Shown here in pieces: positions 1 through 64,000 of a stretch of 64,000 nucleotides of DNA. The translations under genes were made by a program, and so were the position numbers. The notes beneath the pieces are model-generated. The model searched no databases and had not been told where the DNA came from. It was given only the letters and a program-made list of their open reading frames with translations. How positions within the stretch are numbered: position 1 is the stretch's first letter; each line of letters begins with the position of its first letter. The DNA comes from Bacteroidia bacterium (GTDB lineage: Bacteria; Bacteroidota; Bacteroidia; B-17B0; Aurantibacillaceae): positions 1 to 64,000 of the forward strand of contig JANYIQ010000227.1 of assembly GCA_025362575.1 (NCBI GenBank). Direction: 5' to 3'.

Positions 1-1
1 G

Positions 2-583
2 AAAAAATTAAAACAATTGGGCATTAATAATTCGCATAGCTTGTTGGAGCTGGGTTGTGGTGTTGGGGCTGTTACCAAAGAGATATTCAAAAAACTGAAA
101 CCAAAGAACATAACAGGTATTGATATTAGTCCGAAGAGCATTGAACATGCAGAAAGAATAAATGCCGGAAACTCAGGGAACATTGTTTTTATTTTAGACG
201 ATGTTTGCAATTTATCTTTAAAGCAAAAATACGATTACATTTTAATTTTCGACCTGCTTGAGCATTTGCTGGTTGAAAAACACGAACACTTTTTTCAGGG
301 CTTACATTCCTTTATGAAAGATGATGCGAAAATATTACTTAACATTCCTTATGCGGGCTATCTTCAGTTTTTAATTGAAACAGAGCCCAACAATGTTCAG
401 ATCATTGAAGAGCCCATTACAATTTCTCAACTGGCAATGGTTTTAGACAAAACAGGATTTGAGATGGAGTACCTGGAAACCTATAATTTGTGGGCTGAAT
501 ATGAATACCAATACATCATAATAAAAAAGAAAGAAAAATTCGAATTGAAGTGGCTGCCGGAGAAAAAATGGTATCAGCTCTGA
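2..583 (+). CDS. Class I SAM-dependent methyltransferase (5' end outside window)
   Basis: The protein has a class I methyltransferase fold. A glycine-rich SAM loop (LELGCGVG) lies near the start of the visible part, an acidic residue ends strand 2 (GIDISPKSIE), and a motif-IV-like IFDLLEHL follows. The frame is open to the left edge with sense codons before the TTG at 17, so the gene probably begins upstream and that TTG is not the true start. The small-molecule or sugar substrate cannot be told from sequence. It sits 16 nt before an asparagine-synthase-like gene at the head of a polysaccharide locus, so modification of a sugar or lipid-linked intermediate is an inference from context. Confidence 0.8.
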   Translation, partial: KKLKQLGINNSHSLLELGCGVGAVTKEIFKKLKPKNITGIDISPKSIEHAERINAGNSGNIVFILDDVCNLSLKQKYDYILIFDLLEHLLVEKHEHFFQGLHSFMKDDAKILLNIPYAGYLQFLIETEPNNVQIIEEPITISQLAMVLDKTGFEMEYLETYNLWAEYEYQYIIIKKKEKFELKWLPEKKWYQL

Positions 584-599
584 TCTAATTTTACAGAAT

Positions 600-2477
600 A
601 TGTGCGGCATTGCTGGAATACTAAATAAAAACTCTGAAGCAGATCTTTCGGCTCTCAAAAAAATGCTTGGCGTTTTAAATAAACGCGGCCCCGACGGAAG
701 CGGAACTTTTATTCACGATAAAGTGGCTTTAGGTCACGCAAGGCTGAGCATTATCGATCTTTCTGAACTTGCTAACCAGCCCATGAAGAACAAAAGTGGT
801 TCTGTGGTAATTACATTTAACGGAGAGATATATAATTACAGAGTTCTGAAAAACGAACTCTCTAAAACGCATGAATTCATTTCAAATTCAGACACCGAAG
901 TTTTGTTGGCAGGATATGAAAATTGGGGAATTGAGAAATTGCTTCAAAAAATTGACGGGATGTATGCGTTTACTTTGGTGGATCTTAAAAGCAAAAAAGC
1001 TTTTGCCTGCCGCGATATTTTCGGAAAAAAACCATTTTACTATCATTTGAATTCTGATGAATTTATTTTTTCGTCAGACATACGTTCGTTCAAATACACT
1101 AACATTAGCTTAAGTTTAAATAAGAGTTGCATTGATTATTACCTTACTGAATTATCTTCTCCGCAACCATTTACCATTTACAATCAAATACTTCAGTTGC
1201 CTCCTGCCTCCCATCTTGAATTAGATCTTGAATCGTTTGATAGTCACATCAAAACTAATTGGAGTGTTGATGCCATATCTGCGAATGAAAGCATGAACGA
1301 AGAATTGGCACTTTCTACTACCGAAGAATTACTTTTTAAAGCGGTTGAAAAACGACTGGTGAGCGATGTGCCGGTTTGCAGCTTCTTAAGTGGCGGTGCC
1401 GACTCAGGCCTTGTTACCTCGTTGTTCGCACAATTATCAAAAAAGAAAATAGATACCTACACCATTGGTTTTAATTATTCTGATTACAGCGAAATTGGTT
1501 TTGCTAAACAACTTGCCGCCAAATACGGAACCGATCATCACGAATTCATTTTAGAGCCAAATATAATAAACGATTTTGATCTGATTCTTGAGCATTTTGG
1601 AGAACCCTTTGCTGATTCAAGTTCCATTCCGTCTTATTACATTTCCAAAGAAATGGGAAAACATTGTAAGGTAGCCTTATCGGGCGACGGCGGTGATGAG
1701 ATCTTTGGCGGTTATTATGAATATGAATGGGCATACAAAACCGATTGTTTTTTTCATAAATATCCGAATCCGCTTACCCGTGAAACGGTTACTACCTTAA
1801 ATAAAATATTTTATAAATTAGGTTTGAGCGAAAAAAATGTAGGACTTTACGACTACTATAATAAATTGTTACCCGAATTAAAAATGTACAGGCAAATGGG
1901 GTTTAATCCACTTACAGAAAAAAAGGCGCTTTATCAATCCAATTATAACAGTGGACAATCTGAATTTACTTTGAATTATCTTTCGGATAAATGGAACCAC
2001 ACTCCTGGAAACTCTTTAACCACGAAGGTTTTCAAATCCTTCACAAAAACACGTTTACTGAACGACTATCTTGTTAAAGTAGACCGCTCTTCGATGATGA
2101 ATTCGCTCGAGATCCGTTCGCCTTTTCTTGATAAAGATCTTTCTGAATTCGCATTCACAATTCCAAATAACATAAAGTTAAAGAATGGAACGCCAAAATA
2201 TATTCTGAAAAAGCTTGCCGAAAAGCACATTGATAAAGACTTTTTCAAACGGAAAAAAATGGGATTCTCGATTCCACTGCAGCATTGGATAAATAAAGAA
2301 CTTAAACCATTTGTTGACGACACATTATCTGAGGAAAAAATCAAAAGAAGAGGTATGTTCAACTACGAGTTCATTTCTTCTTTACTTCAGGATCACCGCT
2401 CAGGAAAAAGCAATAACACCGATAAAATATGGGCCCTAGTTGTACTGGAGCATTGGTTAAAAAAGAACGTAGACTAA
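600..2477 (+). CDS. asnB: Asparagine synthase (glutamine-hydrolysing), AsnB family
   Basis: This 625-residue protein has the two AsnB domains. The N-terminal Ntn glutaminase begins MCGIAG, with Cys2 as nucleophile after Met removal. The C-terminal ATP-pyrophosphatase domain carries the PP-loop SGGADS near residue 265. The length is normal for the long bacterial AsnB form. The family makes asparagine from aspartate, glutamine and ATP, but paralogues in polysaccharide clusters often amidate sugar carboxylates or other acids. It is followed by an N-acetyl-sugar amidotransferase and a run of glycosyltransferases, so a surface-glycan role is at least as likely as asparagine supply. The start follows directly from the conserved catalytic cysteine. 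Confidence 0.92.
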   Translation: MCGIAGILNKNSEADLSALKKMLGVLNKRGPDGSGTFIHDKVALGHARLSIIDLSELANQPMKNKSGSVVITFNGEIYNYRVLKNELSKTHEFISNSDTEVLLAGYENWGIEKLLQKIDGMYAFTLVDLKSKKAFACRDIFGKKPFYYHLNSDEFIFSSDIRSFKYTNISLSLNKSCIDYYLTELSSPQPFTIYNQILQLPPASHLELDLESFDSHIKTNWSVDAISANESMNEELALSTTEELLFKAVEKRLVSDVPVCSFLSGGADSGLVTSLFAQLSKKKIDTYTIGFNYSDYSEIGFAKQLAAKYGTDHHEFILEPNIINDFDLILEHFGEPFADSSSIPSYYISKEMGKHCKVALSGDGGDEIFGGYYEYEWAYKTDCFFHKYPNPLTRETVTTLNKIFYKLGLSEKNVGLYDYYNKLLPELKMYRQMGFNPLTEKKALYQSNYNSGQSEFTLNYLSDKWNHTPGNSLTTKVFKSFTKTRLLNDYLVKVDRSSMMNSLEIRSPFLDKDLSEFAFTIPNNIKLKNGTPKYILKKLAEKHIDKDFFKRKKMGFSIPLQHWINKELKPFVDDTLSEEKIKRRGMFNYEFISSLLQDHRSGKSNNTDKIWALVVLEHWLKKNVD

Positions 2478-2650
2478 GCCTCACTTTCATTAAAATATCC
2501 TTGTTTTTATAAATTAATTCCACATTTTGTGCATTTCCCACAAGGCCGATAAGAAATGAATTATATTACCTGCTATTTTAGTAAAAAATGGTTGGAATTA
2601 TTATATTTACGTCTCTTGAAAAAGAGTCTTAAACTATAATAAAAAACACA

Positions 2651-3793
2651 TTGCTTTTGGCAGATTCCACAACATTCAAAACTTGTTCTCAATGTGTTTT
2701 AGACACCTCAGATGCTCCCGACATTACTTTTAATGAACGGGGTGTTTGCTCTTACTGTCTTGAATATGCCGAAATCGCAAAAAACAATCTTGTAAATAAT
2801 CCTTCTGAAAAAAATGCCAGATTAATGGCAATTGTGAACAAAATAAAATCAGAAGGAAAAAATAAAAAATACGATTGCCTCATTGGAGTGAGCGGCGGCC
2901 TGGACAGCACTTATTTGGTTTACATAGCTGTTGAGTTAGGACTTCGTCCTTTACTGCTACATTATAACAACGGATGGAATTCCGGAACTGCGGTAAAGAA
3001 CATTGAAAACTTAACACGGAAACTGAAACTAGATCTACATACCTATGTTAACGATTGGGAAGAATTTAAAGATCTGCAACGCTCATTCTTTAAGGCATCT
3101 GTTATCGATATTGAATTGGTAACCGATCAGGCTATCGTAGCCGTAATTACAAATACCGCCATCCGGAAGAAGATCAAATACACTTTGTTCGGAAATAATC
3201 TCACCACAGAATCTGTTCTACCCACGAATTGGTACCACTGGAAACTTGACGTATTAAATATTGAAGCAATTCACAAACAGTTTGGAAGAAAAAAATTAAG
3301 AACCTATCCAGTCTTAGGATTTTGGAGACGATGGTACGCTGTAAAATTCCGTAAATTTACGGATATCAATCTTTTAGATTACATTGAATATGATCTTGAA
3401 GAAGCAAAAAAAATAGCCGTTGAAAAATTAGGATGGGAAAGTTATGGGCGCAAGCATTACGAATCAGTATTTACACGTTTTTACCAATCGTACATTCTAC
3501 CAAGAAAATTTGGAATAGATAAGCGCAAGGCGCATCTTTCATCCCTAATTTTATCAGGACAAATAACCCGTGAGCAGGCACTGGAAGAATTAAAAGCTGA
3601 TATTTATCCAAAAGATCTTTTGCAAGATGATAAAGACTACGTTTTAAAAAAACTGGGCTTTAGTGAAAATGAATTTGAAGATATAATGAAGCTTCCGGTA
3701 AAAAAGCATACCGATTATCCTTCATACTTAAATGCACATTATAAATATCAGGGAAAATTCTCTCAGCTTTTCCGGAAATTTTTCAAGAGCTAA
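2651..3793 (+). CDS. N-acetyl sugar amidotransferase (WbpG/WbuX-like)
   Basis: The protein is 380 residues long. It has an N-terminal cysteine cluster (CSQCVLD, later CSYC) and a PP-loop ATP-pyrophosphatase motif SGGLDS at about residues 81-86. This pattern is typical of the WbpG/WbuX family that converts an acetamido to an acetamidino group on UDP-sugars of O-antigens. Known members receive ammonia from HisH/HisF-like partners. Neither is visible here, but an AsnB-type glutaminase lies just upstream. No ATG is available: an in-frame stop lies shortly upstream, so TTG at 2651 or 2657 starts the gene. A 173-nt gap precedes it, so it may have its own promoter. It runs into the next gene with a 2-nt gap. 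Confidence 0.85.
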   Translation: MLLADSTTFKTCSQCVLDTSDAPDITFNERGVCSYCLEYAEIAKNNLVNNPSEKNARLMAIVNKIKSEGKNKKYDCLIGVSGGLDSTYLVYIAVELGLRPLLLHYNNGWNSGTAVKNIENLTRKLKLDLHTYVNDWEEFKDLQRSFFKASVIDIELVTDQAIVAVITNTAIRKKIKYTLFGNNLTTESVLPTNWYHWKLDVLNIEAIHKQFGRKKLRTYPVLGFWRRWYAVKFRKFTDINLLDYIEYDLEEAKKIAVEKLGWESYGRKHYESVFTRFYQSYILPRKFGIDKRKAHLSSLILSGQITREQALEELKADIYPKDLLQDDKDYVLKKLGFSENEFEDIMKLPVKKHTDYPSYLNAHYKYQGKFSQLFRKFFKS

Positions 3794-3795
3794 AA

Positions 3796-4920
3796 ATGGC
3801 AGACAAAAAACATATAGTAATGTTAATGGCTAACAACTCTAGCGTGCCTTACTTTACCTGGTTTGCCGAAAAATCTCAGAACAGCAAAGAGTTCACATTC
3901 AGCTTCGTTTGTCTTCACAATGAAAAACCTGAAATGATAGATGAGTTTGCAAAACTTGGCATTAAAACCTACTGGATATATTTTGACAATAACAAACGGA
4001 TTCGGTCAATGCTCAATGCAGTTTTTGCTTTACGTAAATTATTTTTAGAGATAAAACCAGATGTTGTTCACTCTCATTTATTTGATGATACCTTACCAAG
4101 CATGATTGCTGCGAAACTTGCAGGAATTAAAAACAGAGTGGTCACCAAACAAGACACAACTTTTCATTGGTACTATTCACCTAAAGGAGTTAAATACGAC
4201 AGGCTGATCAATAGGCTGGCTTTAAAACTGATCGCTGTTTCGGAAGAGTGCCGTGACTTTATCTTAGAAAAAGAAAAGGCGGAACCAAAAAAAGTGGTTT
4301 TAATCCATCATGGTGTTGATCAGAAAACAGTTTGCTTACAAAACGAAGCATACAAAACTGAACTTCGAAACAAATACAACCTACATGGAAAAAAAGTTAT
4401 CATTACAATTGCAAGGCTTATAGAATGGAAAGGCTACAAAAAAATACTTGATGTTGCCGAAAAAGTAATTGCTGTAATGCCCGAAGCAGTTTTTTTATTT
4501 GTTGGGGAAGGCGACCAGAAAGAAGAATTAGAAAAGATCATAAAAATTAAAAAACTACAAAACAACATAATCTTTACAGGCTGGGTAAACCGCAATTACA
4601 TTCCAAGTTTATATGGCATTGCCGACATTTACTTTCACATGGCCAATTTTGAGCCTTTTGGCTTTGTGTTTGCAGAAGCATTCATGAATGGCGTTCCAAT
4701 TATTTCGACTTCAACCGGTGCTGCAAAAGATGCCATCGTAAACTCTAAAAACGGATTTTTGATAGAGAACAACAATGCACAGGCATCATCAGAATCTCTC
4801 ATTTCAATACTTACAAAAGATACAACTGAGATCAGAAAAAATGCAAAAGAAACAGGACAAAAACTATTTACTTTTGAGCATATGTGGAACAATCATCTAG
4901 CTCTTTACAATTCATTATAA
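3796..4920 (+). CDS. Glycosyltransferase family 4 (GT-B fold)
   Basis: This 374-residue protein is GT-B. Its N-terminal half has a typical acceptor-domain passage (KPDVVHSHLF). Its C-terminal half has the nucleotide-sugar region (ITIARLIEWKGY, FVGEGDQ) and the E-x7-E element in EPFGFVFAE near residue 290. Such retaining enzymes transfer a sugar from a nucleotide donor to a lipid-linked or growing glycan at the cytoplasmic membrane. Donor and acceptor cannot be assigned. It starts 2 nt after the sugar amidotransferase stop and is followed within 2 nt by a GT2, which indicates one operon. Confidence 0.9.
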   Translation: MADKKHIVMLMANNSSVPYFTWFAEKSQNSKEFTFSFVCLHNEKPEMIDEFAKLGIKTYWIYFDNNKRIRSMLNAVFALRKLFLEIKPDVVHSHLFDDTLPSMIAAKLAGIKNRVVTKQDTTFHWYYSPKGVKYDRLINRLALKLIAVSEECRDFILEKEKAEPKKVVLIHHGVDQKTVCLQNEAYKTELRNKYNLHGKKVIITIARLIEWKGYKKILDVAEKVIAVMPEAVFLFVGEGDQKEELEKIIKIKKLQNNIIFTGWVNRNYIPSLYGIADIYFHMANFEPFGFVFAEAFMNGVPIISTSTGAAKDAIVNSKNGFLIENNNAQASSESLISILTKDTTEIRKNAKETGQKLFTFEHMWNNHLALYNSL

Positions 4921-4922
4921 AA

Positions 4923-5786
4923 ATGTTTATTTCTGTCATCATATCTGTTTATAATGCTGAAAAATACATTCATGAAACAATTACGTCCATTCTCAATCAA
5001 ACTCATAAGGAGTTTGAAATTTTGATCATTGATGATGGTTCAACTGATGGTACCGCTAAGATCGTCAAAACATTTTCTGATCCCCGGATTCAATATCACC
5101 ACAAAAAAAACCAGGGGGTAAGCATCGGCAGAACATACGGCGTTAACCTTGCAAAAGGCGAAGCCATTCACTTTATTGATGCCGATGATTACATGGAACC
5201 CCTTAACCTAGAGATCAAACACAAAACACTTCTAGAAAATAATGTTGATTTTGTATACAGCGACGTTATTAAAGTGTTGACTCGGTTAAACAAAATCGCC
5301 TATATTCAATCTGGCCGCGATAAAGATCTTTTCAATGAAATTCTACTTTGGGAAAAAGATGCAATTCCTGCCGGGTGTTCAAACATTCTTTTTTTGAAAA
5401 AATGTTTCGACCCTGATCTTATTTTTAACAACGAACTTTCAACTGCCGCCGATCAGCTTTTCAAAATTGAAATATCAAAAAAATACAAAGGTAAACGCAT
5501 ACCTGTGCCCCTGATCCGTTACAGGGTTCACGATTTTGGAATGAGCAAGAACATTCGTTTAATGGAATCGGATCACATTAAAGTATATACTATCTGTGAC
5601 GCAAAAGGTTATTTTAAAGACGAGAAATTCAAACGTCTTTGCTTTGCTAATTTGTATTATATTTTAGCCGGGAGCTTTTGGAATCATGACACCAATAAAT
5701 TGCTTGCATTAAAATACTTCCTGACCTCATTAGCATACAACCCAATGAACATCAAAAAAATATTTAGTAAAAACTATAAATTTTGA
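4923..5786 (+). CDS. Glycosyltransferase family 2
   Basis: This is a GT-A fold enzyme of about 287 residues. The opening ISVYNAEKYIHETI strand, the nucleotide-binding IIDDGSTDG and the DADDYME (DxD) motif are all present. I place the start at ATG 4923, which gives the usual hydrophobic GT2 beginning. An upstream in-frame start at 4884 would add 13 residues overlapping the preceding gene and is unlikely. The last codons (TTTTGA) overlap the TTG start of the next gene by 4 nt, a translational-coupling arrangement. It probably adds one sugar to the repeat unit built by this locus. Confidence 0.88.
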   Translation: MFISVIISVYNAEKYIHETITSILNQTHKEFEILIIDDGSTDGTAKIVKTFSDPRIQYHHKKNQGVSIGRTYGVNLAKGEAIHFIDADDYMEPLNLEIKHKTLLENNVDFVYSDVIKVLTRLNKIAYIQSGRDKDLFNEILLWEKDAIPAGCSNILFLKKCFDPDLIFNNELSTAADQLFKIEISKKYKGKRIPVPLIRYRVHDFGMSKNIRLMESDHIKVYTICDAKGYFKDEKFKRLCFANLYYILAGSFWNHDTNKLLALKYFLTSLAYNPMNIKKIFSKNYKF

Positions 5787-6976
5787 AGAACATACTTGTC
5801 GTTACATATTGGGATTTTAACGACCCATTGATACAAACCTATACTTTACCCTATTTAAGGGTGATAGACAAAGTTTGCCATGGCAAGTGCAACATACATC
5901 TCGTAACTTTCAACCAATCCCAAATTGATCTGAGGTCAAAAAAGTATTTCTCGCCGGTGTTCTTTAAATATCATTCCAATAAGATCCTGGCATCACTTTC
6001 ATTACTCACTACCTTCATTCGCCTAATATTTTTCATCAAAAAGAATAAAATTGAATTTATTCACGCCTGGTGCACCCCGGCAGGTTCATTATCTCATTTA
6101 CTTTCCAAATTCACAGGCAAACCATTGATTCTAGATAGTTTTGAGCCTCACGCAGAATCAATGGCCGAGAACGGTACCTGGAAAAGAGGTTCGTTGACTT
6201 TTAAACTTTTATTCCGTTTCGAAAAATTACAACTTAAACAAGCCAAACACATTATTGGCCTTACTGCTTCTACTTCAAATTACATAAAAGAAGCTTACCA
6301 ACTTGAACCACAAAACATACATTTAAAACCTTCTTGTGTTGATATTTCGGATTTTTCCATTTACACAACTGCTCAAAGAGAAGAATTACGACGATCACAT
6401 TCAATACTGCCGGAACAAATTGTTGGCATTTACGTAGGAAAATTCGGCGGCATTTACCTGAACGAGGAGATCTATCAGATCTTTAAATGCTGTTCACTTC
6501 AATGGAAATCAAATTTCAAACTCATCATTCTAACACCTAACGATGAAGTAGAAGTTTTGGAAAAATTAAAACATTATGATTTAGATAAACATATTGTTGC
6601 GCTGAAAAAAGCTAATAAAGAAGAGGTCATACGCTATCTCAATCTTGCCGACTTCGCTTTAAATCCTGTTATGCCGGTGCCATCAAAACGCTATTGTACC
6701 TCAATTAAGGACGGAGAATATTGGGCTTGCGGACTTCCTGTGATAATTACAAAAGATATTTCGGATGATTCAGATATCATTGAGGATAATAATATCGGAG
6801 CGGTGATTCATGCGCTCGATGAAACACATTACGCCGGGGCTGTTTTAAAAATTGATTCGCTTCTAACAAAAAATAAAAATGGGGAGTTGTCAGAAAAAAT
6901 AAAAATGATCTGTACCAGATATCGTTCATTTACATTAGCCGAGAACATTTATAAAGAAATATATTTAAATGACTAA
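5783..6976 (+). CDS. Glycosyltransferase, GT-B fold (family 4-like)
   Basis: The protein is 397 residues. The N-terminal half contains a GT4 acceptor-side passage (IEFIHAWCTPAGSLSHLL). The C-terminal half has a donor-side pattern ending in DGEYWACGLPVIIT, where an acidic residue precedes the xGLPVI stretch typical of the family. The first E of the E-x7-E element is not clear, so the match is weaker than for its neighbours. The start is TTG, sharing four bases with the stop of the upstream GT2. It overlaps the next gene by 8 nt. Substrates are unknown. Confidence 0.82.
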   Translation: MKNILVVTYWDFNDPLIQTYTLPYLRVIDKVCHGKCNIHLVTFNQSQIDLRSKKYFSPVFFKYHSNKILASLSLLTTFIRLIFFIKKNKIEFIHAWCTPAGSLSHLLSKFTGKPLILDSFEPHAESMAENGTWKRGSLTFKLLFRFEKLQLKQAKHIIGLTASTSNYIKEAYQLEPQNIHLKPSCVDISDFSIYTTAQREELRRSHSILPEQIVGIYVGKFGGIYLNEEIYQIFKCCSLQWKSNFKLIILTPNDEVEVLEKLKHYDLDKHIVALKKANKEEVIRYLNLADFALNPVMPVPSKRYCTSIKDGEYWACGLPVIITKDISDDSDIIEDNNIGAVIHALDETHYAGAVLKIDSLLTKNKNGELSEKIKMICTRYRSFTLAENIYKEIYLND

Positions 6977-8096
6977 ACCAACTATTGCATATTTCATTAG
7001 TCTCGATTCTATTCACTGCAAAAAGTGGGTGAAACATTTAAGCAAATCACATTCCTGCATTATCATTACTTATCAGGGAATGGCTGCCGCCGACCCTGAA
7101 CTATTGGGTGTTAAGATCTATAATTTTTTTCCAAAAAAATTTCCCGTTAAAAATTTCATTTTGCGATGGTTTACGATTTGGAGCATTGGTAAAGTTTTAA
7201 AGCAGAACAAAATCAACATAATTCACTCAATGTACTGTTACCCTAATGCAGTATGGGCAGGTTATTTTAAGTTTTGTAAAAAGATCATAACTACCCGAGG
7301 TTCAGATGTACTCGTTGACTATAAAAACATTAAAGGAAGCGCGAACCCAAGCCTTATTTACTTAAAGGATAAACTCGAAGAGGCCTTTAAGGAAAGCACC
7401 TTTATTACATGCACATCAGGGCTGCAAAAAAAATATTTAATCGAACAAAACCTTGACGCTAGTAAAATTTCAGTTATCAGAACCGGGATTGAACCAGAGC
7501 ATTTTACTTTAAAGCCATCGGATCATTCTCCTGAAAAAGAATTCAGAATCCTATCACCTCGATCGGTTCAAAATAATTACAATATTCGTAATATGCTTGA
7601 AGCCCTTAAACTTATTTTAATCTCTCACCCTGAAATGAAGATCCGCCTTGATCAGGTTTTGTTTAACATCAACTCAGATCATCTTGAATTCTTGAAAAAG
7701 TTTATTCAAGAAAAAAATCTAAAAGATCACGTTGCTTTTATTCCACCATACGATCTGAGGTCTGTTTCGGCAATTTATTCTAATTACGACTTAACCATCA
7801 TGCTCCCCGCTTCTGACGGCACCCCGGTTAGCGCAATGGAAGCTATGATAAACAAAAAACCATTATTGATCTCTAACTTACCTTATGATGAAGATCTCAT
7901 AAACCAAAATTATTGTTGGTTTGTAGATCCAATGGATCCCGTTCAAATTGCAGATCAAATCTTAAAAATTAAAAACGAAAAACAAAACAATATTGATCAA
8001 AAGTTAAATGACGCCTACAAAAACGTCATCAATAATGCGAATACCCATAACGAAATGAAAAAAGTAACTGACCTTTATAATTCAATTCCCTCATGA
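6969..8096 (+). CDS. Glycosyltransferase family 4 (GT-B fold)
   Basis: This 375-residue protein opens with IAYFISLDSIHCKKW and contains KQNKINIIHSMY, the usual GT4 acceptor-domain strand. The C-terminal domain carries DGTPVSAMEAM followed by KKPLLIS, a recognisable donor-site variant with the second glutamate kept. It starts 8 nt inside the preceding gene and ends in an ATGA overlap with the next, so five consecutive genes appear translationally linked. The specific sugar cannot be inferred. Confidence 0.88.
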   Translation: MTKPTIAYFISLDSIHCKKWVKHLSKSHSCIIITYQGMAAADPELLGVKIYNFFPKKFPVKNFILRWFTIWSIGKVLKQNKINIIHSMYCYPNAVWAGYFKFCKKIITTRGSDVLVDYKNIKGSANPSLIYLKDKLEEAFKESTFITCTSGLQKKYLIEQNLDASKISVIRTGIEPEHFTLKPSDHSPEKEFRILSPRSVQNNYNIRNMLEALKLILISHPEMKIRLDQVLFNINSDHLEFLKKFIQEKNLKDHVAFIPPYDLRSVSAIYSNYDLTIMLPASDGTPVSAMEAMINKKPLLISNLPYDEDLINQNYCWFVDPMDPVQIADQILKIKNEKQNNIDQKLNDAYKNVINNANTHNEMKKVTDLYNSIPS

Positions 8097-9190
8097 GCAT
8101 TGAATTGAAAAATAAGATCATAGTGGTTATTGCTAATGAAGCCTGGGGTGATGTATGGTACTCAAAACATAATTATGCCAATGAATTATCAAAAAACAAT
8201 ACCGTAGTTTTCATAAACCCGTCTCCTCCATGGAAAATCAAAAATGTTTACAAAGGCCCTGAATTGATCAAAATTCAAGAGAATCTATTTGTTCTTAATT
8301 ATTCTAACTATCTACCGATCCTAAATAATACGTTCTTAAAGCTGAATGATCGTCTGTGTTCAGCAAAGATAAAAGCCGTCTTAGTAAAACAATTTGGACG
8401 TACGCCCGACATTTTTTGGAGCTTTGATCCACATCGCCTTTTTGAGACACGATATTTTTCGGTCAAAAGATCCATCTTTCATGTAGTGGATAAATATGAA
8501 TTCAAGTTTTTCGGGGAAAAACATCTAGCCAAGCATTCAGATCTGATCGTTATTGTTTCCAAAACATTTGAAAGCCTGTATTCAAATTTAAACAAAAACA
8601 TTGTACATGTTCCCCACGGCATTAGTTCTACTCAGTTCATTTCTACTGAACAGCCAACCCTAGACTATGAAGGGATATATGTTGGGAATATTGACGGAAG
8701 GGTTAATTTCAAATTACTCGAAAAAATATTGGTGCAGTTTCCTTCCATGCGATTTCTTTTTATCGGTAAATTTCATGCTGGCAATGATTCCTTAGCCAGG
8801 TCCATTTTTATTGACAAAAAATATTCCAACTTGATCTGGCAAGGCTCGAAACCCTTTAATACTTTAAAGAATTACATCGCCAAAGCCAAATTCTGTTTAT
8901 CCATCATGGATGTTACACATCCGGGTAACGATATTGCGCACCATAAAACCTTGCAGTATCTCGCTTTTGGAAAGCCAATTTTTGGAAGTATATTTAAAGA
9001 CTATTCAGAGATAGCGGAACTGATCTATCAGAGCAATGATGATTCTGAATTGATCAAACTAATGAGCAATTATTTTTTAAATAATGAATCAACGGATCTG
9101 ATCTCCAAAAGAATTCTTTATGCACAACAATTCACTTATGACAAACATATTTTACGCATCGAAAAAGCCCTGAACGCAGCACAAAAATGA
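8093..9190 (+). CDS. Glycosyltransferase-like protein, GT-B fold
   Basis: The protein is 365 residues. It resembles the TuaH-like branch of GT-B transferases. The N-terminus contains WGDVWYSKHNYANELSK, the middle has VPHGISSTQF at the domain junction, and the C-terminus has HHKTLQYLAFGKPIFG, the weak donor-site motif of this branch. It overlaps both neighbours by 4 nt (ATGA). It is clearly part of the polysaccharide operon, but its donor and acceptor are unknown. Confidence 0.8.
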   Translation: MSIELKNKIIVVIANEAWGDVWYSKHNYANELSKNNTVVFINPSPPWKIKNVYKGPELIKIQENLFVLNYSNYLPILNNTFLKLNDRLCSAKIKAVLVKQFGRTPDIFWSFDPHRLFETRYFSVKRSIFHVVDKYEFKFFGEKHLAKHSDLIVIVSKTFESLYSNLNKNIVHVPHGISSTQFISTEQPTLDYEGIYVGNIDGRVNFKLLEKILVQFPSMRFLFIGKFHAGNDSLARSIFIDKKYSNLIWQGSKPFNTLKNYIAKAKFCLSIMDVTHPGNDIAHHKTLQYLAFGKPIFGSIFKDYSEIAELIYQSNDDSELIKLMSNYFLNNESTDLISKRILYAQQFTYDKHILRIEKALNAAQK

Positions 9191-11034
9191 TTTCCGTAAT
9201 CATACCGGTATACAATGCTGACAAGCATATTGACGAAACCATAAAATCCGTCTTGAAACAAACGTATGCCAATTTTGAGCTTATCATTATTAATGATGGC
9301 TCAACAGATCGATCACTTGAAATTATTTCGGGGCATGCTGATCCGCGAATAAAAATATTTTCGCAGGACAACTACGGTGTAAGCTATTCGCGCAATAAAG
9401 GAGCCTATCTTGCTAAAAATGAATACTTGGCTTTTTTGGATTCTGATGACATCTGGCATCCTGAATACCTTGACAAAAAATTAGATCATATAAGAAATAG
9501 TGATTCTGACATGGTGTTTTGTTACGAGCAGGAGATCAATGAGAATTATGATAAGCTAGAAAAATATTTTACAGCTTCTGAAATTGATTTTTTCGAGAAG
9601 ATAATTACAATTCATCCGGATTATGCCGTAGGACCCTCTAATCTTTTCATCAAAAGGCGATCATTCCTGTCTTCAGTCGGTTTCAATCAAGCCCTTAGTA
9701 ATACAGCCGACAAAATGATGCTTATTGATCTATTGCATGAATTTAAATACAGCATTATCAACGAGGTACTGCTTTATTACAAAACGCATGGGTCTAACAT
9801 GCACAAGAACATCAAAAAAACAAAAACCGATTTTCAATTCTTTAAGCAGTTTCTTTGCGAGAACTATTTTAACGACAATAAAAACGCTGAATTGAGGAAA
9901 GTTTTTAATTCTCGGTACCGTTTAATGATGGCTTACTACAGTTTGAGAGGTTATCGGTTTATTTTGTGCCTGATAAATATTTTCCGTTCGTTCACCGCAT
10001 CTCCTGAAACTTTCCTTAATTACCTCGCTGTGAAGAACAGGTCGCGAAAATTAATTTTTTCACTTCTTTTTAATACCGGGCTTTTTACTTTACTTTACAG
10101 AACAACCCTTCAGAGAAACAAAAAACCCATTGCTTTATTTCACCGTGTCTCTCCGCTTCCTGATCACATATGGGCCCCTTTGAAGCCTCATGAATTTGAA
10201 AACATAATTCTTTTGTTCAAAAAACATTTCAGCCTGGTTAGCTTAGATGATTTTCTTATGAAAAAAGATCTGCCTGCCAATGCAATGTGCATTGTGTTCG
10301 ATGACGGCTTTCTTGACTTCAAAAATTTTTCACTTCCTATACTCAAAAAACATGATATTCCCGTGAGTTTATTTGTTCCAACAGGTTTAATAGAAAAAGA
10401 GCAGCAAATTTGGACCTATGAACTAGGAACGCTTATCCGACTTAGCCCTCAAAAACGACTTGAATTCAATTTCGGCAATTATAACATTTCATTTGACATT
10501 TCAAATGAGCGCGGCAAAAACAACTGCTCAAGAGAATTGATCACTTTATTTAAAGAATTAACAGTTAGTGAAATGAATGAAGCCCTCAACAAAGTAAAAA
10601 TCGCACTTGGTAACTCATCACAACTCGGTCAGCGTCTTATGACCACTCAGGAATTAAAAGAGCTTTCACCCGGCGTTTCCATTCATTCACATTCAGCTGA
10701 TCACTACTATTTAAGCCGGCTTAACGACAAAGAATTAGAAACCACACTCAACGAATCTTTAGATTACATTAAAAAGAATTTCGCGCACACGAATAATTTC
10801 ATTGCATACCCAATTGGCGATTACAATGAAACCGTTGTTTCCGAAGTGAAAAGCCGTTTCGATTTTGGATTTATTGTAAGTGATCGCAATGTTGATTTTA
10901 ACACGCTTGCAAACGGCAGTAATAAATACAAAATTCCGCGTTTCAACATACATCACAATAATCCAATTGAAGTTCTGTTCAAACTAGTAGGGTTTCACAA
11001 ATTCTTTTCATTCAATAAAAAGGTAGACTACTAA
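9187..11034 (+). CDS. GT2 glycosyltransferase fused to NodB-type polysaccharide deacetylase
   Basis: Two enzymes are fused in 615 residues. Residues 1 to about 210 are a GT2 domain (SVIIPVYNADKHIDE, IINDGSTDR, LDSDDIW). After a linker of about 100 residues, a deacetylase-type domain starts near residue 313 (IALFHRV). It has the NodB catalytic Asp pair in FDDGF (372-373) and the metal-binding HSADH motif (502-506). Such deacetylases remove acetyl groups from N-acetylated sugars, so this protein could add an N-acetylhexosamine and also deacetylate it or a neighbour. It is the last gene of the plus-strand run, and only 6 nt separate it from the convergent methyltransferase gene. Confidence 0.88.
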   Translation: MISVIIPVYNADKHIDETIKSVLKQTYANFELIIINDGSTDRSLEIISGHADPRIKIFSQDNYGVSYSRNKGAYLAKNEYLAFLDSDDIWHPEYLDKKLDHIRNSDSDMVFCYEQEINENYDKLEKYFTASEIDFFEKIITIHPDYAVGPSNLFIKRRSFLSSVGFNQALSNTADKMMLIDLLHEFKYSIINEVLLYYKTHGSNMHKNIKKTKTDFQFFKQFLCENYFNDNKNAELRKVFNSRYRLMMAYYSLRGYRFILCLINIFRSFTASPETFLNYLAVKNRSRKLIFSLLFNTGLFTLLYRTTLQRNKKPIALFHRVSPLPDHIWAPLKPHEFENIILLFKKHFSLVSLDDFLMKKDLPANAMCIVFDDGFLDFKNFSLPILKKHDIPVSLFVPTGLIEKEQQIWTYELGTLIRLSPQKRLEFNFGNYNISFDISNERGKNNCSRELITLFKELTVSEMNEALNKVKIALGNSSQLGQRLMTTQELKELSPGVSIHSHSADHYYLSRLNDKELETTLNESLDYIKKNFAHTNNFIAYPIGDYNETVVSEVKSRFDFGFIVSDRNVDFNTLANGSNKYKIPRFNIHHNNPIEVLFKLVGFHKFFSFNKKVDY

Positions 11035-11040
11035 TTACAG

Positions 11041-11808
11041 TTAGCTTTTGTTTGTAAGGTAATACATCCACGGATCCTTTTGATTCAGGTCACAATCCTT
11101 CCCATTGAAATCAAAGGTCTTCGTATTTTTAAAGCCAAGGGATTCAAGTTGTTTCTTTTGTTTTGCACTAGAAATATAATACGTTAAAATCTTGAAATTA
11201 TGCGCTATATCGTTTATAATGGAATAATCCTGACCGTGAAATTCATGCTTCTTCATTTTTAAATGCTGCGGGTAATTTTTCAAAACGACCAAACATAATT
11301 TAAAATAATTCCATTTGAATTGCCACTTTTCCTGCCATGGCATTTTATTAAAGTATTTGTAATCTCTATTGTGAGTTGAGAACATAAAAACACCATCCGA
11401 TTTTAGCACTCTAAATATTTCTTTAAAGATCTTGATCCTACTTTCGCTATCCATGTTATCGATTCCATTGAATGAAAACAAAATAAAATCAAAGGAATTA
11501 TCAGTAAACATACTCATTACTCTAGCGTCGCACTGCTTAATTTTGAGTTGTTTGTGTTTTGCCGATACCAAATTCGCAAATTCTTCTATGTAGTCTACTC
11601 CCGTGTAATCACAATCGATGTTCGCAAAATAAGCAGTTGTTCTTCCTCCGCCGATTCCAATGTCAAGAACCTTTTTTCCTAAAATCTTTTCCTTACATTT
11701 TTCAAATAGTGCTTTTTCCGAAGGAAAAAGAAAATCAAGTTTATCGTACCAGTCAACAACATTCTTAGAACGGTAAGTGGTTTCAAAATAATCAATTGTT
11801 TTCGGCAT
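11041..11808 (-). CDS. Class I SAM-dependent methyltransferase
   Basis: This 255-residue protein has a class I SAM-binding site: VLDIGIGGGRTT for motif I, TGVDYIEEF for strand 2, and FDFILFSFNGID for motif IV. It resembles the small-molecule or sugar methyltransferases of polysaccharide loci, though no substrate-specific signature is visible. It is the last gene of a three-gene minus-strand block and overlaps the upstream FemAB-like gene by 17 nt. It ends 6 nt from the convergent fusion gene, leaving no room for a conventional terminator between the two transcripts. Confidence 0.88.
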   Translation of the reverse strand: MPKTIDYFETTYRSKNVVDWYDKLDFLFPSEKALFEKCKEKILGKKVLDIGIGGGRTTAYFANIDCDYTGVDYIEEFANLVSAKHKQLKIKQCDARVMSMFTDNSFDFILFSFNGIDNMDSESRIKIFKEIFRVLKSDGVFMFSTHNRDYKYFNKMPWQEKWQFKWNYFKLCLVVLKNYPQHLKMKKHEFHGQDYSIINDIAHNFKILTYYISSAKQKKQLESLGFKNTKTFDFNGKDCDLNQKDPWMYYLTNKS

Positions 11809-12568
11809 GCGACCTTAAGTGCTTTAATGTTTTAAATACTTTACCTTTTATGGTTGGGTAATATATGCAATTATAATTTTCAACAACCTTACCGCCGAAT
11901 TCTTCCTTAAATTTATTGATGTTAAGTTTCTCGGCGTCTTTTTCTCCATTGTACCAGCCACCAAAATCATAAGAGGCTACGCCTAGTTTTTTGAATTCAA
12001 GCATATCATTATAGTGGCAGTTCCTGTTCACCATTCCTAAATTATTTCTCACGGTAGTATCCACATGACTAAATGAGTTAGTAAAGGTATAAATTAAAAA
12101 TACACGCTCCTTATTCACTCTATAGACGTGCCAGCAAACCACATCAACTTCATTCTCATAAACAACCGAGATCATTATCAAGCCAAACTTGTGTAGTGAA
12201 CCTAAACGCAAATTTTCCACTGGTGCAATTTTTTTCCAGTCTGCAAATGCATTGTAAGCTCGAGTAAATTTATCAATAAGCTCCCCGTCAGGCTCAGCAA
12301 ATAATTTATAGTTGTATTCTGTTTTTTTTGAGGTACGTTTTATCTTATCAAGGCAATTTTTAGAAATGGCGCCTGTAAGTTCAGTTTCGTTTTGAAGGAG
12401 GTCTATTAAGATCGTATATTGCTCGTAATGTTCATCGCCCTCCGGTTTTTTCCGTTGTGTAACATATACCACATCTGCATCCAGCTCAGGTGCAATATTA
12501 TCATACCAGCAATCCCTTACTTTAAGAAATCCTCTTTTCCAGGTAACTGTATTAAGATCGCTTATCAT
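11792..12568 (-). CDS. FemAB/GNAT-like acyl- or aminoacyl-transferase
   Basis: The protein is 258 residues. I recognise it as FemAB-like (double-GNAT superfamily) from general pattern rather than from a catalytic residue. It has a helix-rich middle (AFADWKKIAPVENLRLGS), a strand pair with VVCWHVYRV, and a late segment with DFGGWYNGE followed by NKFKEEFGGK, which resembles the C-terminal signature of these enzymes. Family members transfer amino acids or acyl groups to cell-wall precursors or glycan amines. In this locus, acylating an amino sugar is plausible. It lies 1 nt after the membrane-protein gene. Confidence 0.65.
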   Translation of the reverse strand: MISDLNTVTWKRGFLKVRDCWYDNIAPELDADVVYVTQRKKPEGDEHYEQYTILIDLLQNETELTGAISKNCLDKIKRTSKKTEYNYKLFAEPDGELIDKFTRAYNAFADWKKIAPVENLRLGSLHKFGLIMISVVYENEVDVVCWHVYRVNKERVFLIYTFTNSFSHVDTTVRNNLGMVNRNCHYNDMLEFKKLGVASYDFGGWYNGEKDAEKLNINKFKEEFGGKVVENYNCIYYPTIKGKVFKTLKHLRSHAENN

Positions 12569-12569
12569 T

Positions 12570-13976
12570 TCAAATTGCGTTTTTTCCTGCCTTCAGTTTT
12601 TGCTGATTGGCCAATTTGGTTTGATTTCCTTTATTTATAAAATACGTGAGAATAAACAAACTACTTACATAGAAAGGCAGAAATGGAATCTTAAATCTTA
12701 CCAATGCTCCAAAATTCGATGTGGTAAGTCCAACTGCAAAAGAAAAGAACAATGAATAAGAGATCGAAAAAAATAATAAGGGATTATTTATTAAGATTGA
12801 AAATATCCGGAAGAATTTTATCCGGATAAAGATCAAAATAGTTAATCCAAGAATACATAAATTTTCAAGGCCGGAAAGGGCCATTACTACGTTCTTGCTT
12901 TCCCAAAGATATGGCCTGAATAAACCGGCATTCATAGCAAGCGGGGCTTTAGAAAGAAAACCTAGAACAGAACCATCGAATTCACCAAGGTCAAAAGAGT
13001 TGGAACCATAATAGCTTTGTTTAAGATCTTTTTGTGTTGCTACTGCAGTTGAAGCGATCTGATCAAGCGAGAATTTTGACATTACATTTCCTAACTTCGA
13101 TAAAATGAATAAACCTACAATAAGCGATAGGCTGTAAATAATGGGAAGATAGATAACTACCAGTCTTCTATTGGGAGAGTTGATAAGCCTTTGTAACAGC
13201 ACCCACATAATGGAACCCGGAAGTAGTGTAATGAATATGTAAGGCTTAATAAAAACCACAATTGCAGCACTTAATACAACTATAACAAGGTAACGGGTAG
13301 AAATTCGTTTCTCAATAAAAAATTTATGTAGTCCGTAAACGAACCAACAAGAAGCTGAAAGTGTTACTGTATCTTTCAAAATGCCTGAGCCCCAGAAAAA
13401 AACAGAAGGAATGAATAATATTGAGATCGCGAACTGTCTTTGTAAAACAGGGTAATAACTAACAAACAGTTCATATAGTTTCCAAATACCCAAATACGAA
13501 ACGGAAGCCAAAAGGACGGCAGAGATCAAAAAACTTTTGGAGCCGATCAATACAAAAGGTGTTAGGATACGGATGAGCGTGAATGTTTGTGTATCGAGGT
13601 ACATAAAGCGATAAGGGTATCCGGTTTCCGAATCGAAAAGAAAAATATTTTCCATGTTCGCCTCGCCGAATAAAACATGTAATCCATTAAGCGGATGTTT
13701 TACCAAAAGATTCACAATAGTACACGCACATTCAAAATAACTTGTTGTATCGCCACCATTGGTGTAATATACCGTATAAATTAAACATACAGAAACTGCT
13801 CCAATTATCTTTACAAATAATCCGGGAATGTAATATTTGTAATAGGGCTTATCAAAAAGGTTGTGACGAACAACAAATAGACGGGCTATGAAATAAATAA
13901 TGATGATCCAAATAGGGAGCATAAAGAACTCCCACATTTCGTATGAGAACCATCCGTAATATTGTATCTCATACAT
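12570..13976 (-). CDS. Polytopic membrane protein, polymerase-like (unassigned)
   Basis: This 468-residue protein has about ten hydrophobic segments spread along its length. A large non-membrane stretch after the second segment contains TNGGDTTSYFE and DSETGYPYRF. A charged loop GSGILKDT, which recurs in Bacteroidota polysaccharide loci, follows a transmembrane helix near residue 200. Its position in a glycan cluster fits a repeat-unit polymerase (Wzy/EpsG type) or a lipid-linked-sugar transferase. No family motif settles this. It heads a block with the FemAB-like and methyltransferase genes. A TATGTTTG box on the minus strand, 23 nt upstream of the ATG, could start the transcript. Confidence 0.7.
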   Translation of the reverse strand: MYEIQYYGWFSYEMWEFFMLPIWIIIIYFIARLFVVRHNLFDKPYYKYYIPGLFVKIIGAVSVCLIYTVYYTNGGDTTSYFECACTIVNLLVKHPLNGLHVLFGEANMENIFLFDSETGYPYRFMYLDTQTFTLIRILTPFVLIGSKSFLISAVLLASVSYLGIWKLYELFVSYYPVLQRQFAISILFIPSVFFWGSGILKDTVTLSASCWFVYGLHKFFIEKRISTRYLVIVVLSAAIVVFIKPYIFITLLPGSIMWVLLQRLINSPNRRLVVIYLPIIYSLSLIVGLFILSKLGNVMSKFSLDQIASTAVATQKDLKQSYYGSNSFDLGEFDGSVLGFLSKAPLAMNAGLFRPYLWESKNVVMALSGLENLCILGLTILIFIRIKFFRIFSILINNPLLFFSISYSLFFSFAVGLTTSNFGALVRFKIPFLPFYVSSLFILTYFINKGNQTKLANQQKLKAGKNAI

Positions 13977-13998
13977 GTATTATAGGTTTTTCTTATTA

Positions 13999-14006
13999 CA
14001 AACATA
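13999..14006 (-). promoter_or_regulatory. Candidate -7 promoter box for the membrane-protein block
   Basis: Read on the minus strand this is TATGTTTG, an exact match to the Bacteroidota TAnnTTTG element. It lies 22 nt before the ATG at 13976. No good TTG is present at the -33 spacing, so the assignment rests on the -7 box and position alone. Confidence 0.4.
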
Positions 14007-14140
14007 GTGAAAAATACTGCTGAAACGCCCATAAATATTGGCTTTTGTTCATTTATCGTTATTATTGGCTCCAATTTGTTTCCATTATTAAAAAAAACCA
14101 TAACTTTAAACCAAAAGCCCTTTTCTTAAAGGCCTAAAAC

Positions 14141-15178
14141 ATGAATGCTAATACTATTATAGTTACCGGAGGTGCCGGTTATATTGGATCCCATACCATT
14201 ATTGAATTGCTAGATAAAACCAATTTCAATATTATTTCTCTTGATAATTTTTCTAATTCAACCTCCAAAACTTTTGATAGGATATTTAAGATCGCCGGAA
14301 AACAGGTTAAGAATTACAACGTTGACCTTTGTAATAAGGAAGCGATCGATCTTGTATTATCTAAATACACTAATATCATTGGGATAATTCATTTCGCAGC
14401 ATTCAAGTCGGTTCCGGAATCAGTTGAGAAGCCTTTGTTATATTACCACAATAACATTGAATCCTTAGTTAACATTTTAAAAGTTTGTAACGAGAGGAAT
14501 ATTCAGAATTTTATTTTTTCTTCTTCTTGTTCTGTTTATGGTAATATTGATGAATTACCCGTAACCGAACGAAGCCCGCTTACCAAAGCCGAATCTCCTT
14601 ACGCGCATACCAAGCAGATTGGCGAAGATATGGTGAAGGCATTTTGCAGGTCAATAACGAATTTTAATGCTGTACTACTTCGCTATTTTAATCCGGCTGG
14701 AGCGCATCAAAGTGCTCTGATCGGCGAATTGCCTCTAGGCCCGCCAAGCAGTTTAGTTCCAATCATTACCAGAACTGCTGTTGGAATAATCCCAAAAATG
14801 AAAGTTCACGGAAGCAATTACAAAACAAGGGATGGTTCATGTATTCGCGACTATATTCACGTTAGTGATATTGCGGTTGCTCATGTGAATGCTCTGAATT
14901 ATTTGCTGGAACAAAAGAATAAACAAGCTTGCGAGATCTTTAATTTAGGAACAGGAAATGGTATCAGTGTTTTTGAGGCCATTAATTCTTTCGAAAAAGT
15001 TTCTAACACAAAATTGAATTACGAAGTCGGTCCAAGACGCGATGGCGATGTAGAAGCTATTTATGCCGATAATACCCTCGCCAAAATTGTTTTGGGTTGG
15101 GAACCGAAATATAATATAGATGAAATGATGTTGTCGGCCTGGAAATGGCAATTACATTTACAAGAGGGAAATAAATAG
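14141..15178 (+). CDS. galE: UDP-glucose 4-epimerase
   Basis: This 345-residue short-chain-dehydrogenase-type enzyme has the NAD-binding GGAGYIGSHT at its start, the catalytic serine region SSSCSVYG, the YAHTK (YxxxK) pair, and the galE-typical RYFNPAGAH and GDGSCIRDYIHV-like stretches. It interconverts UDP-glucose and UDP-galactose, or the N-acetyl forms, in the cytosol. It therefore feeds galactose-type donors to the glycosyltransferases upstream. It points away from the minus-strand block, with a 164-nt divergent intergenic region that contains a near-consensus TAACTTTA box. The next gene follows after 26 nt. Confidence 0.93.
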   Translation: MNANTIIVTGGAGYIGSHTIIELLDKTNFNIISLDNFSNSTSKTFDRIFKIAGKQVKNYNVDLCNKEAIDLVLSKYTNIIGIIHFAAFKSVPESVEKPLLYYHNNIESLVNILKVCNERNIQNFIFSSSCSVYGNIDELPVTERSPLTKAESPYAHTKQIGEDMVKAFCRSITNFNAVLLRYFNPAGAHQSALIGELPLGPPSSLVPIITRTAVGIIPKMKVHGSNYKTRDGSCIRDYIHVSDIAVAHVNALNYLLEQKNKQACEIFNLGTGNGISVFEAINSFEKVSNTKLNYEVGPRRDGDVEAIYADNTLAKIVLGWEPKYNIDEMMLSAWKWQLHLQEGNK

Positions 15179-15204
15179 CGACAAATTTCTAATTGAATTA
15201 AGAA

Positions 15205-16746
15205 ATGATCAATTTTGACTCTAAAAAAACAATCTATTTTATTGTTCTTTTTTCATTAGCTATTGGGATCGGGTTTAATGAATACAATTTACATCTGATA
15301 AAAAAAACAAATCCCGACAATGCATTATTAAATGCACAATCAACTTTTAAGAATGAAACAGTTTGGAGCGTAGATGATGAATTTTATATCAGTCCGCCTG
15401 AAAATTTCTTAGCGGGAAAAGGCTGGCGTAGAAATCCTCCTGTTGGCAATGGCAGTTATTTTAGACGGGTACCCGGCTATTCATTGGTGTATTTGTTTTT
15501 CCGGATCTTCTTCGATCTACCAATGGCGTTAAAGTTTCTAAAAATTTTTCAGGTCTTTTTATTTGGCACATCTGTTTTTTGTGTCCATAAAATAATGAGG
15601 TCCCTTCAATTCAATACTGTTTTGTCGGCCTGCATTGCCGTGCTTTTTGGATGTACTCCTTTTTTCAGTTGTTACACTTACTACACCTGTACGGAAGGAA
15701 TAACGCCTTATCTATGCGTTTTTTACTTTTATTTTCTCATTAAAGCTTATAATAGCACTATCGACTTGGAAAAAAAACGAATTGCCTACTTAGTTGCAGG
15801 TCTGTTTCTTGGAATTCTGATTTTAACCCGGCCGAACCTGGCTCTGATCGGTCTACCAATTCCACTTTGCGTATACCTTGATCGCTACAAAAGTCAAAAC
15901 CCAATTTATTACCTAAAAAATATTAGCTTGATTTTTGTCATGCCTATGGTGTTACTTAGTATTTGGACTACAAGAAATTTTGTACTTACCAAAGAAATTG
16001 TGGTACTCGAAAAAGCTTCTCACCCTCAATCACTCGATCGAATAAAACCTGAATTTGAAGGTATAGTTGATCTTGCAAAATGCTGGGGTGGCCGATCTAT
16101 TCAAGATTTCAACGAGTATTACGTTCCGTTTCAAGCATCAGCCAGAAATGGCGATACATCAGATATTTATATTGAAAACATTCTAACCGCCTGGCCAAAT
16201 GAGATAGTCGAAGAATTTGGAAAAGAACGATTATTTGTCATTCTCAAAAAACATCAAAGAGTATTGCTGATACAGAAACCATATTATGACAAGAAAATAG
16301 CTATGCCCTCAACATACTTTGACGATGAGTTAGAACTTGCTAAAGAATATGAAAAGCTGGTAAAAGAATATAAAGAAAAGCATTTTATGAGATATTGGGT
16401 CAAAACTCCCTTTGACAATTTCTTATCCGTAGCGCTTCATTCCAATACATCTTCCTTGTTTATGTTTCAAAAACAAGTAATAACAAACAAACTGCTTTAC
16501 ATTTACAAAGGCTTTCTCTTCTTGCTTCACATTATAGTTTATCTTTCGGTCTTTATCAACTTTTTTCTAATAAAAGACTGGGCTTTAAAGTTTATTTTTT
16601 CAATTACACCTCTTGTTTCAGTACTATTCTTTTGCGTAATATTCCGGTCAATTGAGCAAAGGTACATGTTACCCTTGCTTCCGATAATGATCATAGGTCT
16701 TGCCTTTCCTATAAATTATCTGTTGACCAAAAGGCGCTCTTATTGA
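15205..16746 (+). CDS. GT39/ArnT-like integral-membrane glycosyltransferase
   Basis: The 513-residue protein has an N-terminal signal-anchor helix, then about nine further hydrophobic segments. An early extracytoplasmic loop contains DDEFYISPPENF, where an acidic pair after the first helix is typical of GT-C enzymes such as PMT/ArnT. These use polyprenyl-phosphate sugars as donors on the periplasmic side. A large soluble loop spans about residues 270-400 and another helix bundle closes the protein. It follows galE closely and probably shares its transcript. The precise donor is unknown, and the family call rests on topology plus the acidic pair. Confidence 0.68.
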   Translation: MINFDSKKTIYFIVLFSLAIGIGFNEYNLHLIKKTNPDNALLNAQSTFKNETVWSVDDEFYISPPENFLAGKGWRRNPPVGNGSYFRRVPGYSLVYLFFRIFFDLPMALKFLKIFQVFLFGTSVFCVHKIMRSLQFNTVLSACIAVLFGCTPFFSCYTYYTCTEGITPYLCVFYFYFLIKAYNSTIDLEKKRIAYLVAGLFLGILILTRPNLALIGLPIPLCVYLDRYKSQNPIYYLKNISLIFVMPMVLLSIWTTRNFVLTKEIVVLEKASHPQSLDRIKPEFEGIVDLAKCWGGRSIQDFNEYYVPFQASARNGDTSDIYIENILTAWPNEIVEEFGKERLFVILKKHQRVLLIQKPYYDKKIAMPSTYFDDELELAKEYEKLVKEYKEKHFMRYWVKTPFDNFLSVALHSNTSSLFMFQKQVITNKLLYIYKGFLFLLHIIVYLSVFINFFLIKDWALKFIFSITPLVSVLFFCVIFRSIEQRYMLPLLPIMIIGLAFPINYLLTKRRSY

Positions 16747-16902
16747 ATATGTTAATTCGTTAACAATTGAACTTTGGAGAGATTTTCATATGTACATTAA
16801 TTTTACTATTTTAGTTATCTCGGCAATAATACTAATAATCATTTAAGATATAAATAGCAAGAGACAGGTGTGTATCCCCTACTCTTCACTTAAAAAATCA
16901 TC

Positions 16903-19527
16903 ATGGAAAAACGATTTAAATTCAAAAGTCTTTCAGTTTATTCATCCGACGAATGGATGGCAAACTCAACCAAACGCTACCGCAGCGTATTTGATAAGGC
17001 AGAAACAACTTACATACGTTGTGAATTAGCCCTGTACAATAAATTATTTGATGAGGAAGACTGGCAAACCAAAGCCACCGTGCGCTGCGAAAAAGTCATT
17101 CCCGGTAACAACGAAAAGATCTGCGAACTCGAACTTGAATTAAAAGTAAGCAAAGAAGAAAATATTGCCTACATCCGGGATGGCTGGGGCAATGCTACTC
17201 CCGGCACTTTCTGGAAAAAAGGCACTTACAAATGGATGATCATCATTGAAGGAAATGTATTTGGTGAACAGCAGTTTCATGTTGAAGATGTTGGACTGGT
17301 AACGAACAATAACAATCCTTATTTTGCTATTGAACATATCAAATTATTTGCCGGCGATATTGATGGCTGGAATCAGCGTCACCGTAAATATTTAAAGACC
17401 TTTAATAAAAACACCACGCAATACGTATGGGCCGAAATAAAAATTAAAGCTACCACCAATACAGATTTCAATTACGAATTGTTTTTGAATTACATTGATG
17501 ATGCAGGACAGCTTAAAGCACATCAAAGCAAAGTTGGATATATTGACAGCAACAAAAGCAATTATACCTATACCCTTGATCTGGGCTGGGGGCACAACAA
17601 TGCGGGTTCCTGGAAAGATGATAAATACTCGCTGGAAGTTGTGTTCATGGATGTACTGATCGGCGCTGTAAGTTTTGAATGCAAGGATGTTGAAGAAGAG
17701 GGTACTCTTGAGATCATCACTTCCATTGAACAAACTTTAGTTTCGGGCACGCACAGCTCATCGGTGGCGAGCAATGCCACAGTTGCACCCGATAAAACCC
17801 TTGAAGAATTAATAAGCGAAGTACAGGCTTTAATTGGTTTGGAAAATGTAAAGAAAAGTCTGAACGAAAATATTACCTATTTAAAATTCAATCAGCTTAG
17901 AAAAGACAAAGGCTTTGATGATAATTCAAAAATATCATTGCACTCTGTTTTCACGGGAAATCCCGGTACCGGAAAAACAACCATCGTAAATATGCTTGGC
18001 AAAATTTACAATAAAATGGGCTTGTTATCCAAAGGCCATGTTATGGAAGTTGATCGTGCTGCTCTAGTTGGTGAGTTCATTGGTCAAACTGCCCCTAAAG
18101 TAAAAAAGGCAATTGAAGATGCACGTGGCGGAATTTTATTCATTGATGAAGCCTACTCGTTATCAAGAGCCGGAGATGACAGCAAGGATTTTGGAAAAGA
18201 AGTAATTGAGATCCTGTTGAAAGAGATGAGTGATGGTTCGGGAGACATTGCCATTATAGTTGCAGGATATCCGAAAGAAATGAATGGCTTTTTAGAAAGC
18301 AATCCCGGATTGAAATCGCGCTTCTCGGAATATTTTCAGTTCGATGATTATTTGCCTGAAGAACTACATCAGATCGCAGTGTACACCGCTGCAAACAAAC
18401 AGGTAACAATTACTGCCGATGCTGATGCATATTTAAAAGAACAGTTAACAGAAGCGTATCGCAAACGTGATAAATCTTTTGGTAATGCCCGCTTTGTAAA
18501 TGCTATTATTGAAGAGGCTAAACAAAACATGGGTGTTCGCATTATGAAAGCCGGCAATCTCGATAGTCTAACGAAAGAAGATCTGTCAATTATAACACTA
18601 AGCGATCTGAAACAGGTGTTTGTTGGAAGTGAAAAGAAAAAACTGAACCTCAACATTAACGATAAGGATCTGCAATTAGCCATGGCCGAACTAAATGAAT
18701 TGATTGGCATGGATAATATTAAGCAGGAGTTAAACGAACTGGTAAAACTGATCCGTTTCTATAATGAGATCGGCAAAGATGTAGTTAATAAATTTTCACT
18801 GCACTCTGTATTTACAGGAAATCCGGGTACCGGAAAAACCACTTTGGCCCGCATTATTGCAAAGGTTTACAAAGCATTGGGTTTGTTGGAGCGTGGGCAT
18901 GTTGTGGAAGTAGACCGTGAAGGATTAATTGCAGGATACGTTGGGCAAACTGCCATTAAAACCCAGGAAAAAATTGAAGGTGCAATGGGCGGTATCTTAT
19001 TCATTGATGAAGCTTATGCTTTGGCAGAGGGTGGCGGACAAAATGATTTTGGTAAAGAAGCCATTGAAGTTATTTTAAAGCGCATGGAAGACAAGCGCGG
19101 GCAATTCGGTGTTATTGTTGCAGGCTATCCTGATAACATGAATCATTTCATTGAAATGAATCCCGGATTGAAATCACGCTTTGATAAAACTTATAATTTC
19201 TATGATTATAACGCGGATCAGTTAATGTTGATTGCCGAAAATTTATTTAAGAAAGAAAGTTTAAGTATGTCGGCTGAGGCGAAAGAACATTTGAATAAAT
19301 ATTTCGTTACGCTTCATGAGAAACGCGACAAGTTCTTTGGCAATGCCAGAACAGTGCGACAAACAGTTGGTGAGGTGATCATGAAACAAAATCTGAGGCT
19401 TGCTTCGATGGCTCCTGCGGAAAGGGATCCAGAGACCATTAATGCACTCACTTTTGAAGACGTGAAACATTTACACGCAGATGCCCCGGCTAATAAATCA
19501 GGCTTAGGGTTCAGATTTGGAGCTTAA
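16903..19527 (+). CDS. Tandem AAA+ ATPase (SpoVK/CbbX class) with duplicated N-terminal module
   Basis: The protein is 874 residues. Residues 1 to about 125 and about 130-265 look like two copies of one beta-rich module: both begin with a phi-phi-S/A-x-D pattern (LSVYSSDEWMAN versus IKLFAGDIDGWNQ), and both end in a G-W-G...G-x-W stretch. Two AAA+ domains of the SpoVK/CbbX clade follow. Each has Walker A GNPGTGKTT (352-360 and 639-647), Walker B GGILFIDEAY and the NPGLKSRF arginine-finger region. The family remodels proteins as hexamers. The N-terminal pair is presumably the substrate or targeting part. No partner gene stands beside it. A 156-nt upstream gap suggests its own promoter. Confidence 0.85.
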   Translation: MEKRFKFKSLSVYSSDEWMANSTKRYRSVFDKAETTYIRCELALYNKLFDEEDWQTKATVRCEKVIPGNNEKICELELELKVSKEENIAYIRDGWGNATPGTFWKKGTYKWMIIIEGNVFGEQQFHVEDVGLVTNNNNPYFAIEHIKLFAGDIDGWNQRHRKYLKTFNKNTTQYVWAEIKIKATTNTDFNYELFLNYIDDAGQLKAHQSKVGYIDSNKSNYTYTLDLGWGHNNAGSWKDDKYSLEVVFMDVLIGAVSFECKDVEEEGTLEIITSIEQTLVSGTHSSSVASNATVAPDKTLEELISEVQALIGLENVKKSLNENITYLKFNQLRKDKGFDDNSKISLHSVFTGNPGTGKTTIVNMLGKIYNKMGLLSKGHVMEVDRAALVGEFIGQTAPKVKKAIEDARGGILFIDEAYSLSRAGDDSKDFGKEVIEILLKEMSDGSGDIAIIVAGYPKEMNGFLESNPGLKSRFSEYFQFDDYLPEELHQIAVYTAANKQVTITADADAYLKEQLTEAYRKRDKSFGNARFVNAIIEEAKQNMGVRIMKAGNLDSLTKEDLSIITLSDLKQVFVGSEKKKLNLNINDKDLQLAMAELNELIGMDNIKQELNELVKLIRFYNEIGKDVVNKFSLHSVFTGNPGTGKTTLARIIAKVYKALGLLERGHVVEVDREGLIAGYVGQTAIKTQEKIEGAMGGILFIDEAYALAEGGGQNDFGKEAIEVILKRMEDKRGQFGVIVAGYPDNMNHFIEMNPGLKSRFDKTYNFYDYNADQLMLIAENLFKKESLSMSAEAKEHLNKYFVTLHEKRDKFFGNARTVRQTVGEVIMKQNLRLASMAPAERDPETINALTFEDVKHLHADAPANKSGLGFRFGA

Positions 19528-19536
19528 AGAAAATTT

Positions 19537-19560
19537 GTCATCGTGAGCTTGCCGAACGAC
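19537..19560. repeat. Short extragenic repeat, family A
   Basis: The sequence GTCATCGTGAGCTTGCCGAA matches the pattern of the other copies near 28713, 58119 and 58697 (GTCATCCTGAGC...CGAAGGA). It lies in the 32-nt convergent gap between the AAA+ gene and the DUF4412-type gene and touches the latter's stop codon. Confidence 0.65.
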
Positions 19561-20240
19561 TATTTTCCCTGACCGCCGCCGCCCGGAGGAGTTTTCATTT
19601 CAGTATATCCTTCTGTTGATAACGCGAATTTTGAATCCGGCACTTTGTCAAGAACAATTTCTTTTGCTACCATTTTCACTTTCATGGGGCCTTGCGCCAT
19701 ACTATATTCCATTAGCATTCCTTTTATTTCGCTGTATGGATCTCCGCCTCGGGCTTTTCCACCGCCACCTGTAACGTAAGGAAGTTTTTCGGTGTACCAT
19801 ACATCACTCTTTACTTCTCCATCTTTTGCAGAGCTAGTTGTTACAATTGCTTTTTTACATTCGTAACCGGCAATGGTTTTTGTTTCGCTGGTATATTCTA
19901 TTTTTGGATCAGATACTTTATCTTTTGCTTTTCTTTCAGCAGCTTTTTTCTCTAACTCTTCTTTGGTCATTTTCATGTACTGCTTGTTACCCATCTGATC
20001 CATCACCATTAAAAAACCATTTTCATCCGATAAGCTTTTAGAATTAAACATCATTGAAGTGGTTTCACTGAATACTTTTTTGTCCTTAAAGAACATTTTC
20101 ATTTCCATGTCACCCATCATGGCTGCCTGTTCGGCCGGCAAGCCTTCAAAGGTCATTACATAAGTTGCTGCTCCTTCTTTAACCTGAGCATTTGAAATGC
20201 TTGCCAACATAATGGCAACTGCTGTGATTAATTTTTTCAT
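19560..20240 (-). CDS. DUF4412/GLPGLI-type exported protein, copy 1
   Basis: This 226-residue protein has a standard signal peptide (MKKLITAVAIMLASISNAQ), so it is periplasmic or outer-membrane associated. A mature beta-rich domain carries IAGYECKKAIV, the conserved core seen in GLPGLI/DUF4412 proteins, followed by the WYTEKLPY and IKGMLMEY segments. The C-terminus is Gly/Pro-rich. The function is unknown; the fold class suggests a lipid- or ligand-holding barrel. Two related genes lie directly upstream on the same strand (20331-21020 and 21138-21824), so this is a tandem paralogue group. Confidence 0.78.
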   Translation of the reverse strand: MKKLITAVAIMLASISNAQVKEGAATYVMTFEGLPAEQAAMMGDMEMKMFFKDKKVFSETTSMMFNSKSLSDENGFLMVMDQMGNKQYMKMTKEELEKKAAERKAKDKVSDPKIEYTSETKTIAGYECKKAIVTTSSAKDGEVKSDVWYTEKLPYVTGGGGKARGGDPYSEIKGMLMEYSMAQGPMKVKMVAKEIVLDKVPDSKFALSTEGYTEMKTPPGGGGQGK

Positions 20241-20330
20241 CTGATTAGTTTTAATTATGTCTATTCAATTGTTATGCCAAATTACATTATTTACATTGTT
20301 AAAATATGTAAAAGCGATGGGCGGTTATTT

Positions 20331-21020
20331 TTATTGAAGACTGTCGAAATACTTTTTCATGTCGGCCCTGCTCACCATTTTAAAATAAGAAGGTATATCA
20401 AAGGTGTTGTCGGCGATCTCAACATCATTTACAGCTTTCGCGGTAAACTCAAGTTCGAGGCCCATTTTTTGAACGCGGTACTGCATCAGCATTCCTTTTA
20501 CGGCACTGTAAGGACTCATTAAATTGACATTTTCAGCACCAATGTCTTTTGTATAATACGCTTCGAAAACTGTTTTTGGGGCATCAACCATTGTCACTTT
20601 TAATTTATGACACTTATATCCCGCGATCACTTTTGTTTCCTTGGTTTCTTCGATGGTAAGTTTATATGCTGCGTTCTCTTCATTAATATCTTTTTCGTTT
20701 TCTACACAAGCTTGCTTAAGATCTAAAAACTTAACCATTTGCGTTAGCGTTTTTTTATCAGGGTCGCCAACAAACATGGTATTGAACATTCCCATAATGC
20801 TCATTTCGAGAATGAATTTGTCTTTTTTAAATTTAAGTACTGCGGCAGAAGGAGCAAAACCTGCAAGCGCATGATTAGGATTAACCGGTTTTAGCTCGTA
20901 TTCAATTGTACCTTCACTAATAGCTTTGCCCGTGCTCGAATTACAAAACGAAAACACAAATGCAAATAGGATTACTATTACACCACTTAATATTTTCAAT
21001 ATTAGAGGTTTAGTGGACAA
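20331..21020 (-). CDS. DUF4412-type lipoprotein, copy 2
   Basis: The protein is 229 residues, started by TTG. A hydrophobic segment ends in FSFC, a plausible lipobox, so the mature protein is probably an outer-membrane lipoprotein. It shares with copies 1 and 3 the IAGYKCHKLKV core, a YYTKDIG segment and VKGMLMQY. It is much closer to copy 3: both end with a MKKYF/MKKFF helix and both have the KFKKDKFILEMS-type strand. No function is known. Confidence 0.76.
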   Translation of the reverse strand: MSTKPLILKILSGVIVILFAFVFSFCNSSTGKAISEGTIEYELKPVNPNHALAGFAPSAAVLKFKKDKFILEMSIMGMFNTMFVGDPDKKTLTQMVKFLDLKQACVENEKDINEENAAYKLTIEETKETKVIAGYKCHKLKVTMVDAPKTVFEAYYTKDIGAENVNLMSPYSAVKGMLMQYRVQKMGLELEFTAKAVNDVEIADNTFDIPSYFKMVSRADMKKYFDSLQ

Positions 21021-21137
21021 AATAATTTTAAATCAAAAGCCCTAAAATAGAAAATATAAGCCACAAAGCCAATAAAATAAGATATAATTAGGGACTGGTC
21101 TTATTTTGAGATGAATTTAGGATAAAACACAAAATTT

Positions 21138-21824
21138 CTATCTCAGATCTTCAAAGAATTTTTTCATCTCGTCTGGAGATATTGTTTTAAAAGAAGCGGG
21201 TACAGTAAAGGTTTTATCTTCAATTTCTGCCTTTTTTACACTTTTGGCCACAAATTCGAGCTCCAAACCCATTTTTTTGAGGCGATATTGCATCAGCATA
21301 CCCTTTACACTTTTGTATGGCCCCAGTTCGTTAACATTCTCAACTTCCATTTCTTTGGTATAATAAGCATCGAAGGTCACTCCCGGCTCATCCACAAGAC
21401 TAACTATTATTTTTTCACAGTTATAACCGGCGATCATTTTTGTTTCTTTAGTTTCAGAAATATTTAATTTGTATGACGCATTTTCATTTTCTATGTCCTT
21501 TCCTTCTTCAGTACAGGTTTGTTTCATGTCCATAAACTTAACAGCTTGTATCAGTTTTTTTGCCGGCACATCACAAATAAAAATAGTGTAGAACATTCCC
21601 ATTACACTCATTTCCATGAAAAATTTATCTTTCTTGAACTTTAGTGTTGCTGAGGAAGGCGCCAGATCTGCAAGCGGGTTTGTAGCGTCTATCACTCTGG
21701 TTTCGTATTCGATGATCCCTTCATCAACGATCTTATCATTATTAGTTTTACAAAACGTAAAACAAATGCCTGATAGAATAATTGCTAAACAAATCGAGAT
21801 CTTTATGAAGTGGCTTTTGTTCAA
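21138..21824 (-). CDS. DUF4412-type lipoprotein, copy 3
   Basis: This is a close paralogue of the gene just downstream, with the same order of blocks: EGIIEYE, LKFKKDKFFMEMS, IAGYNCEKIIV, YYTKEME, VKGMLMQYR, MKKFFEDL. I prefer the TTG at 21824, which gives a compact signal peptide ending in FTFC (lipobox). The longer frame from 21860 would add 12 residues. A block reading TATTTTAGG on the minus strand lies at comparable positions upstream of both copy 2 and copy 3, so the promoter was probably duplicated with the gene. That supports the shorter start. Confidence 0.74.
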   Translation of the reverse strand: MNKSHFIKISICLAIILSGICFTFCKTNNDKIVDEGIIEYETRVIDATNPLADLAPSSATLKFKKDKFFMEMSVMGMFYTIFICDVPAKKLIQAVKFMDMKQTCTEEGKDIENENASYKLNISETKETKMIAGYNCEKIIVSLVDEPGVTFDAYYTKEMEVENVNELGPYKSVKGMLMQYRLKKMGLELEFVAKSVKKAEIEDKTFTVPASFKTISPDEMKKFFEDLR

Positions 21825-21884
21825 TTTTTGAAATAAAAGCCTAAAATAAAAAAATATCAATCAAATTTCTCATAAATAAAAAGA

Positions 21885-21915
21885 TAAATAAAAAGGGCAG
21901 CCTTATGGACTGCCC
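21885..21915 (-). terminator. Rho-independent terminator of the 118-residue lipoprotein gene
   Basis: On the minus strand GGGCAG and CTGCCC pair with two further G-C pairs (one bulged T) around an ATAA loop, followed at once by TTTTTATTTA. It lies 25 nt past the stop codon at 21940. Confidence 0.8.
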
Positions 21916-21939
21916 TCAAACGAAATAGGTTTTACGTAT

Positions 21940-22296
21940 CTATCGGATTGTAACCGTTTTATCTATGGTTTTTCCTTCCTCAAGCTTAATAATGCTTGCG
22001 GTTGTAAAGGTACCTAAACTTGCTTTTATATCATAAATGGCAGGGAGTTTGAAAGTGAATTTAACCTGACCATCTGAACCGGTAATGGCATTTGCTTTTA
22101 GATCAGCCGTTACTGTTCCACCTGTAGTTGTTTTTACGTTTGCAAACAAACGCACATCCACCCCACCCTTAGGGGAACCTAAAGTATCTACACAGTGAAC
22201 AACGGCAATACAATCAGTCTTTTTTTGACAAGAGGTGTTGGTTAAAAACAGTAAACCAAATGCCCCAATTGCAGAAATAATAAGTTTTAGTTTCAT
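21940..22296 (-). CDS. Small lipoprotein with Ig/carboxypeptidase-regulatory-like fold, copy 1
   Basis: This 118-residue protein has a lipoprotein signal peptide with the lipidated Cys in LTNTSCQKK. The mature part is almost all beta strand: a GVDVRLFANV strand, a TADLKANAITGSDG turn and a FTFKLPAIYDIKAS strand. This resembles single-domain transthyretin-like or Ig-like modules. It is a paralogue of the gene at 22429-22773, with which it shares long identical blocks. It has its own terminator and probably its own promoter. Molecular role unknown. Confidence 0.74.
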   Translation of the reverse strand: MKLKLIISAIGAFGLLFLTNTSCQKKTDCIAVVHCVDTLGSPKGGVDVRLFANVKTTTGGTVTADLKANAITGSDGQVKFTFKLPAIYDIKASLGTFTTASIIKLEEGKTIDKTVTIR

Positions 22297-22331
22297 TTTT
22301 CAATAATTTAAAAAGAGTGCGTATTGTTAAG

Positions 22332-22366
22332 CAAATATAGTAAAAAATAATAAAATATAAAACCAA
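22332..22366 (-). promoter_or_regulatory. Candidate promoter for the 118-residue lipoprotein
   Basis: On the minus strand TATATTTG (22332-22339) matches TAnnTTTG, with a TTG at 22364-22366. The spacer is 24 nt, a little long. The predicted leader is about 30 nt. It overlaps the terminator arm of the upstream gene. Confidence 0.4.
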
Positions 22367-22404
22367 AAGGGCCTAATATATGTAAAATTAGACCCCTTTG
22401 GTTT
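22360..22404 (-). terminator. Long-stem terminator of the 114-residue lipoprotein gene
   Basis: Two 18-nt arms (22360-22377 and 22387-22404) are inverted copies with two mismatches around a 9-nt loop. On the minus strand the second arm runs into a T-rich tail. It lies 24 nt past the stop at 22429. Confidence 0.72.
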
Positions 22405-22428
22405 ATTAAAAATCAATCGAATGCCTTG

Positions 22429-22773
22429 CTATTGCTTGATTTCGAGGTTTTTGTTCACCTTTTTACCTTCTTCAAGTTTAATGATGCCTGTAGTGGTGTA
22501 GGTGCCCGAAATTGCTTTAATGTCATATATCGCAGGCAGCTTAAAGTTAAAGAATACCCTTCCGGTTTCGTCGGTTATGCCATTGGCTTTGAGATCGGCT
22601 GTAACTGTGCCGTTTTCCTGAGTTTTAACATTCGCAAATAAGCGAACATCAACGCCTTGTAAGGGCAAACCATTTTCATCATTAATTGTAACCGAAGCTT
22701 GGCAATCGGTTTTTTTCTGGCATGCCGAAAACATGATCAGTGCCAGGGCGGATATTAAAAGTTTTGTTTTCAT
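22429..22773 (-). CDS. Small lipoprotein with Ig/carboxypeptidase-regulatory-like fold, copy 2
   Basis: The protein is 114 residues with a lipobox MFSACQKK and the same beta-rich body as its neighbour: GVDVRLFANVKT, TVTADLKANGI, FKLPAIYDIKA and IKLEEGKK are near-identical. The main differences are in the first mature strands (VTINDENGLPLQ). Each copy is separately terminated, so they are tandem duplicates that can be expressed independently. No enzyme motif is present. A surface or periplasmic structural or binding role is a guess. Confidence 0.74.
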   Translation of the reverse strand: MKTKLLISALALIMFSACQKKTDCQASVTINDENGLPLQGVDVRLFANVKTQENGTVTADLKANGITDETGRVFFNFKLPAIYDIKAISGTYTTTGIIKLEEGKKVNKNLEIKQ

Positions 22774-23005
22774 ATGTTTTAAATTTCTGTCTTTGGGATC
22801 ATCATTTAGAACTGGTTTTAAAGGAATGATGATGATCTCATAGTTTCAATGTTTATATATTAAATTTAACGAAAATAAAGATCAAAAGTTCCTTATTTCA
22901 CGAGGTATACAAGGCCCTTCAATAGTTTTTAAAGGGGTTTTGCCCACTGATGCCCTTCAGGTCCGTTTTTTGACCTCTATTAAAAAATAATACGATATTA
23001 GTATC

Positions 23006-23851
23006 ATGAAAATAACCCTTCTTCGTACCTTAATAATAATGGGGCTTTTGGGGCTTTTTAGCTGCAATTTAATCGCTCAAACTTATGGTAAGGAAACTAT
23101 TTTAATTAGTACTCCTTATGGAAATATGAAACTAAAACTGTTCAACGAAACACCTTTGCACAGTAATAATTTTTTGAAGCTTGTGAAACAAGGATTTTAC
23201 GATAGTTTATTATTTCATCGCGTTATCAATAACTTTATGATCCAGGGTGGAGACCCTGACAGCAAGCGTTGCAACGATACAGCTGTTCTGGGTAATGGTG
23301 ATGTAGGGTATTGGATCCCGGCTGAATTTAATCCTAAAATTTATCATAAAAAAGGCATGTTAGCCGCTGCACGTGAAGGCGACGATGTTAATCCCGCCAA
23401 AGAATCATCAGGCTCGCAATTTTATATTGTAATGGGAAAAACTTACGATTCAATTGCCCTTAAAAAGGCTGAGATCCGCGTAAATAAAGCGGTAGTGAAT
23501 AAAATAAATTATAACGTAGGCTTTGGTGGGAAGAGTCCAGAACTCAAAAAATACTATATGCGACTTTATTCTCAGGGCAAAAACGACAGCATAAACTATT
23601 TAGTTCGTCAGTTAACCGACCCTATTTCAATTGCCGAATACAATAAAACTCCACACTATACCTACAGCCCCGAACAAAAGAAAACCTATGCTACACTCGG
23701 CGGCACACCGCATCTGGATAATAATTATACCATTTTTGGAGAAATTATTGAAGGCCTTGAAGTGATCGATAAAATTGCTGCTGCTAAAACAGATAAGAAC
23801 GACAGGCCAAAGGAAAATATCAGGATGAAAATTACCGTGATTACGAATTAG
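23006..23851 (+). CDS. Cyclophilin-type peptidyl-prolyl isomerase, exported
   Basis: The protein is 281 residues. A signal peptide with a cysteine in GLFSCNLIAQ suggests export and perhaps lipidation. The cyclophilin domain shows the expected order: GNMKLKLFNETPLHSNNFLK, FHRVINNFMIQGGDP (catalytic Arg, Phe and Gln region), SGSQFYIV and NYTIFGEIIEG. An insertion of about 70 residues sits between the SQFYIV strand and the final YTIFG block, as in many Bacteroidota cyclophilins. It would speed prolyl isomerisation of secreted proteins in the periplasm. It stands alone, with an ATG start about 230 nt from the divergent lipoprotein gene. Confidence 0.9.
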   Translation: MKITLLRTLIIMGLLGLFSCNLIAQTYGKETILISTPYGNMKLKLFNETPLHSNNFLKLVKQGFYDSLLFHRVINNFMIQGGDPDSKRCNDTAVLGNGDVGYWIPAEFNPKIYHKKGMLAAAREGDDVNPAKESSGSQFYIVMGKTYDSIALKKAEIRVNKAVVNKINYNVGFGGKSPELKKYYMRLYSQGKNDSINYLVRQLTDPISIAEYNKTPHYTYSPEQKKTYATLGGTPHLDNNYTIFGEIIEGLEVIDKIAAAKTDKNDRPKENIRMKITVITN

Positions 23852-23879
23852 TACGAACATACGAATGTTTGCCTCCGCA

Positions 23880-23909
23880 TGATGAAGCGTGCGAAGCTCT
23901 GCTTCATCA
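23880..23909. terminator. Convergent hairpin between cyclophilin and methyltransferase genes
   Basis: TGATGAAGC and GCTTCATCA form a perfect 9-bp stem around a 12-nt loop. It lies in the convergent junction and overlaps the stop of the minus-strand gene. No strong T-run follows on either strand. Confidence 0.42.
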
Positions 23910-24812
23910 CTTCTCCAGTTTCCCGAAAACACCAAGCGGCAGCTTCACTCCGCTTTTTGCATTCAGATACAATTCACCAATACTCAAACGTGATTTGTTT
24001 TTATTAGCATAAGGTTTTAATAAATTCTCGGGTACTAAAGCCGAAAACCCTAATGAATATGCGTTCAAGATCAATAAATGTTTTTCAGGTTCTAAAATTT
24101 CCAGAACGCTTTGTATCATTTCTGTAATATTCTCTTCCAGTTTCCATTTTTCGCCGTTGGGGCCATGACCATAAGAAGGCGGGTCTAAAATTATTCCTTG
24201 ATATTTATTGCCACGACGAATTTCTTTTTTCACAAATTTCAAAGCGTCGTCAATCATCCAACGAATGTTATCGAGATTTGATTTCTGCATATTCTCGTTG
24301 GCCCAATTCACCACCTGCTTAATGCTATCAACATGGGTTACATCTGCCCCTGCGGCCTTTGCAGCAAGACTTGCGCCACCTGTGTATGCAAATAAGTTTA
24401 AAAATTTTGGTTTGTTCAATGGCGATAGAAAATCATAGATCACATCCCAGTTAACCGCCTGCTCCGGAAAAACACCAACATGTTTAAAGGCTGTTAATCC
24501 TAATCGAAATACAAGGTCTTTTTTTACTTCTGACTTTCCACCTTTTACCTCGTACCTAATTTCCCATTGATCAGGCATTGCCTTTAATTTTTTCCAATCG
24601 CCGTTTGAACTTGATCTGGGTATGAATTTTACATGTGCCAATTTTTCCCAATCAGCATTTGAATTTACTTTCGGCCAAACCGCCTGTGGTTCGGGCCTAA
24701 TGGTAATGTATTTGCCAAAACGTTCGAGTTTTTCAAAATCTCCGCAATCTATCAATTCGTAGTCTTTCCAGTTATTAGGGCTTAGCAATTCCATTTCAAA
24801 TGTATTATTCAC
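23907..24812 (-). CDS. RlmI-like class I SAM-dependent rRNA methyltransferase
   Basis: This 301-residue protein has an N-terminal half with short beta segments, then a Rossmann methyltransferase domain. It has motif I in LNLFAYTGGASLAA, an acidic strand-2 end in THVDSIK, and motif IV in ILDPPSYGHG. The DPPSYG form is typical of the RlmI/RlmK group that methylates cytosine or guanine in 23S rRNA. The PUA domain found in E. coli RlmI is not evident, so the exact target is uncertain. It is transcribed toward the cyclophilin gene and is divergent from the MFS carrier. Confidence 0.85.
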   Translation of the reverse strand: MNNTFEMELLSPNNWKDYELIDCGDFEKLERFGKYITIRPEPQAVWPKVNSNADWEKLAHVKFIPRSSSNGDWKKLKAMPDQWEIRYEVKGGKSEVKKDLVFRLGLTAFKHVGVFPEQAVNWDVIYDFLSPLNKPKFLNLFAYTGGASLAAKAAGADVTHVDSIKQVVNWANENMQKSNLDNIRWMIDDALKFVKKEIRRGNKYQGIILDPPSYGHGPNGEKWKLEENITEMIQSVLEILEPEKHLLILNAYSLGFSALVPENLLKPYANKNKSRLSIGELYLNAKSGVKLPLGVFGKLEK

Positions 24813-24943
24813 TAAAATTAAGTTTTATAAGCATTAGTTTCGCTTTAAAAACAACAAAATATCTTATTTACAATGTTAAAAACTTAATCATTACCTAAAC
24901 CAATCTAAAAGATCAAACAAATACATTAGAGTAAATTTTAATT

Positions 24944-26371
24944 ATGCCAAAATCAACACGCAATTTACTAATTCTTATTTCTGTTTTCTTTTTCTGGGGA
25001 TTTGTTGCCGCAAGCAATGATATTTTAATTCCGGTATTCAAAGAAAAATTAAACTTAGAGCAGTGGCAAAGTCAAATGATCTCCTTTGCATTTTATGTTG
25101 CATATACTGTTGGCTCGGTTATTTATGTTCTTTTATCAAAGGCAAACGGCGGCGATATTTTAAATAAGATCGGTTACAAGAATGGCATTGCACTTGGTCT
25201 TGTAATTTCTGCCTGCGGCACTTTATTGTTTTATCCTGCCGCGCAAACCGCTTCTTTTCCTTTAATGATAAGTGGTTTATTTATTGTGGGTTTAGGTTTT
25301 TCCTTACAACAAACCGCAGCCAATCCATTGGTGATAACCATTGGCGATTCTAAAAAAGGTGCGCAGCGTTTAAGCATGGCGGGCGGCGTCAATAATTTCG
25401 GAACAACTATTGGTCCGCTATTGGTCAGTTACGCCATTTTCGGATCGATAAGTGATGGCGTGAAATTAAGCGATATTGAATCCGTAAAAATTCCATATTT
25501 GATACTGGGTGCAGCGTTTCTAATCGTTGCTGTCATTTTTAAATTCTCAAGTTTACCAAATCAAATAGAACATAAAGAAGATGCTGCACAAAATAATTCT
25601 GCTAACGATAAAGGAAGCGCTTTAAAATACCCACAATTGGTTTTAGGAATGATCGCCATATTTTTATATGTTGGTGTTGAAGTTTCAACTGCTTCCAATT
25701 TGCCGGAATTCATGAAACAACATTTAAATACAGGCACAAGTCAGGTGGCGCCATACGTTTCTTTATTCTGGGCCAGTTTAATGATAGGCCGCTGGACCGG
25801 CTCTGTTGGTGCATTTGATATAAAGGCCGGGACAAAAAAAATAATGCAGTTCCTTATGCCTTATCTAGCTTTCGCTGTTTTCTTATTAGTGAATAAAATC
25901 GCACATCACGATCTTACTCCATTTTATTTATATGCTTTTGTAATTGTTGCCATGATCGCTGGTGATATTTTAAGTAAAGGAAATCCGGCGCGACAACTTC
26001 TGATCTTTTCGGTGATGGGAATTTTAGCATTGATGATCGGGATCTTCACCGGCGGAATGGTCTGTGTGTATTCTTTTATCAGCGTTGGATTATTTTGTTC
26101 TACACTATGGCCTTGTATTTTTACATTAGCAATTGCCGGTTTAGGAAAATACACCAATCAGGGCTCAAGCTATTTGATCATGATGATCATGGGTGGTGGA
26201 TTTATCAGCTTGCTTCAAGGCTGGTTGGCCGGAGATAATCTATTAGGAATTCAATGGAGTTATTTAGTAGGAGTAGCCTGTTTCTCATATCTTGCATTTT
26301 ATGGATGGAAAGCAGCAAAGCTTTTAAAAGAACAGGGTATTGATTACGATAACAACAATGCTGCCCATTAA
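24944..26371 (+). CDS. FucP-type sugar MFS transporter
   Basis: This 475-residue carrier has twelve likely membrane helices. FucP-family hallmarks are the opening FFFWGFVAASNDILIP, where an acidic residue in helix 1 is needed for proton-coupled sugar uptake, QQTAANPLVITIG after helix 4, and GGVNNFGTTIGPL. Relatives import fucose, glucose, galactose or N-acetylglucosamine by proton symport. The nearby GH20, GH92 and GH2 genes make a released monosaccharide such as GlcNAc or mannose a reasonable substrate. It ends 6 nt before a short repeat and the thiosulfate-type module, so its own transcript may end there. Confidence 0.87.
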   Translation: MPKSTRNLLILISVFFFWGFVAASNDILIPVFKEKLNLEQWQSQMISFAFYVAYTVGSVIYVLLSKANGGDILNKIGYKNGIALGLVISACGTLLFYPAAQTASFPLMISGLFIVGLGFSLQQTAANPLVITIGDSKKGAQRLSMAGGVNNFGTTIGPLLVSYAIFGSISDGVKLSDIESVKIPYLILGAAFLIVAVIFKFSSLPNQIEHKEDAAQNNSANDKGSALKYPQLVLGMIAIFLYVGVEVSTASNLPEFMKQHLNTGTSQVAPYVSLFWASLMIGRWTGSVGAFDIKAGTKKIMQFLMPYLAFAVFLLVNKIAHHDLTPFYLYAFVIVAMIAGDILSKGNPARQLLIFSVMGILALMIGIFTGGMVCVYSFISVGLFCSTLWPCIFTLAIAGLGKYTNQGSSYLIMMIMGGGFISLLQGWLAGDNLLGIQWSYLVGVACFSYLAFYGWKAAKLLKEQGIDYDNNNAAH

Positions 26372-26376
26372 GGCTA

Positions 26377-26449
26377 ACCACGGAGACACAGAGAGCACTA
26401 AGGTTCACAGAGCCTCTGTGCAACTCCGTGTCCTCTATGCCTCCGTGGT
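26377..26449. repeat. Hairpin repeat family D, upstream copy
   Basis: ACCACGGAG at 26377 and CTCCGTGGT at 26441 are perfect inverted copies. A nested perfect stem (ACAGAG/CTCTGT) lies between them. The right half (CTCCGTGGTAAAATACGC) recurs at 27581, just past the cytochrome gene. Confidence 0.7.
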
Positions 26450-26466
26450 AAAATACGCGCTACCAA

Positions 26467-27552
26467 ATGGACGATAAAGAAAAAGAAAATTACATACAGG
26501 TCATTGCCAAATTAATTAATGTGGTTATTATTCTGTTGGTCGTTATTGTGATTCTAATCGTGATCAATTTTACTGGCTTACCAAAAATGGGCAAAGAAGA
26601 AAAAGAATACATTCCAAAACAAAAGGACACAACGCTTATCACAAAAACTCCAACAGTCTGGATCGCACCGGATACTTCAGAAATAAACAAAGAAAAAAAT
26701 GCTTCGCAAATAAAATATGGACGCAATTTAATTTGTAACACTTCTTTTTATTTAGGTCTGCACGGAACAGTGGCTCAAATGAGCAATGGCATGAATTGCC
26801 AGAACTGTCATCTCGATGCAGGTACAAGACCTTTCGGAAATAACTACAGCGCAGTAGCTTCAACTTACCCAAAATTCAGAGAGCGTTCTGGCAACCTTGA
26901 AAATATTTACAAACGTGTGAACGATTGTTTTGAAAGAAGTTTGAACGGAAAAACTTTAGACACCTTAAGCAACGAAATGCAGGCCATCGTTTCTTATATT
27001 AAATGGCTTGGTAAAGATGTTCCTAAAGGAGATAAACCAAAAGGTTCAGGTTTAACGGAAGTAAAGTATTTAGACCGTGCAGCTGATCCCGAAAAAGGAA
27101 AAATAGTTTACATGCTCAGATGCAAAAGTTGTCATACCGAAAATGGAGAAGGAAAATTAAATCCCGATGGTAAAACTTATCAATATCCTCCGCTTTGGGG
27201 AGAACATAGTTATAATCACGGCGCCGGATTATTCCGCTTATCACGCTTTGCAGGTTATGTAAAATCAAATATGCCTCAAGGTGCAACTTTTGAAAATGTT
27301 CAGTTAAGCGATGAGGAAGCCTGGGATGTAGCTGCATTTGTGAACTCACAGCCGCGACCAAAAAAAGATCTTAGCAAAGACTGGCCTAAAATTGCCGGCA
27401 AACCAGTCGACCATCCTTTTGGCCCTTACGCCGATAAGTTTAGCGAACAACAACATAAATACGGACCCTTTGAACCAATTGCTGAATTCAAATCGCGAGG
27501 CAAGGCTCGCGATGGCGAGTTTACCTCGCCAAAAAAAAATAAACCGAAATGA
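26467..27552 (+). CDS. tsdA: TsdA-like dihaem c-type cytochrome (thiosulfate dehydrogenase family)
   Basis: This 361-residue protein is anchored by one N-terminal helix (about residues 12-32) and has two haem c sites, CQNCH (111-115) and CKSCH (219-223). Between them RVNDCFERSLNG carries Cys154. A cysteine in this motif is the unusual axial haem ligand of TsdA, which joins two thiosulfates to tetrathionate. A methionine in SNMPQG (269) fits the ligand of haem 2. Neighbouring YeeE/YedE and SoxB-like genes support a sulfur role. The last 20 residues are encoded by a double-hairpin repeat and look like a late addition. Tetrathionate reduction is the alternative direction. Confidence 0.82.
   Translation: MDDKEKENYIQVIAKLINVVIILLVVIVILIVINFTGLPKMGKEEKEYIPKQKDTTLITKTPTVWIAPDTSEINKEKNASQIKYGRNLICNTSFYLGLHGTVAQMSNGMNCQNCHLDAGTRPFGNNYSAVASTYPKFRERSGNLENIYKRVNDCFERSLNGKTLDTLSNEMQAIVSYIKWLGKDVPKGDKPKGSGLTEVKYLDRAADPEKGKIVYMLRCKSCHTENGEGKLNPDGKTYQYPPLWGEHSYNHGAGLFRLSRFAGYVKSNMPQGATFENVQLSDEEAWDVAAFVNSQPRPKKDLSKDWPKIAGKPVDHPFGPYADKFSEQQHKYGPFEPIAEFKSRGKARDGEFTSPKKNKPK
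27493..27530. repeat. Double hairpin inside the end of the cytochrome gene
   Basis: TCGCGAG/CTCGCGA (27493-27512) and GGCGAG/CTCGCC (27514-27530) are two adjacent perfect stems, much richer in GC than the surrounding DNA. They encode residues 343-355 of the TsdA-like protein. Confidence 0.7.
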
Positions 27553-27553
27553 T

Positions 27554-27598
27554 CTCCGTGAACCTCTATGCCCTTAGTGCCTCCGTGGTAAAAATACG
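27554..27598. repeat. Repeat family D, downstream copy
   Basis: It contains CTCCGTG, CCTCTATGCC and CTCCGTGGTAAAAATACGC, the same blocks in the same order as the right part of the 26377-26449 copy. The cytochrome gene therefore lies between two direct copies. Confidence 0.68.
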
Positions 27599-27698
27599 CC
27601 ATGCCAACTCATCACTTATAACTCATAATTCATAACTCTTTTTTGCAGACTCATTTAAATTACCTAACATTATTAATCAAAACTAAAATCATCGAACA

Positions 27699-28259
27699 AT
27701 GAGTATACTAACCTCTCCCTGGCCCTGGTACATTGTTGGTCCCGCAATTGGACTGATGGTACCGCTTTTGCTTTTATTAGGAAATAAAGCCTTCGGAATT
27801 TCTTCATCGCTTCGTCACATGTGTGCCATGTGCATTCCTACCAATGCCAAATTCTTTAAATACGATTGGAAAGCAGAATCCTGGAATTTGGTTTTTGCTT
27901 TAGGCATGATCATTGGCGGTTGCATTGCAGGATGCTTATTAAAAAATCCGGATCCAATTGCCTTATCTGAAAGTGCAGTAGAAAGCATGAATAAATTAGG
28001 CGTAAAAGATTATTCAGGATTAATTCCAACTGATGTTTTTAATTTTAATGCTTTACTTACTTTGCGCGGATTTATTTTAATGGTTGTTGGTGGTTTTTTT
28101 ATTGGCTTTGGTACTCGCTACGCAAATGGTTGTACATCGGGTCATGCCATCATGGGCATAGCTAATTTACAGTGGCCATCTCTGGTAGCAACCTGTTGCT
28201 TTTTTGCCGGTGGATTATTGATGACTTGGTTCATTCTCCCAATATTAATGAATTTATAA
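27699..28259 (+). CDS. YeeE/YedE family transporter, N-terminal-half protein
   Basis: The protein is 186 residues with about four hydrophobic helices. The loop [14 protein letters not shown] is the conserved cysteine motif of the YeeE/YedE (TsuA) family, which imports thiosulfate by passing it between cysteines. CAMCIPTN near residue 45 gives further cysteines. The family often occurs as one eight- to nine-helix protein; here it is split, and the partner half follows after 9 nt. The position next to a TsdA-like thiosulfate enzyme fits thiosulfate or another reduced sulfur species as cargo. Confidence 0.85.
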
Positions 28260-28268
28260 TTTAAGAAT

Positions 28269-28679
28269 ATGAAGAATTTAAAATTTTTAATTGCAGGAAC
28301 CATCTTCGGAATTATCCTGATAAGAGGTGAAGTGATTTCCTGGTTTCGCATTCAGGAAATGTTCCGCTTTCAGGCTTTCCACATGTACGGAACAATTTGT
28401 TCAGCTATTGCTGTGGCGATGATCTCAATTATGATCATTAAAAAATATAACATCAAAACTTTTTCGGGCGAAGAAATTAAAATTGCCGACAAAGAATTCA
28501 CCAAAGGAAATGTTATTGGCGGCTTAATGTTTGGTTTAGGCTGGGCTATGACTGGAGCTTGTCCCGGACCGCTTTACGCTTTGATCGGAAGCGGTTTGCC
28601 AATTATCATCGTCGTTTTATTAAGCGCAGTTCTTGGCACTTATTGTTATGGTTGTTTAAAGGATAAATTGCCGCATTAA
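28269..28679 (+). CDS. YeeE/YedE family transporter, C-terminal-half protein (DUF6691-like)
   Basis: The protein is 136 residues with four hydrophobic segments. GWAMTGACPGPLYALIG holds the second conserved cysteine motif of the YeeE/YedE fold. FGLGW precedes it in the usual position. It is the partner of the 186-residue gene immediately upstream; the two together match one full-length transporter, and a heterodimer in the cytoplasmic membrane is likely. A family C repeat starts 5 nt after the stop. Confidence 0.84.
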   Translation: MKNLKFLIAGTIFGIILIRGEVISWFRIQEMFRFQAFHMYGTICSAIAVAMISIMIIKKYNIKTFSGEEIKIADKEFTKGNVIGGLMFGLGWAMTGACPGPLYALIGSGLPIIIVVLLSAVLGTYCYGCLKDKLPH

Positions 28680-28683
28680 GGTT

Positions 28684-28768
28684 GGGCGCATCCCTTCGGG
28701 TCGGGCTTTGAGTTTATCCTGAGCTTGCCGATGGACGCTACATGATAGCTCGGTACAATCCCTGGCGC
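28684..28768. repeat. Repeat family C, left copy (inverted relative to the right copy)
   Basis: It begins GGGCGCATCCCTTCGGGTCG and ends CAATCCCTGGCGC. The same ends appear, reverse-complemented, at 30389-30476. The two copies bracket the T9SS gene 28810-30384. Confidence 0.7.
28713..28736. repeat. Repeat family A nested within the family C copy
   Basis: TTATCCTGAGCTTGCCGATG matches the family A pattern. It lies in the middle of the left family C copy, where the right copy instead has an unrelated hairpin. Confidence 0.55.
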
Positions 28769-28809
28769 ATGTGACTTTTTTTTATTATCTTTACTTAGAT
28801 AAAGAAGTT

Positions 28810-30384
28810 ATGAATAAAATTATACTCTTTCTATTCTTTTATTTTATTAAGACCATTGGCTTCTGTCAATCAACAATTCAGTGGCAAAAAGACATTGGAG
28901 GTACAGGAGATGATTTTCTAAATGCCTCCATTCAGACTTCTGATGGTGGGTATTTGGTTGGTGGGTGGTCAGATTCAAACATCTCGGGTGATAAAACTCA
29001 AAATTGTTATGGTGGAAAAGATTTTTGGGTGTTAAAATTAAATTCAATCGGCAATATTTTGTGGCAAAAAACCATTGGAGGAACTGGTGATGATGAAATT
29101 TGGTCCATTTTGCAAACTCCAGATAAAGGCTTCTTGTTGGCTGGCACTTCTGATTCTCCGATTTCCGGAGATAAAACCCAAATCTCTCGAGGTAGCGTGG
29201 ATTATTGGCTAGTAAAAATAGATAGTTTAGGTAATGTTTTATGGGACAAAACTTATGGAGGCGGTGGTGGAGATATACTAATTACAATGATCTCATTAAA
29301 CGCTGGAGGATATGTTTTATCCGGCCACTCAAAATCAACAATTGGAGGTGATAAAACTCAAAATTTAAAAAGCTCGACCGATACTTGGATTATTAAAATT
29401 GATAATCTTGGTAATATAATTTGGCAAAAAGACTATGGAGGAACTTGGAATTCAAATTCGTTTTCTAATATTATTAAAGAAACTTCCGATAAAGGTTTCA
29501 TAATTCAGACCTCCACAGATTCAAATATTGGCAACGATAAGAGTCAAAATTCTAAGGGTGGGTCGGATTGCTGGGTTATAAAAACTGATTCTTTGGGAGT
29601 AATTCAATGGGATAAAACTATTGGAGGGTCTGGTTCAGATGGTGGTTTTTCCATACACGAAGTTTTAAGCGGAGGATATATAATTTGTGGCAGTTCAGAT
29701 TCAAATATTTCAGGTGATAAGTCGCAAAACTCGAAAGGAGGTAGCGATTTCTGGATTGTTCGATTAAATGGCTCAGGTAATGTTGTTTGGGATAAGACGA
29801 TTGGTGGGAGCGGTCTCGATTTCGGAGGAATGAGCAGAACAGCCGATGGTGGTTATTTAATTGGCGGTCTTTCTACCTCGCCGATTTCAGGTGATAAAAC
29901 TCAACCAAATCAAGGATTAAATGATTATTGGATAATCAAAGTTGATTCTTTAATGAATATTCTATGGCAATCTGATTTTGGTGGTTCTGCAACTGATTTG
30001 ATGACTTCGGGTACAGAAACTTCGGATGGTGGTTTTCTTTTAGCCGGGTATTCTGATTCAAATATTTCTGGAGATAAGAATCAAGCTTCGAAGGGTTGGA
30101 GTGATTTTTGGATCATTAAAATTGCTAAGCCTCTTGATGTTAATAAAGAAAATTTGAATGACTTAATCCTTAAAGTTTATCCTAATCCATCTTCAACTCA
30201 CCTAATTATTGAATCTGCGTTTGAAAATGCCGACATTGAAATTACAAATTCTATTGGACAAACAATTTTAAAAACTCCTTATTCTAATTCAATTGATATT
30301 TCAAAACTTGAATCCGGGTATTATAATTTGAAGATCGTTTCTGAAAGCGGTAAGACATACCGAAACAAATTCATCAAGCAATAA
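28810..30384 (+). CDS. T9SS type A sorting-domain protein with beta-propeller-like repeats
   Basis: The protein is about 524 residues from ATG 28810, which gives a clean signal peptide (MNKIILFLFFYFIKTIGFCQ); an upstream GTG would break it. The body has seven to eight repeats of about 57 residues with the pattern SDSNISGDK, a Gly/Ser-Asp-aromatic-Trp block (SDFWIVRLN), and GN-x-x-W-D-K-T-I-G-G. These look like beta-propeller blades. The C-terminus is a type A T9SS domain: KVYPNPSSTHL, SIGQTILK, and a final KTYRNKFIKQ. It should be exported and either released or anchored at the cell surface. A TATCTTTA box lies 17 nt upstream of the ATG. Ligand unknown. Confidence 0.86.
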   Translation: MNKIILFLFFYFIKTIGFCQSTIQWQKDIGGTGDDFLNASIQTSDGGYLVGGWSDSNISGDKTQNCYGGKDFWVLKLNSIGNILWQKTIGGTGDDEIWSILQTPDKGFLLAGTSDSPISGDKTQISRGSVDYWLVKIDSLGNVLWDKTYGGGGGDILITMISLNAGGYVLSGHSKSTIGGDKTQNLKSSTDTWIIKIDNLGNIIWQKDYGGTWNSNSFSNIIKETSDKGFIIQTSTDSNIGNDKSQNSKGGSDCWVIKTDSLGVIQWDKTIGGSGSDGGFSIHEVLSGGYIICGSSDSNISGDKSQNSKGGSDFWIVRLNGSGNVVWDKTIGGSGLDFGGMSRTADGGYLIGGLSTSPISGDKTQPNQGLNDYWIIKVDSLMNILWQSDFGGSATDLMTSGTETSDGGFLLAGYSDSNISGDKNQASKGWSDFWIIKIAKPLDVNKENLNDLILKVYPNPSSTHLIIESAFENADIEITNSIGQTILKTPYSNSIDISKLESGYYNLKIVSESGKTYRNKFIKQ

Positions 30385-30388
30385 TCCC

Positions 30389-30476
30389 GCGTTAGGGATT
30401 GCAGCGGATACCCCTCAGCCGCGCCATAGCGTGGCGAGGAGTAGCAGCGTAAAGCCCGACCCGTAGGGTAACGCCC
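30389..30476. repeat. Repeat family C, right copy
   Basis: It starts GCGTTAGGGATTG and ends CGACCCGTAGGGTAACGCCC. Its reverse complement matches the outer parts of the copy at 28684-28768. The centre contains a GCGCCATAGCGTGGCG hairpin. It begins 4 nt after the T9SS gene stop. Confidence 0.7.
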
Positions 30477-30563
30477 TCACCCTAAGAATTCAAATCTTTT
30501 CAAAAGCAGTTCCAATCCCCTCCTTTTTTATTTTGTTTTTTCTTGTAAATTGCGGGGTAATAT

Positions 30564-32342
30564 ATGAGTTCTGAAAAATGTAATAAACCAAACTGCAACT
30601 GTTCTTGCCACGAACCTTTAGAAAATGCTATCGGCCATAAAAAAGAACACGATGGCGGTCGTCGCGATTTTTTAAAATATGTTGGTTTAGGTGCTGTTGG
30701 TTTAGGATTAGGTCCTGCCGTTTCTTATTGGTTACAAGAGCAGGGAAAAATAAATGAGATTATAAAAAATCCAGCCATCATTAAAGGCAAAGCAAATCGT
30801 TTTACAATTTTGCACACTTCGGATATTCACGGACAATTAGATATACACGATGAATTTTTTTGGGAGAATGGCAAACCCGTTTACAAAAAACGCGGAGGCT
30901 TTGCTACATTAAAAACAATGGTGGAAGAATTACGAAAACAAAATCCTTTAAATACTTTATTGGTAGATGGTGGCGATTGTTTTCAGGGAAGCGCCATGGC
31001 ATCTTTAACGATGGGAACAGCAATTGTGCCACTGGCCAATAAATTAAATTACGATCTGGTTCTTCCGGGTAACTGGGAAGTAGCTTATGGTAAACAAATG
31101 TTGCTGCACGACATGAATAATTACACGGCTGCAAAAGTTTGTGCGAACATGTATGATAATGATGATCTTGATCACGACCTGATGTTTCCGCCTTACCAAA
31201 TTTTTAATTTGGGTGGAACAAGGATTGGTTTTATTGGTTATAACGATCCGCTCACTCCTGTTCGTCAGTCGCCGGCATACTCAAACGGAATTAAATTTAC
31301 CAAGCCCGAAAAGAACATGGAGAAATACGTGAAACTATTGCGCGAAGAAAAAAAGTGCGATATGGTTTTTGCACTAACACATATGGGTTTATCTCAACAA
31401 GTGCATCTCGCCAATCAAAAATGTTCTGAAGGTGTTGATTATATTTTAGGAGCCGATACGCATGAACGTGTGCGCGAACCACTGCAAGGTAAGTATAGCA
31501 AGGTTACTGAGCCGGGAGCATTTGCCTCATTTGTTGGAAAATTGGATATTGTTATTGAAGACGGAAAAATAAAAGACGAAGTATATGAGTTGCTGGAAGT
31601 AGATCCTGAAAAATATGCCGAAGATCCGGACATGAAACACAGTGTTGAGAAAGCAAAAAAACCTTTCAAAAAAATATTGAACGAAGTTTTGGGCCAGAGT
31701 AAAACGCCGCTGTTGCGTTATTACATTATTGAAACCCCAATGGACAATTTAATTACCGACGCTGTTATGTGGAAATTTAAAACCGACATAGCTGTATCCA
31801 ACGGTTTCAGATTTTGTCCGCCATTGGTTCCCGATCCAAAAACAGGATTGGCAGATATTACCCGTGAATATTTGTGGAGCATGTTACCGGTGAACTCAGA
31901 AGTAAAAACGGCCGACGTAAAAGGAAAACAAATTTTAAATTGGTTAGAGAAGGAATTAGAGAATGCTTTCTCAAAAGATGCCAGCAAACGTTTTGGCGGA
32001 TGGTTCGTTCGTTTTAACGGCATGCAGGTAACTTTTACTATTGGAAACGAAAAGGGAAAACGCGTACAACAAGTTTGCATTAAGAACGAAGTATTAGATC
32101 CTGAAAGAACATATACTATGGTTGCTTGCGAAAGAGATGGCGACCCCGATAACGTTTTGTGCCGGATGTTGAACGTGCATAATCCGGTAAGTCAGGGAAT
32201 ATTATTACACAGCGTACTCGAAGATTATTTGGCAGAATTCTCACCGGTATCGCCAAAAATTGAAGGGCGTGCCATTGCAACCGATGCCTCTCCCGAACTC
32301 CTTACACAAGCTTTAGCCGGCATCAACTACCAATTCAGATAA
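30564..32342 (+). CDS. SoxB-like metallophosphoesterase/5'-nucleotidase family protein, Tat-exported
   Basis: The protein is 592 residues. A Tat signal (RRDFLKYVGLGAVGLGLG, 33-50) is preceded by an unusual Cys-rich leader with Cys6, 11, 13 and 15. The two-metal phosphoesterase domain has SDIHG (87-90 region), DGGDCFQGS and LPGNWEVAYG, where Trp replaces the His of ordinary 5'-nucleotidases, as in SoxB. The C-terminal 5'-nucleotidase domain follows (ITDAVMWKF, TREYLWSMLP). SoxB hydrolyses the sulfone sulfate from carrier-bound thiosulfate. No soxYZ is nearby, so the true substrate is unsure, and a nucleotidase remains possible. GH20 starts at the next base. Confidence 0.78.
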   Translation: MSSEKCNKPNCNCSCHEPLENAIGHKKEHDGGRRDFLKYVGLGAVGLGLGPAVSYWLQEQGKINEIIKNPAIIKGKANRFTILHTSDIHGQLDIHDEFFWENGKPVYKKRGGFATLKTMVEELRKQNPLNTLLVDGGDCFQGSAMASLTMGTAIVPLANKLNYDLVLPGNWEVAYGKQMLLHDMNNYTAAKVCANMYDNDDLDHDLMFPPYQIFNLGGTRIGFIGYNDPLTPVRQSPAYSNGIKFTKPEKNMEKYVKLLREEKKCDMVFALTHMGLSQQVHLANQKCSEGVDYILGADTHERVREPLQGKYSKVTEPGAFASFVGKLDIVIEDGKIKDEVYELLEVDPEKYAEDPDMKHSVEKAKKPFKKILNEVLGQSKTPLLRYYIIETPMDNLITDAVMWKFKTDIAVSNGFRFCPPLVPDPKTGLADITREYLWSMLPVNSEVKTADVKGKQILNWLEKELENAFSKDASKRFGGWFVRFNGMQVTFTIGNEKGKRVQQVCIKNEVLDPERTYTMVACERDGDPDNVLCRMLNVHNPVSQGILLHSVLEDYLAEFSPVSPKIEGRAIATDASPELLTQALAGINYQFR

Positions 32343-34034
32343 ATGAAAAAAATTAATCCATCCGTCATTGCGAGAGTGGCACGACCGAAGCGATCTCTCA
32401 TAAAGATCATATCTTCATTATTTCTGCTCATTATTTCATCGCAATTAGTTTTTGCTCAAAAAAAAACAACTATTCTCCCCATCATTCCTCAGCCTTCTGA
32501 AATTTCAGTTCTGGATGGAAGTTTTGTTCTGAGTTCACAAACCAAATTAGTTTTGAATGATGCTTCATTAAAGAACGAAGCTCAGATACTAAATGATTTT
32601 CTGATCAAAAATTATGGTATTGCCTTACAGGTTGTTTCTCAAGTTCCACCGTCAGGGAATTGCATTCAGTTTGAAAAACCCGATTGGGAAGCCGGCTGGC
32701 CTGAAAATTATCATTTAGATATCGATGAAAAACACATTACGATCTTAGCTGAAGGAAAAGGTGCGGGATTTTTTTACGGACTGCAATCCCTGTTTCAATT
32801 GATGCCCGTTGTGGCTCACGCACCAAACAAGATGGCGCCTAACAGCACAATTTCAATTCCATGTCTTCATATAAAAGATTCTCCAAAATATAGCTGGCGA
32901 GGTATGCATCTGGATGTTTGCCGCCATTTCTTCCCAAAAGAATTCATTAAAAAATACATCGATCTTTTAGCAATGTATAAGTTCAATACTTTTCATTGGC
33001 ACTTAACCGAAGATCAGGGCTGGCGCATCGAAATAAAAAAATATCCGAAGCTTACAGAAATTGGTGCCTATAGAAACGGATCCACCATTGGCTTGGTAAA
33101 AGATAAAAAATTTGATAACGTTCGTTACGGCGGATTCTATACTCAGGAAGACATTAAAGAAGTTGTAGCGTACGCATCCGAGCGTTATATAACCATTGTT
33201 CCTGAAATTGAAATGCCCGGGCATTCGGTTGCAGCCATTGCATCTTATCCGTATCTATCTTGCAGTGGAAAACAAATTGAAGTAGAAAAAGCATGGGGTG
33301 TTTTTGATGATGTGTATTGCCCAAAAGAAGAGACCTTTACGTTTTTACAAGATGTGTTAACTGAAGTGATCGCGTTATTTCCCGGAAAATATATTCATAT
33401 TGGTGGTGATGAGTGCCCCAAAGAAAGCTGGAAAAAATGCGTGAATTGCCAGGCCTTAATAAAAAAAGAAGGCTTAAAAGATGAACACGAATTGCAAAGT
33501 TATTTTATTCGGCGCATCGAAAAATTTGTGAACTCAAAAGGAAAACAAATTATTGGCTGGGATGAAATTTTAGAAGGAGGTCTTGCTCCAAATGCTTCTG
33601 TAATGAGTTGGCGCGGAACTGAAGGCGGTATTGCTGCAGCTAAACAAAAACATTTTGTAGTGATGAGTCCGGGTAAGCCCTGCTATTTCGATCATTATCA
33701 GAGCAAAGACAAAAGCAAAGAACCTCTGGCCATTGGCGGTTTCAATCCACTGGATTCTGTTTACAATTACGATCCCACTCCGAAAGTTCTTAGTTTAGAA
33801 GAGCAAAAATACATCATGGGTGCTCAGGGTAACGTTTGGACCGAATACATCAATACCGAAGAGCAGGTAGAATATATGGCAGTTCCTAGAATGTGTGCTT
33901 TGGCGGAAGCGCTATGGACACCTCGAGAGAACAAGAACTATACTAATTTCATTGCGCGCTTAAAACAGAACAGCAAATTATTAGATAGAATGAATGTTAA
34001 CTATGCCAAACATTTTTTAGTGAATAAAAAATAG
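32343..34034 (+). CDS. Beta-N-acetylhexosaminidase, GH20
   Basis: The protein is 563 residues. The signal peptide has an extra-long basic n-region (VIARVARPKRSL) that is encoded by a short repeat, then a hydrophobic core ending SQLVFAQ. A small GH20b-like N-terminal domain precedes the catalytic barrel (RGMHLDVCRHFF, WHLTEDQGWR). The catalytic Asp-Glu pair is in GGDECPKESW (356-357). It releases terminal beta-linked GlcNAc or GalNAc in the periplasm. Glycosylasparaginase, beta-mannosidase and GH92 genes follow, which points to N-glycan or glycopeptide breakdown. The ATG directly abuts the SoxB-like stop. Confidence 0.92.
   Translation: MKKINPSVIARVARPKRSLIKIISSLFLLIISSQLVFAQKKTTILPIIPQPSEISVLDGSFVLSSQTKLVLNDASLKNEAQILNDFLIKNYGIALQVVSQVPPSGNCIQFEKPDWEAGWPENYHLDIDEKHITILAEGKGAGFFYGLQSLFQLMPVVAHAPNKMAPNSTISIPCLHIKDSPKYSWRGMHLDVCRHFFPKEFIKKYIDLLAMYKFNTFHWHLTEDQGWRIEIKKYPKLTEIGAYRNGSTIGLVKDKKFDNVRYGGFYTQEDIKEVVAYASERYITIVPEIEMPGHSVAAIASYPYLSCSGKQIEVEKAWGVFDDVYCPKEETFTFLQDVLTEVIALFPGKYIHIGGDECPKESWKKCVNCQALIKKEGLKDEHELQSYFIRRIEKFVNSKGKQIIGWDEILEGGLAPNASVMSWRGTEGGIAAAKQKHFVVMSPGKPCYFDHYQSKDKSKEPLAIGGFNPLDSVYNYDPTPKVLSLEEQKYIMGAQGNVWTEYINTEEQVEYMAVPRMCALAEALWTPRENKNYTNFIARLKQNSKLLDRMNVNYAKHFLVNKK
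32363..32399. repeat. Repeat family B inside the GH20 signal peptide
   Basis: CGTCATTGCGAGAG followed by GACCGAAGCGATCT is the same pattern as the intergenic copy at 34040 (CGTCATTGCGA...GAAGCAATCT). It is translated in frame as residues 8-19. Confidence 0.68.
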
Positions 34035-34039
34035 GGCTG

Positions 34040-34100
34040 CGTCATTGCGACCGCAGGGAAGCAATCTGCACTTTTGACTGCTTCGTTCCTCGCTTGACGT
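34040..34100. repeat. Repeat family B, inverted pair
   Basis: CGTCATTGCGACCGCAGGGA plus GCAATCT is followed after a few bases by an inverted half-copy (GCTTCGTTCCTCGCTTGACG). It fills most of the 88-nt gap after the GH20 gene and could fold into a long hairpin. Confidence 0.66.
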
Positions 34101-34122
34101 TGTCCTAATTAAAACATAAAAT

Positions 34123-35103
34123 ATGAGTACAAGAAGGAATTTTTTAAAACTCTCTGCTTTCACTGCCGGTTTGTTTACAATTAATAAAAGCAAGGCGATT
34201 GAAAACATAGCAAGATCCAATGCCAAACAAATTAAACCTGTGGTTATTTCGACTTGGAGTCACGGAATGGCGGCCAATGAAGGCGCCTGGAAGGTTTTAT
34301 CATCGAACGGAACAGCCTTAGATGCTGTAGAAAAAGGAGTAATGGTAACCGAAGATGATCTTACGAATTTAAGTGTTGGTCTTGGTGGTTTACCTGATCG
34401 CGATGGGCACGTTACTTTAGATGCCAGCATTATGGATGAAAAAGGAAGATGTGCCGGAGTTGCTTTTTTAGAAAGAATAAAACATCCAATAAGTGTGGCA
34501 AGAATGGTAATGGAAAAAACACCTCACGTTTTAATGGTAGGAGAAGGAGCACAGAAATTTGCACTTGACAATGGATTCAAACTGGAATCAAAAGAACTTA
34601 CACCCGAAGCAGATAAAGCATACAAAGAGTGGCTGAAAAAAAGTGAATATAAACCTGTTATTAATATTGAGAATCACGATACCATTGGCATGGTTGCTTT
34701 GGATGCACATGGCAATTTATCTGGCTCTTGCACAACAAGCGGACTTGCTTACAAAATGCACGGCCGCGTTGGAGATTCGCCTATCATTGGTGCCGGAATG
34801 TATGTAGATAATGAAGTTGGAGCCGCTTGCGCTACAGGCTTAGGCGAAACCGTTCTCAAAATTTGTGGCTCGTATCAGGTAGTTGAATTCATGCGACAAG
34901 GTTTATCGCCCGAAGAAGCTTGCAAAAAAACAGTTGAACGGTTGATCAAAAAAAGTCCTAATTACAAAGATGTGCAAGTTGGTTTTTTAGCTTTGAATAA
35001 AAACGGCGAACACGGAGCCTATTCTTTACAAAAAGGATTTAACTACGCGCTCTATACTCCGGAGAACGGCAATAAATTATTTGACGCAAAAAGTTTCATT
35101 TGA
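34123..35103 (+). CDS. N4-(beta-N-acetylglucosaminyl)-L-asparaginase (glycosylasparaginase)
   Basis: The protein is 326 residues. A Tat-like signal (STRRNFLKLSAFTAG) suggests folded export. The Ntn-hydrolase hallmarks of glycosylasparaginase are present: WSHGMAANEGAW near the start, and NHDTIGMVALD, where cleavage before Thr187 would create the nucleophile of the beta-subunit. After it GSCTTSGLAYK and GDSPIIGAGMY match the family. It hydrolyses the GlcNAc-Asn bond that remains after N-glycans are trimmed. Position between GH20 and the mannosidases fits that task. Confidence 0.93.
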   Translation: MSTRRNFLKLSAFTAGLFTINKSKAIENIARSNAKQIKPVVISTWSHGMAANEGAWKVLSSNGTALDAVEKGVMVTEDDLTNLSVGLGGLPDRDGHVTLDASIMDEKGRCAGVAFLERIKHPISVARMVMEKTPHVLMVGEGAQKFALDNGFKLESKELTPEADKAYKEWLKKSEYKPVINIENHDTIGMVALDAHGNLSGSCTTSGLAYKMHGRVGDSPIIGAGMYVDNEVGAACATGLGETVLKICGSYQVVEFMRQGLSPEEACKKTVERLIKKSPNYKDVQVGFLALNKNGEHGAYSLQKGFNYALYTPENGNKLFDAKSFI

Positions 35104-35107
35104 TTAA

Positions 35108-35785
35108 ATGCAGAAATTACTGGAAATAGCCTGTTTCAATATAGAGTCAGCCATAACAGCACAAGCCGCAGGGGCCAATAGAATAGAACTTTGTGAAAAT
35201 TATAAAGAAGGTGGAATAACGCCGGATGAAAATTTGATCTTAGAGGCCAGAAAACAAATTCACATTCCCTTGCATGTAATAATTCGTCCACGAGGCGGGA
35301 ATTTCATCTACTCCACATCTGAAATACAAGAAATGAATAAGAGCATTTTGTTCTGCAAACAAAATAGGATAGATGGGGTCGTTTTCGGGATCTTGAACAA
35401 GGAATCAAAAATCGATAATACTTCATGTGCTGAAATGATCGCATTAGCAAAACCAATGCACATTACTTTTCACCGTGCCATAGACGAATGCAGAGATATC
35501 AAAAAAGAGATTCAAAATTTAATTGATCTTGGTTGCAACAGTGTATTGAGCTCCGGCGGAAGATCTTCGGCCCTTGAAGGAGTTTCTCTTTTAAAAGAAC
35601 TTCGAAGCGATTTCGGTAGCAAAATAAACATTATACCGGGAGGCGGAATTCGTTCTGGTAACATTCTTCAAATCATTGAAATCGCAAAATGCAATGTGTT
35701 TCATTCGGCTGCGCTCGTAAAAGATTCAGACATTGTATCGACGGATGAAATAAAAGCCTTAAAAAACATTTTATCACAGTGTTAA
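35108..35785 (+). CDS. cutC: CutC family protein
   Basis: This 225-residue TIM-barrel protein shows the CutC signatures: ANRIELCENYKEGGITP near the N-terminus, IRPRGGNF, VVFGIL, TFHRAIDE, and VLSSGGRSSALEG. It was named for copper homeostasis, but its biochemical role is unresolved. It starts 4 nt after the glycosylasparaginase gene and overlaps the beta-mannosidase start by 7 nt. Its presence in hexosaminidase and mannosidase operons of Bacteroidota suggests a carbohydrate-linked role, which is inference. Confidence 0.9.
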   Translation: MQKLLEIACFNIESAITAQAAGANRIELCENYKEGGITPDENLILEARKQIHIPLHVIIRPRGGNFIYSTSEIQEMNKSILFCKQNRIDGVVFGILNKESKIDNTSCAEMIALAKPMHITFHRAIDECRDIKKEIQNLIDLGCNSVLSSGGRSSALEGVSLLKELRSDFGSKINIIPGGGIRSGNILQIIEIAKCNVFHSAALVKDSDIVSTDEIKALKNILSQC

Positions 35786-38279
35786 AGAATTACATATTCG
35801 TTTTGATATTCAGTACCGGTTTTGTTTTTTCACAAAACAGTGAAATGATCCTTTCATCAAAATGGCAATTCAAACAAAAAGGGAAACAAAGTTGGAATTC
35901 GGCTAAAGTACCGGGATGTATTCATACCGACCTCTTGAACAATAAATTAATTGAAGACCCATTTTATTCTGACAATGAAAAAAAACTGCAATGGATAGAA
36001 AACGAAGATTGGGAATACAAGACCGACTTTGAGATCGATACCAAAACTTTAAAAAACAAACGTGTAGAATTACACTTTGATGGTTTAGATACGTATGCCA
36101 AGGTCTATTTGAATGATACGCTTATTGCGATCACCGATAATATGTTCAAGTCACACATCATCGATGTTACATTTCAACTAAAGCAAGGCACCAATCATTT
36201 GTATATTCTATTCGAATCGGCGGTACGGAAAGGAAAAGAATTAGCAGCACAAATTCCTTTCAAGTTGCCCGGAGAAGAAAAAGTATTTACACGAAAAGCG
36301 CAATATCAATATGGTTGGGATTGGGGTCCGAGATTTGTGACTTGCGGAATATGGAAACCGATCTATTTGGAAATTTATAATGGCACAAATATTCGTAGTT
36401 TTCATCACACAATAAAAGAATTGAATGATTCAATTGCAAAAATTCAATTTGTATCTGTGATCAGTACCGACAAAGTACAGGATGTTGAAATAGGACTCTT
36501 TACAGATTCTAATGAACATGGCAACAAAAAAATGTGGCATAAAAAGCATCTTAAAACCGGCATCAATTACGACACTGCATACTATACAGTTCTTCATCCT
36601 CAACTATGGTGGTGCAATGGTCTTGGCGATCCTAGACTTTATGATTTCACTTTGCTGGTAACGAAAGATCATTCGCCTGTTGCTGCAAATGCAATGAAAG
36701 TTGGTTTAAGAAAAATAGAATTAGTTCAACAAAAAAATCTTGCCGGTTCTTCTTTCTATTTTAAATTGAATGGCGTTCCGGTTTTTATGAAAGGGGCAAA
36801 TTACATCCCACAAGATAATTTTATACATAGAGTTACTGCGGAAGATTACAAAAATATAGTTGCTCAAGCTAAAAACGCAAATATGAATATGCTGCGTGTA
36901 TGGGGTGGTGGCGTTTATGCCGATAATAAATTCTATAAAGAATGTGATGAGCAAGGCATTTTAGTTTGGCAGGATTTTATGTTTGCTTGCGCTATGTATC
37001 CTGGAGATAATAAGTTTCTCAATACAGCCTTTCTTGAAATAAAACAACAAATTTCAAGAATTCAAGATCATGCTTGCCTCGCTTTATGGTGTGGCAATAA
37101 TGAAATAGATGAAGGTTGGAAAAATTGGGAATGGCAAAAAGAATTCAAATACAACACAACAGATTCTTTAAAGATCTGGAACGATTATCAAAAACTATTT
37201 CACGAACTAATTCCTAAAGCTCTAAAAGAATCCGGCTCTGAAATCGCCTATTGGCCAAGTTCTCCGAGCATTGGCTGGGGGCATACAGAAAGTCTAAAAG
37301 AAGGCGATTCGCATTATTGGGGCGTTTGGTGGGGAAACGAGCCTTTCGAAAATTATAATGTAAAAGTTGGGAAATTCATGAGCGAATACGGATTTCAAAG
37401 CCTGCCCGAATTATCCACGTTCAAAAAAATTGCCCCGGAAAGCCAATTGAATTCAAATTCAGATATCGTAAAAGCGCACCAAAAAACGCGAAAGGTTTTG
37501 CTACAATTCAAACTTACATGGAACGTGATTTTAAAGTCCCGGCTAAATTTGAAGATTACATTTACGTTTCCCAATTATTACAAGCACGCGGAATGCAAAT
37601 TGCCGTGGAAGCGCATCGTTCGGCAAAACCATATTGCATGGGAACTTTGATGTGGCAACTGAATGATTGCTGGCCGGTAACTTCCTGGAGCATGATAGAT
37701 TGGTACAACAATAAAAAAGCGGTGTATTATTCTACACAAGATCTTTTTAGAACCATTTTGATCGCCCCCAGGCAAACGGAAAAAACTTTGAATTTTACTT
37801 TGGTATCTGATTCTTTAAAGGAATTCTCCGGAGAATTGAAATTAGAATTAAAGAATTTTAAAGGTCAGAGTTTATGGCAAAAAACGGAAATAATGCGTGC
37901 TTATAATACTTCTAACTCAACCTACTCCATCAACAAAGCCGATCTCCCGAAATACGATTCAACTGAATGTTACATGAACATACAATTTGGCCGTAAGGAT
38001 GCGGTCCTTTACTCGTCAAACCTTCTTTTGTGTAAACCAAAGAACTGTATGTTCCCAAGATCGAATATAACTATTACTAAAGTGGGCGAAAATACCTATT
38101 CTGTTATTTCAGATGTGTTCTCAAAGTCGGTTTGCATTAGCTCTGAAAGTGGCGCCATATCAGTTTCCGACAATTATTTTGACATTGAACCCCATCAAAT
38201 CAAAACCATTAAAATTGATCTTCCGGCTAAAGAAAAAAATACTATGAAACTAAAGGCCATTTGTTTAAATAATTTGTAA
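35779..38279 (+). pseudogene. Beta-mannosidase, GH2, interrupted by a single-base frameshift
   Basis: The first frame (35779-37650, GTG start, signal peptide ending FVFSQ) carries the GH2 sugar-binding and barrel parts: KAQYQYGWDWGPR, RVWGGGVY, ALWCGNNEIDEGW with the acid/base Glu, and MSEYGFQSLPE with the nucleophile Glu. Near 37490-37500 the homology passes to the next frame (from about 37500 to 38279), which continues with YMERDFKVPAKFEDY, QLLQARGMQIAVE and LMWQLNDCWPV. One missing base (AAAGGTTTT for an expected extra G) explains it. Joined, the protein would be about 834 residues, normal for the family. The base may be lost in the genome or only in the assembly. Both catalytic glutamates precede the break. 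Confidence 0.85.
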
Positions 38280-38288
38280 ATTAGCTTT

Positions 38289-40097
38289 ATGTTTAAACAA
38301 GTTTTAATCGGAATATGTTTTTTAATTACGATCCCGTTTTTCGGACAAAAAAAATCGGCAACTCCGGTAAAAAAATCTGCAGCTGTTCCAACCAAAACTA
38401 CAGTTGCCCAAACTAAACCTAACTGGCAGCATTTTGACGCAGATATTTTTACAAGAGCCAAAAAAGAGAATAAACTTGTTTTACTTCATTTGCGCGCTAA
38501 CTGGTGTCATTGGTGTCATGTGATGGAAGAGAAAACCTATGCCGACAAAAAAGTAATTGCCTATTTGAACAAAAATTACATTGCTTGCACCGAAGATCAT
38601 GATGAACGCCAGGATCTGACCAGTTTATATAACGATTACGGCTGGCCGGCTACCATTATTTTTGATTCAAACGGCAACGAACTTTTAAAAGAGCCCGGTT
38701 ATATTTCGGCTGAAGAATTTTTACCAAGCTTGATGAAACTCAGAAAAAATCCTAAGAAAATGGAAAGCGATTTTGTTAGTACTGACCCAAGATCTCAAAA
38801 CGAAACTGCCATTAAAGCTTCACTCCAAACTGTAAACGACAGGTTTAGAAACTCCCTTGATTTTCAAGGGGGCGGTTTTGTGTTCGGACAAAAATACATT
38901 GAGTTCGATACTTTTGAATATGCCTTGTCGCATTTCAGATCCGATTCACTAAGCCAATGGATCAGGAATAGCATTGTGAATTCCGCTGGAATTTATGATA
39001 AAGCATGGGGTGGTGTTTTTCAATATTCCACTCACAACGACTGGGATCACGTACATTACGAAAAGCTATTATTCATACAGGCCCGTTACATGAAAATGTA
39101 TTGCTGGTACTTTAAACTATTTGGCGATAGCAGTGCTTTAAAACAGGCTGAAGGCATTGCAAAATATGTTGATCGTTTTTTAAAAGCACCTAATGGAGGG
39201 TATTACAATGCACAGGATGCAGATCTTATCAAAGGAGAAAAATCGCATGAGTATTTTGCATTATCAGATGCGGAGCGCATCAAAAAAGGAATTCCGGATA
39301 TTGACAGCAATGTTTACACCAGTGATAATGCCCAGTATTGCGAGGCCTTAACCATATTATGGGCAGCAAGCGGTAAAGAAAAATATTTAACGGCCGCCTT
39401 GAACTGTACCGACTTTTTAATGAGCACAAGAAAAACCAATACAGCTTACATGCATGGTTCAAAATATGCTTCAACCGTTTCGCTGAAAGATAATATCTGG
39501 ATGGCACAGAATCTTTTAATGCAATATCGTGCCACTCAAAAAGAAGTTTATAAGAACGAAGCCGGAAAAATATTACAGAATGTGATAAATACATTTCCAT
39601 CTGGGCAAGGGTACTTTTATACTTATGTTGGGAAGAGTGCCATCAAATCAAGTTATAATATTTCAGAGAACATTCAGGCCTGCCGTGTTCTTAATTATGC
39701 TTCCCATGTTTTCTCAAATCCGGATCATAAAACAAAAGCAACGGAAATATTCAATTTTTTAACCAACGAGAAAGTGATCGATAATATGTCTACCGAGCCG
39801 GGCATTTTATCGGCTTCTGAAGAAATAAAAACCGAACCCATTACTGCTGCTTTAATGATCAAAAAGGGTGAAGCATTAAGATCAGATTATATTCCTTCCT
39901 GCGTTTCCATTCCGCATTTCTATTTCAATGCCGCCATTTATAATAAAGAAACCGTAATTGCCGATAAAAAAGACCTTTTTGATTCCTTCGACGAAAACTT
40001 CACGGTGCTCTGTACCTCTTCGTACTGTAGCTCTCCCATGTTTAACTCCAAAGATTTTTTAGATTTTCTTTATAAAAGGGTTTTAGACGCTAAGTAG
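38289..40097 (+). CDS. DUF255/YyaL-like protein: thioredoxin fold plus alpha/alpha barrel, exported
   Basis: The protein is 602 residues with a signal peptide (LIGICFLITIPFFG). The N-terminal thioredoxin-like domain has an NWCHWCHVM active site and the cis-Pro region YGWPATIIF. The rest resembles the six-hairpin glycosidase-like barrel of YyaL/spermatogenesis-associated-protein-20 relatives (YDKAWGGVFQYSTHNDWDHVHYEK, GGYYNAQDAD). This family is normally cytosolic and of unknown function; here it is exported. It lies between the GH2 and GH92 genes, so processing of sugar-bearing substrates or periplasmic redox control are both open. Confidence 0.8.
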   Translation: MFKQVLIGICFLITIPFFGQKKSATPVKKSAAVPTKTTVAQTKPNWQHFDADIFTRAKKENKLVLLHLRANWCHWCHVMEEKTYADKKVIAYLNKNYIACTEDHDERQDLTSLYNDYGWPATIIFDSNGNELLKEPGYISAEEFLPSLMKLRKNPKKMESDFVSTDPRSQNETAIKASLQTVNDRFRNSLDFQGGGFVFGQKYIEFDTFEYALSHFRSDSLSQWIRNSIVNSAGIYDKAWGGVFQYSTHNDWDHVHYEKLLFIQARYMKMYCWYFKLFGDSSALKQAEGIAKYVDRFLKAPNGGYYNAQDADLIKGEKSHEYFALSDAERIKKGIPDIDSNVYTSDNAQYCEALTILWAASGKEKYLTAALNCTDFLMSTRKTNTAYMHGSKYASTVSLKDNIWMAQNLLMQYRATQKEVYKNEAGKILQNVINTFPSGQGYFYTYVGKSAIKSSYNISENIQACRVLNYASHVFSNPDHKTKATEIFNFLTNEKVIDNMSTEPGILSASEEIKTEPITAALMIKKGEALRSDYIPSCVSIPHFYFNAAIYNKETVIADKKDLFDSFDENFTVLCTSSYCSSPMFNSKDFLDFLYKRVLDAK

Positions 40098-40130
40098 TAA
40101 TATTTTAGTATCTTTATCTCCCTTTAAATT

Positions 40131-43094
40131 ATGTTTAATCCTCCTCATATAGGCCGGCGAATAAAAATTACTTTATCGTTTTTCCTGTTACTTCAGTTCA
40201 GTTTTTTCGTCGCGCAGCAAAATTTGTCACAGCTCGTGAATCCATTTATTGGAACAGGCGGACATGGCCATACTTTTCCGGGCGCAGTTGCTCCTTTCGG
40301 GATGGTTCAGTTAAGTCCTGATACCAGAATTGACGGAAGTTGGGATGGATGCGGCGGATATCATTACAGTGATAGTATCATTTACGGTTTTTCGCATACG
40401 CACCTAAGCGGTACCGGCGTAAGCGATTACGGAGATATTTTGTTAATGCCAATGCTGGGAGAACCAAGCATGGACAGCAAAGTATATTCATCAAAATTTA
40501 AGCACTTAAAAGAAAAAGCACACGCCGGTTTTTACGAAGTACAACTGGAAGATGACAATATCAAAGCCGAATTAACCACTACTTTAAGAACAGGGATTCA
40601 TCGCTATACTTTTCCAAAAGGCAGCAAGGCCAATTTGATCCTTGACCTAATGCACCGAGATAAAACATTGAACTGCAATCTTCGTGTGCTCGACAGTGTA
40701 ACTGTTTCGGGATATAGAGTAAGTGAAGCCTGGGCTAAAGAACAGCATGTTTATTTCATCATGCGTTTTTCAAAACCAATAAAAAAACTGGCATATGCGG
40801 TTGGAAAAACATTCAGAGATACTTTAAATAAAAAGATCAACGAACAGGCACAGGGAGCTTATTTTCAATTCGACATTAGTGATGACAAACCACTGATAGT
40901 TAAAGTAGCATTATCTCCGGTTAATACAGATGGAGCAATGCTCAATATGGATGTAGAAGCAATTGACTGGGATTTCGAAAAATATAAAAGTAATGCAGAA
41001 CAATTATGGAATAAAGAACTTTCCAAGATTGAAGTGCAGAGTGATGATAAAGATAAGTTGACAATTTTTTATACCGCTCTTTATCATTGTATGATCCACC
41101 CAAGCATCAACATGGATGTTGACCACAAATACAGAGGAAGAGACAACAAAATTCATACAACCCCCGGCTTCACTTATTATTCAGTATTCTCTTTATGGGA
41201 TACATTCAGGGCACTGCATCCATTATTTACTATCCTTGATCATAAACGGGTTGTTGATTTCATAAACACTTTTATTTACCAATATGCGGATAGCAAACGT
41301 TTACCAATGTGGGAATTATCAGGTAATGAAACGGACTGCATGATCGGTTACCACGCCGCATCTGTAATCGTCGACGCCTTTGAAAAAGGAATCGGTGGTT
41401 TTGATACGTTGGTTGCATACGATGCCATGAAAGCTGCTGCAAATTATAGTCTGCAAGGCATTCCTGCCTACATTAAAAACGGTTACTTACAAGTGGACGA
41501 TGAACCTGAGAGTGTTTCCAAAACATTGGAGTATGCATACGATGACTGGTGCATTGCACAGCTGGCACAAAAATTAAATAAGCCTGATGACTATAAATAC
41601 TATATCAGAAGAGCACAATCCTACAAGAACTTGTTCGACCCTTCAACCGGATTCATGCGCCCGAGAAAGAACGGCAATTGGCTTTCACCTTTCGATCCAA
41701 AAGAAGTGAATAATCATTTTACGGAAGCCAACAGCTGGCAATATTCTTTTTTTGTACCACACGATCTTGATGGATTAATGGCATTGCATGGAGGTAGTAA
41801 AAACTTTGAACATAAACTGGATGAACTTTTTACCACTACTTCTAAAACTACCGGCCGTGAACAATCTGACATTACAGGGCTCATCGGGCAATACGCACAC
41901 GGCAACGAGCCAAGCCATCACATGGCATACTTATACAATTATGTTGGTAAGCCGCAAAAAACGATCGACAGAGTTCGTCAGATTCTAAATGATTTTTATA
42001 AGAACAAACCCGATGGCTTAATTGGCAATGAAGATTGCGGACAAATGAGTGCCTGGTATGTTTTTAGCAGCCTTGGTTTTTATCCTGTTTGTCCTGGCAC
42101 CAACGATTATGTTTTAGGCGCTTCGAATTTCAATCACATCAAATTAAACTTAGAGGACGGAAGGTCTTTTTTCATTAACACGATCAGTGAAGGCGGAAAT
42201 GAATTTATCAAAGGTGTTGTTATCAATGCCAAGCCAACTTTACGCTCTACCATTTCTCAGCATCAGATCTTCACAGGCGGCGGACTCACCTTTTACATGA
42301 CCAATAAAAAAGATACAACTAATAAATATGGTAACGGGCAGCTTCAAAAACCACATAGCCGTATTCATGCCAATCAAATTGTAACCGTGCCTGTTATTGT
42401 TAGCCAGAGCAAATCTTTTAAAGAGAAACAGGAAATAATCATCAATGCAGGAAATAACAAAACAGCCAACATAGTTTATACTACTGATGGTACTGAGCCT
42501 ACAAAAAGATCCGCTGCCTACGGTCAGGCTTTCAATATTGATGCAACCTGCATTATTAAAGCGAAAATTTATACAGAAAAAGACAGTAGTAAAACAACGA
42601 GCTCCTACTTTTACAAAATGCCGCATAACTGGAGCATTGACATTAAGTCAAAATACAATGCGCAATATTCTGCCGGCGGAGCTGAAGGGATCATTGATGG
42701 AGTTAACGGAGATGTGAACTGGCGTAAAGGGGAGTGGCAAGGCTATCAGGGACAGAATTTTGAATGCACCGTGAATTTAGGGGCTTTACAAATCGTAAAA
42801 AGTTTATCGAGTAATTATTTGCAAGACACCAGAGCCTGGATCGTTTTTCCGAAGGAAGTAGAATATTTTATTTCTAAAGACGGGAAAAAATTCACTTCGG
42901 TTGGTAAGATCAGCAATACGGTTAAGGCAGAAGATTATGAGGTTCAGTTAAAGAGTTTCGAATTAATTTTAAGCAAAGAAACAAAAGCGCATTACATTAA
43001 GGTAGTAGCAAAAAATTTTGGTAAACTTCCCGACTGGCATTTAGGTAAGGACGGCGATGCGTTTATTTTTATTGATGAGTTAGATATAAAATAA
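40131..43094 (+). CDS. GH92 alpha-mannosidase with chitobiase-C-type and F5/8-type C domains
   Basis: The protein is 987 residues. After a signal segment comes the GH92 N-terminal sandwich (VNPFIGTGGHGHTFPGA, GCGGYHYSD, YGFSHTHLSGTG). The alpha/alpha barrel follows, with YYSVFSLWDTFRALHPL and GNEDCGQMSAWY (632-643), the catalytic-acid region. From about residue 780 there is a chitobiase/hexosaminidase C-terminal-type module (VYTTDGTEPT), then a discoidin-like domain (GVNGDVNWRKGEWQGY). GH92 enzymes are calcium-dependent exo-alpha-mannosidases acting on N-glycan mannose. A TATCTTTA box lies 15 nt upstream of the ATG. It completes the glycan-trimming set of this locus. Confidence 0.93.
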   Translation: MFNPPHIGRRIKITLSFFLLLQFSFFVAQQNLSQLVNPFIGTGGHGHTFPGAVAPFGMVQLSPDTRIDGSWDGCGGYHYSDSIIYGFSHTHLSGTGVSDYGDILLMPMLGEPSMDSKVYSSKFKHLKEKAHAGFYEVQLEDDNIKAELTTTLRTGIHRYTFPKGSKANLILDLMHRDKTLNCNLRVLDSVTVSGYRVSEAWAKEQHVYFIMRFSKPIKKLAYAVGKTFRDTLNKKINEQAQGAYFQFDISDDKPLIVKVALSPVNTDGAMLNMDVEAIDWDFEKYKSNAEQLWNKELSKIEVQSDDKDKLTIFYTALYHCMIHPSINMDVDHKYRGRDNKIHTTPGFTYYSVFSLWDTFRALHPLFTILDHKRVVDFINTFIYQYADSKRLPMWELSGNETDCMIGYHAASVIVDAFEKGIGGFDTLVAYDAMKAAANYSLQGIPAYIKNGYLQVDDEPESVSKTLEYAYDDWCIAQLAQKLNKPDDYKYYIRRAQSYKNLFDPSTGFMRPRKNGNWLSPFDPKEVNNHFTEANSWQYSFFVPHDLDGLMALHGGSKNFEHKLDELFTTTSKTTGREQSDITGLIGQYAHGNEPSHHMAYLYNYVGKPQKTIDRVRQILNDFYKNKPDGLIGNEDCGQMSAWYVFSSLGFYPVCPGTNDYVLGASNFNHIKLNLEDGRSFFINTISEGGNEFIKGVVINAKPTLRSTISQHQIFTGGGLTFYMTNKKDTTNKYGNGQLQKPHSRIHANQIVTVPVIVSQSKSFKEKQEIIINAGNNKTANIVYTTDGTEPTKRSAAYGQAFNIDATCIIKAKIYTEKDSSKTTSSYFYKMPHNWSIDIKSKYNAQYSAGGAEGIIDGVNGDVNWRKGEWQGYQGQNFECTVNLGALQIVKSLSSNYLQDTRAWIVFPKEVEYFISKDGKKFTSVGKISNTVKAEDYEVQLKSFELILSKETKAHYIKVVAKNFGKLPDWHLGKDGDAFIFIDELDIK

Positions 43095-43107
43095 AATTTT
43101 ATTGAAA

Positions 43108-45054
43108 ATGAGTTCTTCCAAAACCTATTGCAACAGTTTAACTTCCTACTCTCGTTTTTTAACACGCGAAGTTAAAATAGGCGATCTGCTTTTAGGTGCT
43201 CATCATCCCATTCGTCTGCAAAGCATGACCACTACCGATACCATGGATACCAAGGCTACGGTAGAGCAAAGCATTCGGATGATCGAAGCCGGCTGCGAAC
43301 TCGTAAGGATCACCGCACCAAGTTTGAATGAAGCAAAAAATCTGGAGCTCATAAAAAAAGAATTGGTGGCGCGAGGTTATAACACACCCATTTGTGCCGA
43401 TATTCATTTTACTCCAAACGCTGCTGAGTGGGCCGCGCGCATTATTGAAAAAGTAAGAGTTAATCCGGGCAATTACGCCGATAAAAAGAAATTCGAAACC
43501 ATTGATTATACCGATTCGGCCTATGAAGCAGAACTGGAAAGAATCCGCACACGATTTACACCATTAGTAAAAATTTGCAAAGAATATGGCACAGCCATGC
43601 GAATTGGCACCAACCACGGGTCACTGAGTGATCGTATTTTAAGTCGCTATGGCGACACGCCATTGGGCATGGTAGAGAGTGCTTTAGAATTTTTACGCAT
43701 TTGCGAAGAGCAAAACTACCACAACATTGTGCTTTCCATGAAAGCCAGTAACACGCAAGTAATGGTTCAGGCCTATCGTTTACTCGTTGCAAAAATGATG
43801 GAGACCAACCGCAATTATCCTTTGCATTTGGGTGTAACCGAAGCAGGAGATGGCGAAGACGGCAGAATTAAATCGGCTGTTGGAATTGGAACCTTGTTAG
43901 AAGATGGTTTAGGAGATACTGTTCGGGTATCTTTAACTGAAGAGCCTGAATTTGAAATTCCCGTAGCTAAGATGTTGGTCGACCGTTATAAAAAAAGAGC
44001 TGAGCATAAACCTATTCCCGCACTTATCTCTCATAACCCATCTCTGAATTACGATCCCTTCGAATACAACCGAAGATCATGTCATGAAGTGATCAATATT
44101 GGGAAGCATAATGTGCCAAGAGTTATTGCAGATTACAGTTCAAAAACAGAAATTACCGCAGCGAGTTTATTTGCAGTAGGATATAATTACTCGGTACCCA
44201 TGGATAAATGGAACCTCAGCGATATGGCGGTGGATTATATTTATGCCGGAGATACTGAAGTGAATTTCAATATTCCCGGAACATTAGGTGTAATTTACAA
44301 TTCAGAGACTTGGATAAAGAATAAAAATAAGGACAGAAGCTATCCCTTATTTTGTGCGGATGAATATTTTAGGAGTTCTGAAAAAAGCAGCATTCTTAAT
44401 TTTGTTGCAGTTGACATTGAAACGCTTACTTCCGATTTCATCACGAAAATAAATAAGGAAAATACGGTTGTACTCATCTTAGATACGTTTAATGAGCATG
44501 CCATGCCGGAGTTAAGAAGGATGGCAATTGATCTGCTGGATGCAAATTGTGATAATCCTTTTATCATCAAACGAAATTATGCTAAACTCAGCGAATCTGA
44601 ATTTCAATTGTACAGTGCTACAGATGTTGGGGGTTTATTGATCGATGGTTTGGGTGATGGTGTCTGGATCAAGCAGAAAGATTGTGCGTCTGCTCAAATT
44701 TGCAACTCAACAACTTTCGGAATTTTACAAGCTACAAGAACTCGCATTAGTAAAACCGAATATATTTCTTGTCCAAGCTGCGGCCGTACTTTATTTGATC
44801 TTCAGGAAACCACTCAAAAGATACGTGAACGCACACATCATTTAAAAGGAATAAAGATCGGTATCATGGGTTGCATTGTGAATGGCCCGGGCGAAATGGC
44901 AGATGCCGATTATGGTTATGTAGGAACGGGAGTAGGAAAAATTTCTTTATATAAAGGCAAGGAAGTGGTTAAGAAGAATGTGACCAGCGAAACTGCTGTT
45001 GATGAACTGATCGATCTTATTAAAGAACATGGCGACTGGGTTGAGAAATCTTAA
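43108..45054 (+). CDS. ispG: 4-hydroxy-3-methylbut-2-enyl-diphosphate synthase, long form
   Basis: The enzyme has about 648 residues from ATG 43108; a TTG two codons earlier is less likely. The TIM-barrel half shows LQSMTTTDTMDT, CADIHFTP and RVNPGNY. A long central insertion of some 250 residues, typical of Bacteroidota and plants, precedes the iron-sulfur domain with CPSC (555, 558), the third ligand Cys589 in MGCIVNGPGE and Glu596. It reduces MEcPP to HMBPP in the non-mevalonate isoprenoid pathway using a 4Fe-4S cluster. It starts 13 nt after the GH92 gene but is functionally separate housekeeping. Confidence 0.95.
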   Translation: MSSSKTYCNSLTSYSRFLTREVKIGDLLLGAHHPIRLQSMTTTDTMDTKATVEQSIRMIEAGCELVRITAPSLNEAKNLELIKKELVARGYNTPICADIHFTPNAAEWAARIIEKVRVNPGNYADKKKFETIDYTDSAYEAELERIRTRFTPLVKICKEYGTAMRIGTNHGSLSDRILSRYGDTPLGMVESALEFLRICEEQNYHNIVLSMKASNTQVMVQAYRLLVAKMMETNRNYPLHLGVTEAGDGEDGRIKSAVGIGTLLEDGLGDTVRVSLTEEPEFEIPVAKMLVDRYKKRAEHKPIPALISHNPSLNYDPFEYNRRSCHEVINIGKHNVPRVIADYSSKTEITAASLFAVGYNYSVPMDKWNLSDMAVDYIYAGDTEVNFNIPGTLGVIYNSETWIKNKNKDRSYPLFCADEYFRSSEKSSILNFVAVDIETLTSDFITKINKENTVVLILDTFNEHAMPELRRMAIDLLDANCDNPFIIKRNYAKLSESEFQLYSATDVGGLLIDGLGDGVWIKQKDCASAQICNSTTFGILQATRTRISKTEYISCPSCGRTLFDLQETTQKIRERTHHLKGIKIGIMGCIVNGPGEMADADYGYVGTGVGKISLYKGKEVVKKNVTSETAVDELIDLIKEHGDWVEKS

Positions 45055-45073
45055 TGAATTTTATCTTATTTAT

Positions 45074-45613
45074 TCACCTTTTCGTTTTATAACCAACAAC
45101 ATTTCTCTTTACCGGCTTGTCCTTCTTTTCAATTAATTCATCAAGGTATCTGAACACCACTTCAATGTTCTTACCATGATTATGGAGTTTCTTTTTTATC
45201 TGTTCTATCTCTAACCTTAACTCAGTGTTATCTGCTAGCATTTGACGGATCTTAGTAAAGATCCGGATAATTTGAATGTTAACCCTGATAGCTTGTTTGC
45301 TGTTTAATACGCTTGAAAGCATTGCCACACCTTGTTCTGTGAAAGCTGAGGGAAGGTATTTAATGTTCTCTCCTTGTTTCAAGTTCACAATTTGTGACCT
45401 TGAACTATTAGCCTCCTGAGTCGTTATTTCAAACATAAAATTTTCAGGGAATCTGTCGATATTCCGCTTTACCGCTTGCTTGAGAACTTTTGTCTCAACA
45501 CCATAGAGTTTCGCCAGATCCTTGTCCAGCATAACTTTCTGACCCCTTATTAAATAAATTTGTCCGGTTATTATTTCATCAGGAACTGTTGCCTCTTCTT
45601 TTCTACTTCGCAT
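45074..45613 (-). CDS. ORF6N domain-containing protein
   Basis: The protein is 179 residues. The N-terminal ORF6N domain is clear: IYLIRGQKVMLDKDLAKLYG, then VKRNIDRFPENFMFEIT and AFTEQGVAMLSSVL. The C-terminal part is a charged helix (about residues 115-160) that could dimerise. ORF6N and KilA-N domains occur in phage antirepressors and are often found as isolated chromosomal genes in Bacteroidota; DNA binding is assumed rather than shown. It is convergent with ispG with a 19-nt gap, and divergent from the TPR gene with overlapping promoter boxes. No other phage-like genes are near. Confidence 0.88.
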   Translation of the reverse strand: MRSRKEEATVPDEIITGQIYLIRGQKVMLDKDLAKLYGVETKVLKQAVKRNIDRFPENFMFEITTQEANSSRSQIVNLKQGENIKYLPSAFTEQGVAMLSSVLNSKQAIRVNIQIIRIFTKIRQMLADNTELRLEIEQIKKKLHNHGKNIEVVFRYLDELIEKKDKPVKRNVVGYKTKR

Positions 45614-45634
45614 GATCTAACAGTTTCAATAAGA

Positions 45635-45672
45635 CAAAGCTACTATGTGAATCATTAATTGATTGCTACAAA
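45635..45672 (-). promoter_or_regulatory. Candidate promoter for the ORF6N gene
   Basis: On the minus strand TAGCTTTG (45635-45642) is an exact TAnnTTTG box, with TTTG at 45669-45672. The 26-nt spacer is longer than usual. It overlaps the divergent TPR-gene promoter. Confidence 0.42.
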
Positions 45673-45695
45673 TTGTAACATTTTTTATATATTTG
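45663..45695 (+). promoter_or_regulatory. Candidate promoter for the TPR / T9SS-B / PorP operon
   Basis: TTG at 45663-45665 and TATATTTG at 45688-45695 (22-nt spacer). The box ends 5 nt before the ATG at 45701, so the transcript would have almost no leader. Confidence 0.5.
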
Positions 45696-45700
45696 ATACG

Positions 45701-46396
45701 ATGAAACGAATAGCACTTCTATTTTTATGTCTAAAAGTTTTATCTGCCAGCTCGCAGAAAACCTATGCAATGGCAAAAAAATATTTTCTTCAAAATAACT
45801 TTTCGCAAAGCACCATTTATCTGGATTCATGTGCCAAACAAAAAGATTATGCAGATAGCGCCTTATATTTAAAAGCACATATTGCCATAAAAAACAATCA
45901 GTTTGATAAAGCTACAGACCTTTGCGATAAACTTCATCACCAGAATAAAAGTTATTACGAGGTTTGGTTTCTGCGCGGTCTTATTGCTTCACTTAAAACA
46001 AAATACGCGCAAGCTGCCGAAGATTATACCAAAGTACTCAATCACGACCCCAAACATTTAAAAGCATTATACAACCGCTCCTGGGCTAAAGGTCAGCTCG
46101 AAGACTACGAGAGTGCCATTAGCGATCTCAATACCTGCATTAATTTAGATGCCAATTTTGCTGCTGCGTATTATTCGCGCGCCTTCTGCAATGAAAAAGC
46201 CGGTAATTTTGACGCCGCCATTCGCGATTATTCTAAAACAATAACATTGAACGAGAATTACGAAGACGCTTATTTACCCTTAGCTTACGCCCTTAATCAA
46301 AAAGGAGAAAAAGTTCAGGCCTGCGAAATGCTTCAAAAAGCAATCGAAAAAGGCGTACACGTTGCGAACGACTTTAAAGAAAATTTTTGTAAGTAG
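45701..46396 (+). CDS. Exported TPR-repeat protein
   Basis: The protein is about 231 residues from ATG 45701, which gives a signal peptide (MKRIALLFLCLKVLSASSQ). An upstream ATT-rich extension from 45659 would precede the promoter box and is rejected. At least four tetratricopeptide units are visible, for example DYTKVLNHDPKHLKALYNR and DLNTCINLDANFAAAYYSR, ending with QKGEKVQACEMLQKAIEKG. TPR proteins hold partners together. With a T9SS-sorted protein and a PorP/SprF protein in the same direction, a role in surface-protein assembly or a complex in the periplasm is likely. Confidence 0.85.
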   Translation: MKRIALLFLCLKVLSASSQKTYAMAKKYFLQNNFSQSTIYLDSCAKQKDYADSALYLKAHIAIKNNQFDKATDLCDKLHHQNKSYYEVWFLRGLIASLKTKYAQAAEDYTKVLNHDPKHLKALYNRSWAKGQLEDYESAISDLNTCINLDANFAAAYYSRAFCNEKAGNFDAAIRDYSKTITLNENYEDAYLPLAYALNQKGEKVQACEMLQKAIEKGVHVANDFKENFCK

Positions 46397-46397
46397 T

Positions 46398-46949
46398 TTG
46401 AGGAAAAAAATTGTCATATTTTCTTTCCTACTAATTACTACTTTTTCATTTAGTCAAGCCCCCTTATTTGTTTCTCTCCAGAAAACCGATGCTTTTTGTT
46501 TTTCGGGCGGCGCTTCCATTAGCATTTTTAGCGGAACACCACCTTACAAAATAGCTTGGGGTAGTGGCGATACAACTTATTCAATAAATGGTCTTGTTCC
46601 CGGCTCCTATTCTGTTTATGTTAAAGACGCTGCACTTAAAGATACTTCCATCGCCTTTACCATTGATAATTTGACCTGCGAAGTAGCTATTTCAAACCAT
46701 TTTACACCCAACGACGATGGCTTTAATGATACCTGGGGAATTACAAATACCGTAACCTTTCCCAATTTTGAATTAACTGTTTTTAATCGCTGGGGGCAAA
46801 CTGTACATCAGCAAACGCAAACCTATAAGCCCTGGGATGGAAAATCGCTGGGAGTTAATTTGCCCGATGCCACTTATTATTACATTTTTTATTTCGACCG
46901 AAGTATGAAAGATAAATTACTGAAAGGTGATGTATCTATTTTAAGATGA
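46398..46949 (+). CDS. Short T9SS type B sorting-domain (gliding-motility C-terminal) protein
   Basis: The protein is about 183 residues from TTG 46398, which yields a compact signal peptide (RKKIVIFSFLLITTFSFSQ). An earlier TTG at 46362 lies inside the TPR gene. The mature protein has one SprB-type repeat (CFSGGASISIFSGTPPYKI, then YSVYVKDA). A type B T9SS domain follows directly: ISNHFTPNDDGFNDTWGI, VFNRWGQTVHQ, PDATYYYIFYF and a C-terminal GDVSILR. Little besides export and anchoring elements is present, so it may be a minimal surface adhesin unit or a partner for the following PorP/SprF protein, whose ATG overlaps its stop. Confidence 0.86.
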   Translation: MRKKIVIFSFLLITTFSFSQAPLFVSLQKTDAFCFSGGASISIFSGTPPYKIAWGSGDTTYSINGLVPGSYSVYVKDAALKDTSIAFTIDNLTCEVAISNHFTPNDDGFNDTWGITNTVTFPNFELTVFNRWGQTVHQQTQTYKPWDGKSLGVNLPDATYYYIFYFDRSMKDKLLKGDVSILR

Positions 46950-47908
46950 GAAAATTCATTTTACATATTCCATTAATTTTATTCTGCGATTTTTTATCTG
47001 CACAGCAAACCACGCAATACACTCAATTTACATTTAACCGATACGGGTATAATCCCGCCGCTGCAGGAACCAGTTTTAAAAGTCCTTTCGAAATTATTAT
47101 TGGCACCAAACGACAGTGGCTGGATATTGATAATGCTCCAAAAACAAATTTTTTTGGTGCCAACTATACTTTTATTCCAAAACGAAGTTACCGTAAATGG
47201 CATAACATTGGGGCTTATATAGATCAAGACCAATCCGGTGTTTTTGCCAACAATAGTTTTTTGGTTTCTTATACTTTTCATTTGTTGATTTCGAAAAGAT
47301 TAGTCGCCGCATTTGGTGTTTTTGCCGGCGCAAGACGATTTTTTATCTCAACCAATTCCTTAAATCCTTCCGATCCTGCGGTAGCAAAAAGTGCAAGTAA
47401 CCTCGTTGCTTATCCCGACGTTATTCCGGGCTTCAGACTTTACAATAAAAAATTCTTTTTCGATATAAGTTTACGTCAACTAACAACTCCAAAACAATCT
47501 AATTCAGAAAAACAAATCGGACTCAATTCAAAAATAATTCCACATATATATACAAGTGTGGGAATGCGATTCTTTTTTGATAATAATTTTTCGTTGGTAC
47601 CATCTTTAAACATGCACAGCACTTTCAATTACATTCCGGCTTTTCAGGGTAATTTAATGTTGAATTATGGCACCCGTTTTGGGATAGGAGCTTCGGTAAC
47701 CGGGAAAAATTTTGTTGGCGGTATTTTTCAAATACGATTTCTTAAAAACGCGGTAGTTGGTATTGCTTACGAATATTCGATAAACCGCATGCGTGTTGCC
47801 GCCCCAAACACCATCGAATTCATGATGGGAATTGTGCCCATTTTCGACACCCGCGACCGCTTCGGAAAGAGCAGTAATGTGGCTAAATGCCCTATTTTAG
47901 AGTTTTAA
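46946..47908 (+). CDS. PorP/SprF family type IX secretion membrane protein
   Basis: The protein is 320 residues. A signal peptide ends in FLSAQQ. The first strand has the family pattern QYTQFTFNRYGYNPAAAGT, followed by alternating hydrophobic strands of an outer-membrane barrel and IGAYIDQDQSGVF. Relatives bind type B sorted substrates at the cell surface through PorE-type partners. The gene overlaps the upstream type B protein by 4 nt (ATGA), a pairing seen for SprB/SprF. It probably handles that specific protein rather than general secretion. Transcription likely ends before the paa promoter 7 nt downstream. Confidence 0.88.
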   Translation: MRKFILHIPLILFCDFLSAQQTTQYTQFTFNRYGYNPAAAGTSFKSPFEIIIGTKRQWLDIDNAPKTNFFGANYTFIPKRSYRKWHNIGAYIDQDQSGVFANNSFLVSYTFHLLISKRLVAAFGVFAGARRFFISTNSLNPSDPAVAKSASNLVAYPDVIPGFRLYNKKFFFDISLRQLTTPKQSNSEKQIGLNSKIIPHIYTSVGMRFFFDNNFSLVPSLNMHSTFNYIPAFQGNLMLNYGTRFGIGASVTGKNFVGGIFQIRFLKNAVVGIAYEYSINRMRVAAPNTIEFMMGIVPIFDTRDRFGKSSNVAKCPILEF

Positions 47909-47914
47909 AATCCA

Positions 47915-47946
47915 TTTGCTTTAACCCCTATTTTCTCTTAAATTTG
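47915..47946 (+). promoter_or_regulatory. Promoter of the paa operon
   Basis: TTTG at 47915-47918 and TAAATTTG at 47939-47946 have a 20-nt spacer. Both elements match the Bacteroidota consensus. A start about 6 nt after the -7 box gives a leader of about 20 nt before the paaA ATG at 47973. Confidence 0.68.
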
Positions 47947-47972
47947 TAATGCTATCCTAATTAGTATTGGAA

Positions 47973-48911
47973 ATGGAAAACAAACAATTTGAAGACGTTT
48001 TTGAAGCCAAATTGGCAAAGAACGAAATGATAGAACCTAAAGACTGGATGCCGGATAATTACCGCAAGCATTTGATCCGACAAATATCTCAGCATGCCCA
48101 CTCCGAAATTGTAGGTATGCTGCCTGAAGGCAACTGGATCACCCGCGCCCCGAGTTTACGCGCCAAAGTTGTGCTTTTAGCAAAGGTGCAGGACGAAGGC
48201 GGACACGGTTTATATTTATATACCGCCGCCGAAACATTGGGTACAGGCCGCGATGAATTATTAGAAGCATTACACACCGGCAAAGCAAAATATTCTTCCA
48301 TCTTTAATTATCCAACTTTAACCTGGGCCGATATTGGCGCGGTCGGTTGGTTAGTAGATGGTGCAGCTATCATGAATCAGGTAATGTTACAACGTACTTC
48401 TTACGGACCATACGCAAGAGCTATGGTAAGAATTTGCAAAGAAGAAAGTTTTCATCAGCGCCAGGGTTACGAGATCATGTGTCATTTATCATTTGGCACT
48501 GCCGAACAAAAAGCAATGGCGCAAGATGCTTTGAACCGTTGGTGGTTTCCAACTATGATGATGTTTGGTCCGCCTGATTCTGAATCACCAAACAGCGAAA
48601 ATGCACTTAAGTGGCGCATCAAACGCGAATCGAACGATCAGCTTCGTCAGCGTTTTGTAAATCAAACTGTTCAGCAAGTTGAATATTTGGGACTAACGGT
48701 TCCGGATCCAAAACTAAAATGGAACGAAGAAAAAAAGGGTTACGATTTCAGCGAACCAAATTGGGTAGAATTTAAAAATGTAATTAGCGGAAACGGTCCT
48801 TGTAACAAAGAACGTTTGGCAGCAAGAAACCAGGCACACAAAAATGGTGAGTGGGTAAGAGCGGCTGCACAAGCATTTGCAAAAAAGCGCGCACAAAAAA
48901 TTGCAGCATAA
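47973..48911 (+). CDS. paaA: Phenylacetyl-CoA epoxidase catalytic subunit PaaA
   Basis: The protein is about 312 residues; ATG 47973 is preferred over a TTG two codons earlier. It is the diiron subunit of the ring 1,2-epoxidase. Carboxylate and histidine ligands lie in helix motifs such as [12 protein letters not shown] and [14 protein letters not shown], and the opening [12 protein letters not shown] is typical. With PaaC, PaaB and a reductase it adds oxygen to phenylacetyl-CoA in the cytosol. It is the first gene of an operon with a strong promoter; paaB follows after 71 nt. Confidence 0.96.
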
Positions 48912-48982
48912 AAAAAGTGATGAGTGATAAGTTTAAAAATAAGTTGCAAACAAATAAACAGAAAACAATTAAACATTAAAAA

Positions 48983-49270
48983 ATGAGTGATAATCAAGGC
49001 CCGATCTGGGAAGTATTTGTTCAGAAAAAAGCAGGGCAGCCTTTTGTACATTGCGGAAGCTTACATGCTTTTGATAAAGAAATGGCATTGCAAAACGCAC
49101 GCGATCTGTATACGCGCCGCCAGGAAGGCTGTGCTTTATGGGTGGTGAAGTCATCTGAAATAGTAGCAAGCAGTCCCGAAGATATTGGACCATTCTTTGA
49201 ACCATCAAACGACAAAGTTTATCGTCACCCGACTTTTTATCAGATACCGGATGCAATAGGGCATATGTAA
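48983..49270 (+). CDS. paaB: Phenylacetyl-CoA epoxidase subunit PaaB
   Basis: This 95-residue protein is the small PaaB subunit: PIWEVFVQKKAGQPFVHCG, then HAFDKEMALQNARDLYTRR and the WVVKSSEI strand. PaaB bridges PaaA-PaaC heterodimers into the active complex and has no active site. Size and order match other epoxidase operons. A 75-nt gap separates it from paaC. Confidence 0.95.
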   Translation: MSDNQGPIWEVFVQKKAGQPFVHCGSLHAFDKEMALQNARDLYTRRQEGCALWVVKSSEIVASSPEDIGPFFEPSNDKVYRHPTFYQIPDAIGHM

Positions 49271-49345
49271 AAAAGAGTTCGGTGTTAAGAGTTCGTAGCA
49301 TTAGAAACGAATTTCCATCGGGCTCCCAAAACAAAACAACGAACT

Positions 49346-50098
49346 ATGAACAACGAACTTTTCAAATACACCTTACGTTTAGGAGATACAAATCTTATTC
49401 TTGGTCAGAGATTAAGTGAATGGACGGGACACGGCCCTTTTTTAGAAGAGGATCTAGCTTTAACCAACATCACGCTCGACATTATGGGTGCAGCTAAGGC
49501 ATTTTTGGAATATGCAGCTAAGATCGAAGGAAAAGGAAGAACCGAAGACGATCTTGCGTTTTTTAGAAATGACAGAGAATTTTATAACGCGCTTATCGTT
49601 GAGTTACCAAACGGTGATTATGCAAAGACAATTATGCGTCAGGCTTTGGTAGATACTTTTGATCTGTATTTTTATCAGGAGCTTGTAAAAAGCAAAGACG
49701 AAACTTTAGCCGGCATTGCACAAAAATCCATTAAGGAAGTTACTTATCATTTACGCCATAGCAGTTCTTGGGTTGAACGTTTTGGAGACGGCACAGAAGA
49801 TAGTCACGAAAAAATTCAATCTGCTTTAAATGAATTGTGGCGTTATACAAACGATATGTTTGAGATGACAGAAGTAGATGAAGTATTGATAAAAGCCGGC
49901 ATTGCCGTTGATCTGAATTTGATAAAAACAAAATGGGAAAAACACATTGATGAACTTTTGGCAAAATCAACTTTAAAGAAACCGGAGAATGCCTTCATGC
50001 AGAGCGGAAGCCGCAAAGCAATTCACACCGAACATTTAGCTTATATTTTATCAGAAATGCAAACTCTTCCAAGAATGCTTCCTGATGCCAAATGGTAA
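49346..50098 (+). CDS. paaC: Phenylacetyl-CoA epoxidase structural subunit PaaC
   Basis: The protein is 250 residues. It is a ferritin-like subunit related to PaaA that lacks a full set of iron ligands. RLGDTNLILGQRLSEWTGHGPF opens the protein. IKEVTYHLRHSSSWVERFGDG is the diagnostic helix, and the end is SEMQTLPRMLPDAKW. It pairs with PaaA to form the oxygenase core. The next gene begins 14 nt past its stop. Confidence 0.95.
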   Translation: MNNELFKYTLRLGDTNLILGQRLSEWTGHGPFLEEDLALTNITLDIMGAAKAFLEYAAKIEGKGRTEDDLAFFRNDREFYNALIVELPNGDYAKTIMRQALVDTFDLYFYQELVKSKDETLAGIAQKSIKEVTYHLRHSSSWVERFGDGTEDSHEKIQSALNELWRYTNDMFEMTEVDEVLIKAGIAVDLNLIKTKWEKHIDELLAKSTLKKPENAFMQSGSRKAIHTEHLAYILSEMQTLPRMLPDAKW

Positions 50099-50111
50099 AA
50101 AAATAAATAAT

Positions 50112-50498
50112 ATGAAAAAACTATTCTTTATCGCGTGTTTATTTTTAAGCATTGCTTGCGTAGCTCAAACCGTAAAATTAAAGCCAAAAGCAAAAGCTAA
50201 GTCAAAAGCTACAGCCATTACTGACCTTGCCGAAACAATGATCCCCAAAGGAAAATTAGTGCAGTCGACCTCCTTAAAAGATATCATAATTCTCCCTAAG
50301 GGATGTAACGTTTCAGGTTATTATTTCTCTTGTACTCAATTAGGAACTTTCCATGAGGCGCAAGTTAAAGGCGGAAAATTCAATGAGGAAATGCTAAACT
50401 TGTTCAAAAAAGGGCATGCTAACCAGGTATATGTTTTTGAACGCGTTAAAGCTTCCTGCAAAGTAAAAAAACGCTACGAAGTTATCATTCAGCCATGA
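50112..50498 (+). CDS. Small exported protein inside the paa operon (unknown)
   Basis: This 128-residue protein from ATG 50112 has a signal peptide (KKLFFIACLFLSIACVAQ), a Lys/Ala run (KPKAKAKSKATA) and a short mature domain with GYYFSCTQLGTFHEAQVKGG. I do not recognise a family. A 14-nt gap from paaC and an ATGA overlap with the next micro-gene tie it to the operon. An exported protein is unexpected between cytosolic epoxidase genes. A link to phenylacetate uptake or sensing is speculation. Confidence 0.65.
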   Translation: MKKLFFIACLFLSIACVAQTVKLKPKAKAKSKATAITDLAETMIPKGKLVQSTSLKDIIILPKGCNVSGYYFSCTQLGTFHEAQVKGGKFNEEMLNLFKKGHANQVYVFERVKASCKVKKRYEVIIQP

Positions 50499-50602
50499 GT
50501 TTAAAAGAGAGCTGGAAAAAAATGGCACCCTATTTTGTTGATTTCTGGCAATACCTGGTGATAATTGTCATAATGATAATTGCTGCAATTTTCATTTTAT
50601 AA
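50495..50602 (+). CDS. 35-residue single-helix membrane micro-protein in the paa operon
   Basis: An ATG at 50495 overlaps the stop of the upstream gene (ATGA) and opens a 35-codon frame ending at 50602, 22 nt before paaD. It has a short amphipathic start (SLKESWKKMAPYFVDFW) and one strongly hydrophobic helix (YLVIIVIMIIAAIFIL) up to the stop. The exact overlap and the absence of other use for this DNA argue that it is real. Function is unknown; it could anchor or modulate a membrane partner. Confidence 0.6.
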   Translation: MSLKESWKKMAPYFVDFWQYLVIIVIMIIAAIFIL

Positions 50603-50624
50603 AGCACCTTTGCACTAACCATCA

Positions 50625-51113
50625 ATGATCTTAACTAAAGAAAATATTCTTCAGCTTCTCAATAAAATTCCTGATCCTGAAATTCCCGTGATCAGCATTG
50701 TTGAATTAGGTGTGATCAGAGAAGTTAAGATCGATAATGAAAAGGTAGAACTTACAATTACGCCTACTTACAGCGGTTGCCCTGCCATGAAGCAAATGGA
50801 AGATGATATACGGAAAACGCTGAAAGAAAATAAGATCAATGATTTTAAAATTACCATGACCTACTCTCCTGCATGGAGCACCGACTGGATGAGCGCTGAA
50901 ACAAAGGAGAAATTAAGAAAATACGGCATTGCACCACCTGAACAAAATACACAAGATAAATCTTTCATAACCGGCAAAATAAAAACGGTTTCTTGTCCAA
51001 GATGCCGTTCAACAAACACAAAACTAATTTCTCAATTTGGCAGCACAGCCTGCAAAGCCTTATACCAGTGCCAGGATTGCATGGAGCCTTTTGATTACTT
51101 TAAGTGTATTTAG
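50625..51113 (+). CDS. paaD: PaaD, MIP18-type iron-sulfur maturation protein of the epoxidase
   Basis: The protein is 162 residues. The N-terminal MIP18/DUF59 domain is seen in LLNKIPDPEIPVISIVELG and YSGCPAMKQME, where the cysteine binds metal or cluster. The C-terminal zinc-ribbon-like part has VSCPRCRST and YQCQDCMEPF. PaaD is thought to build the iron-sulfur cluster or metal site of the epoxidase system. In most operons PaaE, the reductase, follows; here a convergent T9SS gene comes next and no reductase is in view. Two hairpins start directly after the stop. Confidence 0.93.
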   Translation: MILTKENILQLLNKIPDPEIPVISIVELGVIREVKIDNEKVELTITPTYSGCPAMKQMEDDIRKTLKENKINDFKITMTYSPAWSTDWMSAETKEKLRKYGIAPPEQNTQDKSFITGKIKTVSCPRCRSTNTKLISQFGSTACKALYQCQDCMEPFDYFKCI

Positions 51114-51168
51114 CCCGTAGGATAAACATCCAACGGGTTGAACCGGTAGGATTGAAAATCCAATTGGT
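51114..51168. terminator. Tandem hairpins between convergent paaD and the FG-GAP gene
   Basis: CCCGT...ACGGG (51114-51137, with GGAT/ATCC inside) and ACCGGT...ATTGGT (51142-51168, with GGATT/AATCC inside) are two related stem-loops back to back. The first begins at the base after the paaD stop. They could terminate both converging transcripts, though T-runs are short. Confidence 0.55.
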
Positions 51169-51176
51169 CTTAAGAT

Positions 51177-53864
51177 CTATTTTATCACCACTACTTTTGA
51201 GTTTATAGTCTGACCTTTCAAGAAATAGATCCCAATAGGAAGATCACTTATCCGAACTTCATAGTTATTGAACTCCTTCAAAGAAACCGTTTTTACAACT
51301 TGCCCTAGTTCATTGGAGATAATAACGTCTTCATTGGTATAACCTTTGATTGCAAATTCTCCGTTGTTCGGATTTGGATAAACCATAACGGTTGCTGAGT
51401 TTTCTTGTTGACCATTAATTCCGGTACAAACTACCACCGTAATTGTTTTGCTTGCTGTTGATGAGCAAGTGCCTGATGGATTAACAACGGTAACCGAATA
51501 AACCCCTGCCGCACTAACAACCAAACTATCTACTGTACTTCCGCCCGGATTCCACATATAACTGAAGGCATTTGCAGAAGCGTGCAATGTAATGGTGTTT
51601 CCTAAACAAATAGTACCAGAACCTACAGATGTTATAACCGCTGAATTATTGTAAGAGATCGTCACATTACTTCTTCCTAAAGAAAAATTGGAATTGATAT
51701 AGCTTCTGATGATCACATCTTTTGTTCCATCATTATTCATGTCTTTTACTCCTAACCAAGCTGAACCTGAATAAACTCTTCCTATCGGGTAATTCAACGG
51801 ACTTGCAAAAGTTCCTGTGCCGCTTCCCAATAAAACCGAATAATCACTGTTGGTATAGTTACCGGTTACTATATCCTGAAAACCATCTCCATTCATGTCT
51901 TCAACAACAATATCCTTTCCTTGTCCGCTGGTTGAATAAAACGTAGCAGGCTGAAACGTACCGCTTGCTGTTCCCAATAAAACAGATATTTTATTTGGTC
52001 CTGAATTATAATCGGCAACAATAAGATCTGTTCTTCCGTCTCCGTTCACATCTTTATTATTCATGTTGATCGGTGCATTTCCTGCTGTGATATAAGAAAC
52101 GGGTGCGCTGAATGCGTTCGCTCCGGTTCCCATAACAACATACACATTGCTGATATTGAAATGCCCGTATGCAATGTCTGCATTACCATCGTTATTATAA
52201 TCACCAATCGTAGTTTCTGCAGGATTTACTAAAGTTGCAAGTGTGGTTGCCAAAGCAAACGTTCCTGTTCCATTTCCTGAATAAATGGTGATCGTATTTG
52301 CATTATAGTTTGAAAGGGCAAGATCCTTATTCCCGTCGTTATTAAAATCTCCCACTTTTGCATCATAAGGCGGTACCGATAAAGTTACGGTGCCCGAGGC
52401 TGTAAAAACTCCTGCTCCGTTTCCTGCCATAAATGCAATAGAATGCGGATAGGCATTAACAGCTACAATATCTTTTTTTCCATCATTATTAAAATCAGCG
52501 TATAAAATATCTACTATCTGTCCGGTTGCGCCACTTGTATATGTTGATGCTGCAGCAAAATTTCCGGAACCAGTGCCCATAGCAACATCGATCGCATTAA
52601 TGGCAGAGCTGATCAGATCCTGTTTTCCGTCGGCATTAAGGTCTTCAACAACTAAACCGCCACCGCTGCTAACCGAAGGAAATTTAATATCAGGCATTCC
52701 GAATAAATTTCCACCTTTATTCAATACAGCGAAAACACGGTTTTGCATTGCTGCATTACAAGCAAAAACATCAGGTTTTCCGTCAAGGTTAAGGTCGGCA
52801 GTTCCTATGCTTCCGCTTAAGTTTGAATTCATGTCGATCACTACAAAAGGTTTATAAGAAAAAGTTCCGTTACCATTGCCTTTCATGTAATTGATACTTC
52901 CATCACACATTACAACAAGATCGGTTTTACCATCAGCGTCCATGTCGGCTGCGGTAACACCAAATGGTGTATCCACAAAATTACTGATGGTAGTTGTTGT
53001 AAATCCGCCGGCTCCATTTCCTAAACTTATTGAAATGGAATTGCTGTATGAGTGTGCGGTGGCAATGTCTTTTTTTCCATCATTATTAAAATCTGCAGTG
53101 GTCAGGTCCCAGCCTGCTGTTTGAACCGGAACATTGCTGTAAGTGCTGAAGCTTCCTGTTCCGTTTCCATAATGTGCGTATAATGCATTGGTTCCACTGC
53201 TCATTAAAAGATCCTGGTTCCCGTCATTATTAAGATCATCGATCACAAGGTTCCACGGGTTACCTCCGGTGGTATAAGTTGAAGGGGCACCAAAAGCGCC
53301 GGCACCATTTCCCAGCATAACGGTAACAACAGATGCACCACCGTTCTGATAGGGTACAACAATATCCTGTTTAGTATCATTGTTCACATCGGCGATGCGC
53401 AGGTCAGCCATTTGCGCAGATCCTCCCGGCCATCCACAACTGATGGTTCCTGTAGATACAAAACTTCCTGTTCCCGTTCCTAATAAAATGGAGGCGTCTT
53501 TCGAACCGTAGTCTAAAGTTACAACATCCAGTTTTCCATCTCCATTAATATCTTTTAAGCGATGAATTAGCGGATTAGTTCCTGCGCCAACCAATATGCT
53601 AATTCCGGTATTGAAGGTTCCGTTACCGGTACCGATGAGTGTTATAATTTTATTAGTACAGGTTGTAGTTACCAGATCGGGTTTACCGTCACCGTTAATA
53701 TCGCCACAAGTTGTAAAGCCGGGACAATCACCAGGAAACGTGTATGAATAATCATTTAAAGAAGTAAAGCAAGCACCAGTTTGTGCTTTTAAAATAGTGA
53801 TGCTTGAAAAAACAGCGCATCCAAATATTAATGCTTTAGCGAAATTATTTTTTGTGTTGATCAT
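51177..53864 (-). CDS. FG-GAP/VCBS-repeat surface protein with T9SS type A domain
   Basis: The 895-residue protein has a signal peptide ending ILKAQTG. About twelve repeats follow, each with a calcium-binding-like DxNxDGxxD element, such as DINGDGKPDL and DFNNDGNKDLAL. This is the blade pattern of integrin-like FG-GAP propellers. Near residue 750 there is a PKD/Ig-like stretch (CLGNTITLHASANAF). The C-terminus is a type A sorting domain (VYPNPNNGEFAIKG, ELGQVVKTV, NSKVVVIK). It should be on the outside as an adhesin or polymer-binding protein. Its ligand is unknown. Confidence 0.9.
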   Translation of the reverse strand: MINTKNNFAKALIFGCAVFSSITILKAQTGACFTSLNDYSYTFPGDCPGFTTCGDINGDGKPDLVTTTCTNKIITLIGTGNGTFNTGISILVGAGTNPLIHRLKDINGDGKLDVVTLDYGSKDASILLGTGTGSFVSTGTISCGWPGGSAQMADLRIADVNNDTKQDIVVPYQNGGASVVTVMLGNGAGAFGAPSTYTTGGNPWNLVIDDLNNDGNQDLLMSSGTNALYAHYGNGTGSFSTYSNVPVQTAGWDLTTADFNNDGKKDIATAHSYSNSISISLGNGAGGFTTTTISNFVDTPFGVTAADMDADGKTDLVVMCDGSINYMKGNGNGTFSYKPFVVIDMNSNLSGSIGTADLNLDGKPDVFACNAAMQNRVFAVLNKGGNLFGMPDIKFPSVSSGGGLVVEDLNADGKQDLISSAINAIDVAMGTGSGNFAAASTYTSGATGQIVDILYADFNNDGKKDIVAVNAYPHSIAFMAGNGAGVFTASGTVTLSVPPYDAKVGDFNNDGNKDLALSNYNANTITIYSGNGTGTFALATTLATLVNPAETTIGDYNNDGNADIAYGHFNISNVYVVMGTGANAFSAPVSYITAGNAPINMNNKDVNGDGRTDLIVADYNSGPNKISVLLGTASGTFQPATFYSTSGQGKDIVVEDMNGDGFQDIVTGNYTNSDYSVLLGSGTGTFASPLNYPIGRVYSGSAWLGVKDMNNDGTKDVIIRSYINSNFSLGRSNVTISYNNSAVITSVGSGTICLGNTITLHASANAFSYMWNPGGSTVDSLVVSAAGVYSVTVVNPSGTCSSTASKTITVVVCTGINGQQENSATVMVYPNPNNGEFAIKGYTNEDVIISNELGQVVKTVSLKEFNNYEVRISDLPIGIYFLKGQTINSKVVVIK

Positions 53865-53929
53865 GGTATATTTTTAACAGTTTATGTGCTGTAAAAATAT
53901 GGCTTTATTTTTGGCAGGGAGTTTCGCTT

Positions 53930-53944
53930 ACTCAATAATTGAGT
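53930..53944. other. 15-bp perfect palindrome between ruvC and the FG-GAP gene
   Basis: ACTCAAT-A-ATTGAGT is a perfect inverted repeat around one base, 66 nt upstream of the FG-GAP ATG. It may be a regulator-binding site. It lacks the GC content and T-run expected of a terminator. Confidence 0.35.
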
Positions 53945-53996
53945 GGATTCACGAACTTTGTGGAATAAAACTCACTATTGTCGGTAAGGAATTACA

Positions 53997-54551
53997 TCAA
54001 ACTTCCCTCTTCGGATTATCACTCAAAAAAGCTTTCCAGCCCGTGTAATTTTTTTTAGTTCCTGCCCCAACTTTATTCTGGTAATAATGGCAAACGGCTG
54101 CCCCCAAAGCATCGGTGGCATCCAATAATTTTTCGTCGCTCTTAAAACCAATGGTTTGTTGTAACATTGCCGCCACCTGTTCTTTGCTGGCATTTCCGTT
54201 TCCGGTGATCGACATTTTTATTTTTTTAGGAGAATATTCAGTGATCGGCACATTCTTACTTAAAGCAGCGGCTATTGCCACCCCTTGTGCCCGCCCAAGC
54301 TTTAGCATACTTTGCACGTTCTTACCAAAAAAAGGTGCTTCAATGGCTAATTCATCGGGTTTATACTCTTCAATAATGCCAATGGTACGCTCAAATATTT
54401 TCTTTAATCTCAAAGCATGGTCATCCAACTTATCTAATTTAATTACGCCTATGCTCAATACCTCGATCTTATTATTTTTAATGTGAATTATGCCATAACC
54501 CATCACAATTGTGCCGGGGTCAATACCAAGTATAATTCTATCGGTGGCCAT
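53997..54551 (-). CDS. ruvC: Holliday-junction endonuclease RuvC
   Basis: The protein is 184 residues. The RNase-H-like core is plain: [17 protein letters not shown] (first catalytic Asp), [19 protein letters not shown] (Glu), [20 protein letters not shown], and [15 protein letters not shown] (the last two Asp). It resolves four-way junctions in recombination repair with RuvAB. ruvA and ruvB are not in the window, which is normal for Bacteroidota. It is divergent from the flippase-like gene with a 42-nt gap. Confidence 0.96.
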
Positions 54552-54593
54552 AAGCTATAAAAACGTAAATTTAGGCGAATATTACATTGCTTT

Positions 54594-55598
54594 TTGAGCG
54601 GATATAAAAACATAATAACATGGGTAATTAAAATTGCCATTGGCTTAGGAAGTTTCTTCTTAATTTATTGGCGCATAAAAAGCGATCTCACGCCTGATAA
54701 ATTAAATTTACTCCAAAACGTTTTTTCTTCTTCAAGCTCTTACTTAATTTTAGCATTCTGCATTCTTCTCATTCCCATCAACTGGGGTATCGAAAGTTTT
54801 AAATGGCAGCTCATCACAAAAAGCATTGAACCTGTTTCTTATGGCACCGCTACAAGGTCGGTTTACTCCGGTGTTTGCGTGGGTAATTTAGCCCCGGGAA
54901 GAGCCACCGAATTTTTAGCAAAGATCTTATTCTTTAAACCGGATAATCGTCCCACCATAACCTTATTGCATTTTGTAAATGGCATGATACAGCTTTCAGT
55001 AACTTTATTGATCGGTGTACTATGTTTGTTTCTAAAATTAAATATTGAGATCGCCCTTCCTCAGCATCTGTTTTGGCTGGCTGTTGTTTTTGCGTTTGTA
55101 CTCCTTATTATTTTTACTTTCATGATCCTTAATTTCAAAAAAGTGCATACCTGGTTCTTATCTAAATTCAAAAAAACAGACTCTGGTAAAATACTTCCTG
55201 TTGAGCTCAGCAAAACACTTATTTCAAAATTATTACTCTGGTCTTTTATTCGCTATGCGGTATTTGCTTTGCAATTACTTCTCATTATTAAATTATTTTA
55301 TGCCGGCAATTTTAATATTGCTTTACTCTCGGCCATTGGTGTTTATTTTTTATTGACCACAGCCCTGCCCATGATCAGCGTTATCGAAGCGGTCATCCGC
55401 TCGGCCATTGCCCTTGTGGTTTTCGAAGGCTTACATATTTCCGAAATTGCCCTGGTAGTGTCTGCCGTTTTATTGTGGGTCTTAAATATTGTTGTGCCAA
55501 GTATCATCGGTTATTTTATTATTGTAAGAGAAAAATTTGTCCTTCGGCATCCCGACGTGTCGGGACAGGATGACTATAAAATTTTTAAACGCAAATGA
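54594..55598 (+). CDS. Flippase-like / LPG-synthase-type transmembrane protein
   Basis: The protein is 334 residues from TTG 54594 with about eight hydrophobic helices. The loop PGRATEFLAKILFFK matches the flippase-like domain shared by lysylphosphatidylglycerol-synthase membrane regions and AglD-type proteins; such proteins move or modify lipid-linked substrates. The last helix is followed by a short tail, of which residues 316-327 (VLRHPDVSGQDD) are encoded by a family A-like repeat. It overlaps the next glycosyltransferase by 4 nt (ATGA), so the pair may build and translocate a glycolipid. Confidence 0.76.
   Translation: MSGYKNIITWVIKIAIGLGSFFLIYWRIKSDLTPDKLNLLQNVFSSSSSYLILAFCILLIPINWGIESFKWQLITKSIEPVSYGTATRSVYSGVCVGNLAPGRATEFLAKILFFKPDNRPTITLLHFVNGMIQLSVTLLIGVLCLFLKLNIEIALPQHLFWLAVVFAFVLLIIFTFMILNFKKVHTWFLSKFKKTDSGKILPVELSKTLISKLLLWSFIRYAVFALQLLLIIKLFYAGNFNIALLSAIGVYFLLTTALPMISVIEAVIRSAIALVVFEGLHISEIALVVSAVLLWVLNIVVPSIIGYFIIVREKFVLRHPDVSGQDDYKIFKRK
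55539..55574. repeat. Family A-like repeat inside the flippase-like gene
   Basis: The ends GTCCTTCGG and CAGGATGAC are the reverse complement of the family A ends (GTCATCCTG...CGAAGGAC). The centre is the perfect palindrome TCCCGACGTGTCGGGA. It is exactly 36 nt long and translated in frame as 12 residues. Confidence 0.7.
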
Positions 55599-56710
55599 TC
55601 ATTGTAAAACTCATAGGCATTGCGGTTATTTTACTCTACGTTCTGTTCTTATTGTACGGAGCAGTTGGCTATTTAAAATTGCCCGCCTTTCAGGCTGATC
55701 CCAATTCTAAAACCTCCACTAAAACCTGCATCATCATCTGTGCACGCAACGAAGAAAAAACCATTGCCGCCTGTTTGAATTCCATTCTCGAACAAAATTT
55801 CGATACTAATTTACTGGAACTGATCTTAGTGAACGATGCTTCTACTGACAACACTTTAAATATTGCCGAAACCATTTTAAAACAAATCCAAATTCCTTTT
55901 CAGATCATTTCCAATGCACAACAAGAAGGTAAAAAAAGATCCATAACCGCAGCAATCGAACTTTGTAACAGCGATCTTATCATTACCCGCGATGCCGATA
56001 CTTACACCACAAATTCCAATTGGTTAAAAACCATTGTTTCATTTTTCGAGCTTAGCAAAGCTGAATTTATTATTGCTCCCGTCGACATAGAACCAGACAA
56101 TTCGTTTTTAGGAAGCATGCAAAGTTTCGAGAACGATGCCCTCTGCATTTTAACGGCAGGATTTGCCGCCAATAAAAAAGCATTTTTATGCAATGGCGCC
56201 AATCTCGCTTTCTCAAAAAATATCTTTCAAAAAGTAAAAGGCTATTCTTCTCATCAAAATATTGCTTCAGGCGACGACGTTCTGTTTTTGGAAGACGTTA
56301 AAAAAATAGCACCCGAAAAAATAAAATATTTGAAACAAAAAGAGGCTCTTGTTTATACTTATCCCCTAAAAAAAACGAGCGCTTTACTGAACCAAAAACT
56401 ACGCTGGGCATCAAAGTTCGATTCTAACCCAAATCAGCTTAACCAAATTTTAGGAATTTTAGTGTTTTTATGCCATGTTTATACCGTTTTTTTTATGGTT
56501 AAAGGCCTTTTCAGTCATCATTTACCCGTATTTGGTCTATTTTTTGTTTTAATGAGGTTTTTTATTGACTTTTTGTTGTTATTTTTAGCCTCACGTTATT
56601 ACAAAAAAGCCATTTTTTGGTGGTGGTTATTGCCGGTTTGGGCAGGATACAGTTTTTTTGTGTTAAGTGTTGGCATTTTAAGTTGGTTTTATAAACCAAA
56701 ATGGAAATAA
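55595..56710 (+). CDS. Membrane-bound processive-type GT2 glycosyltransferase
   Basis: The protein is 371 residues with one N-terminal helix and three C-terminal helices around a cytosolic GT2 domain. Motifs in order are IICARNEEKTIAACL, VNDASTDNT, TRDADTY (DxD), SGDDVLFLED and KLRWASKF. The last is a variant of the QxxRW signature of processive or membrane-embedded transferases, with Gln kept in NQKLRW. It is coupled to the flippase-like protein. Glycolipid or short-polymer synthesis at the inner membrane is likely; the sugar is unknown. Confidence 0.85.
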   Translation: MIIVKLIGIAVILLYVLFLLYGAVGYLKLPAFQADPNSKTSTKTCIIICARNEEKTIAACLNSILEQNFDTNLLELILVNDASTDNTLNIAETILKQIQIPFQIISNAQQEGKKRSITAAIELCNSDLIITRDADTYTTNSNWLKTIVSFFELSKAEFIIAPVDIEPDNSFLGSMQSFENDALCILTAGFAANKKAFLCNGANLAFSKNIFQKVKGYSSHQNIASGDDVLFLEDVKKIAPEKIKYLKQKEALVYTYPLKKTSALLNQKLRWASKFDSNPNQLNQILGILVFLCHVYTVFFMVKGLFSHHLPVFGLFFVLMRFFIDFLLLFLASRYYKKAIFWWWLLPVWAGYSFFVLSVGILSWFYKPKWK

Positions 56711-56716
56711 AAATTA

Positions 56717-57973
56717 GTGTTTAAGAAGAAAAAAATAGACTTCGAATCTGAATCGCTCTCGATGAAAACATGGAGGCGTTTTAAACAAAATACCTTAGGT
56801 GTTATTGGTTTAGTGCTCATTGCCATTGCCTGTATTGTTTCCATACTAGGATATTTGATCACTCCTGATTCTACACCTTATGCGAACGACCAGAAACCGG
56901 AACTCCACATTAAAGAACCGGGCTTCTCGATTCAAATGTTATTGGTAAAGAAAAACGAAACGGAGCAATCCAATAACATTTTTTCTAAAATGTTATTTGG
57001 GCAAAATTCTGAGTATGCACATTTTCCTTTGTATAACTTTGAGTTCTCCGGCGAAAACATCATCATCGAAGAATATACCGGCAATACTCCTAACGAAGGT
57101 GTAAAGATTCCCTTTGATCTTGCAGATGTGGTGTATGACGTGGACCCTAATCATGAGATCAAATACGACAAAGCAAAAAACACAATTGAGTTTACACGCA
57201 TTACCACCGGTGAAAAAATGAGCAAAACTGTTCCTGAACTCACCGAAATGATCAAAAAAGATTACATAAAAACAACATCCTACTTATTGGGTACCGATCA
57301 GGCCGGTCGTGACCTGCTTAGTCGTTTAATGATCGGAACACGTATTTCCTTAAGCGTTGGTTTCATTTCGGTAATTATTTCGGTGGTGATAGGAATTTTG
57401 TTAGGTGCTTTCGCTGGATATTACCGTGGTAAAACAGACGACTTGATCATGTGGGTTATTAACGTGGTATGGTCAATTCCAACATTACTTTTGGTAATTG
57501 CCATTACTTTAGTTTTAGGAAAAGGGATCGTTCAGGTGTTTGTGGCCGTGGGATTAACCATGTGGGTGGAGGTAGCCCGTATTGTGCGCGGACAGATCTT
57601 AAGCATTCGTGAAAAAGAATTTGTGGAAGCAGGAAGAGCTCTGGGATTCAAAAATTTCAGGATCATCATACGACACGTTTTACCAAATGTAATGGGACCC
57701 GTAATTGTAATTGCAGCTTCTAACTTTGCAAGTGCTATTTTAACGGAAGCGGGTTTAAGTTTCCTCGGCATCGGTGCACAACCCCCAACTCCTTCATGGG
57801 GCGAAATGATCAATGCACATCGTGGTTATGTTTTAGTTGATAAAGCTTATCTGGCATTTATTCCCGGTGTTGCCATCATGACACTTGTACTTGCGTTTAT
57901 GTTAGTAGGTAATGGCTTGCGCGATGCGCTGGATTCACGCTCGCTGGATTCTAAGCCTATAATGGGAAGTTAA
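56717..57973 (+). CDS. ABC transporter permease, DppC/OppC family
   Basis: The protein is 418 residues, started by GTG. The first helix (LGVIGLVLIAIACIVSIL) is followed by an extracytoplasmic insertion of about 130 residues that E. coli DppC lacks but Bacteroidota relatives have. Then YLLGTDQAGRDLLSRLMIG, five helices, and the EAGRALGF coupling helix (EAA loop) that contacts the ATPase. It would form a peptide or nickel import channel with a DppB partner, binding protein and ATPases, none of which are adjacent. It is 6 nt past the GT2 gene. Confidence 0.9.
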   Translation: MFKKKKIDFESESLSMKTWRRFKQNTLGVIGLVLIAIACIVSILGYLITPDSTPYANDQKPELHIKEPGFSIQMLLVKKNETEQSNNIFSKMLFGQNSEYAHFPLYNFEFSGENIIIEEYTGNTPNEGVKIPFDLADVVYDVDPNHEIKYDKAKNTIEFTRITTGEKMSKTVPELTEMIKKDYIKTTSYLLGTDQAGRDLLSRLMIGTRISLSVGFISVIISVVIGILLGAFAGYYRGKTDDLIMWVINVVWSIPTLLLVIAITLVLGKGIVQVFVAVGLTMWVEVARIVRGQILSIREKEFVEAGRALGFKNFRIIIRHVLPNVMGPVIVIAASNFASAILTEAGLSFLGIGAQPPTPSWGEMINAHRGYVLVDKAYLAFIPGVAIMTLVLAFMLVGNGLRDALDSRSLDSKPIMGS

Positions 57974-58203
57974 TTCAGAACAGTTCACGCAGTCACGACG
58001 CGTCGTAATCGAAAATTTAATCGCAGATGAGCGCAAAAATGCCCAATTGGGATTCCGTTTAATTAATGGAATTCCGGAATTACACGAAAAAAAATCTTTT
58101 TAAATCTGAGCTATCCGCGTCCTTCTGAGCTTGCCGAAGGAGCCTCTAAAAACTTCTGCGTAATATCTGCGAATTCATCTGCGCACATCTGCGTGAAACA
58201 TTA
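57974..58203. repeat. Repeat-rich 230-bp intergenic region
   Basis: It contains CGCAGAT near 58022 and four CTGCG units at 58156, 58167, 58179 and 58189, spaced 10-12 nt, close to one DNA turn. A family A copy (TCCTTCTGAGCTTGCCGAAG) sits at about 58120-58141. It lies between the ABC permease and the convergent GNAT gene. I see no gene in it. Confidence 0.6.
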
Positions 58204-58701
58204 TCACGAAACCCGTTTTCCCAAAATTATCAGATCCCTTTCTACTCCATCCATATTGGCTACTTTAGGAAAGTGAGCCCATTTTTCGAAACCAAAAGCA
58301 TAAAATAATTTCAAGCTGGGTTCATTGTGTCCGAAAATAAAACCAAGCAAATTATTTACTTTTAAAGAAGGTGAAACCTCAATTGCTTTTTGCAGACAAA
58401 TTTTTCCGAGTCCTTTGCCTCTGAATTTTTCTTCCAGATAAATGCTTACTTCAACCGTTCCGTCATAAGCTGGCCTTCCATAAAACGAATTGAAACTCAT
58501 CCAGCCCGCGTATTCACCATCGGCCAATACAAGCCACAGTGGCCGGCGATCGGGCGAATGCGATACAAACCAGCCTTCTTTGCTCGCCGTGTTAACAGGT
58601 TCCAGATCGGCCGTTACCAAACGCGAAGCAATGGTTGAATTGTAGGTGGCTACAATTTTAGGCAGATCATTTAATACAGCATTTATAAATTCTATTGTCA
58701 T
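58204..58701 (-). CDS. GNAT family N-acetyltransferase (phosphinothricin-acetyltransferase-like)
   Basis: The 165-residue GNAT opens with IEFINAVLNDLPKIVATYNS, has YAGWMSFNSFYGRPAYDGTVE, and the acetyl-CoA loop EKFRGKGLGKICL (motif A, R/Q-x-x-G-x-G/A). The late NEPSLKLFYAFGFEKW is the usual motif B. It resembles PAT/YwnH-type enzymes that acetylate small amines or amino-acid analogues in the cytosol. The start codon ATG lies in a family A repeat. Confidence 0.9.
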   Translation of the reverse strand: MTIEFINAVLNDLPKIVATYNSTIASRLVTADLEPVNTASKEGWFVSHSPDRRPLWLVLADGEYAGWMSFNSFYGRPAYDGTVEVSIYLEEKFRGKGLGKICLQKAIEVSPSLKVNNLLGFIFGHNEPSLKLFYAFGFEKWAHFPKVANMDGVERDLIILGKRVS

Positions 58702-58730
58702 CCTGAGGCTTGTGGTAAGCTTATCGAACC
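58697..58730. repeat. Family A repeat supplying the GNAT start codon
   Basis: GTCATCCTGAGGCTTGTGGT continues into AAGCTTATCGAACC. On the minus strand the end of the repeat, GATGAC, contains the ATG that starts the GNAT gene. Confidence 0.6.
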
Positions 58731-58746
58731 ATATCGAAAGCTAAAA

Positions 58747-59946
58747 TTAATAAAATAAATTATTGTACGGATAGCGCTTAATGTGCATGGCTTTTACTTG
58801 TTCATAAAGCAGTTGCTTGAACTCCTCAATGTTCTCTTTGTTTTGTGCGCTGATAAAGATACAAGTGGTATTCAAATTACTCATCCATGTTTTTCTCAAA
58901 ACCTCCAACGATAAATTCTGTTTAGTTATCGGGGTAAGATCATCATCATCCTTGGGCACATATTTAAAAGCATCAATTTTATTGAATACCAGAATAACAG
59001 GTTTATCGCCGGCGCCTATCTCTGTAAGGGTTTCCTGAACCACATGCAAATGATCTTCAAAATTCTTGTGCGAAATATCTACCACATGAATTAAAATATC
59101 CGCTTCACGAACTTCATCTAAGGTCGATTTAAAACTCTCCACCAGTTGATGCGGTAATTTACGGATGAATCCAACGGTATCGCTTAATAAAAAAAATAAA
59201 TTCTGTATCGTTACTTTTCTAACAGTAGTATCTAAGGTGGCAAACAATTTGTTCTCAGCAAACACGGTACTTTTGCTTAACAAATTCATGATCGTTGATT
59301 TGCCAACGTTGGTATATCCAACCAAAGCCACACGAACAATTTCTCCGCGATTTTTACGCTGCGTGGCCATTTGCTTGTCAATGGTTTTTAATTGTTCTTT
59401 TAGCTGAGAAATTTTATCACGGGTAATTCGTCTGTCTGTTTCAATTTCTTTCTCCCCTGCTCCACCGCGTGTTCCGGTGCCACCGCGTTGCCGCTCTAAA
59501 TGCGTCCACATACCTGTTAAGCGCGGAAGTAAATATTGGTACTGCGCTAACTGCACCTGCGTTTTAGCATGAGCCGTTTGTGCACGCTGTGAAAATATTT
59601 CGAGAATTAAAGTGGTACGGTCTAATATTTTACGGCTCAATTCTTTTTCTAAATTACGCTGCTGAGAAGGCGACAATTCATCATCAAAAATAACAATGTC
59701 AATGGCGTGTTCAATGCAATAGCCTTTTACTTCGGCTAATTTTCCTTTGCCGATGAATGTTGCTTTATCCGGACTATCTAACTTTTGCGTGAATACTTTT
59801 TGAGTTGCTAAGCCATAGGTCTCAGCTAAAAAAGCAAGTTCATCTAAAAATTCCTTTGCTTCTTCCTCCCCCTGAAGTTTATTGATAACACCAATTAAAA
59901 CAGTAGTTTTAGTTTTCTTTGCAGTAAGATGGAGTTCAGATTTCAT
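58747..59946 (-). CDS. hflX: GTPase HflX
   Basis: The protein is 399 residues. The N-terminal HflX domain has FIGKGKLAEVKGYCIEH and IVIFDDELSPSQQRNLEKEL. A coiled region with LTGMWTHLERQRGG follows, and the G domain has VALVGYTNVGKST (P-loop), DTVGF (G3) and NKID (G4). HflX splits stalled or hibernating ribosomes under stress using GTP. It overlaps the HepT-type gene by 4 nt (ATGA), so its translation appears coupled to the toxin gene upstream. Confidence 0.95.
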   Translation of the reverse strand: MKSELHLTAKKTKTTVLIGVINKLQGEEEAKEFLDELAFLAETYGLATQKVFTQKLDSPDKATFIGKGKLAEVKGYCIEHAIDIVIFDDELSPSQQRNLEKELSRKILDRTTLILEIFSQRAQTAHAKTQVQLAQYQYLLPRLTGMWTHLERQRGGTGTRGGAGEKEIETDRRITRDKISQLKEQLKTIDKQMATQRKNRGEIVRVALVGYTNVGKSTIMNLLSKSTVFAENKLFATLDTTVRKVTIQNLFFLLSDTVGFIRKLPHQLVESFKSTLDEVREADILIHVVDISHKNFEDHLHVVQETLTEIGAGDKPVILVFNKIDAFKYVPKDDDDLTPITKQNLSLEVLRKTWMSNLNTTCIFISAQNKENIEEFKQLLYEQVKAMHIKRYPYNNLFY

Positions 59947-60287
59947 TTTAATCTTTCAAAATTATGTCTACCTCGTTCTTTAGTAGCGGTAAGTGATTTA
60001 TTACAATACTCCAAAACAGTTTCATCAGAAATTTTTTCATAAGAATGGGTGATAAAATTTCGCGTGCTGATCATCTTCCTGTAATTGGAAATAGGAAAAT
60101 CCTGCTGTTGTTTCATTATTCTTGAAACCGCTTCTCCTATTATTTCGAGATTTCTTTCTACTGCACGTTTTGTTTTAACGTCTGTTTTATACTCAGAAAA
60201 GATCTTGTCCTTCCCGGCAAAGAATCCATCGATCTCTACAATCGCGTTTTGAATATCAAACAACCAAGTTTTAATCTCCTTATCCAT
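59943..60287 (-). CDS. HepT-like HEPN ribonuclease toxin (DUF86)
   Basis: The protein is 114 residues, all-helical. The HEPN motif R-x4-H-x-Y is intact at residues 76-83 (RNFITHSY). Members cut RNA or tRNA, and the tyrosine is the site where the MntA partner adds AMP units to silence the toxin. The order antitoxin then toxin, with an 8-nt overlap, matches known MntA-HepT pairs. The intact motif suggests an active toxin; the gene directly precedes and overlaps hflX. Confidence 0.9.
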   Translation of the reverse strand: MDKEIKTWLFDIQNAIVEIDGFFAGKDKIFSEYKTDVKTKRAVERNLEIIGEAVSRIMKQQQDFPISNYRKMISTRNFITHSYEKISDETVLEYCNKSLTATKERGRHNFERLK

Positions 60288-60579
60288 ACACTAAAACTTT
60301 GCTCTTTTCAACTTCCTCCTTAAAATATGGATTTCGTATTGCCTTTGTCTCCACAAGATCCACTTCGCGTCCTAATAATTCCTCCAACTTATAATTCAAA
60401 TCAAAATAGTTGTCCGCATAGGTCAATAAGGGCAGATCATTAAAATCAACCAATAGATCAATGTCACTACTGCTCTTAAAATCGTTTCTTAAAACTGAAC
60501 CAAACACATAGAGTTTCTTTACATTATACTTTTTGCACAGCTCTGATATTTGATTTTTATATTTAGCTAAGATCGTCAT
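60280..60579 (-). CDS. MntA-like minimal nucleotidyltransferase antitoxin
   Basis: The protein is 99 residues. The nucleotidyltransferase signature is complete: GS at 27-28, then D39 and D41 in SSDIDLLVDF. These bind metal and ATP, and the enzyme adds AMP to its HEPN toxin. It overlaps HepT by 8 nt and shares one base with the stop of the upstream cytochrome gene (TAATG), so the four genes form one transcript. Confidence 0.9.
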   Translation of the reverse strand: MTILAKYKNQISELCKKYNVKKLYVFGSVLRNDFKSSSDIDLLVDFNDLPLLTYADNYFDLNYKLEELLGREVDLVETKAIRNPYFKEEVEKSKVLVYG

Positions 60580-61190
60580 TATTTCCCCTTAACATTACTC
60601 TCTACATAGGCTGCAACGGCTTCAGCTTGCTCTGCCGAAAGGTCGGAGATCGGCGTCATGGTATTTTTACCATTCATGATCACCGTTTTTATAGTGGCAA
60701 CATCTGCTTGTGTGATCGACAGGTCAGCTGCGCCGTTAATTTTACTTTTACCGTCGCCCCCATGACACATTAAACATTTTGCTTCATAAATTTCTTTACC
60801 GTTTACATTAGAGGCAACAACTGTTTCGCCTTTTTCGCGTTTCTTTTTTTCTGCTTCGGCAATTCCGTAACTCGCTGTTATCATCAATAATGATAAAGCT
60901 GCCAGAACTTTATTCCCTTTTTTAAATCCGATAATGGCAACAGGTATGGAGGCTAATACTAAAGCAATTTTAACATACATCATTGGTTTTATAACCGGAA
61001 CAAGCGTGAGCAAATAAACACCTGTAATTAAAAAGAGTGCGCTTACGATCATTTCAGGCACTTTTACCATTTTTGTAAAACGCTGTAGAACATCTTGCTT
61101 GTTACTCAGTAATAACACGGTTTTAATAACGTATATCAAAAAAAACAGCGTTACCGAAATTCTATGGGTCAACGAAATAGCTTCATTCAT
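60579..61190 (-). CDS. SirB-like membrane domain fused to cytochrome c
   Basis: The protein is 203 residues. The first 110 have four hydrophobic helices with the HRISVTLFFLIYVIK start of SirB-like proteins. A linker (EKKKREKGETV) leads to one monohaem cytochrome c domain with CLMCH and, near the end, a methionine in NTMTPISDLS as sixth ligand. The haem domain would face the periplasm and pass electrons, perhaps to a terminal oxidase. It is the first gene before the toxin-antitoxin pair and hflX. Confidence 0.84.
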   Translation of the reverse strand: MNEAISLTHRISVTLFFLIYVIKTVLLLSNKQDVLQRFTKMVKVPEMIVSALFLITGVYLLTLVPVIKPMMYVKIALVLASIPVAIIGFKKGNKVLAALSLLMITASYGIAEAEKKKREKGETVVASNVNGKEIYEAKCLMCHGGDGKSKINGAADLSITQADVATIKTVIMNGKNTMTPISDLSAEQAEAVAAYVESNVKGK

Positions 61191-61268
61191 GGTTTTAAGG
61201 TTTTACCCAAAATTAACAATTAATTGCTTACGATTTAAACAATCCTTCCCATATATAAAGGCTTTTAT

Positions 61269-61276
61269 TATATTTG
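61269..61276 (+). promoter_or_regulatory. Candidate -7 box for the amidohydrolase gene
   Basis: TATATTTG matches TAnnTTTG exactly and lies 16 nt before the ATG at 61293. No TTG occurs at the right -33 distance. Confidence 0.42.
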
Positions 61277-61292
61277 AGTGTTAAATTATTTT

Positions 61293-64000
61293 ATGATAAA
61301 AACCCTTCGCTTAGTTGTAATTATTGTACTATTCCAACTAAACTCCGCTGCTCAGGTTACATTTCCCTCAAATGGGGCTCCCAACCCGATCCACACCATA
61401 TACGCTTTAACCAATGGCGTAATTCATATTGATTATGAAACCACTGTTAATAATGCTACGCTTGTGTTTCAGGATGGTAAGATCATTGCTACAGGCGAAA
61501 AAGCTGCTGTTCCTGCAGGTGCTGTTATTATTGACCTGAAAGGCAAACATGTTTATCCATCCTTTATTGATCTTTATAGCGAATACGGTTTGCCCGAAGC
61601 CCCTAAACCATCACCGGGCGGAAGAATGCAACAACCCGAAAATGTTGTAAAGGGTGGTGCTTATGGCTGGAACCCCGCCATTAAAGCTGATGTAGAGGCT
61701 TACAAGATCTTTACGCATAATAAAGAGAAAGCCGACGAGCTTCGTAAGAACGGAATTGGCATCGTATTAACTTCTGTAAAAGATGGCATTGTAAGAGGAA
61801 GCGGTGCTCTGGTTAATGTAAGTAATCAAAAAGAGAATGAAAGCTTCATTAACGATAAAGCAGCAGCTTTTTATTCTTTCAATAAAGGAAGCTCTGCAGA
61901 ACCTTACCCTTCGGCACTTAATGGTGCCATGGCTTTGCTGCGTCAAACTTATTACGACGGACAATGGTATAAGCAAAATCAAAATAAAACAGAGTATAAT
62001 ATTTCGATCGACTGGTTCAATAAATTACAAACGCTTCCTTCCATTTTTGAAGCCAACGATAAATACAATGCTTTACGTGCGGCGCAGATCGGAAAAGAAT
62101 TCGGCGTGAAATACATTGTTAAAGGTGGTGGTAACGAATACCAGAGAATTAATGATATTCAAAATACATTTCAGAAATTCATCATTCCGCTTAACTTCCC
62201 CGATGCAATTGATGTGGAAGATCCTTTTGATGCCGAACAGGTTTCACTTGCAGAATTAAAACACTGGGAAATGGCACCCGGCAATGCTGCTGAACTGGAA
62301 AAGAATTTCATTCCCTTTTGTTTTACCTCCGCCGATCTGAAAGATAAAAATCAGTTCTTAAATAATATCCGCAAAGCCATCCTTTACGGTTTAAGCGAAA
62401 AAACAGCATTAAAGGCACTCACGTTTAATCCTGCTAATTTCATTGGCGCACAAACTCTGGTTGGATCTTTAAAAGCCGGAATGTATGCCGACTTTTTTAT
62501 CGCTAATAAAAATATCTTCGAAGAAGATGCCATCATCTATCAGCATTGGGTAAATGGTACTTGCAATATTTATAACGATATCAACATGCCCGACCTGCGC
62601 GGCAATTATGTTTTAACTGCGGGCGACAAAACTTACAAAGTAAAAGTAACGGGCGAAATTGCAAAACCTGCCGCAAGTATTACGGTAGATACTTTAAAGA
62701 GCAATTTAAATTTTACCTTCAAAAATAATGTTGCCGTAATGAACTTTGTTTACGACAGCGGTAAAGTAGCCAGACTCGACGGTAACTACAACGAAACTGC
62801 TAAACGCTTTGATGGCAAAGGGCAATGGGCCAATGGCAACTGGTTTGACTTTAGCATGAAGAACGACCAGCAGGTAGATACCACTAAAACAAAGCCGGCT
62901 GATAAGAAAAAGAAGCCGGACTTCGGAAAAGTATATTATCCTTTTGTTGCTTATGGCGAACCCTTACCTGAAGGCGACGGTTTGTTTCCTGAGTTATGGA
63001 AAAAATTCAAGAACCGTTATGATGCCATTTTAATTAAAGATGCAACGGTATGGACCAACAACGGTGATTCTGTTTTAAAAGACTACGATGTATATATTAC
63101 CGAAGGAAGAATTGTTCGCATTGCACCAAATATTGATGCTCCAAAATTAGCTTTTGCAAAGATCATTGATGCAAAAGGAAAACATTTAACTCCCGGCATT
63201 ATTGATGAACACTCGCATATTGCTTTAACCGGTGGCGTTAACGAATGGGCACAAGCCAGCAGCGCCGAAGTAAGAATGGGCGATGTGGTCAATCCCGAAG
63301 ACATCAACATCTACCGTCAGTTAGCAGGTGGTGTTACCACAGCACAATTATTGCACGGTTCTGCCAATCCAATTGGCGGGCAAAGTCAGATCATTAAATT
63401 ACGCTGGGGTTCTAATGCCGAAGACATGAAGTATGAAAAAGCTCCGGGCTTTATCAAATTTGCTTTGGGCGAGAATGTGAAACAAGGTAATGGTCCGGGC
63501 GGAAACCGCTTTCCGCAAACGCGAATGGGTGTTGAACAAGTGTACGTCGATTTCTTTACGCGCGCCCGCGATTATAAAAAACAAATGACTGATTTTGAAA
63601 AATTATCTTCCAAGCAAAAAACAAGCACGGTTTCACCACGTCGCGATCTTGATCTTGATGCAATGGCTGAGATATTAGATGGCAAACGTTTTATTACTTG
63701 TCACAGTTACGTGCAAAGTGAGATAAATATGTTGATGCATGTGGCAGATACTTTTGGATTCAAAGTAAATACTTTCACCCATATTTTAGAAGGTTATAAG
63801 GTTGCCGATAAAATGAAAGCACACGGCGTAAGCGCTTCTACATTTGCTGACTGGTGGGCCTATAAATTAGAGGTAATGGAAGCAATTCCATACAACGCTG
63901 CCATTCTTACTAAAGTTGGAGTGAACACCTGCATTAATAGTGATGATGCTGAAATGGGCCGCCGCTTAAATCAGGAAGCTGCAAAAACAATAAAATACGG
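61293..64000 (+). CDS. Two-module amidohydrolase, exported (3' end outside window)
   Basis: An ATG at 61293 opens a frame that stays open to the window edge (902 codons). A signal peptide (TLRLVVIIVLFQLNSAAQ) is followed by two amidohydrolase-type modules. The first keeps the fold motifs (VFQDGKIIATGEK, DLKGKHVYPSFID) but has DLY (93-95) where the HxH metal motif should be. The second (DAKGKHLTPGIIDEHSHI) has HSH at 640-642 and THILEGYKV later, so it should bind metal. It resembles imidazolonepropionase-like amidohydrolases of Bacteroidota, usually about 1000 residues. Substrate unknown; the start follows a good promoter box. Confidence 0.85.
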   Translation, partial: MIKTLRLVVIIVLFQLNSAAQVTFPSNGAPNPIHTIYALTNGVIHIDYETTVNNATLVFQDGKIIATGEKAAVPAGAVIIDLKGKHVYPSFIDLYSEYGLPEAPKPSPGGRMQQPENVVKGGAYGWNPAIKADVEAYKIFTHNKEKADELRKNGIGIVLTSVKDGIVRGSGALVNVSNQKENESFINDKAAAFYSFNKGSSAEPYPSALNGAMALLRQTYYDGQWYKQNQNKTEYNISIDWFNKLQTLPSIFEANDKYNALRAAQIGKEFGVKYIVKGGGNEYQRINDIQNTFQKFIIPLNFPDAIDVEDPFDAEQVSLAELKHWEMAPGNAAELEKNFIPFCFTSADLKDKNQFLNNIRKAILYGLSEKTALKALTFNPANFIGAQTLVGSLKAGMYADFFIANKNIFEEDAIIYQHWVNGTCNIYNDINMPDLRGNYVLTAGDKTYKVKVTGEIAKPAASITVDTLKSNLNFTFKNNVAVMNFVYDSGKVARLDGNYNETAKRFDGKGQWANGNWFDFSMKNDQQVDTTKTKPADKKKKPDFGKVYYPFVAYGEPLPEGDGLFPELWKKFKNRYDAILIKDATVWTNNGDSVLKDYDVYITEGRIVRIAPNIDAPKLAFAKIIDAKGKHLTPGIIDEHSHIALTGGVNEWAQASSAEVRMGDVVNPEDINIYRQLAGGVTTAQLLHGSANPIGGQSQIIKLRWGSNAEDMKYEKAPGFIKFALGENVKQGNGPGGNRFPQTRMGVEQVYVDFFTRARDYKKQMTDFEKLSSKQKTSTVSPRRDLDLDAMAEILDGKRFITCHSYVQSEINMLMHVADTFGFKVNTFTHILEGYKVADKMKAHGVSASTFADWWAYKLEVMEAIPYNAAILTKVGVNTCINSDDAEMGRRLNQEAAKTIKY

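Follow-up and report, generated by a model that had tools for sequence, protein, structure and literature searches.

A conserved membrane microprotein and an exported GldM/PorM D4-like protein encoded between paaC and paaD in a Bacteroidia phenylacetate operon

The ring-epoxidation system PaaABC is, to our knowledge, known only as a cytosolic one. In a 64,000-nucleotide stretch of Bacteroidia DNA (the window, a term used here for the whole stretch analyzed), two small genes, one for an exported protein and one for a single membrane helix, lie between paaC and paaD, and what such genes do within a catabolic operon is the question considered here. With confidence slightly better than even, the explanation favored is that the paa operon of the family to which the window belongs (the window family) has captured two envelope genes, the exported protein being of D4 type and the microprotein a general accessory. 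The phenylacetate chemistry itself does not appear to depend on either gene.

The operon and its surroundings

Four paa genes follow one another on the forward strand, each scoring above the cutoff of its own NCBIfam equivalog: paaA, encoding the catalytic subunit of the epoxidase (47967-48911; TIGR02156, E 2e-155), paaB (48983-49270; TIGR02157, E 7e-40), paaC (49346-50098; TIGR02158, E 2e-87), and paaD (50625-51113; TIGR02159, E 1e-58). The start of paaA is more likely the ATG at 47973 or one nearby. Just 5' of it a Bacteroidota-type promoter, TTG-N20-TAAATTTG, can be read at 47916-47946 (+) as a pattern match only. No terminator-like site was found within 47800-51250, and paaABC, paaD, and the two inserted genes are probably transcribed together. 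A structured RNA in the region was rejected because an Rfam search gave no match.

On the same strand, the first inserted reading frame (50112-50498) begins 13 nucleotides past the paaC stop and encodes a protein of 128 residues with a signal peptide and a single GldM/PorM D4-like domain, in which C65 and C116 are invariant across the family. The second (50495-50602, +) encodes the 35-residue membrane microprotein MSLKESWKKMAPYFVDFWQYLVIIVIMIIAAIFIL, its start overlapping the preceding stop as ATGA (50495-50498, +). This arrangement of an exported protein and a single membrane helix, linked by the overlap, had been described in the initial annotation, and the reading frames are confirmed.

Upstream of paaA, the gene of a short protein that bears a type IX secretion signal (CHU_C; 46362-46949) is followed, directly 5' of paaA, by that of an outer membrane protein of the PorP/SprF family (46946-47908), the two genes again overlapping as ATGA. 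The latter protein has a cysteine in its C-terminal tail (...AKCPILEF), and in SprF a C-tail cysteine motif bonds to GldK (PMC12635249). Directly past paaD, a convergent gene (51177-53864, reverse strand) encodes a large protein of FG-GAP repeats that carries a sorting tail for type IX secretion. The genome also holds a second paaC-like gene (G000:C56:16140-16883), 53% identical to that of the window.

The microprotein family and its link to paa genes

A frame of this size is easily missed by gene finders, and that it is nonetheless a real gene, as first proposed, follows from its pattern of substitution. The homologous frame is open in relatives, at 71-89% identity, which settles the matter of its conservation. 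Over 88 distinct sequences pS is 0.81, with synonymous positions saturated, and pN is 0.12 (pN/pS 0.15); pN is lower than pS in 3826 of 3828 pairs, which are not independent of one another. Because the amino-acid sequence is preserved although silent positions have reached saturation, a chance reading frame is ruled out as the explanation, and by this signature of purifying selection the micro-ORF is a real gene.

Members of the family share the motif YFxDxWQY, followed by a terminal helix. Phe-14, Asp-16, Trp-18, and Tyr-20 are invariant among 42 diverse members, Tyr-13, Gln-19, Ala-30, and Leu-35 nearly so; the end of the helix is the end of the protein in nearly all members, and a charged residue after WQY occurs in one of 120. 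AlphaFold2 models the microprotein as a single helix spanning residues 3-34, for which the positive-inside rule predicts an N-in topology. Searches of Pfam, NCBIfam, PHROG, and the PDB gave no convincing match, so that assignment to a known family or solved structure was rejected, and the matches of some members to PF03579 (viral hydrophobic protein; E 6e-4) were read as an effect of composition. A plasmid or phage origin was likewise rejected, as collections of both contain no match. Within the collection of papers searched, no literature on small proteins of the paa operon or on the microprotein family was found. The family is a previously undescribed, strongly conserved one of single-pass proteins.

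How closely these proteins are tied to phenylacetate degradation bears on the main rival explanation, in which the microprotein of the window family and of one genome outside it (G220) would be a membrane tether or assembly factor specific to Paa, recruiting PaaABC, the Fe-S assembly-like PaaD, or both to the inner membrane. The frame is present in 71 of the 87 window-family genomes, the genomes compared being mostly fragmented assemblies. It lies 3' of paaC in 57 carriers and directly 5' of paaD in 7 more, several of which sit on contigs ending there, so that 64 of the 71 have it after paaC and/or before paaD, as a tether would favor. The seven others comprise six from genus g9, where the setting is another one, and a seventh in which the gene lies at a contig edge. 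Also consistent with a tether is the retention of the microprotein beside paaD in G011 and G017, where the paaABC genes found are on another contig.

Beyond the window family, the order paaABC-microprotein-paaD is seen in G220, one genome of family f28 and a single case. In the paaC tree this genome is placed outside the supported clade of the window family, and its paaD is closest in sequence to those of other families; horizontal transfer of the window-family operon into this genome is thus supported neither by the tree nor by paaD similarity, and the slot was either filled in two unrelated lineages or represents an old state that has often been lost. The paa link, strong inside the window family, recurs once in an unrelated one. 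Co-occurrence is in excess as well: paaC is present in 57 of 62 genomes of the class with the microprotein versus 231 of 333 without it (Fisher 1.4e-4), and outside the window family in 45 of 50 versus 228 of 330 (0.002), neither comparison being corrected for kinship. Finally, the known phenylacetyl-CoA epoxidase requires PaaD in vivo though not in vitro (PMC4498308), so that a gene product encoded beside paaD could conceivably assist assembly in vivo.

The same comparisons, however, provide the evidence against a tether. Most paa operons are without the microprotein, and even within the window family, genus g3 and G064 have paaC and paaD adjacent and no detectable microprotein. A search for homologues of a 35-residue protein is of limited sensitivity; at that sensitivity, a survey of the class detected the microprotein in 62 of 395 genomes, and the protein family extends over at least 13 families of Bacteroidia. 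A species-level genome collection yielded 153 stretches with the gene; cultured carriers among them are Lishizhenia tianjinensis and Brumimicrobium glaciale, where it is not linked to paa. It was found in none of 247 other genomes of the phylum, a draw of near-complete genomes from families that also lacked it in the class search, which gives this result little weight. In Crocinitomicaceae-type loci the gene is flanked by a divergent 2-oxoacid dehydrogenase gene on one side and the gene of a large exported protein on the other, and in another family it comes after an inositol monophosphatase-like gene (names read from the sequences). The further settings outside the window family have nothing recognizable in common, and no functional neighbor shared by the microprotein loci outside paa was found. 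In carriers checked from nine other families (f6, f7, f9, f20, f21, f31, f34, f38, and f61) paaC and paaD are directly adjacent in nearly all, and G184 and G200, listed as 99-100% complete, have the microprotein with no paaC detected. The expectation that relatives would keep the insertion thus holds for the window family but fails in g3, G064, and the other families.

Because the microprotein lies elsewhere in these families, paaC and paaD are mostly adjacent there, and two genomes carry it without paaC, it is read as an accessory of the operon rather than as part of the epoxidase. A Paa-specific role is therefore considered unlikely; if true, it would mean that a membrane-bound version of the ring-epoxidation system was gained separately in two Bacteroidia lineages.

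The paa slot and the micro-gene itself vary in other ways. At three loci (L019, L142, and L144) the microprotein and paaD are separated by the gene of a TPR protein that resembles a sensor or a phosphatase, so that this stretch of the operon takes up different genes in different relatives. The microprotein is usually present in a single copy per genome. Some window-family genomes have a second copy in another setting (L215, L222, L223, and L224), with gcvH-like, spermidine-synthase-like, and SulP-like genes nearby and a recurrent small zinc-ribbon membrane protein. In G005 and G007 a truncated copy, its helix replaced by another frame, lies just 5' of the intact gene (L013 2591-2722, and L015).

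The exported protein

The exported gene is a different case. Between paaC and the microprotein, the exported gene is found in 15 window-family genomes only, in one to four tandem copies, so that of the two genes initially expected to be kept together, the microprotein stays in place in most carriers and the exported gene in only 15 of 71. Its homologues, about 17-30% identical to the window copy, retain the two invariant cysteines, and the reading frame is a real gene. At L046 and L092 (G080) three to four tandem, strongly diverged D4-like copies precede the microprotein, a fast-evolving array. In L004 this slot is occupied by a hydrolase-like gene, and in L011 it encodes an unrelated 209-residue protein. 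The exported protein is an accessory cargo of the slot.

Several lines of comparison connect this cargo with the type IX secretion motor. PF12080 (GldM_4th) matches 9 of the 15 family members at E values up to 1 (best, 2e-6), the window copy itself falling below the gathering cutoff (16.7 versus 24.6 bits). In many window-family genomes the profile of the exported family matches the C-terminal region of proteins of about 555 residues; in the window's genome this match is GldM, encoded within gldLMN, and hhalign aligns the two with an E value of 2.9e-6. The AlphaFold2 model, with a core above 90 pLDDT, has PDB matches of probability 1.00 that are all PorM/GldM (E 3e-3 to 3e-2, TMq about 0.5), so that a D4 fold is predicted. 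The protein is not a full GldM/PorM, having 128 residues and one domain, and the true GldM of the genome is encoded elsewhere. Because the PorM D4 domain alone suffices for PorN binding (PMC5790014), the exported protein may touch the GldK/GldN ring, and by this analogy its site of action may lie close to the type IX secretion ring.

Such a role could also be exercised jointly, the two products forming a functional envelope pair, for example as a modulator of type IX secretion or gliding. The D4-like fold is in keeping with this, as are the position of the exported gene directly 5' of the microprotein in the 15 genomes with both and, in most of them, the overlapping or abutting of stop and start. 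A functional pair is nevertheless improbable: in 56 of the 71 carriers no exported gene accompanies the microprotein at this position, and the two genes differ completely in evolutionary rate. A conserved two-gene unit is rejected because the exported gene is usually absent. These comparisons do not demonstrate the coupling of phenylacetate chemistry to the envelope first proposed for the pair; the microprotein of other families also lies mostly outside paa loci, and it occurs in two near-complete genomes with no paaC detected. As for the last alternative, a hydrophobic peptide of the type I toxin kind or a component of some selfish element, the size and hydrophobicity of the microprotein and its truncated tandem duplicates would fit, but a usually single copy, fixed operon position, strong purifying selection, and the empty plasmid, phage, and Rfam searches make it highly improbable.

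A proposed role and known counterparts

The capture of two envelope genes by the paaABC-D operon, followed by their transcription along with it, remains the favored reading. The microprotein would place a basic N-terminal turn in the cytoplasm and YFxDxWQY at the membrane interface, with the helix ending at the C terminus in or at the periplasmic face. It would serve as a regulator or small accessory subunit, its invariant Phe, Asp, Trp, and Tyr binding a larger inner-membrane partner, probably not the epoxidase across most of the range of the family. The exported product, a single GldM/PorM D4-type domain that is probably disulfide-bonded, most likely acts in the periplasm. On this view the window family has put under paa control what looks like a membrane accessory protein of general use. 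Against this reading, the 64 of 71 linkage, the paaD-side retention in G011 and G017, and the recurrence of the slot in the unrelated G220 point to something beyond passive capture.

Two additions to the protein repertoire result: a family of membrane microproteins, highly conserved and recognizable by a clear signature, and a type IX secretion motor domain that occurs on its own. The microprotein is conserved more strongly than the enzymes encoded beside it and yet is overlooked by gene finders and family libraries, and its fixed slot in a catabolic operon offers a ready setting in which to seek its partner.

Three known systems frame these conclusions. With the paaABCDE phenylacetyl-CoA epoxidase operon the locus shares paaA, paaB, paaC, and paaD in identical strand and order, but it has two additional genes between C and D, and paaE is not a direct neighbor. 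The exported protein resembles the C-terminal D4 domain of GldM/PorM (PF12080) in fold, in weak but repeated sequence similarity, and in periplasmic location; it differs in standing alone, without membrane helices and D1-D3, in its two invariant cysteines, in evolving very fast, and in sitting in a catabolic operon. CydX, KdpF, and AcrZ are small single-helix accessory proteins of membrane complexes, about 30-50 residues long, and the microprotein is of similar size, also with one membrane helix. Unlike them, it matches no family model, its gene does not lie beside one constant membrane complex, and the motif YFxDxWQY is its own.
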